A stretch of 64,000 nt of DNA from Solwaraspora sp. WMMD406 (GTDB taxonomy: Bacteria > Actinomycetota > Actinomycetes > Mycobacteriales > Micromonosporaceae), in assembly GCF_029626025.1 (NCBI RefSeq), contig NZ_JARUBF010000001.1, positions 1,674,001 through 1,738,000 of the forward strand. The letters run 5' to 3'. The notes under the pieces were generated by a model. The model was not told the origin of the DNA. It was given only the letters and a program-made list of their open reading frames with translations, and made no database searches. Shown here in pieces: positions 1 to 64,000 of the stretch (positions are counted from its first letter, which is position 1; each line of letters opens with the position of its first letter). A program made the translations under genes and the position numbers.

Positions 1-73
1 GAGGTGGCTTATTCGGGTGTGGGTTCGGTCGTAACCGGGCGGCTGCCGCCAAAGAGTGGTCTTGACGACAGGA

Positions 74-103
74 ACCGGGGCGGGCGACGTCGCCCGCCCC
101 GGT
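74..103 (-). terminator. Perfect 30-bp palindrome, probable terminator
   Basis: Fifteen-base arms pair perfectly around a central GACGTC, starting 17 bases beyond the stop codon of the minus-strand gene at 120-1328. No T-run follows, which is common for terminators in high-GC actinomycetes. A DNA-binding site is the alternative. Confidence 0.6.
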
Positions 104-119
104 CGTGGGGTAACCCTGG

Positions 120-1328
120 TCAGTTCATCCAGTTGGTACGCGGGCAGAACTGCACGCCTTCGATGTCGGCGACACCGTCCTGGTCGGAGTCGACGTCACC
201 GTCACGGGTCGAGTAGATGTCGAGCGAGTTCGCGTCGATGGCGCCGTCGCCGTTCCAGTCGACCAGCTTGCCCTTGAAGGTTCCGACGATGAAGGCATTG
301 GCCAGTGGCCCGGTCGGAGTGTCCAGCGTTCCCAGGATGCTGTTGCCGGGGAACAGGACGTCCTCCAGCGAGCTGCCCCGCATCGTGTCGAAGTTGAGGT
401 AGCCCCAGGTGTGTACCCGGCCGCGGACATAGCGGATCGCCGGCTCGCCCTTGATCAGCATGTTCGGGTCCAGGGTCCACTCACCGGAACGCTTGGCCGC
501 GACCATCTCGTTGCGGTGACCCAGTGAGTCGTCGTCGGCCCGCCCGGAGAGGAAGACCGGACGCAGCCCCCGCGATTCGAAGTAGAAGCTGCCACGGCCG
601 GCGTTGACGTGGTTGGTCAGCCCGCGGAACACGAAGTTCTCGGTGTGCGGCGAACCGTCCTCGTGCAGACCGTCGAGGGTCTTACTGATGATCAGCTTCT
701 GGTTTCGGGTGTCGACGTTCGGGCATGCGTGCGCCTGTCCGTAGCTGCGCGCCAGACCCTGCGGCGAGAGCGTGATCTTGCCCCAGTTGCGGCCGCTTTC
801 GTCCAGCGCGACGTAGACGTCGCAATGGATGTTCAGCAGGATGGTCTCGTCGAAGGTCCGACTCGAGTCGTAGGTGAACGACCGGTTGTCGAAGGACGGC
901 AGGCCGGTGCGTAGTTCCGAACCGAACAGCCGCGCCCACTCGCCGACGTCCGGGTCGTCGTCGTTGGCGTGCCGGTCCAGCACACGGAGCGCGTCGGTGC
1001 CACCGATCTTCTCGAGGGCCCAGAGGGCGTTCCACCTGACCTGCCGGTCGGAGTCGTTGGCGACCGACTCGGCGAGCAGATCGACGGCGCCACTGAGCCG
1101 GCGGTCCATCGCCTGGTACAGCGACTGCTCTCGAATCATCGGGTCCCGGTGGTGCAGGGCCTCGTGCACGACCTGCTCGTCGGTGCGGGCGTCGAGCCGG
1201 ACCGCGCCGCGCTCCAGCATGTCGCCGAACTCGCTGTTGAGCAGCGCGGGGTCGCCCTCGAGGTAGTGTTCCCACTCCGGAGCGCTTCCAGCGCCCCCGG
1301 TGAAGGCACTGACAGATTGGATTGTCAT
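120..1328 (-). CDS. HEAT-repeat protein with C-terminal calcium-binding-type Asp loops
   Basis: A 402-residue protein. The ATG at 1328 is chosen because AGAAAGG lies just upstream; a longer reading to 1586 has no such site. Residues about 20-130 form two or three HEAT-like helical pairs (for example REQSLYQAMDRR and VRWNALWALEKIGG). The middle 250 residues are not recognised. The last 40 residues hold Asp-rich loops, DWNGDGAIDANSLD and DSDQDGVADIEG, like dockerin or thrombospondin type 3 calcium loops. No signal peptide is visible, which is odd because such loops are usually extracellular. There is no operon partner: the next gene is divergent. Function is unknown; the HEAT and calcium-loop assignments are by eye. 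Confidence 0.75.
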   Translation of the reverse strand: MTIQSVSAFTGGAGSAPEWEHYLEGDPALLNSEFGDMLERGAVRLDARTDEQVVHEALHHRDPMIREQSLYQAMDRRLSGAVDLLAESVANDSDRQVRWNALWALEKIGGTDALRVLDRHANDDDPDVGEWARLFGSELRTGLPSFDNRSFTYDSSRTFDETILLNIHCDVYVALDESGRNWGKITLSPQGLARSYGQAHACPNVDTRNQKLIISKTLDGLHEDGSPHTENFVFRGLTNHVNAGRGSFYFESRGLRPVFLSGRADDDSLGHRNEMVAAKRSGEWTLDPNMLIKGEPAIRYVRGRVHTWGYLNFDTMRGSSLEDVLFPGNSILGTLDTPTGPLANAFIVGTFKGKLVDWNGDGAIDANSLDIYSTRDGDVDSDQDGVADIEGVQFCPRTNWMN

Positions 1329-1788
1329 TCTCACATCACCTTTCTCTGGTGTGGCTGTCGTGGTGCCGGACCTATTCAGCTGGCGGCGCGTTTCGGAAGC
1401 AGGTATTGATCGTTCGCTTGCCGCCCTCGAAAACCGCGTCGAGCTACCCGAGCGGGTTCCGACTAAGTGGTTGACGTGACCTTGTGCGCGCCGGTGGAGT
1501 CGATGCACTCCGATGCGGGGAGGCCTCGCCGGTCGCTGCTTCGCCGACCGGTGCACCGGTTGTGCGCTGACCCCAGATTTCGCCATCGCGGCGCTGACCG
1601 TCCAGCATTGCCCGGTGAGCTAGCAAGAATGCAGAATCAGCGGCAGATGAAGGTCCGGGACAGCTGGCTGACGGCCGATCAGCCGAGAACTTGCCCATCC
1701 TCGTCGTATCCGTATGGCAGAGGGGCGACGTAACCCTAGCCTGGTTCGCGACGACCTTGAGAACAGTCGTCGACCAAGAGGAGGAACG
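1329..1788. other. Divergent intergenic region
   Basis: About 460 bases separate the minus-strand HEAT gene from the plus-strand UbiB-like gene. It should hold both promoters. I see no convincing reading frame or hairpin; the short open frames here have no ribosome-binding site and no recognisable protein. Confidence 0.5.
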
Positions 1789-3129
1789 ATGCCGCTCTCG
1801 CTTGCCTTCATCAGCCAGGGCTCACGCCGTAGCCCGCGCCGCGCGCTCCGTCACCATCCGGGCGTCCGGGTGCTCACTATTTGTGGACACCTGACACGCA
1901 TCGCCCTTCGGGCCGCGCTCGCACTCGGCGGGGCCGGCCTGCGGGGACGTCTAGCCGACCGGTACGCCCGGCAGCGATTAGCTGGTGACCTGCTTGCCGA
2001 CGCGGCCGAGCGCCTCGGTCCGACGTACATCAAATTCGGTCAGATCCTCGCCACCCGGATCGACGTCGTCCCACCTGCCGTGGCCGCGCGACTGGGTCGG
2101 CTGTTCGACAAGGTCCGGCCGCCGTCGATCCGGCCGCCGATCACCAGTAGCGTCGGCGCCGCGCTCGACGGTGGTGTCGGCGGGCTGCGGCGAGTCGCCG
2201 CAGGTAGTGTCGCGGTGGTCTACCGGGGTCGGCTCCGAACCGGGGAACAGGTCGCGGTCAAGGTGATCAGGCCTGGCCTCGACGCCGTGATCGACACGGA
2301 TCTCGCGCTGTTACGCGCGGCCGCTCGTGGCGTCGCCGCCCTGCCCGGGTTTCGGCGCGCACCACTGGTGGAACTCGTCAACCAGCTCGGTACCGCGATA
2401 CGCCGGCAGCTCGACCTGGGCGCCGAGGCTGATGCGTTGCGTCGGCTCCGCCGGAACCTGGCGCATCTCGACGGGGCACGGGTGCCCCGCGTGTACCACG
2501 AACTGTCGGACCGGACAGTGCTGGTGACCGAGTACCTGTCTGACATCCGGTTCAGCCCTCCCGCCGGGCCGCCGCGTGTGGCGCTGGTGACCGCGATGCG
2601 GGCAGCCTTTCAGATGGTCTTCGTCGACGGATTCGTGCACTGTGACCTGCACCCCGGCAACCTGCATCTGACGGCGCACCGAGTGACCGTGCTCGACGCC
2701 GGCTTCGTCCACGCGCTCACCCCGACCGCCCGGCGCGCCTTCGCGGAGTTCTTCCAGGCGATGGCGGCCGGCGCAGGCGACCGGTGCGCCGAGATTCTCC
2801 TGGCCACGGCCGACCGGATCGAGCCTTCGGCAGACCTCGTCGGGTTCCGCTCCGACATCGCGGCGCTGGTGGTTGCGGCGGCTGGCCGTCCCGCGGGTGA
2901 GTTCAACCTGGCGGACTTCGCTTATCGGATGTTCGCCGCTCAACGCGCGCGTGGTCTCTACGCGGATGTCCAGTTCATCTATCCGATTCTGGCGCTTCTC
3001 GTTCTGGAAGGCCGGGTCCGCCAGCACGCGCCCGACATCGATTTCCAGCGGGTGGCGATGCCCTACGTGCTGCGCGCGTTGGCCGACACCGTATCGCTGT
3101 CGGGCTGGCGACCGTCGTCGCCGCGCTGA
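1789..3129 (+). CDS. UbiB/ABC1/ADCK-family atypical kinase
   Basis: A 446-residue member of the ancient UbiB (AarF/COQ8) kinase-like family, which acts in isoprenoid lipid or quinone metabolism at membranes. Seen directly: the family KxGQ motif (YIKFGQ, residues 80-85), the nucleotide-site lysine in VAVKVIRPG (K158), the catalytic HCDLHPGN (284-291) and LDAGF (302-306) in place of DFG. The usual C-terminal pair of membrane helices is not obvious, so it may be a short, soluble-like form. ATG 1789 follows GAGGAGGAACG at ideal spacing; a longer frame to 1714 lacks this. About 100 bases downstream lies a DUF1702 gene on the same strand, probably co-transcribed. Substrate cannot be told from sequence. 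Confidence 0.88.
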   Translation: MPLSLAFISQGSRRSPRRALRHHPGVRVLTICGHLTRIALRAALALGGAGLRGRLADRYARQRLAGDLLADAAERLGPTYIKFGQILATRIDVVPPAVAARLGRLFDKVRPPSIRPPITSSVGAALDGGVGGLRRVAAGSVAVVYRGRLRTGEQVAVKVIRPGLDAVIDTDLALLRAAARGVAALPGFRRAPLVELVNQLGTAIRRQLDLGAEADALRRLRRNLAHLDGARVPRVYHELSDRTVLVTEYLSDIRFSPPAGPPRVALVTAMRAAFQMVFVDGFVHCDLHPGNLHLTAHRVTVLDAGFVHALTPTARRAFAEFFQAMAAGAGDRCAEILLATADRIEPSADLVGFRSDIAALVVAAAGRPAGEFNLADFAYRMFAAQRARGLYADVQFIYPILALLVLEGRVRQHAPDIDFQRVAMPYVLRALADTVSLSGWRPSSPR

Positions 3130-3232
3130 ACGTGCGGCCCGAAGCGTCCGCATGGGCCGGAAAAGATCGGTGGCGCCCCGAATCCGGACGATGTGTGCGC
3201 CGCGACCAGACCGAACATCCTGGAGTCGTAAC

Positions 3233-4207
3233 ATGCCGTGCTCATGGCGATCACTGCGCCGCCGACTACTGACCCGCATCCCGGACGGGATGGTCGCCGT
3301 CCGTCGTGGACCTGGCCTGGTTGACACCACGTCCCGGAGCGTCTTCGAGATGGTGGACCGCACGGTACGGGCCGGCTTCGACGCGGCCCTGGACTCGTCC
3401 AGCGTCGGCGAGCTGGAGACCCGGCTGGACCGTACCGCGCGGGACTTCAGAGGTTTCGCCTACGAAGGGGCCGCATCGGCGTACGCGATGCTCGACGCGG
3501 TGTCCCCGACCCGGACCCGGCGGGTGGGCCGACTGCTGACCGGACGAGGTGCGGCACACCGCTACCTGATCTACTTCGGGGTCGGCCGGGCGATAGGCCG
3601 ACTGCCCCGCTTTCGGTGGCGCTCGGTGCTGCCCGCCGACCCGATGCTGCACTGGTTGGCAGTCGATGGTCTCGGTTTCCACCGGGCAATACTCGACCCG
3701 GTCAGGTACGTCCGCCAGCAGCACCGGGCCGATGTGGCGGGATGGCCGTACGGAGACTTCCGGCACTACCTGAATCGCGCACTTGACCAAGGCACCGGCC
3801 GGGCACTGTGGTTCGTGGAGGGTGCTGACGTCGACCGGGTGGTCGCGACTGTCGGACGGTTCCCGGCGCAGCGCCACGACGATCTGTTGAGCGGCGTCGG
3901 TTTCGCCGCCACCTATACCAGTGGGGTGAGTGAGTCGGCACTGCGTCGGCTGTGGCGACTCAGTGGCGAGCACCGTTCCTTCCTGGCTCAGGGCGCGGCC
4001 TTCGCCGCGCAGGCCCGCCACCGGGCAGGGTTGGTCAACGCACACACCCGAACCGCGGCTGCCGTGCTGTGTGGCACCAGCGTCGAACAGGCGACCGACA
4101 TCGCCGAACGGTCGGAGGTCGGCCTGGCACCGGATGGCGCGCTGCCGGGTTTCGGTGTCTGGCGGCAGCGGGTAGCCGACCGGTTCACCTCGCGCGGCCG
4201 TCGCTAG
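3233..4207 (+). CDS. DUF1702 family protein
   Basis: A 324-residue protein matching the DUF1702 family, known from enediyne clusters (UnbL-like) and from other actinomycete loci, with no established biochemical role. Family features seen: RGFAYEGAA near residue 80, YLIYFGVGRAIGRLP, the GFHRAI region, LWFVEGADVDR, LSGVGFAATYTSGV and the conserved C-terminal QAR-H-T-CG stretch. ATG 3233 follows GGAG at 7 bases; upstream codons in the same frame merely shadow the UbiB gene. It sits about 100 bases after the UbiB-like kinase. No enediyne polyketide synthase or other enediyne gene is in the window, so a role there is not supported. Confidence 0.85.
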   Translation: MPCSWRSLRRRLLTRIPDGMVAVRRGPGLVDTTSRSVFEMVDRTVRAGFDAALDSSSVGELETRLDRTARDFRGFAYEGAASAYAMLDAVSPTRTRRVGRLLTGRGAAHRYLIYFGVGRAIGRLPRFRWRSVLPADPMLHWLAVDGLGFHRAILDPVRYVRQQHRADVAGWPYGDFRHYLNRALDQGTGRALWFVEGADVDRVVATVGRFPAQRHDDLLSGVGFAATYTSGVSESALRRLWRLSGEHRSFLAQGAAFAAQARHRAGLVNAHTRTAAAVLCGTSVEQATDIAERSEVGLAPDGALPGFGVWRQRVADRFTSRGRR

Positions 4208-4288
4208 TGCGCTGACCACGAACGCTCACCGGGGGAGCTGGTCGAGCCACTGGCCGCCGCCGGTGCCGACGTGGTCGCCGACGGCGGA

Positions 4289-4317
4289 CGGTGCCACCGG
4301 GGTGATCGGTGGCACCG
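4289..4317. terminator. Hairpin terminator between convergent genes
   Basis: CGGTGCCACCG and CGGTGGCACCG form a perfect 11-bp stem with a 7-base loop. It lies between the DUF1702 gene and the converging CBM2 gene, so it probably serves both strands. Confidence 0.8.
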
Positions 4318-4372
4318 CCCGTCCCGTACCGTCGGCTCCGGTGTGTCCTGGAGAACAGGCGAGGTGGAAGGG

Positions 4373-6121
4373 TCAGTTCGGGGCGTGCACTCCGGTTGCC
4401 GCGTAGTCCTTGATCGAGCCCCGAACGTACATGTCGCTGCTCTGGTTGCCGGTGAAGTACTGCTGGATGGAGCCGGGGAACGGCGAGGTCGAGGCGCTAC
4501 GTCCGTACACGTCGGTGTAGACGGTCGACGGCCCGGTGTTGCGGACCATGAACGCGCCCGGTCGGAACTCCCGCAGCGTGCCCTTGAACGGTGAGCGCGG
4601 ATCGTCCCAGGCGACCTGTTGTCCGGTCTGTTGGGTGACCCGGCGTGCCTCGTCGCAGTAGTCGCCACCCGCGAGGTCGGTGTAGCACAGGTCCACGATC
4701 CGGCCCATGTTGTTGGGCCTGGCCGGGTCGTAGTAGCGCGACGGGTTGACCACGTAGAACAGCGGCGCGAGGTGGAAGCTCAGTCCAGGTCCGCTCACCT
4801 GGACATCGGAGAACCAGAAGTCGTCCATGTCGGAGACGGTGAACGGCACCGGGTTGGGGTAGAGCGGGTCGTAGTGCGTGCGGCCCTCCCGGATGGCCTG
4901 GACGCAGCTGGTCTCGGCGATCAGCCGGCCCAATGAGCGGGTGTCCGACGGCGAGTCGGCCGGTACGGCGGGTGCGACGCTGATGAACGGTCGGCCGAAG
5001 CCGGGGCATTCGCTGGGGCTGAAGCCGCCGGGGCGGCCGAGCGGGATCATCGCGTTGTACCGGGCCTCGGTGACCGGCCCGCCGTTACTGCCCACACAAC
5101 GCTGGTTCAACAGCAACTCGTGGACGTTGTTGGTGAACGCGTCCGGCGAGTGGGTGCCCTGGTGGAACTTGAGCAGCACGTCACAGACCGCGATGACGGT
5201 GCCCTGTGGCGGGAAGAAGCTGGTGCCGTTGTCGCCCTCGATGACGTTGCTGTTGTTCACCACGAGCACCTTGTGGCCGACGTGGTCCTCGTGCCGGTGG
5301 CTGTGGTCGGGCATGGTGTCCAGCATGACTTCGCTGGTGTATCCGAAGGCGGGCCAGCCGGCGGTGCTGTAGAGGTCCGAGGTACGTGGGTCGTCACCGT
5401 GTTCGTGGCCGAAGTAGCAGCCGCTCGGGTCCCGGGTGGGGTGCCAGGTCGGGTAGACCTTGCCGTCGGGTCCCCACGTCCAGTAACGGGCGTGGATCTC
5501 GACCGAGCATTCGCCGGCGCGGGGGAGGTATCCCTTCTCGTTGGCGGTGGCGATCAGTTCGTAGGCCCGGCTCTTCGGGGCGCTGGCTGGCGGCAGGCCC
5601 GTACCCCAGGTCGGGTCGCCGGGCGGGCTCGTGGGCGGGGCGGTGGTCGGCGGGGCGGTGGTCGGCGGGGCGGTCGTGACCGGTGGCGCGGTGGTGGGAT
5701 TGGTGGGCGAGCCCGTACAGGTGGTGCCGTTGAGGGCGAAACTGGTCGGCGCGGTGTTACTGCCGTTCCAGGCTCCGTTGAAGCCGAACGAGGTCGTGGC
5801 TCCCGTGGCGATGCTGCCGTTGTAGCTGGCGTTTCGGGCGGTGACCTGCCCGCCGCTCTGCGACACCGTGGCGTTCCAGGCCTGGGTGACCTGCTGGCCG
5901 TTGGCATAGCTCCAAGCCAGGGTCCACGAGTCGACCGGGTCGCCGAGATTGGTGATGGCCACGTTGGCGGTGAATCCGGTGTTCCATTGCGAGGCGACCG
6001 AGTAGGTGACCCGGCAACCGGTTGCGGCGTAGGCGGCCGTGACGGCTGCGGTGCCGGTGACGACCACGGCTGCCGCGATGGCGGCCGACCACAGCCGCGA
6101 GCGGTGACGAGGTAAGCGCAT
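4373..6121 (-). CDS. Secreted CBM2 protein with large His-rich uncharacterised domain
   Basis: A 582-residue secreted protein. Residues 1-32 are a signal peptide (basic start, alanine/valine core, AYAA). Residues about 34-133 are a family 2 cellulose/chitin-binding module (TGCRVTYSV start, paired Cys, spaced Trp residues such as WNTGF and WTLAWSY). A Pro/Thr linker with PPTTA repeats follows to about 165. The remaining 415 residues are unrecognised but rich in possible metal ligands: [23 protein letters not shown] and [11 protein letters not shown], with several Cys. ATG 6121 has GAAGGG upstream. The fusion suggests a wall-polysaccharide enzyme or metal-dependent oxidase acting on insoluble glycan, but no known catalytic family was identified. 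Confidence 0.85.
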
Positions 6122-6444
6122 GGCTGATCCCTTCGGGAAGTGTGGACGAATCGACAGAGTGTGCTGTCTCGGACGGTCGGCCACACGGGGCGTGATGGAG
6201 GGCTCCTGGTGGGGGAACACGAGGAGCGGCGAGCATCGTTGGGACGGATGCCCGAAGGCAGGCAACGAATCTCCCGGCCGATAGATTCATATCTATGTTA
6301 TGGGTTGTTTCCGGCGTGTCAATGTTGATCGATCAATCAGGCATGGTCCGATGGCGACGACAGTGAACTGGTCGGCGGGCCGGTCGCCCGTTGTCGCTGA
6401 GGACAGATCGCCGACGGCCGGGATGAACGCTGAGGTCTTCCCGG
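6122..6444. promoter_or_regulatory. Upstream region of CBM2 gene with two small palindromes
   Basis: This 320-base stretch carries no convincing gene. It contains ATAGAT-TCAT-ATCTAT (6281-6296), AT-rich in a GC-rich setting, and the perfect palindrome TTGATCGATCAA (6325-6336). Either could be an operator for the secreted CBM2 gene. The CebR-type box TGGGAGCGCTCCCA of cellulase genes is absent. Confidence 0.4.
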
Positions 6445-6906
6445 TCACCAGGTCTTGGTCAAGAACGCGCTGTTCGGGTCTGGCCGGTAGGAGCCGAACG
6501 GAGTGCACGGGACGAAGCCGGCCTTCGCGTACAGCGCCCGGGCGGGAGCGAAGAACGCCATGCTGCCGGTCTCCAACGACACTCTGTGGACACCACGTGA
6601 CCGCGCGTCATCGAGCAGGTGGTCCAGCACGCGGGTGGCGATCCCCCGGCCGCGGCGACGGGGATCCGTACGCATGCTCTTGATCTCCTCATGGCCCGGC
6701 TCCACCGCAGCCAACGCGCCGGTACCGACGATCTCGCCCGCTTCGAGCGCGACCCAGAGCCGTACCCCGGGCTTGCGTAGCCCGGCCAGGTTCAGCGCGT
6801 GCCGGCTCTCGGCCGGCGCGGTCGGCGCGAGGTCGTCCAAGTGGGCCTGCAGGAACGCGGCCAGACCCGGGTCGGCGAAGTCGGCACGTTCGATCCGCAG
6901 CGGCAT
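6445..6906 (-). CDS. GNAT-family N-acetyltransferase
   Basis: A 153-residue single-domain acetyltransferase. The acetyl-CoA pyrophosphate-binding motif A is clear (RRRGRGIATRVLDHLL, about residues 83-98), preceded by the beta-4 strand EEIKSMRTDP and followed by VHRVSLETG and LYAKAGF, where the Tyr is the usual general acid. It starts with ATG 6906 and is divergent from the thioredoxin-like lipoprotein gene. Substrate is unknown; amino acid, antibiotic or small-amine acetylation are all possible in this family. Confidence 0.88.
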   Translation of the reverse strand: MPLRIERADFADPGLAAFLQAHLDDLAPTAPAESRHALNLAGLRKPGVRLWVALEAGEIVGTGALAAVEPGHEEIKSMRTDPRRRGRGIATRVLDHLLDDARSRGVHRVSLETGSMAFFAPARALYAKAGFVPCTPFGSYRPDPNSAFLTKTW

Positions 6907-7053
6907 GACCGTATGCTGGCGACACCGCGTTACGCGTTCGTTTCGGCATGCGGCCCGGCGCGGTGGTGCCTATCGCGACAGCGAGCAAGGTTACGGAACA
7001 CTCGCGCCGGGGCGCGACGCCGTGACCGGGCGACGGACTTGGGGAGTGACGAC

Positions 7054-7653
7054 ATGAGGGTACGGCGGCGGACATTGTTCACGCTGATCGCGGGCGGCAC
7101 CCTGGCGCTCGCCGGCTGTGGCGCGGACCCGGGCGGTCCGTCGTCCGCCGCCACGGACGACACCACCACGGACGACGCCCCGGCGGCGGACGCCGCCACG
7201 GACGACACCGCCACGGACGACGCCCCGGCGGCGGACGGCACGGCCGCCTCGGACAGCTACGACTTCACGGTCGAGACCCTCGACGGCACCACGTTCGACG
7301 GTCGAAGCCTCGAAGGCAAACCGGCGGTCCTGTGGTTCTGGGCGCCCTGGTGTCCCACCTGTCTGGGACAGGCCGAGCGGGTGAACAGCCTCGCGGCCGA
7401 CTACGCCGGCAAGGTGTCCGTAGTCGGGGTGGCCGGCCTCGATGGCGCACCGGCGATGGAGGATTTCGTCCGGATGGCGAAGCTGTCCGGCTTCCCGCAG
7501 CTGGCCGACGAGGACGGGGTGGTGTGGAAGCGGTTCGGGATCACCGCACAGAGCACGTTCGTGGTGCTCGACGCCGAGGGCACCGTCGTGGCGCGCGGCC
7601 ATGTCGACGTCGACGAACTGCCGGCCACCGTCGACGAATTGCTGGCGGGCTGA
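7054..7653 (+). CDS. TlpA/ResA-like thioredoxin-fold lipoprotein
   Basis: A 199-residue exported disulfide oxidoreductase. Residues 1-21 are a lipoprotein signal with lipobox LALAGC, lipidated Cys 22. A low-complexity Asp/Ala/Thr spacer made of repeated TDDTATDDAPAAD units spans about 34-65. The thioredoxin fold carries the redox motif WCPTC (Cys 100 and 103) and the cis-proline region QSTFVVLD. ATG 7054 has GGGGAG at 7 bases. The next gene, a CcdA homologue, begins one base after the stop, so the pair forms a membrane-to-exterior electron relay: CcdA should reduce this protein, which then reduces exported thiol proteins or apocytochromes. Confidence 0.9.
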   Translation: MRVRRRTLFTLIAGGTLALAGCGADPGGPSSAATDDTTTDDAPAADAATDDTATDDAPAADGTAASDSYDFTVETLDGTTFDGRSLEGKPAVLWFWAPWCPTCLGQAERVNSLAADYAGKVSVVGVAGLDGAPAMEDFVRMAKLSGFPQLADEDGVVWKRFGITAQSTFVVLDAEGTVVARGHVDVDELPATVDELLAG

Positions 7654-7654
7654 G

Positions 7655-8617
<963 letters not shown>

Positions 8618-8659
8618 GCAGGCCCGGTACCACCCCGACCCGGTCCGTGAGCGGGACGT

Positions 8660-9385
8660 CTACGTGAGGAGGGGGGCCAGGGCGTCGTCGGCGAGCCGAC
8701 CCTCGGGGCGGGGCGCGAGCACGAGCTTGTAACCGACCTGGCGCACCGTACCGATCATCGACTCGTACTCGGTGCCGAGCTTGGCGCGCAACCGCCGTAC
8801 GTGCACGTCGACCGTACGGTGGCCGCCGAAGTAGTCGAAGCCCCACACCTCCCGCAGCAGCTGGTCGCGGGTGAACACCCGACCCGGGTGCTGGGCGAGG
8901 AACTTCAACAACTCGAACTCCTTGAAGGTCAGATCGAGCGGTCGGCCCTTGAGCCTCGCGGCGTACGTGTCGGGGTCGATGGAAAGGTCGCCGCTGGTGA
9001 TCAGCGCGCCGCCCGTGCTGCCGGAGGCCCCCGCCGCCCGCGCGACGAGCAGCCGGAGGCGGGTCTCCACCTCGGCCGGGCCGGCGGTCGACAGCACCAG
9101 GTCGTCGAGTCCCCATTCGGCGGAGACGGCGACCAGGCCGGCCTCCTCCACCACGGCCACCAACGGCACCCGCAGCCCGGTGGTCCGCAGCATCCGGCAG
9201 GTGCCACGGGCCTCGGCGAGCTGCTGTCGGGCGTCCACCAGCACGGCGTCGGGGTCGGTGCCGGACATCAGCAGGGGCACGTCGTGGCCGGCGTACCGCA
9301 CCGAATGCGGGAGCAGGTCGAGCGCGGGCAGCACCAGCCGGGCCTGATCGGGGTGGGGCCGGGTCGTCAGTACGAGAATCTCCAC
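8660..9385 (-). CDS. glnR: GlnR-type OmpR-family nitrogen response regulator
   Basis: A 241-residue regulator: N-terminal receiver-like domain (residues 1-120) and C-terminal OmpR/PhoB winged helix (about 140-225). The recognition helix region [20 protein letters not shown] and the stretch [18 protein letters not shown] match actinomycete GlnR, the global regulator of ammonium assimilation genes such as glnA and amtB. The receiver keeps VDAR at the phosphorylation-site strand but lacks a full acidic pocket, as in GlnR, which works without a histidine kinase partner; no kinase gene is adjacent. It converges on the ccdA-like gene. A related orphan OmpR regulator is the alternative. Confidence 0.8.
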
Positions 9386-9488
9386 GGTTCCACCCTCTCG
9401 GCCGGCTAGGGAGTCCGGCTCGACCTAGCGTCCCGTACCGATGTTTCGGTTTCCGTCGCTTTGTTGTGACAGCCTCGACACGTGGCGG

Positions 9489-10070
9489 TCAGGTTCCGGA
9501 GGCTTCGTCGTACCGGCGGCGTAGATCGGCCATCTCCGATGGGGAAAGGGCCTCCCGCATCGCCGGCTCCGCGTACTTCGGCGGGAACATCTGCCGCAGC
9601 CGGTCGACGAACATGACCTCGGCGGTCGCCTCGACCACCTGGATGCCGGGCGGTTCGGCGGCGAAGTCCAAGATCACCGGTCCGGCCAGCTTGACCGCCA
9701 CGTCCCACGGGCGGCCCTGCTCGGCGACTCCACAGAGGTGGAAGCCGTAGACCGTCCGTACGTCGGCGAGCGCGGTCACGTCGGCCGGCTCGTAGCCGTA
9801 GACGTGTACTCCGCAGATCACCGCCGGCGGCACCTGCTCCCTGGCGGCCACCTGCACGAGATCGTGGCCGGAATGGTTGTGCTGCTCGGGGTCCGCCTGT
9901 TCGAGCGTGGTGCGCATCCGGGTCAGGATCTGCCCGTGCAGATCCGCCGGCTCCGCCTGCGAGCCGACCGATTTGGCCAGTACGGCCACCCCGGCCGTGG
10001 CCAGCAGGATCACCGCCACCCACACGAAGCGGTTGCGGTGTGACTTCGTCGAACTCTCCTGGGAATCCAT
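9489..10070 (-). CDS. Membrane-anchored hypothetical protein
   Basis: A 193-residue protein with one N-terminal membrane segment (FVWVAVILLATAGVAVLA, about residues 15-32) and a soluble, probably extracytoplasmic domain. Starts at ATG 10070 with GAGGTGAG upstream. The soluble part has two Cys (VICGVHVYG and FHLCGVAEQG) that could pair, and an acidic/aromatic C-terminus ending near MADLRRRYDEASGT. No family is recognised. It ends about 100 bases from the start of glnR on the same strand, so it could be transcribed ahead of it. Confidence 0.65.
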   Translation of the reverse strand: MDSQESSTKSHRNRFVWVAVILLATAGVAVLAKSVGSQAEPADLHGQILTRMRTTLEQADPEQHNHSGHDLVQVAAREQVPPAVICGVHVYGYEPADVTALADVRTVYGFHLCGVAEQGRPWDVAVKLAGPVILDFAAEPPGIQVVEATAEVMFVDRLRQMFPPKYAEPAMREALSPSEMADLRRRYDEASGT

Positions 10071-10974
10071 GGCTGCTTCTCACCTCGTCGCCGGTGCTGG
10101 AGCGTCGGCGGAGCGCGTGGGGTGCCCTCCGGCCGTCGTTGGGAGAAGGCCCGGCGATTCGGCATGCGAGAGCGTGCGCCGATCCGGCGCGCTGTCGGAA
10201 TCGCGTTGCTCCCGTGCTGGGCCGTGCTCAGCGCGGTTGCCCCCGTGCTGCGGCGATAAGTGCAATTTCAGCACGCGTCGACCCGTCCGGCAACATCGAC
10301 GTGTCTTCACCTGCTTCGCTCCCTGAATCTACCGGCGGCAGGTCGGTCCGTCCGTGGGGGCGGACGTCCGTGGCGTGGGTGCGACAAGCGGGGTTGCCGA
10401 CGGTCGGCGGCATGAGTCCCGGCATGGCTGACTGCGCCCGTACCGCGTCCGTCGCCGCTGCGATCGTCGGGGTAGTGGGCGCTCCCCCCCGGCGGTCGCC
10501 TCCGCGTGGGTGCCTCTGCCCCGGGCGACCGAGACCCATCGGCAAGTACTCTCCTTTCAGGTCAGAAGCTAGGTTACTTTCCTGATTCACTATATTGACT
10601 CATTCCTACTTATTTTCCGAGTCCCGCAAAGTGGCCCGGATCGCCCAGGTTTCGTAGGTTCTCGTCCGGTCCAGACTTGCATTCTTGCTGGTCAATGGCG
10701 TGATATTGGGACTCTGGGGGGTGCGCCGCGATGACTCTTGCTTGCTACTGATGGTGTTGCTAACATTACGCAGATCTTGTATCTGGAGTGTTCGGAGAAA
10801 TCATCCTTGGCGTGGACGAGGTCACATTCGACTGGGTGAGGTGCATGTTTCGGTGCCCGATGCAACCCTGGGCTCCAGGCTCTCTGGTGAGGAATGCTGC
10901 AGATTTGATCTGGTCGTAATTCCGTCGATTGCTTTGTTGCGTCTTATGTGTCATCGACGTGCGGCGGATGACGT
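10071..10974. other. Long intergenic region upstream of SARP gene
   Basis: Some 900 bases lie between the divergent membrane protein and the SARP gene. Bases 10560-10974 are clearly lower in GC than their surroundings and contain no credible plus-strand gene, so the SARP gene may have a 300-400-base leader or a complex promoter. A weak minus-strand candidate gene (10228-10539) is listed separately. Small or antisense RNAs cannot be excluded. Confidence 0.5.
10228..10539 (-). CDS. Possible small hypothetical protein (low support)
   Basis: A 103-codon frame starting at ATG 10539, preceded by AAAGGAGAG at about 10 bases and by a TATAGT-like -10 sequence further up. The predicted product is Pro/Ala/Arg-rich and matches no family I know. 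Its third-position GC falls in the last third, so it may be only an open frame. It is listed because the ribosome-binding site is good. Confidence 0.25.
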   Translation of the reverse strand: MGLGRPGQRHPRGGDRRGGAPTTPTIAAATDAVRAQSAMPGLMPPTVGNPACRTHATDVRPHGRTDLPPVDSGSEAGEDTSMLPDGSTRAEIALIAAARGQPR

Positions 10975-11946
10975 ATGACCGCTGTCGACCTGCGCTATGG
11001 GGTACTCGGCCCGCTGCAGGTGCTCCGCCATTGGCGGCAGTGCGCACCGACCGCCCGACTGCAACGGATTCTGCTCAGCCTGCTGCTGCTCAACGGCAAC
11101 GAGACCCTGCCGGTGTCCCGACTCGTCGACGGCTTATGGGGTGAACGACCGCCGCGATCGGCCGTCGCCGCCCTGCAGATGTATGTGTCGGCGATCCGGC
11201 GGTTCCTAGAGCCCACCTGGACGGCCGCAGGCGATGCTCGGCAGCATCCTGTACTAGTGACCGAACCCAACGGGTACATGCTTCGGGTCACCGTCGGCCA
11301 GGTAGATCTTTTCCGGTTCCGGTCACTCGCCACCGCCGGACGGCAGCTGCTCTCCGAAGGCAATTGTGGGCAGGGGGCGGAAATGATCCGCCGATCGCTG
11401 GACGTCTGGCGCGGATCGGTCCTGTCCGATGTGGCCAGAACGGCAGCGATCGAGCGCTACGCCGTACGTTTGGAAGCCGAGCGGCTAGCCCTGATCCAGG
11501 AACTCATCGCTGCGGAGCTGTGCCAGGGCAAGCGCCTGGAACTGGTCGGTGAACTGACCGACCTGTGCGTCCAGCATCCTTTGCGCGAGGCGTTCCACCA
11601 GCAGTTGATGCTTGTCAACTATCTGTCCGGCAGCCGCGCCGAAGCGCTGGCCGTCTATCAGCGGGCCCGTCTCCGAATGGTCGACGAGGCCGGCATAGAG
11701 CCGGGGCCAGGAATGCGTGCTCTGCACCAGATCGTCTTGAACGGAGCGCCCGCCCCCCACCCGCACTACTCCGCGACCTGGTGCCCCGGCTGCGTGACCG
11801 CAGTAGCGGTGGAGCCGACCCGGTCCGCCGCCTGCGAATGCCGTACCGCCAGCTGCCGGGCCCGGCCACGGGCAGACCTGACCGGTGGCGGTCATCAGGT
11901 TGCGTCCGGCACCGCCCCGAGCCGCCAGTCCAGTACACGTCGGTAG
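10975..11946 (+). CDS. SARP-family pathway-specific activator
   Basis: A 323-residue Streptomyces antibiotic regulatory protein. Residues 1-100 form an OmpR-like winged helix (RLVDGLWGERPPRSAVAALQ and QMYVSAIRRFLEP), and about 105-250 the bacterial transcriptional activation domain (VDLFRFRSL, MIRRSLDVWRG, HPLREAFHQQLM, ALAVYQRAR). SARPs switch on secondary-metabolite clusters, so the facing operon is its likely target. The last 60 residues after LHQIVLNG are unlike the family and Arg/Cys/Ser-rich. They overlap the 3' end of the convergent flavin reductase gene by 52 bases, so the true family domain probably ends near residue 260. Start ATG 10975 has only a weak GGCGG upstream. Confidence 0.87.
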   Translation: MTAVDLRYGVLGPLQVLRHWRQCAPTARLQRILLSLLLLNGNETLPVSRLVDGLWGERPPRSAVAALQMYVSAIRRFLEPTWTAAGDARQHPVLVTEPNGYMLRVTVGQVDLFRFRSLATAGRQLLSEGNCGQGAEMIRRSLDVWRGSVLSDVARTAAIERYAVRLEAERLALIQELIAAELCQGKRLELVGELTDLCVQHPLREAFHQQLMLVNYLSGSRAEALAVYQRARLRMVDEAGIEPGPGMRALHQIVLNGAPAPHPHYSATWCPGCVTAVAVEPTRSAACECRTASCRARPRADLTGGGHQVASGTAPSRQSSTRR

Positions 11947-12401
11947 TACACCAAGGGCTCACCGGAGACCACCCGACCATCCGTCACCTCTCCGATGACG
12001 ATCGCGTGGTCGCCGTGTTCGAAGACGCGGGATCGCCGGCACCGCAGATACACCGGCACATCCCGCAGACGTGGCACCCGGTCGTCCCAACACCAGTCCA
12101 AGCCAGCGAACTTGTCGTCACCCCGCCCGGCGAACGTCTGCGCGGTCGACCGATCCGCTACCCCGAGCAGATGGACACCGAAACATCCCTGCCGGGTCAC
12201 TGCCGGATAGGACCGGGACTGGCGGGCCACCGAGACCAGCACCGACGGAGGCCGAAGACTGTACGAGCAGATCGACGAAACGAGCAGGCCACACGGCGTA
12301 CCGTCAGGCCGACTGCTGGTGACCACCGCGACCCCGGACACCAGGCGGGTCATCGCCTCGGTGAAGATGGAAGCCACGCCAGCGGACTGCTGAACAGTCA
12401 C
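11895..12401 (-). CDS. Flavin reductase-like FMN-binding protein
   Basis: A 168-residue flavin reductase domain protein (HpaC/split-barrel type) that supplies or uses reduced FMN/FAD, often for a two-component monooxygenase. Seen: SGVAVVTSSRPDGTPCGL near the start, the flavin-contacting VSSICSYSLRPPSVLVSV, then FGVHLL, FEHGDHAIVIGEV and the C-terminal PLVYYRR. The GTG at 12401 is chosen: GAGGA lies 7 bases upstream and it begins 10 bases after the stop of the TPR gene, so the two are coupled. It is the last gene of the minus-strand series facing the SARP gene. No partner monooxygenase is in the locus, so it may act on the peptide product itself or serve an enzyme elsewhere. Confidence 0.85.
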   Translation of the reverse strand: MTVQQSAGVASIFTEAMTRLVSGVAVVTSSRPDGTPCGLLVSSICSYSLRPPSVLVSVARQSRSYPAVTRQGCFGVHLLGVADRSTAQTFAGRGDDKFAGLDWCWDDRVPRLRDVPVYLRCRRSRVFEHGDHAIVIGEVTDGRVVSGEPLVYYRRVLDWRLGAVPDAT

Positions 12402-12411
12402 GGTGACGTCC

Positions 12412-14577
12412 TCACACCCCGACCCGCGCGGCCAAGGCGGCCTCGCAGCGGTCCAACTCGGCCGCCGCGTCCTCATCGTCGACGACTGTCAGAATCGCCC
12501 GGAAATCGGCTGCGGCGGCGGCCCACCGCCCCGCGCTCTGGTGCACCACCGCCCGGTTGTACCGGAACTCCACGCCGTCAGCGATCTCGATCGCGCGGTC
12601 GAAGTCGTCCAGCGCACCGGCTAGATCACCGGCCTCGTAGCGCAGCCCACCCCGGATCGCCCACGGCTCAGCGAGATCGCCGCCCGCCGCCAGAGCCGCG
12701 TCGACCGCCTGCCGCGCGGCCGTCGGATCACCGCGCTCGGCCAGCACCCTTGCCCGAAGACTCAACAGGTACGGGTGGCCCGCAGCCAGCGCCAGTCCGG
12801 CGCCAATGTCCTCCCACGCGCCGTCGACATCGCCGAGATCGCAGCGGATCGCGGCCCGATTGGACAGGGCGTCGACATGCTCGGGATCTAGTTCGAGCAC
12901 CCGGTCGAAGTCAGCCAGCGCACCCTCGACGTCGCCCAGCTCGAGGCGTACGTCGCCACGGTTGTAGTGAACCTCGGGAGACGGCGGGAACAGCAGCAGC
13001 GCCTGTTCGTAGTCGGCCAGCGCCGCCTCGTTGCGGCCCAGTCGCCGCAGGACGTTGCCCCGGTTGAAGTAGTGGTCGGCGAAGTTGGGGTCAAGCTCGA
13101 TCACCCAACTGTGGTCGGCCAGCGCCTCCTCGAGCCGGCCCATCATCCCGTACACCTGGGCCCGGTTGTAGCGCAGCCCGGTTCGGTGCAGCAACTGCTC
13201 ATCCGGCGCCAAATCCCGGTCCAACCAGGCCATACCCTCGTTCAGCAGACGCAGTGCCTCCTCCGGACGGCCGTCTCGCGTCTCGACGAGAGCGAGCCCG
13301 TTGCGCTGGAACACCGACTGGAAGGCGCGTTCCTTCGGATCGGGTAGCAGCGACGCGATGGCGATGGCCTGGTTGAGCCAGCGCCGCGCCCGCCCGGAGT
13401 CACGCCGGCCGTCGCCGTAGTGACGGGCGTACAGCATCGCCGTCCCGTACGCGGCATGCATGTGGACGGCCGGGTCGATGGAGAGGGCCCGGGCCTCGTC
13501 GTACCACTGCTCGGCCTCCTCCGCGCGACCCGCTGCGGACAGCGACGTTGTCACATCCCCAGTGATCTCCCACCAAAGGTCGGGATCGGTGTCGCGGTCG
13601 ACCATCGCGCGGGCACGCTCGCCGAGCTCCACCGCCGCGTGGTAGAGGCCGCGGGTCTTGCAGTGCAGCTGGGCATTCCGCAGCAGAGCGGCTACCTCGT
13701 CGGTCGGGCGCGCGGCGCACTCGGCGTGGAACGGCACCGCACCGAGCAGCAGGGACGGCTCGCCACAGGCGAGCAACTGCCGCCGGCGTTCGTCGTGCAG
13801 CCCGACCCGGTCGGCGTCGGCGACGTGCCGGTAGGCGGCGTGCTGTCGCGGATCGTCGCCGAGGCACTCGGCCGCCACGTACGCTCTCGCCAGCTCGACG
13901 ATCGCGGCGGAGTCCAGCCCGGTCAACAGGGTCTGATCGGCAAACCCGCCCGGCGGGATCTGCTTGTCGGCCGCAGGCTCGCCGGCGGCCGGCTCGGCCA
14001 CCAACCGGCGGGCGCACCGGGACAGTGTCTGTGGCAACGAGACGCTATCCGGTCCGGCCGGCTCGACCAGCGGTTCGACTCCGGTGCTCACGACGACGGT
14101 CAGCTGTTCCGGCGCCAGCCGTCGCAGCAGAACCGCGACGAACTCTTCGTCAGTGGCGTCGGCCTCGGCGATGTCGTCGATCAGTAGGGTCCGTGGGCCG
14201 TCGGCCACCGCCGTCAGGTAGTCCCGGAGGATGTCAACCAGGCCGTGCGCGATCCGCAGGGTGTGCAGTCGGGCCTGGTAGCGAGTGCGGGCCTCGGAGG
14301 TGCTGCGATGGTCCAAGGTGGACCGCATCGGCGGCACCTCGCCACTGAACTCGGGCGCCGCAGTGAGGATCTCTATGTGGTGGCGGGGTCCCAGCTCCGG
14401 GCGGCGAACCAGTGTATCCGGCAGGATCGCCCGCAATATGGCACCGGCGGCCGTGTAGGGACCTCTCCTGCGCCGGTGCGCGCTGACCCTGGCCAGGATC
14501 GGTGGCAGCGGGAGCCCGGCCAGGATCCGGTCACGGTCCGGGCGGTTGGCCCCGCTGATCCAGTAGTGGCTGTCCAT
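12412..14577 (-). CDS. TPR-repeat protein with degenerate NTPase-like N-terminus
   Basis: A 721-residue protein. About residues 20-250 resemble an AAA/STAND-type ATPase: a Walker B-like strand RTLLIDDIAEAD and a later VVVSTGVEPL strand, but no Walker A GKS/GKT is visible, so ATP hydrolysis is doubtful. Residues about 330-715 hold eight or more tetratricopeptide repeats (for example ALADYEQALLLFPPSPEVHYNRG and AALADFRAIL). Starts at ATG 14577, 13 bases after the stop of the M50-like membrane protease gene, and is followed by the flavin reductase gene. In this operon it may be a scaffold for the peptide or its enzymes. That role is inference; the TPR call is secure. Confidence 0.82.
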   Translation of the reverse strand: MDSHYWISGANRPDRDRILAGLPLPPILARVSAHRRRRGPYTAAGAILRAILPDTLVRRPELGPRHHIEILTAAPEFSGEVPPMRSTLDHRSTSEARTRYQARLHTLRIAHGLVDILRDYLTAVADGPRTLLIDDIAEADATDEEFVAVLLRRLAPEQLTVVVSTGVEPLVEPAGPDSVSLPQTLSRCARRLVAEPAAGEPAADKQIPPGGFADQTLLTGLDSAAIVELARAYVAAECLGDDPRQHAAYRHVADADRVGLHDERRRQLLACGEPSLLLGAVPFHAECAARPTDEVAALLRNAQLHCKTRGLYHAAVELGERARAMVDRDTDPDLWWEITGDVTTSLSAAGRAEEAEQWYDEARALSIDPAVHMHAAYGTAMLYARHYGDGRRDSGRARRWLNQAIAIASLLPDPKERAFQSVFQRNGLALVETRDGRPEEALRLLNEGMAWLDRDLAPDEQLLHRTGLRYNRAQVYGMMGRLEEALADHSWVIELDPNFADHYFNRGNVLRRLGRNEAALADYEQALLLFPPSPEVHYNRGDVRLELGDVEGALADFDRVLELDPEHVDALSNRAAIRCDLGDVDGAWEDIGAGLALAAGHPYLLSLRARVLAERGDPTAARQAVDAALAAGGDLAEPWAIRGGLRYEAGDLAGALDDFDRAIEIADGVEFRYNRAVVHQSAGRWAAAAADFRAILTVVDDEDAAAELDRCEAALAARVGV

Positions 14578-14590
14578 GACGGTAGCTCCT

Positions 14591-15805
14591 TCAGGCGATG
14601 ATGTGCTGGAACTGCTGGGCCCTGCGCCGCCGACGCTCTCGCACGGCCAGCCACCCGGTCACCAGGATCTGACCGAGGTTGAGAACGAGGAACACCAGCG
14701 AGTCGGCGAGCTCCCCACTGGTCGAGTCGCCGCCGAGCCGACTGATCGCACTGGCGAACATCAGGTAGACCGCCGGCAGGACCCCGACGAGGAAGACCGC
14801 CATCGAGAACGTGTAGCCCGCGACGATCAGCCAGGAGTACCAGCTGGCGACCCGCCGGTCGACCGGGTGCCACTGCTCCTCGTCGACCAGCCGGTCCCGT
14901 CGGCCGACAGCCCGGAGGGCACGGTTTCGCAGCAGCCGCTTGGCGGTGGTGTGCAGGTCGACGCAGCCGAGCAGGGTCGACATCAGCACGTACAGGTCGG
15001 TGCGGAGGTAGAAGAAGAACTGCCAGGCGATCCGGAGCACGGTCGCGAAGGCCAACGCCAGACAGAGTCGGCCCACGGTGGACAAGCCGCCGTCCGCGAC
15101 TCGGGTCAGGTCGGCGATCAGCGTGAGCACTGACAGCGCCAGGACATCGAGCAGCATCCCGGCCAGGATCGGCAGGTAGCGCCGACGGCGTGGCACGGTG
15201 ACCAGGCCGTCCAGGCTGGTCTCCAGGACCACGTAGTAGAGCCGACGTCCAACGCTGATCCGGGACCGGATGCCGAGCCGCCGCGCGGCGAGCCAGTGGA
15301 ACGCCTCGTGGAGCAGGATCAGCGGCACCGCTCCTGCGGCGAGGGTCAGCTCGATCACGGTGAGGTACTGGGTGAAGAACAGGTTGCTGTAGTGCGGCAC
15401 CAGATCAGGCGATCTGACCATGGCGATCAGCGATGCGGCGATCACCACCGCGTACCCGATCATCGCGGGGATCGAAAAGACCGCCGCGCCGAGCCGTTGC
15501 CCCCGGATCGGTGCCTGCTCGCCATGCGGCTGGCTGCTGTCGGCGATGAAGTCGAGTTCGGCCAGGGCACCCAGGACGTGCTCGATGTCGGCGCTTTCGC
15601 CGTACTCGCGCTGATACCACAGGTCGACCTGGCGTGGGGTCTCGCCGGCGGCGAGCCGGCGGACCACTTTCGCCCCGTCCGGCGGGAAGATGCCGTACGA
15701 GTCGATGTCGCGGCGGCCGATAGTGACCTCGTCGCCGTCGGTCAGATAGACAAGAGGATGCAGGGGCACCCTGCTGTCCTGGTCGAATCCGACTACCGTC
15801 TCCAC
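14591..15805 (-). CDS. PqqD-like recognition domain fused to M50-type membrane metalloprotease
   Basis: About 404 residues from GTG 15805, which follows GAAGGGAG at 7 bases; ATG 15862 would add 19 residues but has no good site. Residues about 17-90 look like a PqqD/RiPP recognition element (VYLTDGDEVTIGRRD, then helices ending in VLGALAELDFI). Then come about six membrane segments. The zinc motif HEAFH (residues 166-170) sits in a membrane helix, with a second conserved Asp in AGMLLDVLAL, as in site-2 proteases and YydH-like peptide zinc metalloproteases. Such proteins process or export short ribosomal peptides. A 34-residue peptide gene lies 155 bases upstream on the same strand, which supports this role. 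Confidence 0.82.
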   Translation of the reverse strand: METVVGFDQDSRVPLHPLVYLTDGDEVTIGRRDIDSYGIFPPDGAKVVRRLAAGETPRQVDLWYQREYGESADIEHVLGALAELDFIADSSQPHGEQAPIRGQRLGAAVFSIPAMIGYAVVIAASLIAMVRSPDLVPHYSNLFFTQYLTVIELTLAAGAVPLILLHEAFHWLAARRLGIRSRISVGRRLYYVVLETSLDGLVTVPRRRRYLPILAGMLLDVLALSVLTLIADLTRVADGGLSTVGRLCLALAFATVLRIAWQFFFYLRTDLYVLMSTLLGCVDLHTTAKRLLRNRALRAVGRRDRLVDEEQWHPVDRRVASWYSWLIVAGYTFSMAVFLVGVLPAVYLMFASAISRLGGDSTSGELADSLVFLVLNLGQILVTGWLAVRERRRRRAQQFQHIIA

Positions 15806-15960
15806 CGCCCAGCTCCCTTCGCCAACCCGATACGCCGGCCACGACCACCGGCTGGCCCGCATGTCTACGAGCGGGGAGCTCCCGTACCGGCCGGCACGAT
15901 GGAGAATGGGGTGCGCCGGGCGTGGGCGCCCACTCCGCGCCCACGCCCGGCGCCGTACCG

Positions 15961-16065
15961 TCAGAGCTTGCTGGGGTACGTGGTGCAGGCTGCGGTGGTC
16001 AGCCGGACCGGACCCGCCTTGCGGATCTTGATCTTCTTGAGCGACTTCTTCTCCATCTTCTCCAT
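15961..16065 (-). CDS. 34-residue Lys-rich peptide, candidate RiPP precursor
   Basis: A very short gene read from ATG 16065 to TGA 15961, with a strong GGGAGGGGG at about 8 bases. The first 16 residues contain seven Lys and one Arg (leader-like). They run into KAGPVRLTTAAC (residues 16-27) and a Thr/Tyr/Pro/Ser C-terminus ending in Lys-Leu. The single Cys (27), four Thr, one Tyr and one Ser offer modification sites. It lies between an MFS exporter gene and a protease with a PqqD-like domain, the arrangement expected for a ribosomally made, modified peptide. No canonical modifying enzyme (LanB/C, radical SAM, YcaO, P450) is present in the window. Function is inferred from context. Confidence 0.75.
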   Translation of the reverse strand: MEKMEKKSLKKIKIRKAGPVRLTTAACTTYPSKL

Positions 16066-16197
16066 GTGGAACACCCCCTCCCGATCATTACGTGGTAGGT
16101 CCACCCTGGAGCAGCGCGCCAAAGCCCGGCCATAGAAGCGCCAACGAGGTGTGATTCGTCGACCGAGCCAGTGCTGTCCCGAATCGAACTGTCCGAC

Positions 16198-17361
16198 CTA
16201 CGGTTCGCCGCGCCGGATGGCGTACAGGGCCAGTCCCACGAGCGGGATCCCGATCAGGGCCCAGATCCCGAATCCCAGCGCCGCCGGATGATCCTCGCTG
16301 AGGATGCCCAGCCCCGGGCGGGCGACCGCGATGGCGACGCCACCGACGCTGGCGACCAGGCCGAGCATGGCCGCCCGGGTTCCCGCCGGGGAGACCTCGT
16401 TGGTCAGCACCTCCAGCACCGTCGTACCCAGGACGTAGCCGAAGGCCATCACCGGCAACAGCACGAACGGTCCGAGCGCGGGCAGCTGGCTGGTGGCTGC
16501 CGCCGACGCCAGGATCAACAGGAACGCGGTGGCCAGGGCGGCGCGGCGGTGCCGTCGACCGAGGTGTCCGGCGGTGAGACCGCCGAGCACCGAGGCGGCG
16601 GCGAACGCGGCGTACATCCACCCGGTTGCCCGGGCGCTCAGCTGCAGGTCCAGCGCCAGTGGCTGGAACAGGATGCGGACGCTCCAGCCGAACACCAGCA
16701 ACAGGACGCCGATCCAGACGGCCCGCCGTACCGCCGGGTGGGTCAACGCCGCCCGCAGGTCGGCGGCGATGGCGGCCAACCGTGCCGGTGCCGGCCTGGC
16801 GTGGATCTCCGGCAGGGTCAACACCAGGCCGAGCGCCACCGCCGCCAGGGCGGCGGTGACGGCGAACGGGGCCCGGGGGTCGGCCTCGTAGAGGTATCCG
16901 GCGGTGAGCAGGGAGACGAACACCGAAACGTGCCCGGCGGCCCGGACCAGACCGAACGCCTTGCCCGGATCGACCGGCAGCGGATCCTGGGCGCACAGCT
17001 CGTACAGGTACGGCGCGCTCGCCCCGGAGGCGAGCGCCCACAGCACCCCCCACAGCACCCAGGCGGTGAACAGTGTCGACACCGTCTCGATCTGGGTGAT
17101 CACCGTGAAGGTCAGCACCGCCATCGCGGCCAGCGTCAGATAGGTACGCCGTCGACCGACCCGGTCGGCGACGACGCCGACCGGGAACTCGCAGACCACG
17201 GTCACCAGGCGGAAGACGGCGTCGGCCAGCACCGCGGTGGTCAGCGAGAAGCCCAGATCGAGCAGGTAGATCAGCCAGATCGGGAACCAGAACTGGACGT
17301 CGAGCAGGAACTGGACGATCAGGAAGGTACGGATCGGTCGGCTGCGGAGCGCGGTCCTCAT
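16198..17361 (-). CDS. MFS transporter
   Basis: A 387-residue major facilitator superfamily protein with about 12 membrane helices. The signature loop between helices 2 and 3 is VADRVGRRRTYLTLAA, and the matching second-half loop is GHLGRRHRRAALATAF. Start ATG 17361 lies 20 bases after the stop of the preceding membrane-protein gene, so they are likely co-transcribed. The next gene downstream is the 34-residue peptide. An export role for a mature peptide or metabolite fits, but the substrate cannot be read from sequence. Confidence 0.9.
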   Translation of the reverse strand: MRTALRSRPIRTFLIVQFLLDVQFWFPIWLIYLLDLGFSLTTAVLADAVFRLVTVVCEFPVGVVADRVGRRRTYLTLAAMAVLTFTVITQIETVSTLFTAWVLWGVLWALASGASAPYLYELCAQDPLPVDPGKAFGLVRAAGHVSVFVSLLTAGYLYEADPRAPFAVTAALAAVALGLVLTLPEIHARPAPARLAAIAADLRAALTHPAVRRAVWIGVLLLVFGWSVRILFQPLALDLQLSARATGWMYAAFAAASVLGGLTAGHLGRRHRRAALATAFLLILASAAATSQLPALGPFVLLPVMAFGYVLGTTVLEVLTNEVSPAGTRAAMLGLVASVGGVAIAVARPGLGILSEDHPAALGFGIWALIGIPLVGLALYAIRRGEP

Positions 17362-17381
17362 CCGCGTTCAGCTCGCGCCGG

Positions 17382-18950
17382 TCACGGGCTGTTGTCCCGT
17401 CGGAAGAACAGGTAGAGGACCACGAGCAGCACCGACAAGGCTCCCGAGGCGATCAGGATCGCGTCCGCAGGTTGGGCGGCGACCCAGCCGACCATCGTGG
17501 ACCGGCCGAGGTCGTACACGGCCATGCCGGGGTCGGCGGCGACGGCCCGCCCGAATTCGGTGACCGCGAGGGCGGTGCCGAGGATCGACGTCACCGCGAT
17601 GCCGAGCAGGATGAGGTCGGTGAACATCGCCGATCGCGCGGTACGCCGGGCGGCCATCTCGCCCAGCCGACGGTCACACAGCTCGATCTTGAACCGGACC
17701 GGCTGCTCCAGCAGCTGTTCGCAGTCCCAGAAGTCCAGGATCGAGTCCATCTCGGCCCGTACCGACCGTTTGAGGTACTTGGCCAGGTCGCGCTGCTCCA
17801 TGATAATCAGCTCGGCGCGCTGGCTCAGCATGGCGAGCCGCCCTTTGAGCTGTTCGAAATCCCAGCGGGAGGTGGCGGCCGCGGAGTCGGCGAGGATTCT
17901 CGACAGCCGGGCGTCGATCCGGTCCAGCACCCCGTAGAAGACCTGCGCGTGCCGCAGCGCGTCCCACTGGTCCCGGAACGGGTCACCTGGCAGCATCCGG
18001 CCGCCGGTCCGGGCGCGGTCCATGAACAGATAGTTGAGCCAGCGTACGAGGTGGTCGCAGTCCCCGTTGAGCAGCCGATCGGCCGGCGCGGGGTCGTCGG
18101 CGGACACCACGTCCTTGATCCAGTGCCGCACCATCTGGTCCGCGACCGGGGATTCGGGATCCACGATCAAGCTCCGGGTGACCCAGAGCGCTTCGCCGAA
18201 CTCGGCGCGTATCGGGTCGTCCGCCGGGGCCGCCGGCAGGATGAACCGCCCGGCCCGGTCGGCCCGGCGCAGCGTGCCCAGCACCGGATCGAGATAGCGG
18301 GAGACGATCTCGCGGGCGGCCCGTTCACCCATCGAGACGGCTTCGACCTGCATCGCGTCGAGCCGGTCGGTCACCTCGTCCGGCTGTTCGGCGAGCCACC
18401 GGCCGACGTCGGTGAGGATCTCCAACAGAACCAGGCCGTGGTCGTAGAGCCGGAAGCTGATCTCGATGACGCCGTCGCGGATCGCCTGAGCGGCGGCGCT
18501 GGTCGCCTTGCCGAACTCGTCGGGCAGGTGGTGCGGGGTGAGGGCTCCGGTCAGCAGATGCACCGGGCGTTCGACCGCGTGGTCGCTGATCGTCCGGTAG
18601 AGGTTGAGTGAGCTGGTCGGATGTACGTGCTCCAGTCGGACGGCCGGCGGCGGCGCGGGCTTCGCGGGCGTTGATGCGGGTGCTGCGGGTGCTGCGGGTG
18701 CGGGTTTCGCGGGCGCGGGCGCGGGTTTCGCGGGCGCGGGCGCGGGTTTCGCGGGTGCTGGTGCCGCTGGCGTGTGTTCCGCTGGCGCGGACGTCGCCGG
18801 CGGGGCGGGCGCGAGTTCGGTCAGCAGAGCGTCGACCGACCGCTGCTGGTCGGCCCAGAACCGCGCGTACCCGAACGGATCACGCAGCGACGCCCCCGGT
18901 ACGCCGTAGTAGTCGACCACCACCGGTGCGAGAACACGCAGTTGGGTCAC
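17382..18950 (-). CDS. Membrane protein with Ala-Pro-Lys repeat linker, unknown function
   Basis: A 522-residue protein. A short N-terminal region (1-45) is followed by a low-complexity Ala/Pro/Lys linker (about 50-105) built from APAPAKP units. A helical, charged cytoplasmic-type domain runs to about residue 435. Two membrane helices at the C-terminus follow (LILLGIAVTSILGTALAV and ILIASGALSVLLVVLYLFF) and end in RRDN. ATG 18950 overlaps the stop of the substrate-binding gene by 4 bases (ATGA), so the two are translationally coupled. No family is recognised. Association with a solute-binding domain protein suggests membrane sensing or scaffolding. Confidence 0.7.
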   Translation of the reverse strand: MTQLRVLAPVVVDYYGVPGASLRDPFGYARFWADQQRSVDALLTELAPAPPATSAPAEHTPAAPAPAKPAPAPAKPAPAPAKPAPAAPAAPASTPAKPAPPPAVRLEHVHPTSSLNLYRTISDHAVERPVHLLTGALTPHHLPDEFGKATSAAAQAIRDGVIEISFRLYDHGLVLLEILTDVGRWLAEQPDEVTDRLDAMQVEAVSMGERAAREIVSRYLDPVLGTLRRADRAGRFILPAAPADDPIRAEFGEALWVTRSLIVDPESPVADQMVRHWIKDVVSADDPAPADRLLNGDCDHLVRWLNYLFMDRARTGGRMLPGDPFRDQWDALRHAQVFYGVLDRIDARLSRILADSAAATSRWDFEQLKGRLAMLSQRAELIIMEQRDLAKYLKRSVRAEMDSILDFWDCEQLLEQPVRFKIELCDRRLGEMAARRTARSAMFTDLILLGIAVTSILGTALAVTEFGRAVAADPGMAVYDLGRSTMVGWVAAQPADAILIASGALSVLLVVLYLFFRRDNSP

Positions 18951-20071
18951 TGGTCCGCCCCGTCCAGGTTGATGAATCGGGCGTCGACGTGGAACACCCG
19001 CCCCTGGGCCGGCCCGTTGACGATCTTGACCGGAACCAGGATCGGCCGACCAAGGCTGGCGGTCTGTCCGTTCGGTTCACCGGCCCCGGCGCTCGGCGCG
19101 GCGGAGGGACCGACGAACACCTCCGGCCAGTCGAGCACCTGGGCCCGGGTGCCGCGCGGGGCGACCAGCGCGAGCCGGCCGTCCGGGTCGAGCAACTCGA
19201 CCAGGCCGCTGCCGTCGGCCGGTTCCAACGTCACCCGGTCCGGCGTCTGCTGATCAAGGCCGGCGACCAGGTCGGCATACTCTTCGCCTTGGCGCATCTC
19301 GCCCAGCACCAGGTTGAACCGCCGCAGCACCGTGGCGGCCTCAGCGGTGTCCGGCATCATCAGGTGCAGTCCTTGCACCGAACGGACCACCGGTCCGCCA
19401 TCGCGCAGGTGGGTGAAGTCGGCCGCGTCGCCGGCGAAGGACGGGTCGGTGAGCACCGCGTGCCCGGAGAGCAGTCCTTCGGCGAGCAGGTCGATCCGGC
19501 CGTCCGCCAGAGCCTGAAATCCTTCCAGCGTCGACTCGAATCGGACCAGTTCCGGCACTGCCGCGTCCAGCTCGGCCCAGTAGTCGTATCCGGTGATGCC
19601 CCCGACCCGCAGCGCCGCCAGGTCGTCCGGGCCGTCCACCTGTGGCGTACCGGCCCGACTGTCGTAGAACAACACGTACTCGAAGTCGATCAGCGGATCG
19701 GAGAGCAGGAACGCGTCGCGCCGGGACGAGCTGGCGACCAGCGGAAACACCGCGTGCGCGGCTCCGGCGGCAACCTGTTCCTCGGCGAGCGACCAGGACG
19801 TGTAGGTGATTTCGGGGGAGTAGCCTGAGCGGGTCAACGCCGCGACCACCAGCTCCGTGATCGGCCCACCGCGCGGTAGGTCAGGCCCGACGAACGGTGC
19901 CCAGGCACCGCTCGTGACGATGACCGGACGCGCCGGTGCGGTCGGCGAGGGCCGCAGCCCGATGATCACCACGACGGCGGCCAGGGCGACCACGACGACG
20001 AGCACGATCACCGGCAACTGTGCCCGTAGCGGCCGCAACAGCTTCGATGCCAGGACCGGGTATCTCGTCAC
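18947..20071 (-). CDS. Membrane-anchored family 3 solute-binding domain protein
   Basis: A 374-residue protein with one N-terminal membrane anchor (PVIVLVVVVALAAVVVIIGL, about 20-39) and an extracytoplasmic domain like family 3 amino-acid/polar-solute-binding proteins. Seen: VTSGAWAPFVGPDLPRGG, the ITYTSW segment, AAGAAHAVFPLVASSSRRDAF and the hinge segment DDLAALRVGGITGYDYW. It lacks a lipobox and has no ABC permease or ATPase gene beside it, so it is more likely a sensor or receptor subunit than a transporter. It begins the minus-strand series and is coupled by ATGA overlap to the next membrane-protein gene. Confidence 0.78.
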   Translation of the reverse strand: MTRYPVLASKLLRPLRAQLPVIVLVVVVALAAVVVIIGLRPSPTAPARPVIVTSGAWAPFVGPDLPRGGPITELVVAALTRSGYSPEITYTSWSLAEEQVAAGAAHAVFPLVASSSRRDAFLLSDPLIDFEYVLFYDSRAGTPQVDGPDDLAALRVGGITGYDYWAELDAAVPELVRFESTLEGFQALADGRIDLLAEGLLSGHAVLTDPSFAGDAADFTHLRDGGPVVRSVQGLHLMMPDTAEAATVLRRFNLVLGEMRQGEEYADLVAGLDQQTPDRVTLEPADGSGLVELLDPDGRLALVAPRGTRAQVLDWPEVFVGPSAAPSAGAGEPNGQTASLGRPILVPVKIVNGPAQGRVFHVDARFINLDGADQ

Positions 20072-20100
20072 GGCGCGTCAGCCTACCCAAGCAGGGCAAG

Positions 20101-20140
20101 GCAGACCATCCGCTATATTCGCTTATATTGATATATTCTG
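20101..20140. promoter_or_regulatory. AT-rich divergent promoter region
   Basis: A small AT-rich island between the divergent solute-binding and DUF4034-like genes. It contains TATAT-TG-ATATA (20124-20135) and repeated ATATTC/ATATTG units. Such islands in high-GC actinomycetes usually hold -10 elements and operators. An 8-base match, TATATTGA, recurs in the AT-rich region before the SARP gene at about 10591. Confidence 0.45.
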
Positions 20141-20162
20141 GCTTTCGGCTTGGTGATCGGCG

Positions 20163-21206
20163 GTGGCCGCGCTCGTCGACCGCCAGCCGGCCGTCACCCG
20201 CACCGGGCTGATCTGGCCCGCCAGCTCGATGCCGGGCGGCCGGGCATTGGCGCAACACCGGGTCGACGCCGACCCGACCGACGGGCTCGCCGCCGCCCTG
20301 CTCGGCGCCTGCCTGATCAAACACGCCTGGGAGGTTCGCACCTCGGCCCGAGCGCAGCACGTCAGCGCCGACCAGTTCCGGTCCTTCCACGCCATCCTGC
20401 GGACCGCCGAACAACTGCTCATCGACGCCGCCACGTACCAGCCGGCGGACTGCGCCATCCGGGTCTGCCGGCTGACCACCGTCCGGGGCCTGCAACTCGG
20501 CCAGTCCGAAGCCCGCCGCCGCTACGACCGGCTCGCCGAAACCGACCCGCACCACCTGCCCGGCCAACGGCAACTGCTGCAGCAACTGTGTCCCAAGTGG
20601 AGCGGCAGCTTCGAGCAGATGCACGCCTTCGCCCGCGAATCAGCCGCCGCCGCCCCGGACGGCGCGCTCAACGGCCGCCTCGTCGCCGAAGCCCACCTCG
20701 AACACGTGCTGGAACTCACCGGCGACGAACGGCGGCGATACCGCAAGGACCAGCGGGTACGGGAGGAACTCCACGAAGCGGCGGCCCGCTCGGTGAACCA
20801 CCCGGCCAGCACCCGCGCGTACGGGTGGGTCGAGGCGCACAACGCGTTCGCCGCCACGTGCAGTTTCCTCGGCGACCACGCCGCGGCCGCCCCACACTTC
20901 GCCGCCGTCGGCCACCTGGTCAGCGCCGACGCGTGGGGTTACGTCGACGACCCGATCGCCGTGTTCCGGCAGTTCCGCGACAAGGGATGTCCGCGAAGGG
21001 CGGTGCCCGATGATTCGGCAACTGGACGTCGACGGGGTTCCGGCCCTGCTCGCGGCGACCTCCGGGCCGACCCACGCCGGCCTGATGTTCCGGGTCGGCC
21101 AAGCCGACGAAACCCTCGCCCGCCGTGGCCTGACCCACCTGCTGGAGCATCTGGTCCTGTATCCGCTGGGCGCGGCCGACTACCACTACAACGGCACCAC
21201 CGGTAG
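20163..21206 (+). CDS. DUF4034-like helical protein, probable 3' frameshift
   Basis: Read as given, 347 residues from GTG 20163. Residues 1-280 look like a single helical domain resembling DUF4034 proteins (AWEVRTSARAQHVSADQF, LPGQRQLLQQLCPKWSGS, AHLEHVLELTG). After FRDKG (about 274) the frame becomes Arg/Pro-rich and overlaps the next gene by 197 bases. If one base is restored in the GGG run near 20985, the frame ends as MSAKGGAR with a TGA at 21011-21013. That stop would overlap the ATG of the M16 gene as ATGA, a typical coupled arrangement. So the natural product is probably about 283 residues. The family call is tentative; pairing with the M16 gene is clear. Confidence 0.6.
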   Translation: MAALVDRQPAVTRTGLIWPASSMPGGRALAQHRVDADPTDGLAAALLGACLIKHAWEVRTSARAQHVSADQFRSFHAILRTAEQLLIDAATYQPADCAIRVCRLTTVRGLQLGQSEARRRYDRLAETDPHHLPGQRQLLQQLCPKWSGSFEQMHAFARESAAAAPDGALNGRLVAEAHLEHVLELTGDERRRYRKDQRVREELHEAAARSVNHPASTRAYGWVEAHNAFAATCSFLGDHAAAAPHFAAVGHLVSADAWGYVDDPIAVFRQFRDKGCPRRAVPDDSATGRRRGSGPARGDLRADPRRPDVPGRPSRRNPRPPWPDPPAGASGPVSAGRGRLPLQRHHR

Positions 21207-22716
21207 CGTCGTCACCCACTTTCACCTGCAAGGATCCGCCAGCGACATCACCACGTTCCTCACCGGGGTCTGCACGTCGCTGCGGCAACTGCCGGTCGGG
21301 CGACTCGCGACCGAAAAGGCGATCCTCGCCACCGAGTGGAGCAACCGGACCCGCGCCGTCACCGAGCAGCTGCCGCTGTGGCACGGTGCCCGTGACTACG
21401 GCCTGACCAGCTTCCCCGAATGGGGACTGACCGCGATCACCGCCGACGACCTGCTGCAGTGGGCTGCCCGCTATTTCACCCGGGAGAACGCGGTGCTGTG
21501 GATGGCCGGCGACGAGATTCCCGCCGGGCTGCGACTGGACCTGCCGTCCCGGGTACGGATGCCGGCACCGGCCGCCTCGTCCGCGCTGCCCACCACCCCG
21601 GCGTACTTCACCGGCCCCAGCCGGTCGACCGCGATCGACGCAGTGGTGCCCCGTGACGTCACCGCGAGCGTCCTCAGTGGTGTGCTGGAGCGCGAACTGT
21701 TCCGGTCGCTGCGGCAGCGTGACGGGCTGTCGTACACCGCCGCGACCCACTACGAGCCGCGCGGCGACGGCGCCGCCGTGATCACCGCCCTGGCCGACGC
21801 GTCACCGGACACCCAAGACGCGGTGCTCGGCGGGTTCGTCGACGTGTTGGCCAAGATCCGGGTCGGCCGGATCGAGGAAGCCGACGTCGCCGCCGTCGTC
21901 GGCAAGGCCACCGAAGGGCTGTCCAGCGCCGACGTCGACGGCGCCCGCCTGCCGTCGGCGGCGTTCAACCTGCTCACCGGCCACCCGATCAACTCGAGCG
22001 ACGACCTGGTCCGCCAACTCAAGGAAGTCACCCCGCAGGCCGTACACGAGACGGCGACCGCCGCGCTGGCGACCTCGCTGCTGATGACGCCGCGCGGCCG
22101 GACCGCCGACTGGGCCGGGTTCGAGGCCGCGCCGTCCGGATCGAGCGAGACGGTCACCGGGACCGCCCACCCCGGTCTCGGCGGTGCCGCCGGCCAGCGA
22201 CTGATCATCGGTCCGGACGGGGTGAGCCTGGCCAGCGACCGCCACGACGAGGTCGCCACCGTCCGATACGACCAGTGCGTGACCATGCTGGCCTGGCCCG
22301 ACGGCGGCCGGCAGTTGATCGGCGCGGACGCGGTGTCGGTGAGCCTGGAACCGACCATCTACCGGGGGGCCACCGCGCAGCTCGTGGACGCCGCCGTACC
22401 CGCCGCGCTCCGCGTCGACCTGCCGGCCCGCGATCCGCAGGAGATCCCGCAGCCGGCGACGGTCGGCCCGCCCGGCCCGGCGACCGCCGGCGGTGGCGGC
22501 GTCATCGCCCGGTTCCGCCGACTCCGTACGTCGCAGCAGGCGAAGATCGCCGGGATCGGGTTGGTGACGGTCGTGGTCGGCGGTACCGCCTTGGTGGTGA
22601 CGATCGGGATGCTGACCGGCGCGATCGGGTTCCGGCTGCTGCCGGCGATCGGTAGTTGGATGATCGCCGGCTATCTGGGCCGCGCCCTGGTCAAGGCCTG
22701 GGAAGAGGCCAACTGA
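21010..22716 (+). CDS. M16 (insulinase-like) zinc protease with C-terminal membrane segments
   Basis: A 568-residue M16 family protein. The inverted zinc motif HxxEH is intact as HLLEH (residues 43-47), with the third ligand probably E109 in AILATEWSNRT. The family arginine/tyrosine region is present as ELFRSLRQRDGLSYTAATHYE. A second M16-like half is short. The C-terminal 70 residues contain two membrane helices (GLVTVVVGGTALVVTIGML and a further one to AGYLGRALV). M16 enzymes such as AlbF and PqqF trim ribosomal peptides, so a role in processing the nearby 34-residue peptide is conceivable. It is divergent from that operon, however, and may form its own two-gene unit with the DUF4034-like gene. 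Confidence 0.85.
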   Translation: MIRQLDVDGVPALLAATSGPTHAGLMFRVGQADETLARRGLTHLLEHLVLYPLGAADYHYNGTTGSVVTHFHLQGSASDITTFLTGVCTSLRQLPVGRLATEKAILATEWSNRTRAVTEQLPLWHGARDYGLTSFPEWGLTAITADDLLQWAARYFTRENAVLWMAGDEIPAGLRLDLPSRVRMPAPAASSALPTTPAYFTGPSRSTAIDAVVPRDVTASVLSGVLERELFRSLRQRDGLSYTAATHYEPRGDGAAVITALADASPDTQDAVLGGFVDVLAKIRVGRIEEADVAAVVGKATEGLSSADVDGARLPSAAFNLLTGHPINSSDDLVRQLKEVTPQAVHETATAALATSLLMTPRGRTADWAGFEAAPSGSSETVTGTAHPGLGGAAGQRLIIGPDGVSLASDRHDEVATVRYDQCVTMLAWPDGGRQLIGADAVSVSLEPTIYRGATAQLVDAAVPAALRVDLPARDPQEIPQPATVGPPGPATAGGGGVIARFRRLRTSQQAKIAGIGLVTVVVGGTALVVTIGMLTGAIGFRLLPAIGSWMIAGYLGRALVKAWEEAN

Positions 22717-22809
22717 CCGCGGGCCGGCGACCACCGCTGTCGGGCATCGACCCGCCGAGGTGAGCACGGTGCCGTGGCCTGACCGTATCCTCTGCCCTGG
22801 GCGGTGTGA

Positions 22810-24158
22810 TCAGGCCTTGCCTTTGGTGCCGCGGTTGGCCATGTACAGCTGCTCGGACGCGGCGTCGGGTGAGGTGGTCTGGTCGGCGTTGGGAGCGACA
22901 TAGTTGACCAGCGCGGGCGGTTGCTTGCTGGTGTCGTTACCGGCTCGCTGGCCGGGGACCCACTGGTCGTTCTCCTCGTCGTACCAGGAGTGAAACAGCA
23001 CCTGATCGTCGCCTTTGGAGCCGCCCAGATGGGTCATATGCAGGTGACCGTCGTAGGAGGCGAGCGCAGGCTGCCCTGTGCTGGTCTGCGAGATCTCGTA
23101 GTCGTCGGTCCAGTCCTGCCCCGGGTTGCGCCAGGCGTGGTAGAGCTTGAGCTCGTCCTTGTATTGGTAGCTGCCGTTATGGACGAGGTGGAGCTTGTCC
23201 TTGTGGACCGCGAGCACGGGGGTACTACTGGTGGTCATCGACAGCCGCTGGCTGGTCGACCAGGTGTCCCCGTCGGGCGAGGTGCTGACCATGACGGAGT
23301 AGTCCTTGTCCTTGCTGGTCCAGGCAAGGACAAGTTCGCCGTCGAACACCGCAACAGACGGTCCGTCATAGGAAGTCTTTCCGGTGCTGCGAGGCGTACT
23401 CCAGCCGAGTCCGTCGCTGCCGAGTTTGCAGACCATGATGTGGTTGACCAGGTCTTCGGTGTCGGGGTCGAAGTTTCGCCAGAAGCAGTACAGGTCGCCG
23501 TTGAAGGAGACCATCGCAGGACCGGCATTTCGCCCATTCGCCAGCAGGCGTTCCTCGCTCCAGCCGTCAGTGGGGTCGTAGACCATCCAGGACAGGTAGT
23601 GCTTGCTGGCAGGAGTGTAGGCGAGGTAGAGGCGACCCTGGTGCGCGGCGAGCGCCGGGGTGTAATCGGAGTCGGCGTCGTCGGTGATCTGCTCGCGGTC
23701 GCTCCACTGCCCGGTCTCGGTGGTGTACACCGACCAGTACAGCCGTGTGTCGTCTCGGGGGGTCTCGTCGAACGGCACCAGCATGAGTGGGATCACCCAC
23801 GGCGACACGACCTTGCAGCCTCCACCGCCCGCCACCGCCTTGATCCACCCGGTCTTGATCTTCATGGCTATCTCGATCGGCCAGGCGATCTCCTTGGGGA
23901 AATCTTGCAGACGACATCGGTGATCCCTCCGATCAACTCGGTGAGAAGACTGACTCCGACGCTGTTGAGATGGATCGTGAATCCCCACCAGGAGGTATCG
24001 ACGGAGATTTCGAGATCGCCAAGGCTGGAGGCGACTGTGATATATCCCGGGCCGCGGTCGATGATCTCAGCGGTTTCGCCGTTGATCGTAATGACATCGG
24101 GCGGGCTCGACGATCTAGTCGTAATCATGGAATTGACGCTTCGCTCGGATGACGACAT
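22810..24158 (-). pseudogene. Frameshifted beta-propeller/sialidase-like secreted protein
   Basis: Two overlapping frames join into one protein. The 5' part starts at ATG 24158 (GAAGGG upstream) and runs through LLTELIGGITDVVCK; the 3' part continues from FPKEIAWPIEIAMK at about 23905 to 22810. Restoring one base in the TTTCCCC run would fuse them into about 448 residues. The N-terminal 80 residues include a hydrophobic segment and TSWWGFTI. The C-terminal 330 residues are a repeated-strand fold with units such as STSPDGDTWSTSQRL and HAWRNPGQDWTDDYE, typical of sialidase-like propellers or lectins. A slippery-site ribosomal frameshift is not supported, so indel decay or a sequencing error is likely. 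Confidence 0.7.
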
Positions 24159-24452
24159 GCGAATCCCTTCAAGGGGTGAGTCGGCCGCGTCCCATTCGAC
24201 CATGCCAAGAGGTGGTAGCGAAATCCGGGTAGGTCGACAGCATCGCACAACTCTGTCAACGACCGCAACCAGTCTCTCTATCGGACTGCGGACTCTTTGC
24301 CGATCTTGTGAACTTATTGATCATCGCCACCGAGTATCTGGACGGCTCGCCGGCGTACGGTGCCGTTGGCCTGCCTATCTATGTTGGATGGCCATCGTGG
24401 CTCGGTTCTGATAACCTGTGGCCTCAGGGCGGCGTGTGATGACCAGTCGATG
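24159..24452. other. Intergenic region before cold-shock gene
   Basis: About 300 bases of moderate GC with no supported gene. It separates the divergent propeller-like gene from the cold-shock promoter. Open frames here have no ribosome-binding sites. Confidence 0.4.
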
Positions 24453-24482
24453 TTGAATGACCACATTTGCTATCCCTACAAT
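24453..24482 (+). promoter_or_regulatory. Sigma-70-type promoter of cold-shock gene
   Basis: TTGAAT (24453-24458) and TACAAT (24477-24482) are separated by 18 bases, close to the HrdB/sigma-70 consensus. The ribosome-binding site GGGAGGGG follows at 24493-24500, 8 bases before the ATG at 24509. Confidence 0.65.
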
Positions 24483-24508
24483 GAGGGTGCTCGGGAGGGG
24501 TTCTGCTG

Positions 24509-24712
24509 ATGGCTACCGGAACTGTCAAGTGGTTTGATACCGAAAAGGGCTTCGGTTACATCGCGCAGGATGACGGCGGACCGGATGTATTCGTTCACTT
24601 CAGTTCGATCACGGGGGACGGTTTTAGGGACCTTGCCGAGAGAGAGCGAGTGAGCTACACCATTGAGCAGGGAAACCGGGGCCCACAGGCCACCTTCGTG
24701 CAAAAGATCTGA
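24509..24712 (+). CDS. Cold-shock protein, CspA family
   Basis: A 67-residue single cold-shock domain, a nucleic-acid chaperone that melts RNA structure. The RNA-binding motifs KGFGYIA (RNP1-type) and VFVHFSSI (RNP2-type) are intact after the family start [11 protein letters not shown]. Length is normal for bacterial Csp proteins. It has its own promoter and a strong GGGAGGGG site. The basic residues on the binding face are fewer than in housekeeping CspA, and it may be one of several paralogues. Confidence 0.96.
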
Positions 24713-24870
24713 AGCCGGAATGATGAGGTTGGCAGCCTGTCAGTGCTGGCGTGAGGTCACGTCTGAGCTATCCTCTGACGGGTGTCCAGAGTCGGTCGAC
24801 GGGGCGTGACGTGAATGTGGTCTTCGTAGTCGCGCTACAGCGGCCAGACACCTGCTATAGCATCTCTGCT

Positions 24871-25051
24871 ATGCCCTGGGGTGTCGTGGAGCTGGAGCCG
24901 CGTTCTACGTCGACCTGTTGGCGAGCAGGGGTCGCTACTGGGCGAGCCCTACACGAAGCAGTAGCAGCTTGATCGGAAGCTCCGTGAGTTGCGGTTCCAC
25001 CTGGTACAGCACCCGTGAGGATCACCTACTGGGCGAGTAGGAGGTCTGGCC
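24871..25051 (+). pseudogene. Remnant of RelE/HigB-type toxin gene
   Basis: Pieces of a Gp49/HigB-like toxin appear in order but in different frames. MPWGVVELEP stands at 24871. FYVDLLASRG follows at about 24903 with an apparent internal deletion, then LLGEPYTKQ, QLDRKLRELRFHL and RITYWA, with two in-frame stops. The antitoxin-type HTH gene follows at once at 25052, the normal order for these modules. The toxin is clearly inactive. Confidence 0.7.
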
Positions 25052-25378
25052 ATGGGTGATGGTGGCGGTTGGGCCACGATGCGGGAGCGGCGGCTGGCTG
25101 AGCCGGGAGCCGCTGAGGCGTACGAGGCGGCGCGGTTGGCGTTCGAGCTTGGTCGTTCGGTGCGTGAGCTGCGTGAGCGTCGTGGTTGGAGTCAGACGCA
25201 GTTGGCCACGGCATCGGGCATGACGAAGTCTGCGGTGGCCCGGTTCGAGGCTGGCGGGACCGTGCCGACACTCGTGGTACTGGAACGGCTGGCGGCTGCG
25301 CTGGGAGTGAGGAGGCGGTCGACGCCGGGAAGCGGGAGCTGCTGGCTACCGTCGTCGGGCACCTCCTTGCCGAGGTAG
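25052..25378 (+). CDS. XRE-family antitoxin-like protein, 3' end disrupted
   Basis: A 108-residue protein from ATG 25052 with GAGG upstream. Residues about 25-85 are an HTH_3/XRE domain (ELRERRGWSQTQLATASGMT, then VARFEAGGTVPTLVVLERLA), as in HigA-type antitoxins. After LAAALGV (about residue 87) the sequence changes to a Ser/Gly-rich tail. The underlying DNA there is a displaced copy of another antitoxin gene read out of frame. The DNA-binding part is probably still functional; its cognate toxin just upstream is a remnant. Confidence 0.65.
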   Translation: MGDGGGWATMRERRLAEPGAAEAYEAARLAFELGRSVRELRERRGWSQTQLATASGMTKSAVARFEAGGTVPTLVVLERLAAALGVRRRSTPGSGSCWLPSSGTSLPR

Positions 25379-25479
25379 GCAAGGCCCGGGGCCTGACGCA
25401 GCAGCAGGTCGCCGACCGGATGGGCGTCACCAAGGGTCGGGTCTCCCAGATCGAGCAGGGCAGGATCTTCGAGCAGGAC
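25309..25479 (+). pseudogene. Fragment of a second XRE antitoxin, duplicate of 32580-32750
   Basis: This 171-base segment aligns without gaps to the intact antitoxin gene at 32580-32750, with about 17 mismatches counted by eye. It keeps the HTH core (KARGLTQQQVADRMGV, KGRVSQIEQGR) but has lost the gene start and end and is fused out of frame to the preceding antitoxin gene. It looks like a recombination scar between related toxin-antitoxin modules. Confidence 0.75.
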
Positions 25480-25746
25480 AGTGGCGCCGTCGACCGGCTG
25501 ACGGTCGAACAGCGGCGGGCGCCGAGCGGCCAGGAACCCCTGAGTCTCCAGGTCAGACAACGGGAAGTCGCCGTCGTTGCCGCGAAGCCGTCGTTGCCGC
25601 GAAGATAGCCCGTGTTGGTGGCGGTTACCCGGCATGGCTTGGCGGACGGGTCGCACTCGTGGAATGAGCCACGACGACCGGGTGCCCGTCAACCAGACGC
25701 ACGCAGCGCCTGAACCAGGCTCTCCAAGTCTTCGACCACGCAATCA
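25480..25746. other. Region of gene debris
   Basis: No intact gene. There is a 17-base tandem duplication (CGTCGTTGCCGCGAAGC) near 25571-25606. On the minus strand a short coding-like stretch reads GNDGDFPLSDLETQGF, which resembles the end of a small regulatory or antitoxin-type gene but has no identifiable start. Confidence 0.35.
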
Positions 25747-25802
25747 AATGTAACTCCATGCCAGTTACATTCAAGGATTCCGGTTACATTTCGAGTTACA
25801 TT
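25747..25802. repeat. Cluster of four GTTACATT octamers
   Basis: One inverted copy (AATGTAAC, 25747-25754) and three direct copies (25764-25771, 25783-25790, 25795-25802). The first two form an inverted repeat with a 9-base spacer. The island is AT-rich in a high-GC setting and lies beyond the 3' end of the minus-strand XRE gene. It could be a multi-site operator or an iteron-like relic of a mobile element. Confidence 0.8.
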
Positions 25803-25837
25803 TACTCTCGGACGCTGCGGCCAAAGTAGCCGCGTGG

Positions 25838-27064
25838 TCAGGGTGGGGCGAGGCCGATGGTGGCGGCGAGGCGGGTGAGGTCGGGGGTGGGGTTGGTCTG
25901 TAGGAGCGTGGTGATGACGCGGTGTGCGGCGGGTCGGGTGCGGGTTTCGGCGGGGGCGGTCTGGTCGGCGGTGATGATGGCACGCGTGGCGGTGGTGGGG
26001 TTGCCGGTGTCGAGGTAGGCGCGGGTGATGTCGATGAGGTGGGCGGCGCGGTGTTCGGCGGGTAGTTCTGGCCAGCCGTGGCTGGTGGTGGCGTGTTGGT
26101 GGTGGGTGATGGCCTGGTGCGGGTTGCCGAGGATGAGGGCGATGTGGGCGCGGGCGATCGCGACTGCTGCGGGTCCGAAGCCGGGGACAGTGTCGTTGTC
26201 CTCGGGTCGGTGTCGTCCGTGACAGGCTGCGGCGTGTTTGTCGGCGTGGTCGGTCAGGTGGTGGGCGGTGGCGGGGTCGTTGCCGGTGGCGGCGGCGAGG
26301 GCGGCTTCGATGAGCAGGGTGCCGGCCAGGGCGTGGTCGTCGGGTGTCGGGTGGTCGGTGGTGGCGGGGTCGATCAGCGGTACGGCGGTGAGCGCGGCTT
26401 GGGTGGCGAGGGCGGGTCGGTGGAGGGCGCGGAGTGCTTGGGTGAGGGCGATGACGGCTGCGGCGGTGTGCCGGGGGTGGCCGTTGGCGGTGGTGATGGC
26501 GCGGTCAGCGGCGAGCCAGGCGAGGTGGGGTTCGTCGAGTTTGGTCAGCAGGTGTGCGGTGAGTCGGTAGAGCCGGGTGAGCAGGTACGCGGTGTCGGTG
26601 GCGTCGCCGGTGGCGGCGTGGCGGGTGTGGGTGAGCAGGTCGGGCAGCGTCCGGAGCAGTTGCGGGTAGTGGGCGTGCTGGTAGGCGCTGTGGGCGTACT
26701 GGATGAGGCGGTGCAGATCCTCGACGGACGGTGACGGTTGGTCGGGGGTGGGGGTGTCGTAGCGGGCGAGGGCAGCGCGGAGGTGTTCGACGGCGGCCGT
26801 GGTGGTGTCGGTGGTGGGTTCGGGACGGCTGGTGGTGGGGCCGAGGATGACGTCGGGGGTGACGCCGAGGACGGCGGCGACGGTGTGGACGACGGAGATG
26901 CGGTCGAGGGAGCGGATGCCGCGCTCGACTTTGTCGACCCAGGAGTGGGATTTGCCGATGCGGTCGGCGAAGACTTGTTGGGTGAGGCCGCGTCGGGCGC
27001 GGAGTTGGGCGATCCGCCGGCCGATGGGTAGTTCGGCGATGCGGTGGCGGCCGGGTGTGGTCAT
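25838..27064 (-). CDS. XRE-family regulator with TPR-like sensor domain
   Basis: A 408-residue regulator. Residues about 10-70 are an XRE helix-turn-helix (IAQLRARRGLTQQVFADRIG, SHSWVDKVERGIRSLDR). The remaining 330 residues are an all-helical, TPR-like array rich in His/Thr/Ala (AYLLTRLYRLTAHLLTKLDE, AVAIARAHIALILGN), as in actinomycete regulators that sense small molecules or peptides. ATG 27064 overlaps the stop of a 47-codon gene as ATGA, so this start is well supported. Codon choice is biased to ACC/CAC, giving a strongly periodic sequence. Confidence 0.85.
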   Translation of the reverse strand: MTTPGRHRIAELPIGRRIAQLRARRGLTQQVFADRIGKSHSWVDKVERGIRSLDRISVVHTVAAVLGVTPDVILGPTTSRPEPTTDTTTAAVEHLRAALARYDTPTPDQPSPSVEDLHRLIQYAHSAYQHAHYPQLLRTLPDLLTHTRHAATGDATDTAYLLTRLYRLTAHLLTKLDEPHLAWLAADRAITTANGHPRHTAAAVIALTQALRALHRPALATQAALTAVPLIDPATTDHPTPDDHALAGTLLIEAALAAATGNDPATAHHLTDHADKHAAACHGRHRPEDNDTVPGFGPAAVAIARAHIALILGNPHQAITHHQHATTSHGWPELPAEHRAAHLIDITRAYLDTGNPTTATRAIITADQTAPAETRTRPAAHRVITTLLQTNPTPDLTRLAATIGLAPP

Positions 27065-27204
27065 CGGCGCAGGTCGCGGTGGATGGCGTCGGTGGTTTCG
27101 CCGCAGCGTGGGCACCAGCGGGATTTGATCCGGAAGGCGAACAGGCCGAGGAGGAAGCCGGGCATCAGGCCGGCGAAGACGATCGGTAGCAGTCTGGCGA
27201 TCAC
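27061..27204 (-). CDS. 47-residue membrane peptide with CxxC zinc ribbon
   Basis: A short gene from GTG 27204 (AAGGTGAGAAAG upstream) to TGA 27061, overlapping the ATG of the XRE gene by 4 bases. Residues 4-26 form one membrane helix (LLPIVFAGLMPGFLLGLFAF), followed by KSRWCPRCGETTDA, a zinc-ribbon-like Cys-Pro-x-Cys-Gly knuckle, and a basic tail. Tight coupling suggests it works with the regulator, perhaps tethering it or signalling from the membrane. That function is inference. Confidence 0.75.
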   Translation of the reverse strand: MIARLLPIVFAGLMPGFLLGLFAFRIKSRWCPRCGETTDAIHRDLRR

Positions 27205-27335
27205 AGGGCTTTCTCACCTTCTGGCGGGGCCGGCGGCCGGGGCGTTGCCGCGCCCCGACCGCCGGCTGCTCGCCACGTAGCCGCAGCGGCACACGCTGCG
27301 GGATCTGGATCCGTGGTGTGTCGACTACAGATTGC

Positions 27336-27351
27336 AGCATCACTTGATGCT
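27336..27351. promoter_or_regulatory. Palindrome AGCATCA-CT-TGATGCT, probable operator
   Basis: A perfect 7-base inverted repeat with a 2-base centre in the divergent region between the zinc-ribbon/XRE unit and the XRE-DUF5753 gene. Its right arm and flank (ACTTGATGCT) recur at 40389-40398 upstream of the HelD-like gene. Confidence 0.6.
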
Positions 27352-27429
27352 TAGCAAGACCGCGCTCATGATCAATGCTTGCCGGAATGTCCTCAGGGGC
27401 AGACAGATGAGTATTGGTCGTGCAGAATC

Positions 27430-28284
27430 ATGGCCATGCCTCGATTCGCCCCAGCCACTCCACGTTCCCGGCGGCTCGGCCGTGACCTGCGTAAGCTTCG
27501 TGAAGCCAAGGGTCTGACCGGCGAGGAGGTCGCCAAGTCGGTCCGCTGTTCGTCGTCGCGGATCAGCCGGATTGAGTCCGGCGAGATCAAGCCGCGCGCC
27601 GGTGACGTCATGGAGCTGCTCGTCGCCTACGGCGTCCCGCTCGATGCCGAGCCCGGCTCGTCGCTGCTGGCCCAGGCCCGCGACCTGCGCGAGGACGGCT
27701 GGTGGCAACGGGTCGGCGGCAAGTACGCGACGTACATCGCCTACGAGACCGAAGCCGTCGAACTGAAGAACTACGAACCGACGCTGGTGCCCGGTCTACT
27801 CCAGACCGAACGCTACGCTCGCGCGGTCAACATCATCGGCCGGGAGGTCGACCCGGACACGGTCAACCAGCGCGTCGCCACCCGGATGACCCGACAGGAA
27901 GTGCTGCACCGGCAACCGACGCCGCTGCGGCTGCACGCCGTCCTGTCCGAGGCGGCGCTGCGCACCGAGGTCGGCGGCCCGGACGTACTGCGTGACCAAC
28001 TCGCTCACCTCGTCACCCTCAGTGAACTGCCCAATGTCACGATCCAGGTGCTGCGCTTCGAAGCCGGCGCACACCTGGCAGACAGCAGTGGCTTCGCACT
28101 GCTCAGCTTCGAGCGGGACGATCCACCGCTCGGCTACATCGAAACCCTGGCCGGTGAGCTGTTCCTTGAGTCAACCCGAGACCTGGCACGAATCTCGGCG
28201 GCGTACGACAATCTGAGGATGCTGGCGATGTCGCCCGCCGAGTCGGTCAAGCTGATCAAGGAGCTGAGCGAGGATGGAACGTAA
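27430..28284 (+). CDS. XRE regulator with DUF5753 domain
   Basis: A 284-residue actinomycete regulator: N-terminal XRE domain (DLRKLREAKGLTGEEVAKSV, SRISRIESGEIKPRAGDV) and C-terminal DUF5753 (EPTLVPGLLQTERYARAV, RQEVLHRQPTPLRLHAVLSE, VLRFEAGAH). These regulators pair with a small DUF397 protein, here directly downstream and overlapping. Start could be ATG 27430 or 27436; neither has a good ribosome-binding site, so the message may be leaderless. Members of the family affect development and antibiotic production (Whi/BldB-associated pairs). The specific target is not known. Confidence 0.93.
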   Translation: MAMPRFAPATPRSRRLGRDLRKLREAKGLTGEEVAKSVRCSSSRISRIESGEIKPRAGDVMELLVAYGVPLDAEPGSSLLAQARDLREDGWWQRVGGKYATYIAYETEAVELKNYEPTLVPGLLQTERYARAVNIIGREVDPDTVNQRVATRMTRQEVLHRQPTPLRLHAVLSEAALRTEVGGPDVLRDQLAHLVTLSELPNVTIQVLRFEAGAHLADSSGFALLSFERDDPPLGYIETLAGELFLESTRDLARISAAYDNLRMLAMSPAESVKLIKELSEDGT

Positions 28285-28462
28285 CGCCTGGCGCACGTCG
28301 AGCCGGTCCGGCAGCAACGGCCAGTGCGTCGAGGTCCGCGACCGGGGCACCCAGATCGACGTACGTGACTCCAAGGCCCCCGCCGCCGGGATGCTGACCT
28401 TCGACCCCGCCGCCTGGACCACCTTCACCACCACCCTCAAGTCCGACGGCACCCACAGGTAG
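28274..28462 (+). CDS. DUF397 domain protein
   Basis: A 62-residue DUF397 protein. Family landmarks WRTSSRSGSNGQCVEV, the VRDSKAP turn and the aromatic AAWTTFTTTLK end are all present. ATG 28274 lies inside the end of the XRE-DUF5753 gene (11-base overlap), giving translational coupling. DUF397 proteins act as the small partner, antitoxin-like in some reports, of the upstream regulator. Confidence 0.95.
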   Translation: MERNAWRTSSRSGSNGQCVEVRDRGTQIDVRDSKAPAAGMLTFDPAAWTTFTTTLKSDGTHR

Positions 28463-28767
28463 TCCCTGGTTCCCCTGCTCGTGGCGGCTCTCCACAGACG
28501 AGCCGCCACGAGCACATCGGCTGCTTCACGACTGATTGTTGTTGCCGAGCCGGGATGCGGCACGCGCCGAATAATGTGCCTGACGCTGCTCGTTTCCGCG
28601 CTGACGTCGCCGGCACAGGAGTGGATCATCGCCCATCAGCCGTCGGACGTCGCCTCCGCTACCGGCTGGCCGCTGTCCTGGCGAGGTCGTCGACCACTTG
28701 GACGCCCGCGAGACCGAATTCCCAGGGGCGCGCGTCCGATATGACCGTCGAGCGGAGCCGCCGTTCG
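28463..28767. other. Intergenic region with decayed coding sequence
   Basis: No intact gene. Coding-like segments in two frames (RLRYRLAAVLA near 28650, then VVDHLDARETEFPGARVRYD to about 28745) suggest a frameshifted remnant of an unrecognised gene. It lies between the DUF397 gene and the converging immunity gene. Confidence 0.35.
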
Positions 28768-29184
28768 TCAGTCCGCGGGACGACTCCGCGCTTGTACGAG
28801 GATCGCGGTGCCATTAGATACGGATCGTTGCAACGCTTCGTAGTCCTCTACAGGAAGCGCTCTACCCCCGCTCGCCCGATGCGCGGCCTCGAAGGCGACC
28901 CAAGCCTCGTAAACGACCCTTAATGCCTCGGAGGCCAAACGACCGATAGTGAACTGCTCCCGGAAGGTCAACCGAGGTTCTGCCTCACCCATCCAAATCT
29001 CAAGCCGAGCCTTAGCTGCTATGAAATCTGCGACAGCCGCGACCAGCTCGTTGCTCCCAATGTTGCTGCCGATGATGAGCAAACCCAAGTTGAAATGCTT
29101 CGAGGCGGTCGGCGTGCCCAATATTTCGGGTGCTTGCCAGCTCGGCGACATCTCCTTCAGCCAATCCCATCCATCCGAGGACAC
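28768..29184 (-). CDS. Putative immunity protein for the RHS toxin
   Basis: A 138-residue cytosolic, mostly helical protein with no known family. It starts at GTG 29184, one base after the stop of the large RHS toxin gene (TGACGTG), so the two are tightly coupled. Position directly after a polymorphic toxin, small size and lower GC than the surroundings are the standard marks of a cognate immunity gene. Sequence is acidic with aromatic patches (SSDGWDWLKEM, VYEAWVAFEAAHRA). Function is by context only. Confidence 0.65.
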   Translation of the reverse strand: MSSDGWDWLKEMSPSWQAPEILGTPTASKHFNLGLLIIGSNIGSNELVAAVADFIAAKARLEIWMGEAEPRLTFREQFTIGRLASEALRVVYEAWVAFEAAHRASGGRALPVEDYEALQRSVSNGTAILVQARSRPAD

Positions 29185-29185
29185 G

Positions 29186-32086
29186 TCAGAGCCTCCGTCG
29201 AGGATAGGAGGATTCGATTAGCCAGCTAGCTATCTGGGAGGACTCCGAAACGGGCATCTTATAGCCTCCAATCTCGAGAATCTTTGCGCAGTAGGTAACA
29301 CAGTTGTTCGTTGCGCTATCGTGCGGTCCGAAATTGTAACCGTCGAAGGCTTCTTGTGCGGCCTGCGCCCTCTTGGCATTGGGCAGAGGAATCCTGATCA
29401 CTGTGGTGTCGGGTGAGTGTGTATCGGTTCGGAAACCCGCGATAGACGGCATGCCCGGACTGGACCCGGCTTCGGTGTGCTTTGTTTTGCCATTGTGGGT
29501 CACCGCGATGGAAGCGTGGCCCTGAGCGTCGTCGAGGAACACCTCGGCGTACCCCTCGTCGCCGCAGTTGTGTGTGAGCACCGGTTGGTTGCCGGCGAGT
29601 ACATGGTACGTGTGGACGCGGCTGATGGTGAGGTTGTGGACGGTTGCTCGGGGCGCGGTCTGGTGTTGGATTGCGGTGATTTTTACCCATGTGCCGGAGC
29701 TGGTCTGGAGCCATTGGCCGGGTTGGAGGTCGGCGGCGTTGATCCACTCGTCCAGCGCCGGGACCCAGAAGGGGTGGCCGTCGGTGGCGGTGACCTGGGC
29801 GGTCTCGTCGCCGTGGTGGCCGTCGGTGTCGATGGTGATGGTGACGAGGTGTTTGACGCCGTCGCCGGTGATGGTGGCGGTGACGGTTTCGGTGGTGGTC
29901 GTGCCGGTGTCGGGGTCGGTGGCGGTGACCTCGTCGCCGGGCTTGACGTCTTCGATGGGCTGGGTGGTGCCGTCGGCCATGAGGATGTGGGTGCCGGGGG
30001 TGAAGCTGTTGTTGAGGCAGCTGTCGTCGGCTTTGCCCGTGTTGCCGCCTCCGCTGGTGCCGGCGTTGGAGCGGGTGGAGGCTCCGGTCGTGCCGCCGGG
30101 TTTGGAGCTGGCTTTGCCGCCGCTCCCGCCGCCGCCTCCGCGTCCGCTGGTGGTGGTGGAGGCTTTGGGGTTGGTTTTGGCTTGGGCTTGTTTTTGTACG
30201 GGGTTGCCGGTCTTTTTGGATGCGGTGACGGCTTTGTTGCTGGTGGTGTTGACCTTGTCGGCGGCTTTCTTTTTGGCGGCTTGGGCGGCGCGTTTGGCGC
30301 GTTCGATCGCGGCTTTTTTGGCGTTCAGCGCGGCGGTTTCGGCGGCGCGGGCGGCGCGGAGGACGGCTTGGGCGGCGCGTTTGGCGGTCTGCCAGGCTTG
30401 GATGGCGTTGATGGTGCGGTTGACGGCTTTGATGACGCGGGGGATGGCTTTGAGTGCTTTGGTCCAGGGGATGAACTCGGTGATGAGGTCGACGCAGGAC
30501 CACATGTTGCCGCCGAAGCAGCCCAACGCGGCGTTGAGGCCGATGAACTCTTTGAGCACGTCCCAGGCGACGGAGAGGATGATGGAGGACAGGGATCGGC
30601 CCATGGTGGCCTGGGCTTGGGAGACCTGGGCGGCGGAGAGTCCGGCTCCGGCGAGCGCGGCGGCTTTCTCGCTGGCGGTGAGGGTGATGGACAGGCCGGT
30701 GGGGTCGGAGTGGGTGACGGGGTTGTTGTGGGCGTAGGCGTAGCCGTTGGCTTGGAGTGGGTCGGCGAGGTCGAGGACCGGGTCGGCGGACAGGAACCGG
30801 CCCACGGCCGGGTCGTAGAGGCGGGCACCCAGCGGTATGTAGCCGGAGGGGTCGTCGCGGGTGGCGCCGAGGAACCCGGTGGACGTCTTCAGGTTCGCCG
30901 CGAGCGTGCCGGTGGCGCGGGGGTTGCCGTACGGGTCTTGTTTGACGATCCGTACGGGCATCGTGGCGTGGGTGGTGCCGATCTCGGCGTACGGGCTGCC
31001 CTGGTGGTCGGATGCGATGGCGGCGATTTGCGCGGACTCGCCGCCGTAGGCGTAGCGGAGCATGCTGCCGCCGGGGGCGGGGTAGGTGCGTTGGCTGTTG
31101 ATGTTGGCCCCGCCGGGCGCGACGGTGACGACGGTTTCGCCGAGGTGCAGGGTGGCTTGTCGGTCCTGCGTGGTGAGCAGCCGGGAGCCGTCCGGGCCGT
31201 AGATGTGCCGGGTTTCGTCCTGCGCCGACCACAGCTGGCCGGTGGCGGCGGGGTCGCAGGTGGCGAGCACGATCGGGGTCGCGTTTCCGGTCGTCCCGCC
31301 CTGGACTGCCAGGCACAGGTCGGACGCGGTGTGGCGTAGCTGACCGGCGGCGGTGCGGGTCAGCCGCTGGCCGGTGGTGCCGTCACACGCCTGCAGCTGT
31401 ACGGCCGCTCCGGCGGTGCCGCCGGCCGGTTGGACGCACCAGTCGTCGTAGACCCGCAGGGTGCCCGAGTCCGGGTCCGGCTGGCCGGGTGCGACGGCGA
31501 ACGTCCACTTCTGCGCGGTGGTGCCGTTGCAGTCGTACAGCTGGATCGGCTGCCCGGCGGCCGCCCGGCCGGCGGCGAGGTCCAGACACCTGTCGGCGGG
31601 TCCGAGGTACGCGGTCCTACCGCCCGCGCCCTGTCCGGTGATCCGCTCGACCTGGCCGTCGTAGGTCCAGGTCAGGGTCTGGGTGTCACCGGTCTGCAGC
31701 GACTGCACCGACTTCGTCTCACCGGTGAGCTCGTACAGCCGTGTCGCTTCGGCGGTCACCTGCGCCCCGGCCGGGGTCACATACGTCTTGTGGACCGACG
31801 TCAACGTGCGCGGCTGGGAGCCGTCGAGGCGGCCGTACCCGTAGGTGGTGGTCGCGTCCTTGTCGGTGTCCCCGCCCAGGTCCCTGTCGACCAACTCGGT
31901 CCGGTTGCCCAGCAGGTCGTAGTCGTAGCTGTGCCAGTAGCCGGCACCGTCCGGTCCGGCCGCCACCGTCGCGGCCGCCGGCGCGGCGGCGCACGAGGTC
32001 TGATCCGCCGCTGTCCACGCCTCGGCCAGCTGCCCCACCGCGTCGTACGAGCCGTACCAGTCCCGCCCCGACACCGTCGCCGGCAA
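29186..32086 (-). CDS. RHS polymorphic toxin: lectin insert, Hint domain and papain-like tip, N-terminally truncated
   Basis: About 966 residues from the TTG at 32086; full-length relatives are usually much longer, so the signal peptide and most RHS repeats are missing. In order: RHS/YD repeats with an embedded ricin-type lectin domain (about 160-290; CLDLAAGRAAAGQPIQLYDC, QKWTF); the RHS core (about 415-475; GARLYDPAVGRFLSADPVLD, NPVTHSDPTG); a Lys/Ala-rich stretch; a Hint autoprocessing domain (about 690-840; TPGTHILMADGTTQPIEDVK, VHTYHVLAGNQPVLTHNC). A 120-residue tip follows with GHASIAVTHNGKTKH and NNCVTYCAKIL. The His then Asn-Cys order fits a permuted NlpC/P60 (LRAT-like) papain fold. 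The coupled immunity gene follows. Confidence 0.85.
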   Translation of the reverse strand: MPATVSGRDWYGSYDAVGQLAEAWTAADQTSCAAAPAAATVAAGPDGAGYWHSYDYDLLGNRTELVDRDLGGDTDKDATTTYGYGRLDGSQPRTLTSVHKTYVTPAGAQVTAEATRLYELTGETKSVQSLQTGDTQTLTWTYDGQVERITGQGAGGRTAYLGPADRCLDLAAGRAAAGQPIQLYDCNGTTAQKWTFAVAPGQPDPDSGTLRVYDDWCVQPAGGTAGAAVQLQACDGTTGQRLTRTAAGQLRHTASDLCLAVQGGTTGNATPIVLATCDPAATGQLWSAQDETRHIYGPDGSRLLTTQDRQATLHLGETVVTVAPGGANINSQRTYPAPGGSMLRYAYGGESAQIAAIASDHQGSPYAEIGTTHATMPVRIVKQDPYGNPRATGTLAANLKTSTGFLGATRDDPSGYIPLGARLYDPAVGRFLSADPVLDLADPLQANGYAYAHNNPVTHSDPTGLSITLTASEKAAALAGAGLSAAQVSQAQATMGRSLSSIILSVAWDVLKEFIGLNAALGCFGGNMWSCVDLITEFIPWTKALKAIPRVIKAVNRTINAIQAWQTAKRAAQAVLRAARAAETAALNAKKAAIERAKRAAQAAKKKAADKVNTTSNKAVTASKKTGNPVQKQAQAKTNPKASTTTSGRGGGGGSGGKASSKPGGTTGASTRSNAGTSGGGNTGKADDSCLNNSFTPGTHILMADGTTQPIEDVKPGDEVTATDPDTGTTTTETVTATITGDGVKHLVTITIDTDGHHGDETAQVTATDGHPFWVPALDEWINAADLQPGQWLQTSSGTWVKITAIQHQTAPRATVHNLTISRVHTYHVLAGNQPVLTHNCGDEGYAEVFLDDAQGHASIAVTHNGKTKHTEAGSSPGMPSIAGFRTDTHSPDTTVIRIPLPNAKRAQAAQEAFDGYNFGPHDSATNNCVTYCAKILEIGGYKMPVSESSQIASWLIESSYPRRRL

Positions 32087-32117
32087 CCCGTCGGCTACCC
32101 GTCGGCTACCCGTCGGC
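32086..32117. repeat. Three tandem 11-bp units at RHS gene truncation point
   Basis: ACCCGTCGGCT is repeated at 32086 and 32097, with a 10-base third copy at 32108. Eleven is not a multiple of three, so the array scrambles any upstream frame. It marks the boundary between the truncated RHS gene and the divergent RelE/XRE module and may be a recombination or slippage scar. Confidence 0.85.
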
Positions 32118-32136
32118 AGAAGCCATCTGTTGTTGG

Positions 32137-32154
32137 TATACCTTTCGCTATACT
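32137..32154 (+). promoter_or_regulatory. Promoter/operator of RelE-XRE module
   Basis: Two TATAC units, GTATACC and CTATACT, lie about 12 bases apart. The second (TATACT, 32149-32154) is a good -10 element placed 7 bases before the GTG at 32161, implying a leaderless message. The paired units are a likely autoregulatory operator for the antitoxin. Confidence 0.55.
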
Positions 32155-32160
32155 CGGCGG

Positions 32161-32523
32161 GTGGCAGCTGGCGAGTGGGACATCTACGTCGTCGACGAGG
32201 TACGTGAATGGATCGACATGCTCGATCCGGCGGCCTACGCGCGAGTCGTCCACGCGATCGATCTACTCGCCGCGGCCGGACCCGGGCTGGGCAGGCCGCT
32301 GGTGGACACGATCCAGGGCTCGTCGATAGCGAACCTGAAGGAGCTACGTCCGGGAACCGTACGGATCTTGTTTGCCTTCGACCCTTGGCGTTCCAGCATC
32401 CTGCTCGTCGCTGGAGACAAGTCCGGCCGGTGGAAGGAGTGGTACACCGAAGCCATCCCGCTGGCCGAACACCGCTACGAGATCTACGTGAAGGAACGCG
32501 CCGATCAGGAGGGGAGATCGTGA
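32161..32523 (+). CDS. RelE/HigB-family toxin (Gp49-like)
   Basis: A 120-residue type II toxin of the phage Gp49/HigB group, ribosome-dependent mRNA interferases. Family features: GEWDIYVVDEVREWIDML start, LGRPLVDTIQGSSIANLKEL, then VRILFAFDPWRSSILLVAGDK and WYTEAIPLAEHRY. GTG 32161 follows a TATACT box by 7 bases. Its TGA overlaps the ATG of the antitoxin (TGATG), the toxin-first order normal for HigBA. The module stands at the broken 5' end of the RHS gene. Confidence 0.9.
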   Translation: MAAGEWDIYVVDEVREWIDMLDPAAYARVVHAIDLLAAAGPGLGRPLVDTIQGSSIANLKELRPGTVRILFAFDPWRSSILLVAGDKSGRWKEWYTEAIPLAEHRYEIYVKERADQEGRS

Positions 32524-32837
32524 TGGGCTACACGCGTTGGAGTGACGTCCGGAGTGCCTATGTCGAGCGGGCCGGTGGCGAGGAGGCGGTCGAGGCCGGC
32601 AAACGGGAGCTGCTGGCCGTCGTCGTCGGGCACCGTCTCGCCGAGGTACGCAAGGCCCGGGGCCTGACTCAGCAGCAGGTCGCCGATCGGATGGGCGTCA
32701 CCAAGGGCCGGGTTTCCCAGATCGAGCAGGGCAGGATCTCCGGGCAGGATGTGGTAGCACGCTACGCCGCCGCGCTCGGTGGCCGACTGCACCAGGCCAT
32801 CTACTTCGATGACGGTGACATAGCCGCTATTGCCTGA
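32523..32837 (+). CDS. XRE-family antitoxin (HigA-like)
   Basis: A 104-residue antitoxin with a central helix-turn-helix (KARGLTQQQVADRMGV, KGRVSQIEQGRISG) and a C-terminal strand for toxin binding (GRLHQAIYFDDGDIAAI). It shares one base with the toxin stop, so translation is coupled. It likely represses the upstream TATAC promoter with the toxin. About 171 bases of this gene are duplicated at 25309-25479. Confidence 0.9.
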   Translation: MGYTRWSDVRSAYVERAGGEEAVEAGKRELLAVVVGHRLAEVRKARGLTQQQVADRMGVTKGRVSQIEQGRISGQDVVARYAAALGGRLHQAIYFDDGDIAAIA

Positions 32838-32904
32838 CCTGCGCCCTGTCACCGGTCAGGGGTGAGGCCGATGGTGGTGGCGAGGTCCGCCAGTATTGAC
32901 AGGT

Positions 32905-33138
32905 TCAAACTTGCCTCATGGCCTCGCGCAGGTCGTCTAACGAGCGGGTGCCGCGAAGCCATCCAGCTATCTCGTGAGCCTGGACAATTGTCAAATTGTA
33001 CGCCTCCTTGAATTCAACCGCTACTTCAAATTCTCGGCCGACCTCATAAAGTTGGTCGTCTCGGATGCGAGTGGCGGCCTCAATAGGGTCGACTCTAGAT
33101 GTGTAAAGTGTTTTGCGTGAATCTATCATGGACATCAT
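32905..33138 (-). CDS. Small putative immunity protein
   Basis: A 77-residue acidic protein from ATG 33138, starting 9 bases after the stop of a toxin-tip fragment. GC is low, and the sequence (VGREFEVAVEFKEAYNLT, AHEIAGWLRGTRSLDDLREA) matches no family I know. Small size and placement directly after a toxin C-terminus suggest a cognate immunity gene kept after its toxin was truncated. Confidence 0.55.
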   Translation of the reverse strand: MMSMIDSRKTLYTSRVDPIEAATRIRDDQLYEVGREFEVAVEFKEAYNLTIVQAHEIAGWLRGTRSLDDLREAMRQV

Positions 33139-33147
33139 TTACTCTAA

Positions 33148-33420
33148 TTATCTCGTAAAGAGTGCTGAGACTCGGGTGTACCCTGCCGCTCCGCCGTCGG
33201 CCGTAATAATAGATATTCTGTTGAAGCCGTATCGAGCTGCCTGGCGGCCTGTCCAGGTTTCAGCTGCAGCGGCCAAGGCATCCTGTCCCCTGCGGGCCGC
33301 GCTGTTGAATCCGGCCAAGTTATCCCCGTAAACCCAGTAGCCCTGAATTGAGCGGACCCGGGTGCCGAAATGGGCCATGACACCGTCAAACATTTGCTTT
33401 CCGGATAGTTCTGGACGTTG
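33148..33420 (-). pseudogene. Displaced polymorphic-toxin C-terminal domain
   Basis: About 85 residues of a toxin tip remain: PELSGKQMFDGVMAHFG, SIQGYWVYGDNLAGFNSA, then ETWTGRQAARYGF and the end YTRVSALFTR. No start codon, signal or delivery domain is attached. Upstream of about 33420 the sequence turns into an FG-GAP protein fragment on the other strand, so this is a silent orphan cassette with the immunity gene at 32905-33138. Activity of this tip is not known to me. Confidence 0.65.
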
Positions 33421-33423
33421 AGC

Positions 33424-33858
33424 GGGTACACCGGGGCGAGTTTCCAGCAGGCGACCCTGATGGACGCGAACGCCTGGAGCCGGCAGGAGATCGTCAACCT
33501 CGCCGACATCGACTTGGATGGCACGCCGGACCTGCTCTGGCGGCACCTGGACAACGGCGGCGTGTACGTGCGCCATGGGCTGCCCGGCCCGGCGGCCGGT
33601 AGCGTCGAGCTGGCCTCGCTCGCCACGGCGGCCGGCTCCCGCGACGGTGACGTCCAGTACGGCACCGGCTGGTCGCACCGTTCTGTCATCGCGGTCGTCG
33701 GCGTCCCGGACGTCAACGGCGACGGGGTGCCCGACATCTGGGCCAGACACAGCCCGGACGGGCGGCTGCGGGTGTATCACCCATCTACGACTGCCGTCGG
33801 AACCGCCGTACACGTCCTCGACTCGACAGGCTTCATGGGATCGAAATCCCTCGGCTGA
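33424..33858 (+). pseudogene. FG-GAP/VCBS repeat protein fragment
   Basis: About 140 residues with two FG-GAP-type repeats: NLADIDLDGTPDLLWRHLD and VGVPDVNGDGVPDIWARH, each with the calcium-loop DxDxDGxxD pattern. A natural-looking C-terminal end (GFMGSKSLG) follows. There is no signal peptide, ribosome-binding site or ATG; a TTG at 33418 opens the frame. It is the tail of a secreted or RHS-type protein cut off by rearrangement. Confidence 0.6.
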
Positions 33859-34111
33859 CAAGCGCCTTCGGCTGAACAGGTCGGCGGACCCGAGCACACC
33901 TCGGCAGCCACCGCTGTGCGGACTCCGACTCCCGCCCGGCGGTCGATTCGGCAACCGCGTCGCGGGCGGCGTTACACCGTTGGCTCACTGTCGTAGTGTG
34001 ACGTAAACAACCATTGGCAGTAGTCGATCATGCGGCGCGTGATTTCCTGGCAGGTCACCGTCGAGTGGCAGGCGATGGTCGATGGCCCATGGTCGGCTGA
34101 GGGGTGTGTCC
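33859..34111. other. Intergenic region upstream of solute-binding gene
   Basis: About 250 bases without a supported gene. It marks the return from mosaic DNA to ordinary high-GC chromosome and should hold the promoter of the solute-binding protein gene. Confidence 0.35.
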
Positions 34112-35356
34112 ATGTCGGAGCCGTACTCCCGGCGTTCGTTCCTCAGCGGTGTGTTGGCCACCGGGACCCTCAGCGCCGTCGCCATTTATCTCGGCGGTGG
34201 CCGGGCCCTGCCCGACGTCGAGCTGCGGCTGGTCACCGGTCAGGACGGCACCGGTGCCCGCGATCTGTTGATCGCCATCTGGAACGAGGCCAATCCGCGC
34301 ACCACCGTGCGTGCCGAGGTGATCCCCAGCGGGTCCGGTGACGAACGCCAGGTGATGTTGGAAAGCGCGGTCCGAGGTGAAGCCGATGTCGTCAACTTGG
34401 ACATCATCGACGTGCCGGAGTTCGCCGCCGCCGAGCTGATCACGCCGGTGTCACCGGGTGGTAGTCAGCTGATCGACCCACTCGACGCGATCAGCCGGGT
34501 CCCCGGCGAAAGCGGAACATACTGGGCGGTGCCCTTCAACACCGACGTGGGCATGCTCTTCACCCGGACCGTCGACGAAGCGTCGGAGCCACCCGAGGGC
34601 CTGGCCGACCTGCTGACCACCGTTCCCGACGGATCACGACAGTTCGTTGGCCAGTTGCGGCCCACGGTGTCGACGTTCTTCGAGGGATTCGTCGTCAACG
34701 TGATCGAACACGCGGTCGCACAGCGGCCGGGAGTGCTGGCCCCGGTGGGGGACACCGCCGTCGTCGCCGAATCCGACCGAGTCTCCCGGGACGTCGAACT
34801 GTGGCGCAGCGCGCTCACCCCGCTGAAGGAGGCGATCGCCACCGGTCGAATCCTCACCGCCGGCAGCGAAGCCGAGAGCCTGGCCCAGTTCGTCGCTCCC
34901 GGCTCACCCGGCCGGTACATGCGCAACTGGCCGGTCAGGTATCGCGAGCTGCAGCAACTCGACAACCCGGACGTACGGGCGGGGCGGATCCGGGTCGATC
35001 CACTCGACGTCGGCGTGCTCGGCGGTCAGAGCCTGGCGGTGGTGGCGTCGTCGCCGCACGCCGAGCGGGCCCGTGACTTCATCACCTTCGCCACCGGCGA
35101 CGTGGCGCAGCGGATCCTCGCGGCGCACGGACTGCCGCCGACGGCGATCATCGCCTACAACGACGTCAACCTGCGGGCATCGATCCCGCACCTGATGAAC
35201 GTCCGGGCCGCCGTGGAGCGGGCTCTGCCGCGACCGGCCCACCCTAACTACCGGGCCTTCTCCAATGTGGTGAAGAACCACGTCGAACGGTTTCTGTACA
35301 ACGACGAGAACCTGTCCGACCGGTTCATCGAGGAGATCTCGACAGCGTTGACCTGA
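34112..35356 (+). CDS. Family 1 extracellular solute-binding protein
   Basis: A 414-residue exported binding protein. The N-terminus YSRRSFLSGVLATGTLSAVA has a twin-Arg-like motif and hydrophobic core, with no lipobox. The body resembles ABC sugar-type binding proteins: ADVVNLDIIDVPEFAAAELI, YWAVPFNTDVGMLFTR, SLAVVASSPHAERARDFI and ILAAHGLPPT. ATG 34112 has GAGGGG upstream. No permease or ATPase gene accompanies it; the next gene is a small membrane protein, 18 bases downstream. A sensor/receptor role is as likely as transport. Confidence 0.85.
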   Translation: MSEPYSRRSFLSGVLATGTLSAVAIYLGGGRALPDVELRLVTGQDGTGARDLLIAIWNEANPRTTVRAEVIPSGSGDERQVMLESAVRGEADVVNLDIIDVPEFAAAELITPVSPGGSQLIDPLDAISRVPGESGTYWAVPFNTDVGMLFTRTVDEASEPPEGLADLLTTVPDGSRQFVGQLRPTVSTFFEGFVVNVIEHAVAQRPGVLAPVGDTAVVAESDRVSRDVELWRSALTPLKEAIATGRILTAGSEAESLAQFVAPGSPGRYMRNWPVRYRELQQLDNPDVRAGRIRVDPLDVGVLGGQSLAVVASSPHAERARDFITFATGDVAQRILAAHGLPPTAIIAYNDVNLRASIPHLMNVRAAVERALPRPAHPNYRAFSNVVKNHVERFLYNDENLSDRFIEEISTALT

Positions 35357-35374
35357 CCCACGTGCGGCGATGGG

Positions 35375-35794
35375 ATGTGTGCGATGAACGTCCAACCGTG
35401 GCAGATTCCGGTGCTGGTGATGGCCGGCATCATCCTGGTGGAACTGGTGGTCGTCCCCCTGCTGCGCCACGTGGCCGACGCGGTGGTCAAGCGGGCCCTG
35501 CTCACCGCGTCGCTCGGCCTGCTGGCAGCCCTGCTGATCGTCGTCGGGGTGGTCGCCGCGATCGGGCCGTCGCTGGCCGACCAGTTGGCCAGCGTCGCGG
35601 CGGCGATCGCCGGGATCGCCGCACTGTGGCTGACCTACCGGTCACACCGCCCGCAGGGTCCGCCGCCGGCCTCCACCGCTGCACCGCCTGCGCCTACCGC
35701 CGCCGCACCTGCCTCCACCGCCGCACCGGCGTCGCCGCCGCCGGCCGAGCCGGTCGACGGATCCGGTGTCCGGGACGACACGTCGAGTCGTTGA
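35375..35794 (+). CDS. Small membrane protein with Pro/Ala tail
   Basis: A 139-residue protein with about three membrane helices (QIPVLVMAGIILVELVVVPL, then LGLLAALLIVVGVVAAI, then VAAAIAGIAALWLTY). A cytoplasmic or extracytoplasmic low-complexity Pro/Ala/Ser tail ends in VRDDTSSR. It begins 18 bases after the solute-binding gene and is probably co-transcribed. Function unknown. Confidence 0.7.
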   Translation: MCAMNVQPWQIPVLVMAGIILVELVVVPLLRHVADAVVKRALLTASLGLLAALLIVVGVVAAIGPSLADQLASVAAAIAGIAALWLTYRSHRPQGPPPASTAAPPAPTAAAPASTAAPASPPPAEPVDGSGVRDDTSSR

Positions 35795-35819
35795 CCGGAA
35801 TCGTCGGCGCTTCTGCGCG

Positions 35820-36488
35820 TCAGCTGGCGGCGGTGTACGCGGTCCGCAGCGCCGACGCGAACGTCTCGGCCGGCTGCGCCCCGGAGACGCCCCACTGGTC
35901 GTTGATCACGAAGTACGGCACCCCGGTCGCGCCGACACGCCGTGCCGCCCGGATGTCGGCCGCCACGTCGGCGGCGTACTCGTCACTGGAAAGCACCCGG
36001 GTCGTCGCGTCCCGATCGAGCCCGACCTCGGTGGCGAGCCGGACCAGGGTCGACGGGTCGTCAACCAGTGAGCCCTCGACCAGATGGGCACGCATCAGCC
36101 GTTCGTGCATCGGACCGTCGAGCCCGTACCGGGCCGCCAACTGGGTCAACCGGTGGGCGTCGCGCGTGTTGACCGCCACCGCCCGATCCAACGCGTACGT
36201 CAGCCCTTCGGCCGCCGCCAGCTCGGTCACCTGCCGGGTCATCGCCCGTACCTGGGCCGGCGGCGCGCCGGTCTTCTCCGCGAGCATCTCGAACACCGGC
36301 TGGCGGACACCCTGCGGGTGGTGGGGATCGAGCTGGAAGCTGTGCCAGCGCACCTCGACCTCGTCGGCGTGGGCGAAGCCGCGCAGCGCTGTGTCCAGTC
36401 GCCGCTTGCCGATGAAACACCAGGGGCAGATGACGTCGGACCAGACGTGGATCCGTACCTTGGCGGTGGTCGACGTCTCCGCTGTCAC
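35820..36488 (-). CDS. DsbA-family (FrnE-like) oxidoreductase
   Basis: A 222-residue thioredoxin-fold protein of the FrnE/2-hydroxychromene isomerase-like DsbA group. The redox motif CPWC occurs in DVICPWCFIGKRRLD, followed by the helical insert and the cis-proline GVPYFVINDQWGVSGAQP. No signal peptide, so it acts in the cytoplasm, as FrnE proteins do. GTG 36488 is chosen because GGAGGAGC lies 8 bases upstream; GTG 36494 is only 2 bases from it. It is divergent from a PAS-LuxR regulator. Confidence 0.92.
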   Translation of the reverse strand: MTAETSTTAKVRIHVWSDVICPWCFIGKRRLDTALRGFAHADEVEVRWHSFQLDPHHPQGVRQPVFEMLAEKTGAPPAQVRAMTRQVTELAAAEGLTYALDRAVAVNTRDAHRLTQLAARYGLDGPMHERLMRAHLVEGSLVDDPSTLVRLATEVGLDRDATTRVLSSDEYAADVAADIRAARRVGATGVPYFVINDQWGVSGAQPAETFASALRTAYTAAS

Positions 36489-36613
36489 CGCCACGCTCCT
36501 CCGAGCCGACCCGGTCCGCGCCTGGACGACGTTCCGGGAGTTCAAAGCTGGTACGAACCATACAACCGTACCTGTTCTTCGGTAAGTGCGCCTCAGCTGG
36601 CAAGAGAGGCGCT

Positions 36614-37474
36614 GTGCCGCCCGCGAGTGCGCCGGAAATCACCCGCGACGCATCGGTTTTGAGCAACAGATGGACTGTCGAGTGGGCAGCTGGAGCGGGC
36701 ACCGTACCTTCCGTGGAGACTGCCCGTACGATCACCAGCGTTGCCCGTCCGGAGGCCACCACCGGTGCCGACCCAGATCTGGTCGGCGCGGTCCGGTTAC
36801 GACCCGATGCCCGCGTCCTGCAGCTCGACCGCTACGGACGGGTCGTCCGGGTCTCCGCCGGGTTGACCCGTTGGCTCGGCTGGTCCGGCACGCAACTGGC
36901 CGGGCGTCCCTTCGAGCTGGTCCTGCACCCCGACCGGCGGGCCTGGTTCCGGCAGCGCTTCAGCGTCCTGCTGACCGACGCCCATCCACACTTCGTCGGC
37001 GCCGCCGAGGTGACCACCGTCGATGGCAGGCTGGCCGCCAGCCACGTCACGGCGGTCGCCGTACGCGCGGTGGAACCGGCGGCCGAGGCCGTGCTGGTGC
37101 TTCTGACCCCGGACACCCGAGTACGCCGGCCGCAGCTCACCGAGGTCGGCGCCCGGGTGCTGGAAGGGCTGGCCGGGGGAGCGTCGACCGCTGAACTCGC
37201 CGCCAGCCTGCACCTGAGCCGCAAAGGGGTGGAATATCACGTCACCGCGCTGCTGCGGCAGGCCCGGGTGACCAACCGTACGGCGCTGGTCGCCTGGGCA
37301 TACCACTGCGGGGTGCTGGTCCCGGGCGCGTGGCCGCCACGGCTCGCGCCGGAGGCCCGCGAACATCTCCGCCCGCGAGCCCGGGCCGGTGCCACCGACA
37401 CCACGGCGGAGCCGAGCGCTAACCGGTCGGTTTCCGGGCCGGGGACCTGCCGGGCCGGCGCTCGCCGGATCTGA
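36614..37474 (+). CDS. PAS-LuxR transcription regulator
   Basis: A 286-residue regulator. About residues 60-165 resemble a PAS sensor fold (VLQLDRYGRVVRVSAGLTRW, LHPDRRAWFRQRF). About 175-230 form a LuxR/FixJ helix-turn-helix, LTEVGARVLEGLAGGAS with LAASLHLSRKGVEYHVTALL. GTG 36614 follows AGAGAGG; a GTG at about 36713 is an alternative that would remove a variable tail. Such regulators govern secondary metabolism in actinomycetes. Its 3' end overlaps the convergent FAD monooxygenase gene by 56 bases. Confidence 0.82.
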   Translation: MPPASAPEITRDASVLSNRWTVEWAAGAGTVPSVETARTITSVARPEATTGADPDLVGAVRLRPDARVLQLDRYGRVVRVSAGLTRWLGWSGTQLAGRPFELVLHPDRRAWFRQRFSVLLTDAHPHFVGAAEVTTVDGRLAASHVTAVAVRAVEPAAEAVLVLLTPDTRVRRPQLTEVGARVLEGLAGGASTAELAASLHLSRKGVEYHVTALLRQARVTNRTALVAWAYHCGVLVPGAWPPRLAPEAREHLRPRARAGATDTTAEPSANRSVSGPGTCRAGARRI

Positions 37475-38807
37475 CCTGCCGGCGGCCGGCCGCCCAGCCC
37501 CGCCACACCCGCAGCACCCGGTCGGGTCGTAGCAGGCCCACCGGCGGATCGAGCAACCCGGTCACCCGGACGAACGCCTCCGCCAGCGTCGGGTCGTGTA
37601 CCGCCGCCGCGTGCAATCGGGGCAGATAGGCGTTGGTGAGCCGGACCTTCGCGGTCCGACGCCCGACGACGCCGGGAAAGGCCAGGTCGGCGCCGGTGGC
37701 GATGCCCCACGGTACGTCGACCACCGCCGCCACCGCCCGGAAGTAGCGCCGCCAGGACGGCGTACCGCCGGTGGCCAGCAGCCGGCGCAGCGCGTCGGCC
37801 TGCAACGCCGACACCGTCATACCCTGGCCGTAGATCGGATTGAACGAGCAGACCGCGTCGCCGATCACCAGCAGACCAGACGGGAACCGGGCCAGCCGCT
37901 CGTAGCGGTGCCGCACGTTCGCCGGATAGCGGAAGGCGACCGGATCGCCGAGCGGTTCGCCGTCCCGGAACGCCTGGTAGATGTCGGGGAAGGGCAGGTT
38001 GGCGGCGAAGGCGGCGAAGCCAGCGGGATCGGTCGGCGGATGATGGCCCAGGATGCCGGCCAGGGTGACGATGTGCCGCCCGCCTTCCTGCTCGGCGACC
38101 CCGGCACCGTACGGACTGTCGGGGGTCCAGTTCTGCAGGACGAGCCGGTCGGAGCCGAGCGCGCCCGGTGGCAACCGGTAGGACCGTGAGGCATAACCCA
38201 CGTCGACGTGGATCCGGTCGGTTTCGGGCGGCGGGTAACCGACCTGACCGAGCCAGAGTGGCGTACGCGAGCCCCGGCCGGTGGCGTCGACGGTCAGGTC
38301 CGCCTCGATCGCCGACTCGGTGCCGTCGGCGGCCCGGACCCGTACCCCGGTGACCCGATCGCCCCGGGACGACGTGGTCAGGCCGGCGATCGCGAGCCCG
38401 CCCAGGAGGGTGACCCCGGTGAGCTTGCGGACCCGGTCCCGGACGTGGCCTTCGAGCAACGGCCGGCTGGGGAACAGCACCGGTTGGCCGATGTCGACCT
38501 GGCGGATCCGATGTCCGGACAGCAACCAGCGGATTCCGCCGAGTAGGTCGCCACTGGGGACGCCGGCCGCCCGGACCTCGGCTGTCAGGCCAGGGAACAG
38601 GTCGTCGAGAAGCTGGCCGCCCCGGGCGAGCAGCGCGTGCAGGTGTCGCCCCTGCGGAACGCTGCGTCGCTGCCCGACGGAGTCCGGCAGCTCGTCCCGG
38701 TCGACGATGGTCACCTGTCGGTAGCTGTCGCTGAGGACCCGGGCGGCCAGGAGGCCGGCCATGCTGGCTCCGAGCACCACGGCGTGTCCGCCGGCTTGAC
38801 CGCTCAT
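37419..38807 (-). CDS. Class A FAD-dependent monooxygenase/reductase
   Basis: A 462-residue flavoprotein. The dinucleotide motif is VVLGASMAGLLAARVL (about residues 9-24), and the second FAD motif is LLVIGDAVCSFNPIYGQGM. The overall layout is that of the geranylgeranyl-reductase/tetracycline-hydroxylase group that hydroxylates or reduces hydrophobic metabolites. A DATGRGS element lies between them. ATG 38807 has GAAGGAGA upstream; the long frame beyond is a shadow. Substrate is unknown, and no biosynthetic partner sits beside it. Confidence 0.9.
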   Translation of the reverse strand: MSGQAGGHAVVLGASMAGLLAARVLSDSYRQVTIVDRDELPDSVGQRRSVPQGRHLHALLARGGQLLDDLFPGLTAEVRAAGVPSGDLLGGIRWLLSGHRIRQVDIGQPVLFPSRPLLEGHVRDRVRKLTGVTLLGGLAIAGLTTSSRGDRVTGVRVRAADGTESAIEADLTVDATGRGSRTPLWLGQVGYPPPETDRIHVDVGYASRSYRLPPGALGSDRLVLQNWTPDSPYGAGVAEQEGGRHIVTLAGILGHHPPTDPAGFAAFAANLPFPDIYQAFRDGEPLGDPVAFRYPANVRHRYERLARFPSGLLVIGDAVCSFNPIYGQGMTVSALQADALRRLLATGGTPSWRRYFRAVAAVVDVPWGIATGADLAFPGVVGRRTAKVRLTNAYLPRLHAAAVHDPTLAEAFVRVTGLLDPPVGLLRPDRVLRVWRGWAAGRRQVRSGERRPGRSPARKPTG

Positions 38808-38822
38808 CCCGGTCTCCTTCGC

Positions 38823-38961
38823 GCCGTGTCTCCCTGCGCCGTGTCTCCTCCGGGCCGTGTCTCCCTGCGCCGTCCGAGCTTCATTGTCTGGGGTGGACGG
38901 GTGGTCAGTCGTCTTCGTCCGTGCGCGACGGTGCGCGGTCGCCTCCGTCCGTGCGCGACGG
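38823..38961. repeat. Short direct repeats upstream of monooxygenase gene
   Basis: GCCGTGTCTCC occurs at 38823, 38838 and 38854, and CGTCCGTGCGCGACGG occurs at 38916 and 38946. They cover most of the region between two minus-strand genes. They may be slippage products or protein-binding sites; no coding function is seen. Confidence 0.7.
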
Positions 38962-39003
38962 GGACGTGGTCTCAGCGGGTGCGGCCTGGTCCGGGCGGGC
39001 CGG

Positions 39004-39348
39004 TTACCGCACGGGGCGGTTGGCGGATCCGGCTGCCCGGGGTGAGTACCGGATGCGATTCGTGGCACCCGGCTGTGCCTGCGGGCGAGGTCGCCACCGC
39101 AGGCGGGTCGCGGCGCGATCAGGCGCCGGGCGGTGCCGTGCGAACGGCCACGCGCCGAGCGACGGGAGGTACCGCTGAAACAGCCAGACACCGAGACCCC
39201 CGAGCAACGCTCCCGTCAGGACGGCGAGTACCAGTCGGATTGTGCCGCCGAAGACGATCTGGCCGAGTGCGGCACCTACCGTCCAGCGGGCTATCCAGGT
39301 GCCGACCGTCGACCTGGCGGCCGCGCCGGTGCCGACTTCCGTGGGCAT
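39004..39348 (-). CDS. Small membrane protein
   Basis: A 114-residue protein from ATG 39348 with GGGGAGG upstream. Two adjacent hydrophobic stretches (TWIARWTVGAALGQIVFGG and LVLAVLTGALLGGLGVWLF) suggest one or two membrane helices, followed by a strongly basic Arg/Pro tail. No family recognised. It lies 150 bases after an unrelated hypothetical gene on the same strand. Confidence 0.6.
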   Translation of the reverse strand: MPTEVGTGAAARSTVGTWIARWTVGAALGQIVFGGTIRLVLAVLTGALLGGLGVWLFQRYLPSLGAWPFARHRPAPDRAATRLRWRPRPQAQPGATNRIRYSPRAAGSANRPVR

Positions 39349-39501
39349 GGTTGCCTCCCCACTCGACGGTATCGACCGTTGGCGTCGCGGCACCAGGGTC
39401 TGTCGAACTCTGGCGGACACGTGACGTCTGCTCGCCGCGTGGCCGTACCGTGTGCCGTTGGTGACGTCGTCGGTCGGTTGCGCCGGTCGACGACGTCGCG
39501 C

Positions 39502-40344
39502 TCAGCGCACTGTGGAGGCGAGGACGTCGAAGACGTCCGGGCGGTCCCGCCGGTTGCCGACCAGGAGCGCCACGCGGCGGCCCGGCTGCAGGAGCGGCGA
39601 CCAGAACTCGTCGACCAGGGCCCGCCACAACGCCCGGTCCGGCAGGCGGGCGTGTCGCTGCTGGAACGCCACCACGTCGCGGTCGCGTAGCTGCTGGCGG
39701 TGGGTGCGACAGTTCGGATGCGCGCACCGGTAGTGGTAGGAGAGAGTGAATCGCGGCCGGGTCAGCTGGTCGAGGATCGCCATGTCGAGCAGTTCCGCTC
39801 CGCCGCGTCGCCATTCGGTCAGCGACCACTCCTCGGCCGGGGTGGGCGGCGCGGCCCGACCGACCGTGACGGCGTGCAGGGCGGCCACCCGTACCAGGGC
39901 CAGTGACCGCGCCGGGGTGGGCGCCGGCCCGTCGCGACGGTCGGCGTTCGCGCTCTGCAGGTCACACATGGACCACTCGGCCCGTCGATCGAGGTGGTTG
40001 CTCCGTCGCGACGTCCGGTCGGTGTGCCGTTCGACGATGAGCGAGCCGTTCTGGATCTTCCAGCTCTCCGGGCGGGGATCGGTATGGTCCGGTTCGACGA
40101 CGGCCCGGACGACGTCGTGGCGACGCAGGCCGGCGACAGCGCCGAGCGGGTGCGCCTCGACCTCGTCGAACCGGATCCAGAACCGTGGCTCGTCGAGGCA
40201 GAGTCCGACGATGGTGGTCATCGCACCGTACGTCGCCGACGGCACGAGCGGGCTGAGCCCCGTGACCAGCACGCGTACGGATAGCGGCTCGGCGGGATCA
40301 AGGGGTGGGGCTGCGTAGTGGGGTGTCCGGTACCACTCGCTCAC
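39502..40344 (-). CDS. Hypothetical protein with CxxxxC/H cluster
   Basis: A 280-residue soluble protein not assigned to a family. The N-terminal 70 residues are strand-rich (VRVLVTGLSPLVPSATYGAM, FWIRFDEVEAHPL). The C-terminal part has YHYRCAHPNCRTHRQQLRDR, a Cys/His cluster (C-x4-C-x2-H) that could bind zinc, then a helical LPDRALWRALVDEFW segment. ATG 40344 is divergent from the HelD-like gene across 235 bases. A nucleic-acid-related role is possible but unproven. Confidence 0.65.
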   Translation of the reverse strand: MSEWYRTPHYAAPPLDPAEPLSVRVLVTGLSPLVPSATYGAMTTIVGLCLDEPRFWIRFDEVEAHPLGAVAGLRRHDVVRAVVEPDHTDPRPESWKIQNGSLIVERHTDRTSRRSNHLDRRAEWSMCDLQSANADRRDGPAPTPARSLALVRVAALHAVTVGRAAPPTPAEEWSLTEWRRGGAELLDMAILDQLTRPRFTLSYHYRCAHPNCRTHRQQLRDRDVVAFQQRHARLPDRALWRALVDEFWSPLLQPGRRVALLVGNRRDRPDVFDVLASTVR

Positions 40345-40388
40345 GCGTTCCTCCGGCCGAGAGGGTAGCCATCGGTGATCGCCTGATT

Positions 40389-40406
40389 ACTTGATGCTAT
40401 AAGCAT
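40389..40406. promoter_or_regulatory. Palindromic operator candidate upstream of HelD-like gene
   Basis: ATGCT-ATA-AGCAT is a perfect 13-base palindrome (40394-40406) in an AT-rich patch. With its flank it shares ACTTGATGCT with the palindrome at 27342-27351. It lies between the divergent hypothetical and HelD-like genes. Confidence 0.5.
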
Positions 40407-40579
40407 TGCATGCGTGACAGCGGTGTACCAGGTCCACGCACCGGTCGGCCCACGCACAGGTTCGACCCACCCCCACGCACAGACCGGGCGCGGGTATTCG
40501 TGTCCACTTCAGGGCTGTCGGGCGGCGACCCCGGCCGGTACGGTGTGGCGAGCCTGCCGACCTGGGGAGGGTGTCGCCC

Positions 40580-42832
40580 ATGGCCGACATGTCTGCGGAG
40601 ATCGCCGCCGAGCAGGAGCATTTCGATGCCGCCGCCGCCGAGCGGGACCGCCGACGTACCGCGCTCGGCACGCTTGCCGACAGCGGCGCCGACAAGGCGG
40701 CGGCGGCCCGACTACGCCAGCACGCCACGGCGCTGGCCCGGCGGCTCGACGACGCCGACGACGCGGTCGCGTTCGGCCGCATCGACGACGACTCCGGCGC
40801 GGCGCTGTACCTCGGCCGGCACCTGATCAGCGTCGGCGGCGGCGCGGACCCGCTGGTGGTGAATTGGCAGGCCCCGGCCGCCGCCCGCTACTTCACGGCC
40901 AGCCCGGACGACCCACAGGGCCTGGTCCGCAAACGCAGCTACCAGTGCACCGGCAACACCATCGAGCGCCTCGACGACGTGCTGTTCGCCGAGATCGCCG
41001 CCGGGGTGGCTGGCGCGGGGGAGGCTGGCGCGGGGGAGGCTGGCGCGGGGGAGGCTGGCGCGGGGGAGGCTGGCGCCGCCGGGGTCGACGCCCAGCTGCT
41101 CGCCGAGTTGGCCCGGGGCCGTACCGGGACGATGCGCGACATTGTCGCCACCATCCAGGCCGCCCAGTACGAGCTGATCCGCTCCCCAATGGACCAGCTG
41201 CTCGTCGTCGAGGGCGGACCCGGCACCGGCAAGACCGCGATCGCCCTGCACCGGGTTTCCTGGCTGCTGTTCCAGCACCCCGACCTGGCCGCCGACGACG
41301 TGCTGGTGGTCGGGCCGCATCCGACGTTCATGCGCTACATCAGCCAGGTGCTGCCCGGTCTCGGCGACGCCGAGGTCGAGCTGCGCGACATCAGCCGGCT
41401 CGCCCCGACGGTACGGCGGGGCCGGGCCGAACCGGCGGCGGTGGCCCGGCTCAAAGGGGACGCCCGGATGGCCGGGTTGCTCGACCGGGCCCTGCGCAGC
41501 CGGATCGGCGCCCCGGATCCGGCGGAGCGGCTGCTGCTCGGCGGCCGGTTCGTCACCCTGCCGGGCGAGCAGGTGCAGACGGCGTTGACCGCCGCCGCAG
41601 CGGCCGACCTGCCGTACAGCGGTCGCCGGCAGGTGTTCCGGGACCGGCTCACCGACCTGGTCCACGACCGGGCCGGGGTCGACCCGCGCGGCGAACCGGC
41701 GCTGGCCAACCTGGTCGAGCGGCTCTGGCCGCAGCAGAACCCGGCGGCGTTCCTGCGTGGTCTGCTCGCCTCCCGTCCCCGGCTGCGGGCCGCCGCCACG
41801 CAGGGAGCCGCTGCCACGCGGGATGCCGCCGGTGACGCCCTGCCCGGCACCGACGACGCCGGGTTCACCGCCGACGAGCTGGCCCTGTTGCACCGCCGGG
41901 GCGCCGACCGGATCTCCGAGGAGGTCTGGTCCGCCGCCGACCTGCCGCTGCTCGACGAATTGGACCACCTCATCGACGGGGCACCACAGCGCAGGTACGG
42001 GCACGTGGTCGTCGACGAGGCACAGGACCTGTCGCCGATGCAGCTGCGCGCGGTGGCCCGGCGCAGCCGTACCGGGTCGTGCACGGTGCTCGGCGACCTA
42101 GCCCAGTCCACTGGGGCCTGGGCCCGGGACAGCTGGGACGAAGTGACCCGGTACCTGCCGGCGACGCACCCGGTACGGGTCGCCCCGCTGCGGTACGGCT
42201 ACCGGGTGCCCCGGCAGGCGTACCAGTTCGCCGCCCAGCTGTTGCCGGTCGCCGCGCCGGCAGTGATCCCGCCGGAGGTGGTCCGCGACGGACCGGCCGA
42301 GCCCGGCGTACACCGGGTCGGGCTGACCGAACGGGCCGGCCGGGTCGTCGCCGTCGCCACGGCGCACGCCGACCGAGGCGCGTTCGTCGGCATCGTCTGC
42401 CCGCCGCGCTGCCGCCGGGAGGTGGAGGCGGCCCTGGCCGACAACGAGGTGGCCTGGAGCAGTGCCCAGCAAGGTGACCTCGGGTCGGCGATCAACCTGG
42501 TCAGCCCGGCCGAGGCCAAAGGGCTGGAGTTCGACGCCGTGGTGGTCGTCGAGCCGGAGCAGATCGTCGCCGACGACGACCGTGGCCACCGGATGCTGTA
42601 CGTCGCGTTGACCCGTACCACCGGGCATCTTGACGTGGTGTGCGTCGGTGACCCGATGCCGTTGGCGGCACCGCGCCCGACCGTGGCTGGTGCCGCCGGC
42701 GACCAGCCCGAGTTCACCGATCGGGTCGCCCGCCAGCTCGCCGAGCATCTCGCCGGTCAGCTGCGCGCGGGCGCGCCGGCCGCGCACTGGGCGCGGGTCC
42801 TCGACGAGGTACGCCGCCAGTTGGACAGCTGA
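40580..42832 (+). CDS. HelD-type superfamily 1 helicase-like ATPase
   Basis: A 750-residue UvrD-like ATPase of the HelD/HelR type, which frees stalled RNA polymerase and in some actinomycetes protects against rifamycins. Seen: N-terminal charged helices (about 1-65), the HelD-type domain, Walker A EGGPGTGKTAIA (211-222), motif II VDEAQDLSP, and C-terminal motifs EAKGLEFDAVVVVEP and MLYVALTRTTGHLDVV. ATG 40580 follows GGGGAGG by 9 bases. Odd feature: residues about 144-166 are four-plus copies of an AGAGE unit encoded by a 15-bp tandem repeat just before the ATPase domain. No rifampicin-associated element was identified upstream. Confidence 0.9.
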   Translation: MADMSAEIAAEQEHFDAAAAERDRRRTALGTLADSGADKAAAARLRQHATALARRLDDADDAVAFGRIDDDSGAALYLGRHLISVGGGADPLVVNWQAPAAARYFTASPDDPQGLVRKRSYQCTGNTIERLDDVLFAEIAAGVAGAGEAGAGEAGAGEAGAGEAGAAGVDAQLLAELARGRTGTMRDIVATIQAAQYELIRSPMDQLLVVEGGPGTGKTAIALHRVSWLLFQHPDLAADDVLVVGPHPTFMRYISQVLPGLGDAEVELRDISRLAPTVRRGRAEPAAVARLKGDARMAGLLDRALRSRIGAPDPAERLLLGGRFVTLPGEQVQTALTAAAAADLPYSGRRQVFRDRLTDLVHDRAGVDPRGEPALANLVERLWPQQNPAAFLRGLLASRPRLRAAATQGAAATRDAAGDALPGTDDAGFTADELALLHRRGADRISEEVWSAADLPLLDELDHLIDGAPQRRYGHVVVDEAQDLSPMQLRAVARRSRTGSCTVLGDLAQSTGAWARDSWDEVTRYLPATHPVRVAPLRYGYRVPRQAYQFAAQLLPVAAPAVIPPEVVRDGPAEPGVHRVGLTERAGRVVAVATAHADRGAFVGIVCPPRCRREVEAALADNEVAWSSAQQGDLGSAINLVSPAEAKGLEFDAVVVVEPEQIVADDDRGHRMLYVALTRTTGHLDVVCVGDPMPLAAPRPTVAGAAGDQPEFTDRVARQLAEHLAGQLRAGAPAAHWARVLDEVRRQLDS
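41009..41076 (+). repeat. 15-bp tandem repeat, 4.5 copies, in HelD-like gene
   Basis: GCTGGCGCGGGGGAG is repeated at 41009, 41024, 41039 and 41054, with a partial copy at 41069. It is in frame and encodes AGAGE units in a linker. Copy number could vary between strains without frame loss. Confidence 0.95.
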
Positions 42833-42860
42833 CCTCGACACGTTTCGGCCGCCGGCGTGG

Positions 42861-43346
42861 TCAGCCGCCGGTGGCCGGGCGGCTCAGGACGGCCGAGGTG
42901 AGCCGGCGGCCCACCGTCGCTTGGACGATGCTCTTGCTGATGGTCGCCTTGGTCGCCCGGCTGGGCAGCGCCACGCCGAGTTCGGCGGCCAACGCCCGCA
43001 ACTCGGCGACCTTCAGCCCCAGGTCGTCGAGGTACCGTCCGGCGGCCACCCGGTCGTCGATCGCGGCCAGATCGGCGCGGATCCGGTCGGTGTCGACAGC
43101 GGCCGGTGCCTTCGCGGCCGTGGTACGGGTACGCCGGGTGGCCGGGGCGGGTGCCGTCGCCGCCGGTCCGGTGGTCGATGGCACGACCGCCCCGGTCGCG
43201 GACGGCGCACCGGCGACCACCAAATGGGCGGTGCCGTCGGCGAGCGCGGCGAGCTGATCCGACGGCACCGTACGCAGGAACTCCGCGATCCGGATCAGGA
43301 CGGCGTGGGACAGGTCAGCGGGGTTTTCAACTGATCGGCGTGTCAT
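42861..43346 (-). CDS. Hypothetical protein with C-terminal SAP/Rho-N-like helix pair
   Basis: A 161-residue protein. N-terminal helices (about 1-45), a Pro/Ala/Thr linker (45-85) and a C-terminal region (DLGLKVAELRALAAELGV, KATISKSIVQAT) like a SAP or Rho-N helix pair that binds nucleic acid. It starts 19 bases after the stop of the ParA-like gene, so the pair is probably an operon. It may be the DNA-binding partner of that ATPase, but there is no ParB homology. Confidence 0.7.
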   Translation of the reverse strand: MTRRSVENPADLSHAVLIRIAEFLRTVPSDQLAALADGTAHLVVAGAPSATGAVVPSTTGPAATAPAPATRRTRTTAAKAPAAVDTDRIRADLAAIDDRVAAGRYLDDLGLKVAELRALAAELGVALPSRATKATISKSIVQATVGRRLTSAVLSRPATGG

Positions 43347-43365
43347 CAGTTCTCCGGCTTCCTAA

Positions 43366-44277
43366 TTACGGGCGGATCTTGGCGAGGAACTCACTGGTGA
43401 GCTGTTGCAGCTCGTACTGGACGTTGATGTTCGCATCCGGCATCAGCACCGCAGGTAGTCCCTGCTCGCCGGCGGCGGCGAACACGGTCTTGCTGTCCCG
43501 GATCATCTGTTGGAAGCGCGGGATCTCGATGGTGGCGGGATGGCCGATGAAGTTTCGCAGCGCCAGTAGCGGCCCGTGCCCGGTGTACTGCACCATCGTG
43601 AACACGATGCCGAGGATCTCCGGGCTGATCTGGTCGGCTTTGCCGGCGGCGACCCGGTTGTAGTCGGTGACCAGCTCGGAGACCTTTTTGCGCAGGTAGT
43701 CGATGCCGAGGGTGGAAAGGTAGTCGGGCCGGGCAGGGATCAGGATGTGGTCGCTGGCGACGATTCCGGTCCGGGTCACCATGGTGAAGTTCGGGGGACA
43801 GTCGACCAGGATCACCTGATATCCGGCGAAGGCCGGTGCGGCCAGTGCGTCGGCGAGCGCCCGGTGCAACGCGAGGAAACGCGGACTGCCGTGTTGGAAC
43901 CGGGATCCGCCGAGACTGGCCGCGAAGTCCAGATCGGCATCGGTGAGCATCAGATGGGACGGCACCAGGTCGAGGCGGCCCTCACCGGCCTGGCCGATCA
44001 CCTCGTTGACGGTCGGCGGGGTGAACACGTACCGGTCCAGGGGTGCGGCACCACCGCCCTCGAGCACGTCGCCGAACCACTGCAGGATGGTCCGTTCGTC
44101 AGCCAGCTCCCGTTCCCACCCGGTCGGTTCGACGAAGGAGAACGTGAGGCTCGCCTGCGGGTCCAGATCGATCATCAGGACCTGGTGTCCCCGGTACGCC
44201 AGCTCGGCACCGATGTTGGCGGTGAGGGTGGTCTTGCCGACGCCCCCTTTGTAGTTGATGACGGACACCACGGTCAT
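43366..44277 (-). CDS. ParA/Soj-family ATPase
   Basis: A 303-residue deviant-Walker ATPase. The motif NYKGGVGKTTLTANIG (about residues 8-23) has the signature lysine. Walker A' is MIDLDPQASLTFSF, and Walker B is VILVDCPPNF. ATG 44277 follows GGAGC; a longer frame upstream lacks support. No ParB or parS site is visible, so it is a chromosomal ParA relative that positions a protein complex rather than the chromosome partition protein. The downstream SAP-like gene is its probable partner. Confidence 0.9.
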   Translation of the reverse strand: MTVVSVINYKGGVGKTTLTANIGAELAYRGHQVLMIDLDPQASLTFSFVEPTGWERELADERTILQWFGDVLEGGGAAPLDRYVFTPPTVNEVIGQAGEGRLDLVPSHLMLTDADLDFAASLGGSRFQHGSPRFLALHRALADALAAPAFAGYQVILVDCPPNFTMVTRTGIVASDHILIPARPDYLSTLGIDYLRKKVSELVTDYNRVAAGKADQISPEILGIVFTMVQYTGHGPLLALRNFIGHPATIEIPRFQQMIRDSKTVFAAAGEQGLPAVLMPDANINVQYELQQLTSEFLAKIRP

Positions 44278-44633
44278 CGGTTGCTCCGCGCGCACATGGT
44301 CAGCAGCATGCCACGCCACCACCACCGCTCGTCCAAGCCGATCACGGTCGCCCGGACCATGCCGCCCCGGCGAGGTGACCCGGATGCCCGCCGCTCGGCC
44401 TCGCCACCGGGGCGGAATGATCCGGTGGGCCGGGTCGTTGTGCATGGTCACGACGCTCACCAGCGCCCCAGCGCCCCGCACCCGACGGTGACGGTGCCCC
44501 CGACGGTGCCGGCCGGCGAGTGAGCGTCCGGCGACCCCCGCATCATCCCCGTACCACCCGGATGACCGTTTACCCGCGCGCCCCGACCCCCGGTCCGGGC
44601 CCGCGCCCCCCGGAAACGGAAGGTGGACCCCCC

Positions 44634-45236
44634 ATGACCACGATCATCACCCGTACCCTGCGTACCAGCCTGCGGAACACCGCCCTGGGCATCGCCGGTC
44701 TGACCCTGGCCGGCGGGGCGATCGCCGCCCCCGCCCTGGCCGCCGAGCACGCCCCGACCGCCCTGGCCGCCCCCGTCGCCGCCGCGAGCGTCGACAACGA
44801 CAAGCTGATCCCGCACGGTGTGCGGGGCGAGCAGTCCCGGATCGACCTGTCGGGCGAGCAGACCGACAACGTCAAGGGCATCATCGCCGCGACGAAGAAG
44901 GCCGGCATGGACGAGCGGGCCGCCGTGGTGGCGATCGCGACCGCCCTGCAGGAGTCGAAGTTGGAGAACCTGGGTCACCTGGGTGACCGTAACGACCACG
45001 ACTCGCAGGGCCTGTTCCAGCAGCGGCCGTCGTCGGGCTGGGGCACGGTGGAGCAGATCACCGACGTCGAGTACTCCACCACCGCGTTCCTGACCGGGCT
45101 CAAGCAGGTGGACGGCTGGCAGGACATGGCGTTGACCGAGGCCGCGCAGGTGGTGCAGGTGTCGGCGTACCCGGACCACTACGCCCAGTGGGAGACCCAG
45201 GCCGCCGAACTCGTCGCCCAGCACTGGAACAGCTGA
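44634..45236 (+). CDS. Secreted lytic-transglycosylase-like protein
   Basis: A 200-residue exported protein. Residues 1-46 form a signal peptide ending near APALAAEHA. The mature part has a lysozyme-like fold signature: MDERAAVVAIATALQESKLE, where the Glu is the expected catalytic residue, and then HDSQGLFQQRPSSGWG, common in actinomycete peptidoglycan-degrading proteins. ATG 44634 follows GGAAGG. It is probably a wall-remodelling enzyme, as such genes are in development and resuscitation. It is followed by a convergent terminator. Confidence 0.85.
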   Translation: MTTIITRTLRTSLRNTALGIAGLTLAGGAIAAPALAAEHAPTALAAPVAAASVDNDKLIPHGVRGEQSRIDLSGEQTDNVKGIIAATKKAGMDERAAVVAIATALQESKLENLGHLGDRNDHDSQGLFQQRPSSGWGTVEQITDVEYSTTAFLTGLKQVDGWQDMALTEAAQVVQVSAYPDHYAQWETQAAELVAQHWNS

Positions 45237-45250
45237 CCCGCGGTAGGTCG

Positions 45251-45285
45251 AAGGGCCGGATCCCGGACACCGGGGCCCGGCCCTT
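45251..45285. terminator. Hairpin terminator between convergent genes
   Basis: AAGGGCCGG and CCGGCCCTT form a 9-bp outer stem, extended inside by a CCGG/CCGG pairing around ACA. It ends with TT and lies between the transglycosylase-like gene and the CobW-like gene, so it probably terminates both. Confidence 0.75.
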
Positions 45286-45304
45286 GCCGTACGCCCAGGG
45301 CGGG

Positions 45305-46546
45305 TCAGCAGCCGGCGAACGGGTCCGGCAGGGTCCGCCAGGCGGCTTCGCCGTCGGCGAGTTCCGCGTCGGTGAGCAGACACCAGACGAGTCGTCGGTG
45401 CAGCTCGGCGGGGTCGAGGTCGATGCCGACGAAGACCAGGTGCTGGTGCCGGTCGCCGTAGTAGGGGTCCCATTCCATCGCGGCGGCCAGCCGCCGCTGC
45501 GCGGTGGTCTGCTCCCACTCGGCGTCGGGCACGGCGGTCAGCCACGGGCCGAGGGTGCGCAGCCCGAGGCCGCCGCCGGCGCTTTCCCAGCCGATCACGG
45601 TGTCCGGCTGGCTGGCCAACCAGATGTGGCCACGGGAACGCAGTGCTTCCGCCGTCAGGCTGCCCGCAGCGGCCTGCAGCCGGCCCGGGTGCAGCGGTCG
45701 CCGGGCCCGGAACACCGCCGAGACGACGCCGCAGTCGGCCACCGGCTCGTGGACGCCGAGGGTGTAGCCCTCGATCCCACGGGTCAGTACGTCGGGGGTT
45801 TCCGGGCGGTGCCGGGCGGTGTGCCGCAGCCGGGCGGCGAGCCAACTGGCGTCGATGATCGGCTGGTCGCCGGCGCGGAGGTGGACCGCCCAGGGGGCCA
45901 TCCGGTGCAGCAGGACGCCGAGTCGGTGGGTGTCGAAGGAGTCGCCGCCGGACTCTCCCCAGAGCACCACCGTGTCGGCGTATTCGATTTGTCGGGCGAT
46001 GACGTCGGCCAGCGCGCGGTGGTCGTCCGACGCGGCGTGGATGCCGAGGTGGACCAGGTCGTCGGTGCTGGCCAGGCCGTCGAGCAGGTGTTCGGCGGCG
46101 ACGACGGTCACGTACGAGTCGAACCGGACGAGGTCGTCGATCGTCGTGTCGCCGACGCGGCAGTGCCGGCAGGCGGCGGCGACCGCCTCGGGTTCGATGA
46201 CCTCGGGCAGGACGAGCACGATGTCGCGGCCGGGCCGGTCGGTCGCGAGCCGGGCCAGACTGGGCAGGACGTCCTCGCGCAGGGTGCAGGAGACGCACCC
46301 GAGCGTCAGCTCGACTCGGACGTCCTCGACGATCCCGGAGCCGTCTCGGACGATCCGGTGCACGGATCCGTCTCGTACGCCGTCGAGGTCGTGCCGGACG
46401 ATCAGCAGGGTCGGGTCGGCGGCGAGCAGGGTCCGCGCGACGGCCATCGTGGCGGTGCGCCAGAAGCCGGAGACGACGGTCACCGCAGGACGGGTGTCGG
46501 CGGGTGGCCGGGCGGTACGGCCGGCCGGAGCGAGCGGTGACGGCAT
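45305..46546 (-). CDS. CobW/ZNG-like protein with lost P-loop
   Basis: A 413-residue COG0523 protein of the zinc-associated CobW type. The metal motif is intact as GCVSCTLREDVLP (about residues 83-95), and the C-terminal CobW domain is seen in FRARRPLHPGRLQ. The expected Walker A is replaced by GFWRTATMAVARTLL with no GKT, so GTP hydrolysis is unlikely in the normal way. It is divergent from a winged-helix gene across a Zur-like palindrome, pointing to zinc-limitation control. A metallochaperone or zinc reserve role is inferred. Confidence 0.85.
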   Translation of the reverse strand: MPSPLAPAGRTARPPADTRPAVTVVSGFWRTATMAVARTLLAADPTLLIVRHDLDGVRDGSVHRIVRDGSGIVEDVRVELTLGCVSCTLREDVLPSLARLATDRPGRDIVLVLPEVIEPEAVAAACRHCRVGDTTIDDLVRFDSYVTVVAAEHLLDGLASTDDLVHLGIHAASDDHRALADVIARQIEYADTVVLWGESGGDSFDTHRLGVLLHRMAPWAVHLRAGDQPIIDASWLAARLRHTARHRPETPDVLTRGIEGYTLGVHEPVADCGVVSAVFRARRPLHPGRLQAAAGSLTAEALRSRGHIWLASQPDTVIGWESAGGGLGLRTLGPWLTAVPDAEWEQTTAQRRLAAAMEWDPYYGDRHQHLVFVGIDLDPAELHRRLVWCLLTDAELADGEAAWRTLPDPFAGC

Positions 46547-46566
46547 TCACGTTCTCCTCGACGTAC

Positions 46567-46587
46567 TTGAAAACGGTTGTCATTATA
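46567..46587. promoter_or_regulatory. Zur-like zinc-repressor box
   Basis: TGAAAACGGTTGTCA (46568-46582) is a near-perfect palindrome, with 6 of 7 arm bases pairing, and resembles actinobacterial Zur boxes of the TGAAAAT-N-ATTTTCA type. It sits in the 46-base gap between the divergent CobW-like and winged-helix genes, where a bound repressor would cover both starts. Confidence 0.65.
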
Positions 46588-46592
46588 GCGGG

Positions 46593-47105
46593 ATGGACCC
46601 CGACGTACGACTCCGCCTCATCGGGCTGCTCGAGCGGTTGCTCCACGAGATTCCCGCCGCCGACCCCGATCCATCTGGGTCGGTCGCGGTGCCGCTCACC
46701 GCCCTGGGTGACCCCGTCGCCCCGATCGACCCGGCCACGCTGTTCGATGACGGCGTCGCACTGCGCATCTACCCGGAATCGCGGACGGTGGCGCTGGGAC
46801 TGGTCGAGATCGACTTGACCCGGCGTGAGTTCGACCTCCTGCTCTGCCTGGCCAGCCGCCCCCGGCAGGTCTTCACCCGGGAGCAGTTGCTCGACCGGGT
46901 CTGGGGGCACCGGCGCAGCGGCCCGCGCAGCGTCGACGTGCACGTGCGGCGGCTGCGCGGCAAGCTCGGCGACGACCTGCCGGTGATCCGCACCATCCAC
47001 GGGGTCGGCTACCGGCTGGACGGTGCCGTCCCGGTCGCGGTGCTACGCGTCGACGACAACGAGTCCCACTACCAGGGGAGCGCTGTTCGTGTTCCGACGA
47101 TGTGA
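46593..47105 (+). CDS. Stand-alone OmpR-type winged-helix DNA-binding protein
   Basis: A 170-residue protein with an OmpR/PhoB winged helix (about 60-150; [50 protein letters not shown]) but no receiver domain. The N-terminal 55 residues are unrecognised helices. ATG 46593 has no good Shine-Dalgarno; TTATAG just upstream could be a -10 box for a leaderless message. Sharing a Zur-like box with the CobW-like gene suggests a role in zinc response. Two TGACGTCACCGGCGCGC repeats begin at its stop codon. Confidence 0.8.
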   Translation: MDPDVRLRLIGLLERLLHEIPAADPDPSGSVAVPLTALGDPVAPIDPATLFDDGVALRIYPESRTVALGLVEIDLTRREFDLLLCLASRPRQVFTREQLLDRVWGHRRSGPRSVDVHVRRLRGKLGDDLPVIRTIHGVGYRLDGAVPVAVLRVDDNESHYQGSAVRVPTM

Positions 47106-47140
47106 CGTCACCGGCGCGCGATATGACGTCACCGGCGCGC
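47103..47140. repeat. Two 17-bp repeats with TGACGTCA cores, 21 bases apart
   Basis: TGACGTCACCGGCGCGC occurs at 47103-47119 and 47124-47140. Each holds the palindrome TGACGTCA. The 21-base spacing, two helical turns, places both on one face of the DNA, as for cooperative protein binding. It lies at the 3' end of the winged-helix gene, ahead of the IscA-like gene. Confidence 0.9.
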
Positions 47141-47400
47141 CGAGCGGCGTACCGGAAACGCCGGAACCCCCGGGGGGATTTGACGGGCCGGTCGAAATCG
47201 GGCACGGTGGGTAGCAGACGGCCGCTGACCGACCAGTCCCTGGAGCTTCCGCCGCCCGCCCCTGACCGCCCGCCGCGTACTGCCCGCCGCGCCGTCAGAA
47301 ACGCCGGATATCCCCATTTCGCCCGCCCGTACTCACGCCGCTCGTGCGGCATCGCGCCGGGCGCGCACACCGATGATCACGCCCATCCAAGGAGATACCC
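47141..47400. other. Intergenic leader of IscA-like gene
   Basis: About 260 bases without a supported gene. AAGGAGAT at about 47391 is the ribosome-binding site of the IscA-like gene. The rest probably holds its promoter; the TGACGTCA repeats at the left edge may be part of its control. Confidence 0.35.
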
Positions 47401-47685
47401 ATGCTGACCATGACCGAGAACGCCGTGTTCGTGATCCGTGAGATCGCCGCCCAGCAGCAGGCGCCGGAGAGCGCCGGCCTGCGGATCGCGGCCGACCCGA
47501 CCGCAGGCTCGCTCACGCTCACCCTTGCCGACCAGCCGGATCTCGGTGACCAGGTGGTCGACTCCTCCGGTGCCCGGGTCTTCCTCGACCCCGACGCCGC
47601 CACGCTGCTGCAGGACAAGGCCCTCGACGCGGCGGTCGACGACGACGGCGGCGTGCAGTTCGGCATCGCCGCCAAGTCCGGCTGA
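47401..47685 (+). CDS. IscA/HesB-like small protein lacking cysteines
   Basis: A 94-residue protein with the A-type iron-sulfur carrier fold pattern: MTENAVFVIREIAAQQQ, GLRIAADPTAGSLTLTLAD, VVDSSGARVFLDPDAATLL and VDDDGGVQFGIA. All three Cys of true IscA/ErpA proteins are absent, as in a group of actinomycete homologues, so cluster binding by Cys is excluded. A strong AAGGAGATACCC precedes ATG 47401. Function is uncertain; it is small, acidic and probably abundant. Confidence 0.85.
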   Translation: MLTMTENAVFVIREIAAQQQAPESAGLRIAADPTAGSLTLTLADQPDLGDQVVDSSGARVFLDPDAATLLQDKALDAAVDDDGGVQFGIAAKSG

Positions 47686-47861
47686 GCCGACACCGCCGGC
47701 GACGGGCTCGAACCGGTCCGAGCCGTACCGGTTTCGAGTCGCGTTCCGGCGGTCCGGAACGACCGATGCGGTCCCGACGGGATCGTCCACCTGGGCAGGT
47801 CCCTTGTAAACTCGCCGACAGCCTGCGCGGCGGCATCCGTACGGGACGATAGATTCCGCCG

Positions 47862-50144
47862 GTGGCAGCAGACTGGCCGGAGCCGGCCCGCCCCCGACGG
47901 GCCGGTACGGCGGCCCTCGGCATCGGCGTGGTCGTCGCCACCACCGAGGCCGCGTGGCTCGTCGCCGGTGGACCGGTGGCGGCACTGGTCAGCGACATCG
48001 GTGCCACCGTCGTCGCCGGCTGCGCCACGCTCGCCTGTGCCGAGACCGCCCGACGGCACCCGGTGGCACTGCGCGGCTTCTGGCTGCTGCTGGCGGTCAC
48101 CATGGGTCTGGCCGCCGCCGGACGTACGGTGTGGACTGTGGGACGGCTCACCGGCGACACGTTGCCGCACACACCCCTGATCGGGGCCATCTTCGTCGCC
48201 GGCATCGTCACCGGCACCGCCGCCCTGCTGTCGGCGGTGTCCGCGCCCCGCAGCGCGCTGGGACGGGCCCGGGTGGTGCTGGACGGCGTGATCGTCGGAC
48301 TCGCGCTCGTACCGGTCGCCTGGGTCGTGGTCTACCGGGACATGGCCGGCGCCGAGATGGACGCCGTCGCCCGCAGCCTGGGCATGTTCTACCCGATGCT
48401 GGACCTGATCCAGCTCGTCGTGTTGATCTCGGTCGCCGGCCCGGCCCGGCCACTGTGGCCACCGCTGACCCTGCTCGGGGTCGGTCTCGCGCTACGCGCC
48501 GGGGCGGACGCCGTCTACGTGTCGCTGATCGCCCAGGGCCAGTACCAGGCCGGGCACCCGATCGACGTCTGCTGGCCGCTCAGCTACCTGCTGGTGGCGT
48601 GCGCCAGCCGGTACCCGCCCCCCGTCGACCTGGACCGGGTCGACGAGACCGCCGCACCCGCGCCGATGCCGTGGTGGCGGGTGGCGTTGCCGTACCTGAC
48701 GGTCGTCGCGGCGAGCCTGGCGATCGTGTCCGTCGGGGAGCCGTCGGCGCTGACCTTCTGGTGTGGCGTGACGCTCCTCGCCACCCTGGCGGTCCGCCAG
48801 GCGCTGGCCGCCAACGAGAACCGTCGGCTCGCGGCCCGACTGCGGGTGCTCGCCTACACCGACCAACTCACCGGGCTGCCGAACCGGCTCCAGTTCACCC
48901 GCCGGCTGCGCGAGTCGATCGCGACCCGGCAGACGGCCGGCCCACCCGGGGCCGATCGGGGCAGCGTCGCGGTCCTGCTGCTCGACCTCGACGGATTCAA
49001 GCAGGTCAACGACAGGTTCGGACACGCCGCCGGCGACGCGATGTTGGCCGAGGTGGCCACCCGGATGCGGACCGAAGTCGGCGACACCGGGCTGATCGCC
49101 CGACTCGGCGGCGACGAGTTCGCCGTCCTGCTCGACCCGGCACGCGATCCTCCGTACCTGGCCGGCCGACTGCTGGCGGTGCTCGCCGACGGCCGGGTCA
49201 CGTCGGCGAGCATCGGCATCGCCGAGTACGGCCCACAGCACAGCGGTGACGCCGATCTGCTGCGGGATGCCGACATCGCCATGTACGCGGCGAAAGCGGC
49301 AGGCAAGTCTGCCTACCGTCTCTGCACCCCACGGTTGCGGGAGGAAGCGGTCAGCCGGGCCGAGTTGATCGCCGACCTGCGCCGGGCCGTGGCGGACTGT
49401 GCCGAGTTCGAGTTGGTCTACCAGCCGATCGTCGAGGTCGGCACCGGACGGGTACGCGGTGCCGAGGCGCTGGTCCGGTGGCGCCATCCCCGGCACGGGC
49501 TGCTCAGCCCGGCCCACTTCCTGCCGCTGGCCGAGGAGACCGGGCTGGTGGTGCCGCTGGACGAATGGGTGCTCGCCGTCGCCTGTCGGGACGCGGCGGC
49601 CTGGCGACTGATCGATCCGGACACCACGGTGGCGGTCAACATCGCGCCAGCGCACCTGCGGCGGCCCGAACTGATCAGGACGGTCGACCGGGCGGTCACC
49701 GCCGCCGGACTACCGGCACCAGGGCTCACGCTGGAACTGACCGAGACCGCCCTGATCGACAGTGCCGAGGATGTATTGTCCAGACTGGAGCGGCTGCGAG
49801 AACTCGACATACGGATCTCCATCGACGACTTCGGCACCGGATACTCCTCGCTCAGCTACCTGCACCGTCTGCCGGCGACCGACCTCAAGATCGACCGATC
49901 GTTCGTCCAGCGCCTCGGCGCCCAGGACGGCAAGGCGTACGCGACGGTCGAGATGGTCACCCGCCTCGCTGACGCCTTCGGACTGGTCGTCGTCGCCGAA
50001 GGGGTGGAGAACGACGTGCAGCACGGGGCGGTCGCGATGATCGGCTGCCCCCGCGCCCAGGGCTACCGGTACGGCCACCCGCAGCCGGTGAGCGAGCTGC
50101 GGCGGCGCATGCTGGCGTCAGCCAGCGGCGACACGGCAGCGTGA
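47862..50144 (+). CDS. GGDEF-EAL cyclic-di-GMP protein with membrane sensor
   Basis: A 760-residue protein. About seven or eight membrane helices fill residues 15-310. The GGDEF domain has intact RLGGDEFAVLLD (about 413-424). The EAL domain has intact GAEALVRWRHP (about 532-542), DDFGTGYSSLSYLHRLP and VAEGVEND. Both synthesis and breakdown of c-di-GMP are therefore possible; one half may be regulatory. This messenger controls development in actinomycetes through BldD. GTG 47862 is preceded at 7 bases by TAGATT, which could be a -10 box of a leaderless message. Confidence 0.93.
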   Translation: MAADWPEPARPRRAGTAALGIGVVVATTEAAWLVAGGPVAALVSDIGATVVAGCATLACAETARRHPVALRGFWLLLAVTMGLAAAGRTVWTVGRLTGDTLPHTPLIGAIFVAGIVTGTAALLSAVSAPRSALGRARVVLDGVIVGLALVPVAWVVVYRDMAGAEMDAVARSLGMFYPMLDLIQLVVLISVAGPARPLWPPLTLLGVGLALRAGADAVYVSLIAQGQYQAGHPIDVCWPLSYLLVACASRYPPPVDLDRVDETAAPAPMPWWRVALPYLTVVAASLAIVSVGEPSALTFWCGVTLLATLAVRQALAANENRRLAARLRVLAYTDQLTGLPNRLQFTRRLRESIATRQTAGPPGADRGSVAVLLLDLDGFKQVNDRFGHAAGDAMLAEVATRMRTEVGDTGLIARLGGDEFAVLLDPARDPPYLAGRLLAVLADGRVTSASIGIAEYGPQHSGDADLLRDADIAMYAAKAAGKSAYRLCTPRLREEAVSRAELIADLRRAVADCAEFELVYQPIVEVGTGRVRGAEALVRWRHPRHGLLSPAHFLPLAEETGLVVPLDEWVLAVACRDAAAWRLIDPDTTVAVNIAPAHLRRPELIRTVDRAVTAAGLPAPGLTLELTETALIDSAEDVLSRLERLRELDIRISIDDFGTGYSSLSYLHRLPATDLKIDRSFVQRLGAQDGKAYATVEMVTRLADAFGLVVVAEGVENDVQHGAVAMIGCPRAQGYRYGHPQPVSELRRRMLASASGDTAA

Positions 50145-50164
50145 CCAGCCGTACCGGTGCCGAC

Positions 50165-50214
50165 GAGCTTTGCGGCGGTGGGCGAAGAGCTTTTGCGGCG
50201 ATGGCCGAGCTTTG
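50165..50214 (+). repeat. Three GAGCTTTG-type direct repeats
   Basis: GAGCTTTGCGGCGG, GAGCTTTTGCGGCG and GAGCTTTGACC start at 50165, 50187 and 50207, 20-22 bases apart, directly after the GGDEF-EAL stop codon. The region from 50145 to 50497 otherwise holds no supported gene. Role unknown. Confidence 0.6.
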
Positions 50215-50497
50215 ACCGATCGTACCGGTCCTCGTCGCCGGAGCCGACGACCCGATCACCGATGTCGGCCGGCGCGGGGACCGATCCGGACCAGCACGGT
50301 CCACTGTCTTCCCGGAGCGACAGTGTTGATCTGGTGCGGATGATCTCGCGCGGCTATGCTCCTGCAGCGGCGTTACGTCCGATCCAGGAAGGATGCGTCC
50401 TTGACAGATGATCCAACTGGACCGCGGGAGCTCGACCAGGTCGACATCGTCCACGTCGACCAGTGCACCAGCGTCGGACGCAAACCGTAGGCAGCTG

Positions 50498-51382
50498 GTG
50501 ACAGTGGCACCGCGGCAGCGGTACGAGCACACCACCGGCGGGCCGACCGTCCGGCGGATGCAGCTCGGTGCCCGGTTGCGGCGACTGCGGGAAGCCAGCG
50601 GAATCAGCCGGAAGAAAGCTGGCTGGGTGATCCGGGCCTCCGAGTCGAAGATCAGTCGGATGGAGCTGGGGCGGGTCGGCTTCAAGGAACGCGACGTCGA
50701 GGATCTGCTGACTCTCTACGGGGTCGCGGACGACGCCGAACGCACCGGACTCACCACACTGGCCCGGCAGGCCAACCAGCCCGGCTGGTGGCATCCGTAC
50801 GGCGATCTGCTGCCCACCTGGTTCCAGTACTACCTGGACCTGGAGTCGGCGGCGAGCCTGATCCGTACCTACGAGATCCAGTTCGTGCCAGGTCTGTTGC
50901 AGACCGAGGCGTACGCCCGAGCGGTGATCGGCATCGGCTTCGATCATGCCGCCCCGGGAGAGGTCGAGCGGCGGGTGGCGCTGCGGATGGCCCGTAAGCG
51001 GACCCTGAACCGACCCGACCGGCCGCGCCTGTGGGCGGTGATCGACGAGGCGGTGCTCCACCGGCCGATCGGCGGAACCAAGGTGCTCCGGGAACAGATC
51101 GAGACCCTCGCCGAAGCATGCGATCTACCGGACATCCGGCTGCAGGTGATCCCTTTTCACCGTGGCGGGCACGCTGCGGCCGGCGGTGCGTTCAGCATCC
51201 TGCGGTTCCCCGAGGAGGAACTGTCCGACATCGTCTACCTAGAGCATCTGACCAGCGCGCTCTACCTGGACAAGAGTGACGACGTCGACGGCTACGCCGC
51301 TGCCGTCGGCCGCCTGTTCATCGAGGCCGAACCGCCGGCGCGGACCCAGGACTTCCTGCACCGGGCCCTCCGCGACCTGTGA
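50498..51382 (+). CDS. XRE regulator with DUF5753 domain
   Basis: A 294-residue regulator of the actinomycete XRE-DUF5753 type. It has a helix-turn-helix (LGARLRRLREASGISRKKAG, SESKISRMELGRVGFK), then EIQFVPGLLQTEAYARAVIG, ALRMARKRTLN, LRLQVIPFHRGGH-type strands and the end FLHRALRDL. The start is uncertain: GTG 50498 begins VTVAPRQRYEH, while an ATG at 50408 would add 30 low-complexity residues. Unlike the copy at 27430, no DUF397 gene follows. Confidence 0.9.
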   Translation: MTVAPRQRYEHTTGGPTVRRMQLGARLRRLREASGISRKKAGWVIRASESKISRMELGRVGFKERDVEDLLTLYGVADDAERTGLTTLARQANQPGWWHPYGDLLPTWFQYYLDLESAASLIRTYEIQFVPGLLQTEAYARAVIGIGFDHAAPGEVERRVALRMARKRTLNRPDRPRLWAVIDEAVLHRPIGGTKVLREQIETLAEACDLPDIRLQVIPFHRGGHAAAGGAFSILRFPEEELSDIVYLEHLTSALYLDKSDDVDGYAAAVGRLFIEAEPPARTQDFLHRALRDL

Positions 51383-51463
51383 GCGGGCCGCCCCTTCTGA
51401 CGACACGGCCCGGCCAGCCGCCCTGCCCGTGTCCCGGTCAGTCGGCGGCTGCCCGTGTTCCGG

Positions 51464-51706
51464 TCAGTCGGCGGCGACGCTCGGACTGACCAGCACCGCA
51501 CCCTGGTAGAGCACCAGCGGCTCGCCGGTGCCGTCGCGCCGGGCCAGCACCACGGTGTCCTCCGGCCCCGGCCACAAGCCGGGCGCCGCGATCCGACCGC
51601 AGCGAGACGAGCAGATGCGCGCCGTCAGGCGTCGGCAGCACGGTGCTCACCCGCTGACCGGAGGCACCGCCGGTGGCGATCTCGGTACGCTGACCGGTTC
51701 CGTCGG
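51464..51706 (-). pseudogene. Frameshifted beta-propeller gene remnant
   Basis: A short minus-strand coding remnant. GQRTEIATGGASGQRVSTVL and PDGAHLLVSLRSD run in one frame, then after about 51570 the sense continues in another as PGLWPGPEDTVVLARRDG and ends PLVLYQGAVLVSPSVAAD at a TGA (51464-51466). Its 5' end is cut at the DUF2071 gene. A 16-base repeat (CCGGTCAGTCGGCGGC) lies at its tail. Likely the last blade of a deleted propeller protein. Confidence 0.5.
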
Positions 51707-52585
51707 TCAGCGGGGTCGGCCGCCGTCCGGCACGGCCACCGGCGCGCCGAACCGGACCGGTACGCCGGGCGAGTAGAGCACGCTGATCGGTGGCCCGTCG
51801 GGTGCCGGTAGCCCGGCGGCGGTGATCAGCCCGTCGTCGAGGTCCAGCAGTTCCGCGCGGTGCAGCGGCCACCGAGGGTGCACGTTCGGCAGGTAGTGGG
51901 TGCGGCCGTGGAAGCGGGTGTGCAGACCCCATCGGGCGGTGAGAAAATGCTCCAGCGCCGTCGGCTCGGCGATCGGTGACCCGACCCGTACCGCTATCCG
52001 GGTGGGCGCGCCGCTCGGACCTGGCCAGCGCCGTCGGCTCCGGTAGGTGCGGGTGTCGCCGTCGCGGTCCAGCCGCATCCACGACCAGAGGTACGGCAGC
52101 CGCAGGCTGGCCCTGGCCACCAGGACCGGTAGCAGCCGGGCCGCGTCGAGCGACCGGAACACCACACCACGGCGGCCGGCACCGTCCACCGAATAGAGCC
52201 GGACGTTGGTCTCGCAGAACGTGCCGAGGTACGGGCTCGCCGGGCCGGTCACGAGTCCGACCCCGACCATCCGGAAGCCGATCAGCCCGACGTAGCTGAC
52301 ACCGTCCAACGTGTCCGGCCAGGTGCCGGCGGGCAGCAGTGGTGCGACCAGGGCGGGTGTGACCGGCCAGTGCAGGAAGGTGAGCTCGTGCCAGCGCTGG
52401 ACCAGCACCGGCCGGCGGATCGGTCGCGGCGCGGTCTCGGTCACCGGTTCAGGATCGACCGCCGGAGCGGGCGGACCGGTGGGTGCGGGTGGAGCGACAG
52501 GAGCGAGCGGAGCGGTGGGTGTGGGTGGATCGGGTGGCGTGACGGCAGCGGGCGGACGATCGGGCGGAAGATCCTCAGCGGGCAT
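51707..52585 (-). CDS. DUF2071 family protein (YqjF-like)
   Basis: A 292-residue protein of the DUF2071/YqjF acetoacetate-decarboxylase-like fold. Markers: LVQRWHELTFLHWPV, VAPLLPAGTWPDTLDGVSYVG, TFCETNVRLYSVD and HYLPNVHPRWPLHRAELLDL. A Pro/Thr-rich tail of 60 residues precedes the domain. ATG 52585 has no ribosome-binding site, and the message may be leaderless. It is divergent from the F420-type split-barrel gene. Enzymatic role unknown. Confidence 0.88.
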   Translation of the reverse strand: MPAEDLPPDRPPAAVTPPDPPTPTAPLAPVAPPAPTGPPAPAVDPEPVTETAPRPIRRPVLVQRWHELTFLHWPVTPALVAPLLPAGTWPDTLDGVSYVGLIGFRMVGVGLVTGPASPYLGTFCETNVRLYSVDGAGRRGVVFRSLDAARLLPVLVARASLRLPYLWSWMRLDRDGDTRTYRSRRRWPGPSGAPTRIAVRVGSPIAEPTALEHFLTARWGLHTRFHGRTHYLPNVHPRWPLHRAELLDLDDGLITAAGLPAPDGPPISVLYSPGVPVRFGAPVAVPDGGRPR

Positions 52586-52656
52586 GCGATCATTGTGCCG
52601 AATGGCAGTTGTGCCGAATCGCACCGAATGGTGCACCGACCGCTGAGGAGCCGTCC

Positions 52657-53121
52657 GTGGCCCGAGCCATCGCGACCAACACCCGGGTCGACCGAGCCGA
52701 GCTGGTTGAGTTCCTTCGGCCTCGGCACCGGGCCGTGCTGATGACCACCCGGGCCGACGGCCGTCCGCAGGCGTCGCCGGTGACCTGCGGGGTGGACGAC
52801 AGCGGGCGGCTGGTGATCTCCACCTACCCGGACCGGGCGAAAGCGGTCAACGTCCGCCGGGACCCGACCGTCTCGGCCTGCGTGCTGTCCGACGACTGGA
52901 ACGGACCCTGGGTACAGGTCGACGGGTCCGCCACGGTCGTCGATCAGCCCGACGCGGTCGAACCGCTGGTCGACTACTACCGGAGCGTGGCGGGCGAGCA
53001 TCCCGACTGGGACGAGTACCGCGCCGCGATGCGCACGCAGGGTAAATCGTTGATCCGGATCGTCATCGACCATTGGGGACCGATCGCCACCGGTGGCTTT
53101 CCGCCACGGCTGGCCGATTAG
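52657..53121 (+). CDS. PPOX-class F420/FMN-dependent enzyme
   Basis: A 154-residue split-barrel protein of the F420-dependent PPOX class. Seen: RHRAVLMTTRADGRPQASPVTCGVDD, the strand RLVISTYPDRAKAVNVRRDP, then VSACVLSD, WVQVDGSATVVDQPDAVE and the C-terminal LIRIVIDHWGPI. GTG 52657 has GAGGAG upstream at 6 bases. Such enzymes reduce small substrates or protect against oxidative stress with cofactor F420, which fits an actinomycete. Substrate unknown. Confidence 0.9.
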   Translation: MARAIATNTRVDRAELVEFLRPRHRAVLMTTRADGRPQASPVTCGVDDSGRLVISTYPDRAKAVNVRRDPTVSACVLSDDWNGPWVQVDGSATVVDQPDAVEPLVDYYRSVAGEHPDWDEYRAAMRTQGKSLIRIVIDHWGPIATGGFPPRLAD

Positions 53122-53142
53122 CGGCTCACTCGCAGAGCCGGC

Positions 53143-53349
53143 TCACTCGGAAGGCTCGGGTAGGTCGCAGTCGACCTGCGGGTTGACTCCCAGGTAGTTC
53201 AACGGGCCGGCGATCACGGTGACGATGGTGGTGCCGGCGTGTGCGCAGTTGGTCTCCGACTGGTCGAAGTAGTCGCGCTGTGCCGCCGCCACCACTCCGA
53301 TCACCAGCCAGATCAGTACGATCACCCCGGAAATCGACACGCCGCGCAT
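53143..53349 (-). CDS. Small membrane protein
   Basis: A 68-residue protein from ATG 53349 with GAGGAGGAACCC upstream. One N-terminal helix (ISGVIVLIWLVIGVVAAAQ) is followed by an exterior region with Cys residues (ETNCAHAG and QVDCDLPEPSE) that may pair. It resembles a short conserved actinomycete membrane protein of unknown role. Confidence 0.8.
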   Translation of the reverse strand: MRGVSISGVIVLIWLVIGVVAAAQRDYFDQSETNCAHAGTTIVTVIAGPLNYLGVNPQVDCDLPEPSE

Positions 53350-53451
53350 GGGTTCCTCCTCATTCCGACTGCCAAAGGTCCGGCCGGGCGAGCGGACACC
53401 CAGCGGCGGATCGCTCCGATGTACCCAGCCGGGGGTGGCCGGTAACACCGG

Positions 53452-54183
53452 TCAGCCCGTGACCCGCCGCCACGACTGCCGGCGGCCGACCTGTGGCACG
53501 TCGTCGTCGCGGACCACGACGTCGAGCCGGCCGAGTTCAGCGCGGAGCAGTTCGGCCTCGGCCCGGTCGCCGCGTTCCACCGCCCGGTGCCGGGCGGTGA
53601 GCAGCGCATGCGCGGCGGCCGGCAGGTCGGGCAGGTCGGGCACCCAGAGCCGGTACGCCGTCCGGTACGGGTCGCCGTCCGGCCGCCAGGGATAGCCGTG
53701 GGCGCGCAGGGCGTCGGCGAGCCGCGTGGCGGAGATGTCACCGACCCGCGAACACAGCTCCGCTCCGCGTCGGTCGAGCACGACGAGTCTGCCGTCGGCC
53801 AGGAACGACCTGCCAGGCTCCAGGAACACCGCGCCGATGTCGGACCGGTGCAGGGTCACGTCGACCTCGCCGTGCCGGATGCGCAGCTCGCAACGGCTGA
53901 CCGTCACCAGCAGCTGGCTGGCGTGCACCGCGCCGAGCAGGGTCAGCCCGACGAGGGCTCCGGCGACGACGCCGCCGACGACGGCCGGCGTCCGTGGTAG
54001 CGCGTCGATGAGCCGCAGCGGCCCGGCCAGCGGCACCCAGGGCAGCCCGAGCAGCCAACCGGCGAGCGGTGGGAGCAGGCCGCCGGCGGCACCGCCGAGG
54101 CCGACGAGCAGGGGGCCCACCAGCAGGCGTTCGCCTGCCGACGGACCCACCACCTCGGCCGGACCGGACTCAGACGACGTCAC
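53452..54183 (-). CDS. YqeB-like membrane protein
   Basis: A 243-residue protein with two or three N-terminal membrane helices (LLVGPLLVGLGGAAGGLLPP, then VVGGVVAGALVGLTLLGAV). A PH-like strand domain (LRIRHGEVDVTLHRSDIGAV, FLADGRLVVLDRRG) and a C-terminal helical segment follow. It matches YqeB-type proteins. ATG 54183 lies within the end of the ABC permease gene (14-base overlap), placing it third in that operon. Confidence 0.82.
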   Translation of the reverse strand: MTSSESGPAEVVGPSAGERLLVGPLLVGLGGAAGGLLPPLAGWLLGLPWVPLAGPLRLIDALPRTPAVVGGVVAGALVGLTLLGAVHASQLLVTVSRCELRIRHGEVDVTLHRSDIGAVFLEPGRSFLADGRLVVLDRRGAELCSRVGDISATRLADALRAHGYPWRPDGDPYRTAYRLWVPDLPDLPAAAHALLTARHRAVERGDRAEAELLRAELGRLDVVVRDDDVPQVGRRQSWRRVTG

Positions 54184-54904
54184 GTCGGTGGATCCGTACC
54201 GCGCCGGCGAGCAGCGGAAGCAGTACCCACAGCGCGACCGAGACGACCAACCGGGCCCACTGTCCAGCGGTCACGTCGGGCGTGAGCAGCGGTTCCATGG
54301 TGAGGCCGAGATCAAGCCACTCGGCGACGTCCCGCAGCCCGCCGACGATCCCGCCGACGACCGACCATGCCGTCGGCAGCAGCAGGAGCAGCACGATGGC
54401 GAGCGGGGTGCTCAGCAGCAGCATCCCGAAGGCCAGCCCCATCACGACGTTGATCACCTGGAACAGCATCGCGTAGACGATCATGACAGCGTCGAACCGC
54501 CACGAGCCGGTGCCGCCCGTGGCCCCGGCGATCGCCGTCGCGGCGGCCGCCGCGACCAGGCTGGCCAGCACCGAGACGACAGCGGCGACGATCGACGCGG
54601 CGAGTTTGGCGCCGAGGATCCGGTGCCGGACCGGTACCAGCGCGAACGTGGTCAACGCGGTGCGTTGCGACCATTCGGTCGTGACCAGCAGGACCCCCAG
54701 TACGGGGAGCAGGAACGCCACCGGCAGCAGAGCCAGCACGAAGAAGGTCACGAACGACTGCTCCGCCGGCTCGGCGAAGATCAGCATCAGCGCGACGATG
54801 GTGGCGGTGGCCAGCCCGATCGTGATCGACAACCAGTAGCCGGCCCGGGTGTCGATCAACTTACGCATCTCGACCAGGACCAACCGTCCCCACATCGCGG
54901 TCAA
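54170..54904 (-). CDS. ABC transporter permease (ABC-2 type)
   Basis: A 244-residue membrane protein with six helices, as in ABC-2 permeases: MRKLIDTRAGYWLSI at the start, SFVTFFVLALLPVAFLLPVL, GVLLVTTEWSQRTALTTFAL and later GLRDVAEWL. ATG 54904 overlaps the ATPase gene's stop (ATGA). With that ATPase it forms a two-component exporter; the substrate could be a lipid, drug or antimicrobial peptide. Confidence 0.92.
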   Translation of the reverse strand: MTAMWGRLVLVEMRKLIDTRAGYWLSITIGLATATIVALMLIFAEPAEQSFVTFFVLALLPVAFLLPVLGVLLVTTEWSQRTALTTFALVPVRHRILGAKLAASIVAAVVSVLASLVAAAAATAIAGATGGTGSWRFDAVMIVYAMLFQVINVVMGLAFGMLLLSTPLAIVLLLLLPTAWSVVGGIVGGLRDVAEWLDLGLTMEPLLTPDVTAGQWARLVVSVALWVLLPLLAGAVRIHRRDVV

Positions 54905-55797
54905 CGCACTGCCTCCCGTACCGATTCGCCGCTGGTCAGGCTGAGGAACATCTGTTCCAGGCCGCCGCCGTCGGCCGGCCGCAGTTCCAGCAGTACGGCG
55001 CCGGTCCGCGCGGCGATCTCACCGACGAGCTCCGGCTCCGCCCGCACCAGCAGCCGGCCGTCGAGCTCGCTCGCCGGCACGCCGGCCTCGACCAGCGCGG
55101 TCAGCAGGGCCTGCGGGTCACGGGCCCGGACCAGGGTGCCCGATCCGCTCAGTAGTTCGTCCTTGTCGCCGTCGACGACGACCCGGCCACCCCCGATCAT
55201 CACCAGCCGGTCCGCCACCGCTTCCACCTCCCGCAGCAGGTGGGACGAGAGCAGCACGGTGCCGCCCCGGTCGGCGAAGTCGCGCAGCAGACGGCGCATC
55301 CAGAAGATGCCCTCCGGATCCAGACCGTTCGCCGGCTCGTCCAGGATCAACATCCGGGGCTCGCCGAGCAGCGCGTGCGCCAGCCCCAGCCGTTGGCGCA
55401 TGCCGAGCGAGTAGGCGCGTACCCGCCGCCGGGCGGCGACCGCGTTGAGCCCGACCAGGTCGAGCACCTCGGCGACCCGGGCCTGCGACACCCCCATGGT
55501 CAGCGCCGCGACGGCCAAGGTCTCCCGCCCGGTACGTCCCGGATGCTGTGCCGAGGCGTCCAGCAGTACGCCGACCACCCGGCCCGGGTTCGGCAGGTCG
55601 CGGTAGGCCACCCCGTCGACGGTCGCCGACCCGGTGGTGGCGGTCGCGAGCCCGCAGACGATCCGCATCGTGGTCGACTTCCCGGCACCGTTCGGCCCCA
55701 GGAAGCCGGTCACCGTACCGGCCGAGCAGGTGAAGGAGACGTCGTCGACGGCGAGCTGCCGTCCGTACCGTTTGGTGATATTGCGTACCTCGATCAC
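54901..55797 (-). CDS. ABC transporter ATP-binding protein
   Basis: A 298-residue ATPase. Walker A GPNGAGKST (about residues 34-42), signature YSLGMRQRLGLAHALL, Walker B RMLILDEPANGLDPEG and the H-loop LLSSHLLREVE are all intact. The C-terminal 80 residues are an extension typical of ABC-2 exporters. First gene of the ATPase-permease-YqeB operon, divergent from the two-component system that may control it. Confidence 0.95.
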   Translation of the reverse strand: MIEVRNITKRYGRQLAVDDVSFTCSAGTVTGFLGPNGAGKSTTMRIVCGLATATTGSATVDGVAYRDLPNPGRVVGVLLDASAQHPGRTGRETLAVAALTMGVSQARVAEVLDLVGLNAVAARRRVRAYSLGMRQRLGLAHALLGEPRMLILDEPANGLDPEGIFWMRRLLRDFADRGGTVLLSSHLLREVEAVADRLVMIGGGRVVVDGDKDELLSGSGTLVRARDPQALLTALVEAGVPASELDGRLLVRAEPELVGEIAARTGAVLLELRPADGGGLEQMFLSLTSGESVREAVR

Positions 55798-55948
55798 CAG
55801 ATCAGCGTGCGGGTCGGTGGCCCGGCGCCGCAGCGGCCGATCGTCGGCCGTCGGTGGTCGATGGTCTGCCGATCACCGACCTTCGGCGGTCGACGGCCTC
55901 GACTTTGGTAGCTGCCCACCGCTGCTTGTCGGTGCGTACGCTGGCCTG

Positions 55949-57304
55949 ATGAGCGCGGTCCCGGCTCCGGACAACCCTTGGTTGCTACCGGCGACACTGA
56001 TCGCCGATGCGGCCGGGACCGGGCGGCGGAGACGATCCACCCGGGACTGGCTGGTCGACGCCATCTGCCTGCTGATCGCCGTCGGCTACCTCGTCTGGGC
56101 GGCGTGGGACATGCGGCAACCTCAGCCGTACGTGACGGCCACCAGCGTCGAACCCGGCTGGTTCTACCGACTCGACCTCATGCTCGGGCTGGCCTCCTGC
56201 GGCCTGTTGTGGGTACGGCGCCGGTGGCCCGCAGGGGTGGCGCTGATCGCCCTGCCGATCGGTGTGCTGTCGGTGACCGGCGGGATCGCCGTACTGATCC
56301 TGCTGTTCACCGTCGCGGTGCATCGACCCCTCGCGGTGGCGGCCGGAGTCGCCGTGGCGCATCTCACCGTGTCGCCGATCTTCTATCTGATCTACCCGGA
56401 CCGGGACCTCGACCTGTTCGGCGCGGTGGTGCTGACCGCGATCGTCATCGGTGCCGTGCTCGCCTGGGGGATGTTCGTGCGGGCTCGCCGGCAGTTGGTC
56501 GTCTCCCTACGCGATCGCGCCTACCGCGCCGAGGCGGAGCAACTGCTGCGGGTCGCTCAGGCCCGCCAGTTGGAGCGCACCCGCATCGCCCGGGAGATGC
56601 ACGACGTTCTGGCCCATCGGATCTCGCTGCTCAGCCTGCACGCCGGAGCTCTGGAGTTCCGGCCGGACGCATCTCGGGAAGAGATCACCCGCGCGGCCGG
56701 GGTGATCCGGGTGACCGCCCACCAGGCGCTGGAGGAGCTCCGTGAGGTGATCGGGGTGCTGCGGTCGGATCATTCCACCGCACCGGCCGGCCCGACCGGG
56801 TTGCCTGGCCCGACCGGGTGGAACGGCCCGACTCGGTCGACTGGTCTGACCGGTTCGACTGGCCAGGCCGGCAACACGGCGCTCGTCGGCGGGCCTGAGC
56901 CGCCGCAACCGACCCTGGCGGACCTGCCGGAGTTGGTGGCCGAGTCCCGTAACGCCGGCACCCGAGTCACCCTGACCAGTGAGATCGACCAGCCGTCGCG
57001 GCTACCGACCGGGCTCGGCCGAGCGGCGTACCGGATTGTGCAGGAAGGACTGACCAACGTCCGTAAGCATGCGCCCGGGGCGGCGGCGAAGGTCGCGGTG
57101 CGCGGACGGCCCGGTGCCGGACTGACCGTGGAAGTGACGAACCGTCGCTCGGTGTCACGGCCGCCGGATTCGCCGATTCCGGGGAGCGGGACCGGGTTGG
57201 TCGGGTTGGCGGAACGCGCCAGTCTCGTCGGCGGGCGACTCGACTACGGGACGACCGAATCTGGCTACTATCGGCTGGTCGCGTGGTTGCCATGGCCGCC
57301 GTGA
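55949..57304 (+). CDS. NarL-type sensor histidine kinase
   Basis: A 451-residue kinase of the HisKA_3 type: about five N-terminal membrane helices (40-190), then RTRIAREMHDVLAHRISLLS with the phospho-acceptor His, a Gly/Pro/Thr-rich spacer (about 275-310; GLPGPTGWNGPT), and the ATPase domain with N-box GLTNVRKHAPGA and GTGLVGLAERASLVGG. ATG 55949 has no clear ribosome-binding site. The response regulator gene overlaps its 3' end. It is divergent from the ABC exporter operon, its likely target. Confidence 0.93.
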   Translation: MSAVPAPDNPWLLPATLIADAAGTGRRRRSTRDWLVDAICLLIAVGYLVWAAWDMRQPQPYVTATSVEPGWFYRLDLMLGLASCGLLWVRRRWPAGVALIALPIGVLSVTGGIAVLILLFTVAVHRPLAVAAGVAVAHLTVSPIFYLIYPDRDLDLFGAVVLTAIVIGAVLAWGMFVRARRQLVVSLRDRAYRAEAEQLLRVAQARQLERTRIAREMHDVLAHRISLLSLHAGALEFRPDASREEITRAAGVIRVTAHQALEELREVIGVLRSDHSTAPAGPTGLPGPTGWNGPTRSTGLTGSTGQAGNTALVGGPEPPQPTLADLPELVAESRNAGTRVTLTSEIDQPSRLPTGLGRAAYRIVQEGLTNVRKHAPGAAAKVAVRGRPGAGLTVEVTNRRSVSRPPDSPIPGSGTGLVGLAERASLVGGRLDYGTTESGYYRLVAWLPWPP

Positions 57305-57984
57305 GAGTCCTGATCGTCGATGACGATCCGCTGGTACGGGCCGCGCTGGCGATGATCCTCGGCGGAGCCGCCGACCTGCACGTGGTCGGTGAGGCGGGTG
57401 ACGGCGCGGACGTCGCGGACGCGGTCGCCACCCACCGGCCCGACGTGGTGTTGATGGACATCCGGATGCCGGGCGTTGACGGGTTGGCGGCGACCGAGGC
57501 CGTCCGCCGCCGGCCCGATCCGCCCTCGGTGGTGGTGCTGACCACGTTCGACGCCGACGAGTACGTCCTGCGGGCGCTGCGGGCCGGGGCCAGCGGCTTC
57601 CTGCTCAAGGACACCCCACCGGCCGACATCGTCGCGGCGGTCCGCCGCGTGCACGCCGGGGATCCGATCCTCTCGCCGGCGGCGGTCCGCCGGCTGATCG
57701 ATCACGTGGCCGGCGTACCGGCCGGTCGGGGCGACCCCGCCGGACCGGAGCCGGACCCGGGCCGGCGACGCGAGCGGGCCCGTCGGCTGCTCGACGGGCT
57801 CAGCCCGCGCGAGCGGGAGGTCGCGGTCGCGGTGGGTCATGGCCGGTCGAACGCCGAGATCGCCGCTGAGTTGTTCATGAGCGTGGCGACGGTCAAGGCG
57901 TACGTGTCTCGACTGCTGGCCCGTCTCGACCTCGACAACCGGGTGCAGATCGCGCTGCTGGTGCACGACGCGGGCTGGACCTGA
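57292..57984 (+). CDS. NarL-family response regulator
   Basis: A 230-residue regulator: receiver domain (VRVLIVDDDPLVRAAL; phospho-acceptor Asp in LMDIRMPGVDG; TTFDADEYV; the conserved Lys in FLLKDTP) and LuxR-type helix-turn-helix (LSPREREVAVAVGHGRSNAE, SVATVKAYVSRLLARL). ATG 57292 is preferred among GTG 57283, ATG 57292 and GTG 57301; it overlaps the kinase gene by 13 bases, so the pair is coupled. Confidence 0.95.
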   Translation: MAAVRVLIVDDDPLVRAALAMILGGAADLHVVGEAGDGADVADAVATHRPDVVLMDIRMPGVDGLAATEAVRRRPDPPSVVVLTTFDADEYVLRALRAGASGFLLKDTPPADIVAAVRRVHAGDPILSPAAVRRLIDHVAGVPAGRGDPAGPEPDPGRRRERARRLLDGLSPREREVAVAVGHGRSNAEIAAELFMSVATVKAYVSRLLARLDLDNRVQIALLVHDAGWT

Positions 57985-58012
57985 CGCGGGCTTGGACCTG
58001 ACGTGGGCGGCG

Positions 58013-59137
58013 TCAGTCCTCCTGCACGAACTCCGGGTGGGCGAGGAGGAAGTCGTCCAACGTGCCGGCTCCGATCGACGCCAACATCGCCAGACTCTCC
58101 GGCGTGAGTCGTTCGGCGGCGGTGCTGCTGAAACCGGCCGAGTTGAACTCGCCGTTGTTGGTCTTGACCAGGACGAGGTCGTTGGCGGTGATCCCGCGCA
58201 GGGTGAAGATGAAATCGGCGATCGGTGTCCCGCCGGTGTCCAGCACGAACGCCTTGCCGGCGGCGGTGATCACTTCGTCGAGCCGGGCCGGGTTGGTCAG
58301 CACGCCCCTGCTGCTGGCCTGGCTGATCATCGCCTTGATCAGCTGGCGTTGGTGACGCTGCCGGTCGTAGTCGCCGTTGGGTAGGCCGTAACGCTGCCGG
58401 GAGTAGTCCAGCGCCTCCCAGCCGGCCATCCGCTTGCAGCCTTCCTCATGCCAGAGTTCCTTGCCGCCGCCCGCCTGGCGTGCCTCGGCCAGCCAGGTCG
58501 GTTTGCCGTCGACAAGGCGCATGTGTTGCGACTTGACCCGCTGGTCGACGCACATCCGTACGCCGCCGAGGGCGTCGATGACGTCCCGGAAGCCGCTGAA
58601 GTCGATGATCGCCGCTCCGTCGAACTCGATCCCGGTGAGCTCCTTGAGGGTGAGCGCGACGAGTTGGGCGCCGCCGGCCCGGCCGGCGCCGTCGCGCGAC
58701 CCGGACCGGAACGCGTCGGTGATCTTGGACTCGCCGCCTTCGTACCCGCTGGGTTCGAAGGCCGGTACCTCGACCCAGGTGTCCCGGGGAACCGAGACGA
58801 GGTAGGCCTGATCGTGCGTGGCCGGGACATGCAGGATGATGATCGTGTCCGAGCGCATGTCGCCCGGGTTGCTGCCGCGTTCGTCGACCCCGAGCAGCAG
58901 CATGGTGATCGGCCCCTCCAGCGGTTCCCGCTCCGGCTCGGTGACCTTGGCCGCTCCGGCAAGCAGGTTCTGCTGCTGGATGTCGCCGGTGTAGCGCTCG
59001 ATGAGCAACCTGCTACCGACGATCGCCGCCGCGCTGCTCGCCATCAGTAGCGAGCCGAGGATCACCGCGAGCACCGCCCAGACCGGGGTGCGCCTGCGGG
59101 CGGCCGCAGCTGTCGATGACCCGCTCGGTGCCGACAT
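58013..59137 (-). CDS. LytR-CpsA-Psr (LCP) family ligase
   Basis: A 374-residue membrane-anchored LCP protein that transfers glycopolymers such as teichoic acids or arabinogalactan-like chains to peptidoglycan. One helix (VWAVLAVILGSLLMASSAAA, about 20-39), then MLLLGVDERG, MRSDTIIILHVPATH, the Arg-rich VSVPRDTWVEVP, DFSGFRDVIDALGGV and RQRYGLPNGDYDRQRHQRQL. ATG 59137 has GGAG at 7-8 bases; a start at 59230 lacks it. Single gene, convergent with the two-component system. Confidence 0.94.
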   Translation of the reverse strand: MSAPSGSSTAAAARRRTPVWAVLAVILGSLLMASSAAAIVGSRLLIERYTGDIQQQNLLAGAAKVTEPEREPLEGPITMLLLGVDERGSNPGDMRSDTIIILHVPATHDQAYLVSVPRDTWVEVPAFEPSGYEGGESKITDAFRSGSRDGAGRAGGAQLVALTLKELTGIEFDGAAIIDFSGFRDVIDALGGVRMCVDQRVKSQHMRLVDGKPTWLAEARQAGGGKELWHEEGCKRMAGWEALDYSRQRYGLPNGDYDRQRHQRQLIKAMISQASSRGVLTNPARLDEVITAAGKAFVLDTGGTPIADFIFTLRGITANDLVLVKTNNGEFNSAGFSSTAAERLTPESLAMLASIGAGTLDDFLLAHPEFVQED

Positions 59138-59230
59138 GCCAATACTCCAGACGAGGGAGACGAGGGGTTGGCAGGTCCTGATTACCCGTAACGCTACCCA
59201 GCCAAGCTGCGAGATCTCTGAAAATTCCAC

Positions 59231-59303
59231 ATCGTGCCTGGCCCTGGCGCGCGGTCGGTGCCCTGGCGCGTGGTGCTCCTGGCGTGGTGCTCCTGGCGCA
59301 TGG
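59231..59303. repeat. Imperfect CCTGGCGYGTGGTGCT repeats
   Basis: Four imperfect copies of a roughly 17-base unit (variants of CCCTGGCGCGTGGTGCT) lie in the divergent region between the LCP gene and the GlsB-like gene. They may be slippage products; a binding-site role is possible. Confidence 0.55.
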
Positions 59304-59397
59304 TGTACCGGTCGCTTGGTGGACCTTGTTGCGAGGTTCCGCGACGGTCGAAGATGGGAAAGGACAGCCCAACCAACCGGTTCAGGGGGGCAAGACT

Positions 59398-59661
59398 GTG
59401 GAGATCAGTGGCATCTTTTCGGCGTTGATCATCGGACTCGTGATCGGTGCGCTCGGGCGGCTCGTGGTTCCTGGCAAGCAGGAAATCAAGATCTGGGTGA
59501 CCCTGTTGATCGGCGTGGTGGCCGCGCTGCTCGGCACCTTGGTCGCCGGACTGTTCGGCGTGGCGCAGACCCGGGGCGTCGACTGGATCGAACTCGCGCT
59601 GCAGATCGGGTTCGCCGCCGCCGGCGTGGCGGTGATCGCGGCGGCGGGTAAGAAGTCCTGA
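59398..59661 (+). CDS. GlsB/YeaQ/YmgE-family stress membrane protein
   Basis: An 87-residue protein with three membrane helices, of the GlsB/YeaQ/YmgE (transglycosylase-associated) family: SALIIGLVIGALGRLVVPGK, the conserved Gly-rich start, LIGVVAALLGTLVAGLFG and GFAAAGVAVIAAAG. GTG 59398 has AGGGGGG at about 8 bases; the upstream frame is a shadow. Usually induced by envelope or osmotic stress; exact function unknown. Confidence 0.92.
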   Translation: MEISGIFSALIIGLVIGALGRLVVPGKQEIKIWVTLLIGVVAALLGTLVAGLFGVAQTRGVDWIELALQIGFAAAGVAVIAAAGKKS

Positions 59662-59684
59662 ACCCACCGGGATCGATCGACCTG

Positions 59685-59709
59685 GCGGCCGGCCGCATCG
59701 GCCGGCCGC
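59685..59709. terminator. Hairpin terminator between convergent genes
   Basis: GCGGCCGGCCG and CGGCCGGCCGC make a perfect 11-bp stem with a 3-base CAT loop, between the GlsB-like gene and the converging TPR gene. Likely bidirectional. Confidence 0.8.
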
Positions 59710-59715
59710 TGCTGA

Positions 59716-60873
59716 TCACCCGGTACGGGTGGTCAGCCAGGTCCGTTCGATCGAGCCGAGATACCGTTCCCGCTGCTCCTCGCGGGCCAGCGCCCGGAGC
59801 AGGAAGTCCATGTGGTCGCAGAGTTCCCGGGCTCGACGGGCCGACTGGCAGGTCTGGTAGAGCACGGCCGCGTGATGGTCGGCTTCGGCGTAGTTGCCCC
59901 GGAGCACCTCGTCGGTCCAGCGGATCAGCGCTGCCCACATCGGCTTGATCTTCGCCCGCCGTTCACTGGAGTCGAGGCGGTTGATCGCCTCGGCGGAGCG
60001 GTCCCGGGCGTGCGGCAGCGCCTGCGCCTGCGCGGCGAGCAGCGCCAGGAAGAACGGTGTCGAGACCAGGTCGTGGTCGAGCCGGTTGGCCTGCTGGTGG
60101 GCGTCCCGCGCGGCGGCGAAGTCGCCGTTGTCACGGAGCAACAGCCCCAGGCAGTTCCAGTTCTGCGCGTCGTGCGGGCCGTGCTTGGTGGCCAGTCGCG
60201 CGTAGCTCAACGCCCGGTCCGGCTGGGCGTAGCGGTGCAGCAGCGCCAAGGCCCGCTCCGCGCCGTCGGCCGGCAGCTTGTACGCCATGGCGGTGGTCAA
60301 CTCCTGCTCGGCCGCCGCGTCCTCGCCCAGGTTCGTCAACGACCGACCGAGTCGGTAACGCACCCGGGGATTGCGGGGGTCGAGTTCCACCGCTCGGCGC
60401 AGGAACTCGACCGCCTTCTCGTAGTAGCCCTCCCAGTACGCGGCCTCACCCTGGTTGAACAGGTAGGAGACCTCGACCTGGGTGGTGAGCCGCTGGTCGA
60501 AGTCGCTCAGGCGGGACTGCATGTCCTCGATCAACAGGTGTACCTGCTCGGACTGCCGTTCCGCCTGGGCCACCGCGGTCCGTACCCGACCGACGAGGGT
60601 GTCGGTCTGCTCGGAGAGATTTTCTGCCTGGTGGATCGCCCGATCGGCCTGCGCGACGATTTCCTGCGCGACGGTGCGCTGTCGGTCGAGTTCGAGTCGG
60701 GCGCGGGCACCCGTACGGCGGATGGTCCGTAGTTCCCGGATTCCGACGAAGCCGGCGAAGACGAAGACCACTGTCAGCGCAGTGACCAAAAGGGCAAAAG
60801 CCGCAATTATTCCGCCGGACCAGGCGATCACCAGCTCGGCGATCTGAATCGGGTCGGGGGTGGCCGGCTCCAT
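59716..60873 (-). CDS. Membrane-anchored coiled-coil TPR protein
   Basis: A 385-residue protein. One membrane helix (IIAAFALLVTALTVVFVFAG, about 21-40) is followed by a long coiled coil (about 50-130; heptads in RQRTVAQEIVAQADRAIHQA). TPR repeats follow (about 135-330; GEAAYWEGYYEKAVEFLRRA, NCLGLLLRDNGDFAAARDAH). Starts at ATG 60873, divergent from the sugar dehydrogenase gene. Probably a scaffold at the inner face of the membrane; partners unknown. Confidence 0.82.
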   Translation of the reverse strand: MEPATPDPIQIAELVIAWSGGIIAAFALLVTALTVVFVFAGFVGIRELRTIRRTGARARLELDRQRTVAQEIVAQADRAIHQAENLSEQTDTLVGRVRTAVAQAERQSEQVHLLIEDMQSRLSDFDQRLTTQVEVSYLFNQGEAAYWEGYYEKAVEFLRRAVELDPRNPRVRYRLGRSLTNLGEDAAAEQELTTAMAYKLPADGAERALALLHRYAQPDRALSYARLATKHGPHDAQNWNCLGLLLRDNGDFAAARDAHQQANRLDHDLVSTPFFLALLAAQAQALPHARDRSAEAINRLDSSERRAKIKPMWAALIRWTDEVLRGNYAEADHHAAVLYQTCQSARRARELCDHMDFLLRALAREEQRERYLGSIERTWLTTRTG

Positions 60874-60994
60874 GACTCAAGGATAGCGACTCTTAGCTAT
60901 TGATTGACTACCCAGAGTGGCAAATGTTGGTGACCGGGTCGGTTGGCATCGCTACGTCCATCGGTTACGTTCCCATGAACCGATAGGAGCAAAT

Positions 60995-62635
60995 ATGAAA
61001 ATGTTTCGATTGAAATCCCGGGCTGGCGCGGCCACGGTCGCCAGCGCCGCGGCGATCTCGGTCGTCTTCGCGGCGGGTGCCGCACGAGCGGAACCGGCCT
61101 CCGCGCCCGCCACCCGGCCCGGCCCGGACCAGTCGGCCGCCGTACTGGCAGCACACCAGTCGGCCGCCGCCGTACCGCTCGACCGGCTCACCGTCGCCAG
61201 CACCCAGGTCGCGTTCGGCCTACGACGTCCCACCGCGATGATCGCCCCGGACGACGGCAGTGGTCGGCTGTTCATCGCCGAAAAGACCGGTACGGTACGG
61301 GTCTACCACCCGGACTCGGGGCTCGCCACGGATCCGCTGCTGGACATCAGCGACCGGGTCGACATCTCCGGCAACGAACGCGGTCTGATCGGCATCGCCA
61401 CGGCACCGGGGTTCGCCACCGATCCGGCGATCTACCTCGCGTACACGGCACTGCCCGACGGCGCGGTGACCCTGTCGCGGCTGCCGCTGGACGCCCCGGA
61501 CCAGCAGCCGGTCCCGGTGGACACCGAGGAGGTGCTGCTGACCCAGCCGCACGCCGAGTTCGCCAACCACAACGGCGGCCAACTCGCCTTCGGCGTCGAC
61601 GGTCACCTCTACTGGAGCATCGGTGACGGCGGCGGCGCCGACGACGTGCTCGACACCGGCCAGGACCTCGGTACGCTGCTCGGCAAGATCCTGCGGATCG
61701 ACGTCTCGGCGGCCTGCGGCGCACTGCCGTACTGCGTACCCGAGGACAACCCGTTCGTCGACGAGCCCGGAGCCCGCGCGGAGATCTGGGCGTACGGCCT
61801 GCGGAACCCGTGGCGCTTCTCGGTCGACCCGGCCGACGGATCACTGTGGATCGCCGACGTCGGCCAGGGCTCGTACGAAGAGGTCAACCACCTGCGCGGA
61901 GTCGCCGGAGCCAACCTCGGCTGGTCCTGCCGCGAAGGGCCGGTCGAGTTCGACCCGCAGCGGTGCGACCCGGCGGCCGACTACACCGACCCGGTCTTCC
62001 ACTACCAGACCTCGGTCGGCGGCTGCGCGGTCATCGGCGGGCACGTCTACCGGGGCAGCGCCTTCGCCGACATCGCCGCCGGCACCTATCTGGCCACCGA
62101 CTACTGCTCGGCGACGGCGTACGCGATCCGGCCGACGGCGGACGGCGGATACGACACGGCGGTGATCGGTGAGCTGCCCATCCAGCCCACCACCATCGGG
62201 GTGGCCGGCGACGGCGAGCTGTATCTCGTCAACGACCTGCCGGGGCAACTGCACCGGATCTCGTTCGCCGCCGAGGTCGACCCCGATCCGACCGGTGAGT
62301 GCCAGATCGGCTACTGGGTGGACAGCGACTGGGGCGCCGGCTTCACCAGCACCGTGACGATCCACAACACCGGAACCGAGCCGATCGCCGGCTGGTCGGT
62401 GGGCTGGGACTTCACCGGGGCACAGCGGATCGAATGGCCGTGGAACGCCGTCACCACCCAGCAGGGGACCACTGTCACCGCGGGCAACGCCGCCTGGAAC
62501 GGCGCGATCCCACCCGGGGGTACGGTCAGCTTCGGCTTCCTGGCCAGCAGTGACGGCAGCGGTGCGGGCGGACTGCCGGCGGTCTTCACGCTCAACGGTC
62601 TCGAGTGCGCCGTACCCGAGCCGTCGGCCGGCTGA
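60995..62635 (+). CDS. Secreted PQQ-type sugar dehydrogenase with CBM2 domain
   Basis: A 546-residue exported protein. Signal peptide 1-32 (ends ARAEP). Residues about 60-435 form the six-bladed glucose/sorbosone dehydrogenase propeller: HAEFANHNGGQLAFGVDGHL with the catalytic-type His, WSIGDGGG, IWAYGLRNPWRFS and DVGQGSYEEVNHL. The C-terminal 100 residues are a family 2 carbohydrate-binding module (CQIGYWVDSDWGAGFTSTVT, IAGWSVGWDF). ATG 60995 follows GATAGGAG. It likely oxidises sugars on plant polysaccharide with PQQ. The CBM pairing parallels the protein at 4373-6121. Confidence 0.9.
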   Translation: MKMFRLKSRAGAATVASAAAISVVFAAGAARAEPASAPATRPGPDQSAAVLAAHQSAAAVPLDRLTVASTQVAFGLRRPTAMIAPDDGSGRLFIAEKTGTVRVYHPDSGLATDPLLDISDRVDISGNERGLIGIATAPGFATDPAIYLAYTALPDGAVTLSRLPLDAPDQQPVPVDTEEVLLTQPHAEFANHNGGQLAFGVDGHLYWSIGDGGGADDVLDTGQDLGTLLGKILRIDVSAACGALPYCVPEDNPFVDEPGARAEIWAYGLRNPWRFSVDPADGSLWIADVGQGSYEEVNHLRGVAGANLGWSCREGPVEFDPQRCDPAADYTDPVFHYQTSVGGCAVIGGHVYRGSAFADIAAGTYLATDYCSATAYAIRPTADGGYDTAVIGELPIQPTTIGVAGDGELYLVNDLPGQLHRISFAAEVDPDPTGECQIGYWVDSDWGAGFTSTVTIHNTGTEPIAGWSVGWDFTGAQRIEWPWNAVTTQQGTTVTAGNAAWNGAIPPGGTVSFGFLASSDGSGAGGLPAVFTLNGLECAVPEPSAG

Positions 62636-62656
62636 CCAGGCGGCCGGCACCGTCGG

Positions 62657-63160
62657 TCAGCGCAGCGGATGGGCGATCACCGGGGTCCCCGGCGGGAATT
62701 CCGCCGGATCGACCACGGCGATCGCCCCACTGCCGAAGAAGCCATGGTTGACCAGCACCAGTCGGTGACAGTCCGGATCTCCGGTACGGTCGGGCAGCTG
62801 CCCGACCAGAGCCCGGACCTGGTCGGCCGAGGGCTCGTCCAGGGTGAAGCCGTCCTGCCCCCATACCCCGCTGACCTGGAAGAACTCGCGGTCGTCGCGC
62901 TGGATGTCGCCGTTGAGGACGATCATGCGGTCGGAGCCGGTCAGCGCGCTCGACGCCTCGTTGAGCCCCCAGGCGGAGTACGTCGCCGTCCCCGACTCGG
63001 GTGCCTCGCCGATGCCGATTCCGGTGCATCCGGTGAGCGCGAGCACCGCGAGCACGGCGACCACGGAGCTGACGACCGGTCTGGCGGCGACCGGTCTGGC
63101 GGCGACGGGCCGGGCCGGCCCGTCGTTGCCCGGCCCCGACTGTCGCCGGATGGTCGCCAT
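62657..63160 (-). CDS. Lipoprotein of unknown function
   Basis: A 167-residue lipoprotein from ATG 63160. The basic, repeated start (RPVAARPVAARPVVS, from a 15-bp DNA repeat) leads into a hydrophobic core and lipobox LALTGC. The mature domain (SAWGLNEASSAL, REFFQVSGVWGQDGFTL, VLVNHGFFGSGAIAVVDPAE) matches no family I know. Convergent with the sugar dehydrogenase gene. Confidence 0.75.
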   Translation of the reverse strand: MATIRRQSGPGNDGPARPVAARPVAARPVVSSVVAVLAVLALTGCTGIGIGEAPESGTATYSAWGLNEASSALTGSDRMIVLNGDIQRDDREFFQVSGVWGQDGFTLDEPSADQVRALVGQLPDRTGDPDCHRLVLVNHGFFGSGAIAVVDPAEFPPGTPVIAHPLR

Positions 63161-63256
63161 GGCGCGATGCTCCCACACCCAACCATGTCAACTCGGACGT
63201 ATCCGGTCGGATGCCCTATCGGTGCTACCGCCAATCACTTCGTTGGGCTCGGCGGC

Positions 63257-63562
63257 TCACTTCGCCGGGCGTGGCGGCACACCCAATGCCGCGCATGCTT
63301 CCTGATACATCCGGACCACCTCGTGCCGCACCTGGGACCGCTCGGTCAACCGGTGCGCGAACGGCACCCGTACCGGGACTTCGACCCCGTCGAGACCGGC
63401 CGCGAAGTCGATTCCGTCGGCGTCCAGCCCGACCATCCGGGCCGCCGTCGCGCGGGGGACACCACCGAGCGACCGACAGATCAGCAGGGAGTCGGCCGAG
63501 TGGTCATCGTTCATGTGTCGGGCGATCTGCGCCACCACATCGGGGGAGAACGGATCGGTCAC
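63257..63562 (-). CDS. DUF2470 domain protein
   Basis: A 101-residue DUF2470 protein (VVAQIARHMNDDHSADSLLI, MVGLDADGIDF, VRVPFAHRLTERSQVRHEVV). The His-Met-Asn-x-Asp-His motif is the heme/flavin-related signature of the family. Its ATG overlaps the stop of the heme oxygenase gene as ATGA (63559-63562). This pairing is common and suggests a helper for heme degradation. Confidence 0.93.
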   Translation of the reverse strand: MTDPFSPDVVAQIARHMNDDHSADSLLICRSLGGVPRATAARMVGLDADGIDFAAGLDGVEVPVRVPFAHRLTERSQVRHEVVRMYQEACAALGVPPRPAK

Positions 63563-64000
63563 GCCGCCGGCTCCATCTGCTCCAGGTCCCGGCCGAGTTC
63601 GGCGAGGACCGCCGAGTTGTGCCGGTACGCGACCGCCACCTCGCCGACCAGGGCGGCCTCGGCGGTCGGGTCCAGCGGCAACGCGTCGAGCCGCGCCCGG
63701 TACGCGTCCTTGTAGTCACGTGGGCTGTCGACACCGGCGAAGTGATAAAACGCCACCCCGCCGTCGTCGGTCAACCCGTACGTCTGCGCCACCGATCGTC
63801 CGATGAACAGGCCACCGGACAGGTCGCCGAGGTAACGGGTGTAGTGGTGCGCCACGAACGCGGGCGCGAACGTGAAGCAGACCTCCTGCATGCGGGTCAC
63901 GTACCGCCGCGTCGCCACCCCCGGCGTGATCTGCGCGGCCCAGTCGGATCCGAGCAGGAACGCCAGGTCGGCTTCGAGCGCCGGCAACCGGGTCAACCGG
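63559..64000 (-). CDS. Heme oxygenase, biliverdin-producing (5' end beyond window)
   Basis: The C-terminal part (about 147 residues) of a heme oxygenase of about 215 residues. Seen: VAHHYTRYLGDLSGGLFIGR with the distal-helix Gly-rich motif, FYHFAGVDSPRDYKDAYRAR and the C-terminal AELGRDLEQ. The proximal His lies upstream, outside the window. Opens heme to biliverdin, CO and iron, supplying iron or protecting from heme. Coupled by ATGA overlap to the DUF2470 gene. Confidence 0.92.
   Translation of the reverse strand, partial: RLTRLPALEADLAFLLGSDWAAQITPGVATRRYVTRMQEVCFTFAPAFVAHHYTRYLGDLSGGLFIGRSVAQTYGLTDDGGVAFYHFAGVDSPRDYKDAYRARLDALPLDPTAEAALVGEVAVAYRHNSAVLAELGRDLEQMEPAA

Follow-up and report, generated by a model that had tools for sequence, protein, structure and literature searches.

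The window, i.e. the whole 64-kb stretch of DNA that was analyzed, harbors a short open reading frame on the reverse strand at positions 15961..16065, whose product consists of 34 amino acids (MEKMEKKSLKKIKIRKAGPVRLTTAACTTYPSKL). Seven lysines are located among residues 1–16, a single cysteine is present, and a ribosome-binding site (GGGAGGGGG, 16074..16082, reverse strand) lies 8 nt from the ATG. The length of 34 residues, the lysines, the single cysteine and the ribosome-binding site had been given in a preliminary description of this DNA and were confirmed in the sequence. A TTG codon in the same frame could also serve as start and would yield 53 amino acids, but the ATG is preferred, since the relatives of the peptide begin at or near the KKI motif. 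Residues 10–23 form the leader motif KKIKIRKAGPVRLT (15997..16038, reverse strand), which is followed by the tail TAACTTYPSKL with a Cys-x2-Tyr arrangement (15964..15996, reverse strand). Pfam, NCBIfam and PADLOC assigned no family to the peptide. A 34-residue gene is easily missed by annotation tools, and this one is conserved in numerous soil bacteria, where it adjoins the same membrane protease.

The gene belongs to a cassette that is composed of the peptide, an M50 protease, a TPR protein and a SARP regulator, frequently joined by a flavin reductase. Directly after the stop codon of the peptide gene lies a perfect stem of 17 bp with a loop of 7 nt (15913..15953, reverse strand; z −3.9 in the window). 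The M50 membrane metalloprotease carries the motif HEAFH (14591..15862, reverse strand; relatives suggest a start near 15805), and weak profile matches place a PqqD/RRE-like domain at its N-terminus (about 15551–15805, reverse strand). The TPR protein (12412..14577, reverse strand) has a degenerate AAA_16/STAND-like N-terminus in which no P-loop was found. A flavin reductase-like protein (11895..12476, reverse strand; Flavin_Reduct 7.2e-35) has an uncertain start and, as listed, overlaps the TPR gene, and a SARP-type regulator with a BTAD domain (10975..11946, forward strand; BTAD 1.1e-36) is convergent with the cassette. Just upstream of the peptide an MFS transporter is encoded (16198..17361, reverse strand), which clusters with no gene of the other loci under comparison. 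In PADLOC, the protease, the TPR protein, the reductase and the MFS transporter all remained without a match.

Further genes surround the cassette. Positions 17382–20071 hold a gene of 522 amino acids with no Pfam match and one of 374 amino acids with a weak solute-binding match, both situated between the MFS gene and divergently oriented genes, one of which has an M16_C match. The block from about 10000 to 20180, comprising the cassette, the MFS gene and these two genes, is absent from the stretches fetched from four relatives of the genus, which adjoin their copies of the genes right of about 20.2 kb. A gene for 630 amino acids at 4373–6265 has a second copy with 86% identity in the same genome and further copies in relatives of the genus.

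The peptide gene is single-copy in its own genome (search at E 10), and three further genomes of the family contain copies with 87–94% identity. A search of 354 family genomes with the peptide found 12 places at E ≤1e-3; at E 1 the hits extended to 97 genomes, which are an unsorted mixture of true copies and chance matches. The matches of an M50 profile in the same 354 genomes fell into two groups, namely 40 places with at least 419 bits, in 38 genomes, and others that reached at most 233 bits. All 40 places of this subfamily have the peptide upstream on the same strand according to a full-length peptide profile, and a profile of the leader only recovered it at 39/40, missing L110; the TPR gene follows downstream on the same strand at 40/40. 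The occurrence of the leader peptide upstream of all 40 proteases, together with the close copies in three family genomes, places the peptide gene beyond chance. At the lower-scoring M50 paralogues, no TPR gene was found in any of 12 fetched loci (14 kb each), and a weak cousin of the peptide occurred at one of them.

A wider scan of species genomes yielded 31 loci, at least three of which (L031, L032, L058) overlap with the 40 places. The peptide and the TPR gene are present in 30/30 loci with upstream sequence; in the remaining one, from a bin labelled Deltaproteobacteria, the sequence begins at the protease. The hosts belong to Micromonospora, Streptomyces, Kitasatospora, Streptosporangium, Sphaerimonospora, Sphaerisporangium, Actinokineospora, Actinosynnema, Amycolatopsis, Lentzea, Catellatospora and unnamed actinobacterial bins. 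A precursor beside a protease, as had been proposed in the preliminary description, is thus found at every protease of the subfamily in the family genomes and at every scan locus with upstream sequence. The distribution is patchy, since the six other genomes of the genus gave no M50 match at E 1e-5 and peptide matches at most at chance level (best 0.215). Among 396 genomes across the phylum, only two matched at E 1e-80, of which one was the genome of the window itself and the other a member of its family. A literature search that covered few subscription papers returned no paper on the leader motif or the cassette; the only paper matched by the leader strings dealt with a virus and was unrelated.

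Using the leader-only profile, which was trained on peptides that we had chosen, 84 distinct peptides were collected within 2 kb upstream of subfamily proteases; they are related and do not represent independent events. Their leader, with columns counted over 83 peptides because one was mis-cut, is of the type KKIxxRKxGxVRLT across loci. Both a cysteine and a tyrosine are located in the tail of 83/84 peptides, and the one tail with neither belongs to a degenerate additional copy in L048, where intact copies are present as well. The window peptide has the order Cys-x2-Tyr; in most others the tyrosine precedes the cysteine. Over all pairs, pN/pS was 0.44 for 14 leader codons versus 0.88 for the first eight tail codons, and with one peptide per locus (n = 52) it was 0.42 for the leader and 0.97 for the tail; the tail values are inflated, as unequal tails were compared ungapped, and the closest relatives differ too little for pN/pS to decide alone. 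An earlier pattern in which R, L and T were fixed, so that invariance and pN/pS were partly built in, gave nearly the same values as the leader-only profile. The comparison across actinomycetes that had been suggested in advance, for leader conservation and core variation, therefore reveals a conserved leader and a hardly constrained tail (0.44 vs 0.88). The same pattern recurs within arrays in five genomes, which contain about six to nine or more peptide copies each that are nearly constant up to about LTSAAQPLY and variable beyond. An encoded precursor with a conserved leader and a variable core, as is typical of RiPPs, is thereby present. In distance comparisons the leader tracked the catalytic part of the protease and the tail weakly tracked the RRE and the TPR protein; these pairs are non-independent and were given no weight.

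A hairpin after the peptide gene is a common property of the cassette. Directly downstream of the last peptide gene, a stretch of 90 nt had z < −2 in 44/55 loci (mean z −3.18), compared with 9/55 (mean z −0.71) for the 90 nt upstream of the leader, the 55 loci being of our own choice. L048 and L063 have no hairpin at this position. It may act as an attenuator or stabilizer and would then raise the ratio of peptide to enzyme mRNA, keeping the peptide message in excess.

The HExxH motif is present in 48/48 M50 homologues, and the window protein combines it with several hydrophobic segments, as expected of a multi-span membrane protease. Its Pfam Peptidase_M50 match is only 0.034 and below the family cut-off, and a profile of the protease found no match among solved structures. 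The first approximately 90 residues weakly resemble an RRE of the PqqD type. Among 17 core protease N-termini, the NCBIfam model lasso_PqqD_Strm matched seven (best 0.0018, weak) and Pfam PqqD four (best 0.0034, weak), and Polysacc_synt_2 also matched two (best 0.0071). The best match among profiles of solved structures (PDB) was the lasso protein TfuB1 (0.14), and the window's own N-terminal domain alone matched no Pfam or NCBIfam profile. Of the recognition-domain protease that the preliminary description had placed next to the peptide, the protease is present, and the PqqD-like domain is matched only weakly by profiles. Designed repeat proteins (Cake), which were the top matches of a first N-terminus profile, were an artefact and disappeared when core members alone were used.

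Among the TPR proteins, AAA_16 matched 14/16 N-termini at E 1 (best 3.8e-6), spanning the second half of the model in the window protein, and a P-loop pattern was absent from the first 200 amino acids in 49/49. The protein therefore reads as a STAND-type regulator minus its nucleotide site. A profile of its N-terminus had no match among solved structures; the repeats matched TPR structures. A flavin reductase is encoded near the TPR gene in 30/54 core loci, some of the shorter of which end before the position of the reductase, and a SARP-like gene, in a few cases a weak one, lies within 9 kb in 32/54; the 54 core loci are the 66 loci minus 11 paralogue loci and the plasmid locus. L034 has an Oxidored_FMN protein after the TPR gene, with a homologue in L033 and a relative in L077 (29.9% over 365 amino acids, 1.2e-22). 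Besides the protease, the TPR protein, the SARP and the reductase, no gene cluster was common to more than 8/52 entries compared.

Five common families of modifying enzymes are absent from the window. Radical_SAM, as expected for an epipeptide system, Asn_synthase, as expected for a lasso system, and Lant_dehydr_N, as expected for a pearlin system, have no match in the 64-kb window, and 27, four and eight matches, respectively, elsewhere in the genome; YcaO and p450 are likewise without a match inside the 64-kb window and occur elsewhere in the genome. A modifying enzyme may be of another kind or encoded elsewhere in the genome. In L069 a B12-radical SAM protein, TfuA and YcaO are encoded in line upstream, and L075 has the same clusters. 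Both loci also carry longer precursor-like genes of their own, with what we take to be a nitrile-hydratase-like leader, and the peptide may therefore be a mere neighbor of these enzymes.

Several loci deviate from the common arrangement. The peptide of L132 contains neither cysteine nor tyrosine and adjoins a 394-bit protease and an annotated TPR protein; this locus belongs to a linear plasmid of Streptomyces sp. NBC_01450, on which the cassette lies amid transposase genes. L077 has kept the TPR protein and a peptide with cysteine and tyrosine, and no M50 was found there. In L135 and L136 the main type of TPR protein is present, and neither peptide nor M50 was found; the TPR gene of L135 stands in a row with AAA_16-LuxR genes, and the same clusters recur in L136. 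A sister TPR family has places in 23/354 family genomes. In 8/9 fetched loci its gene directly follows another peptide of 27 residues, MKKMTIRRKGALRLLSGARRLWIEWCW or close, the ninth locus starting at a contig end, and no M50 was found in these nine. The peptide of this two-gene module (L137–L142, L144, L145) is near-invariant and ends in GARRLWIEWCW or close, and its gene overlaps the called TPR start in three loci. At the paralogue M50 loci (L120–L131), a ThiF-type cluster adjoins 8/12 (family checked in two), others adjoin LnmK/HMG-CoA synthase-type genes (checked in L130, with the same clusters in L131), and in several of these loci short Cys-bearing peptides of their own are encoded upstream.

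Positions 15961..16065 almost certainly encode a genuine precursor peptide of the cassette, and its product is probably a small released peptide. A spurious reading frame, or a conserved nucleotide element such as the hairpin region that is read as protein, is highly improbable. The closest copies are a few substitutions apart, which makes close comparisons undecisive, but across genera the leader is conserved as protein with silent change, and the copies have their own ribosome-binding sites and different tail lengths. Linkage and leader constraint rule out a chance reading frame. The two observations that would have spoken against a precursor, namely a lack of protein-level constraint and absence beside homologous proteases, were not made, as the leader is more constrained than the tail and the peptide accompanies 40/40 and 30/30 proteases.

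We somewhat favor the interpretation that the peptide is a RiPP-type precursor, which is bound by the protease via its leader and released, possibly after a change of its cysteine and tyrosine. Starting from the observed gene, linkage, leader/tail pattern, hairpin and protease motif, the leader KKIxxRKxGxVRLT would dock on the N-terminal PqqD/RRE-like domain of the M50 protease, which would cut near the end of the leader and release the Cys/Tyr tail at the membrane. The least certain steps are those before release, in which the side chains of cysteine and tyrosine might be altered while the TPR protein holds the peptide, and in which the flavin reductase, or in few loci the Oxidored_FMN-type protein, might supply reducing power. 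This interpretation is supported by the linkage at 40/40 and 30/30 loci, the leader/tail constraint, the Cys/Tyr tails, the arrays and the hairpin, as well as by the RRE-like signal, the flavin reductase in 30/54 loci and Oxidored_FMN in L034 and L077. It is weakened by the absence of five modifying-enzyme families from the window and of any other gene in more than 8/52 entries, by the weak RRE scores, which other Pfam families nearly reach in few members, and by the variants, i.e. L132 and the L048 copy without cysteine and tyrosine, L077, L135, L136 and the sister TPR proteins. These variants fit a signaling function as well.

A signal of the Rap-Phr/RRNPP kind is the main rival, and we regard it as possible though rather unlikely. 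The M50 protease would free a tail, perhaps unmodified, which after re-uptake would be bound by the TPR protein and alter an adjacent regulator of the SARP or LuxR type. The persistence of the TPR protein where other parts are missing is the strongest argument for this: the sister TPR proteins directly follow another short peptide in 8/9 loci in which no M50 was found, and AAA_16-LuxR genes stand in a row with the TPR gene of L135. The resemblance of the TPR protein to a regulator that lost its P-loop, the SARP-like genes in 32/54 core loci and the failure to find common modifying enzymes point in the same direction. However, it would be unusual for a signal to come in arrays in which one TPR gene is accompanied by six to nine or more varied tails, and the flavoenzymes have no role in such a scheme. 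Moreover, SARPs are common neighbors of biosynthetic clusters in general, and biosynthesis is the typical setting of an RRE-like domain. It is improbable that the M50 protease sets free an unmodified cationic antimicrobial or bacteriocin for which the TPR protein would confer immunity or act as a chaperone. The high positive charge of the peptide, the varied array tails and a hairpin suggestive of high peptide expression would suit this function, but most of the charge belongs to the conserved leader, short and polar tails are numerous, and no transporter gene occurs in more than 8/52 clustered entries (that cluster being an ABC ATPase by one member).

If the peptide is a RiPP-type precursor, we tentatively suggest, as a less probable extension, a new class of ribosomal peptides, in which a near-obligatory Cys-Tyr pair is joined or oxidized without a recognized modifying enzyme. 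The machinery would comprise the P-loop-less STAND-TPR protein with a flavin enzyme, and release would fall to the RRE-bearing membrane protease; a second peptide family (GARRLWIEWCW or close), without an adjacent M50, would be served by the same TPR family. The cassette adds a widespread actinobacterial precursor family without a Pfam or NCBIfam match, which has a short, readable leader and an RRE-like protease domain, and its Cys/Tyr signature is directly checkable by mass spectrometry. It would thereby reveal, in bacteria that produce antibiotics, either a new chemistry of peptides or a Phr-like route of signaling.

The cassette shares traits with several known systems. In Rap-Phr/RRNPP systems a short peptide gene adjoins a TPR protein near a regulator. 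The same holds for the cassette, where a TPR protein stands beside a short peptide gene with a regulator nearby; it differs in the degenerate STAND-like N-terminus of its TPR protein, in having no evident Sec signal, and in the RRE-like protease. In the FxSxx-COOH system, the TPR protein FxsT is linked to a short precursor, as is the TPR protein of the cassette, although FxsT is not among the matches listed for the latter in NCBIfam at E 0.1. The N-terminal domain of the protease finds its best, though weak, match in the B1-type RRE of lasso systems (lasso_PqqD_Strm, TfuB1), whereas the Asn_synthase-type cyclase of these systems is missing from the window. Epipeptides have a radical SAM epimerase, and the peptide aminoacyl-tRNA ligases of pearlins are LanB-like. 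Unlike epipeptides, the cassette has no radical SAM protein in the window and a different leader and tail; unlike pearlins, it has no Lant_dehydr_N match in the window, and its C-terminal tails vary freely. Passages of a review on RiPP proteases (PMC10885120) name M50 enzymes for both classes. As described there, the epipeptide precursor EpeX lies beside the intramembrane M50 protease EpeP, which is thought to cut and export it, and pearlin peptides are paired with the membrane-bound M50 enzymes TglG and TmoG (PMC10885120); the pairing of a short precursor with an M50 membrane protease is likewise found in the cassette.
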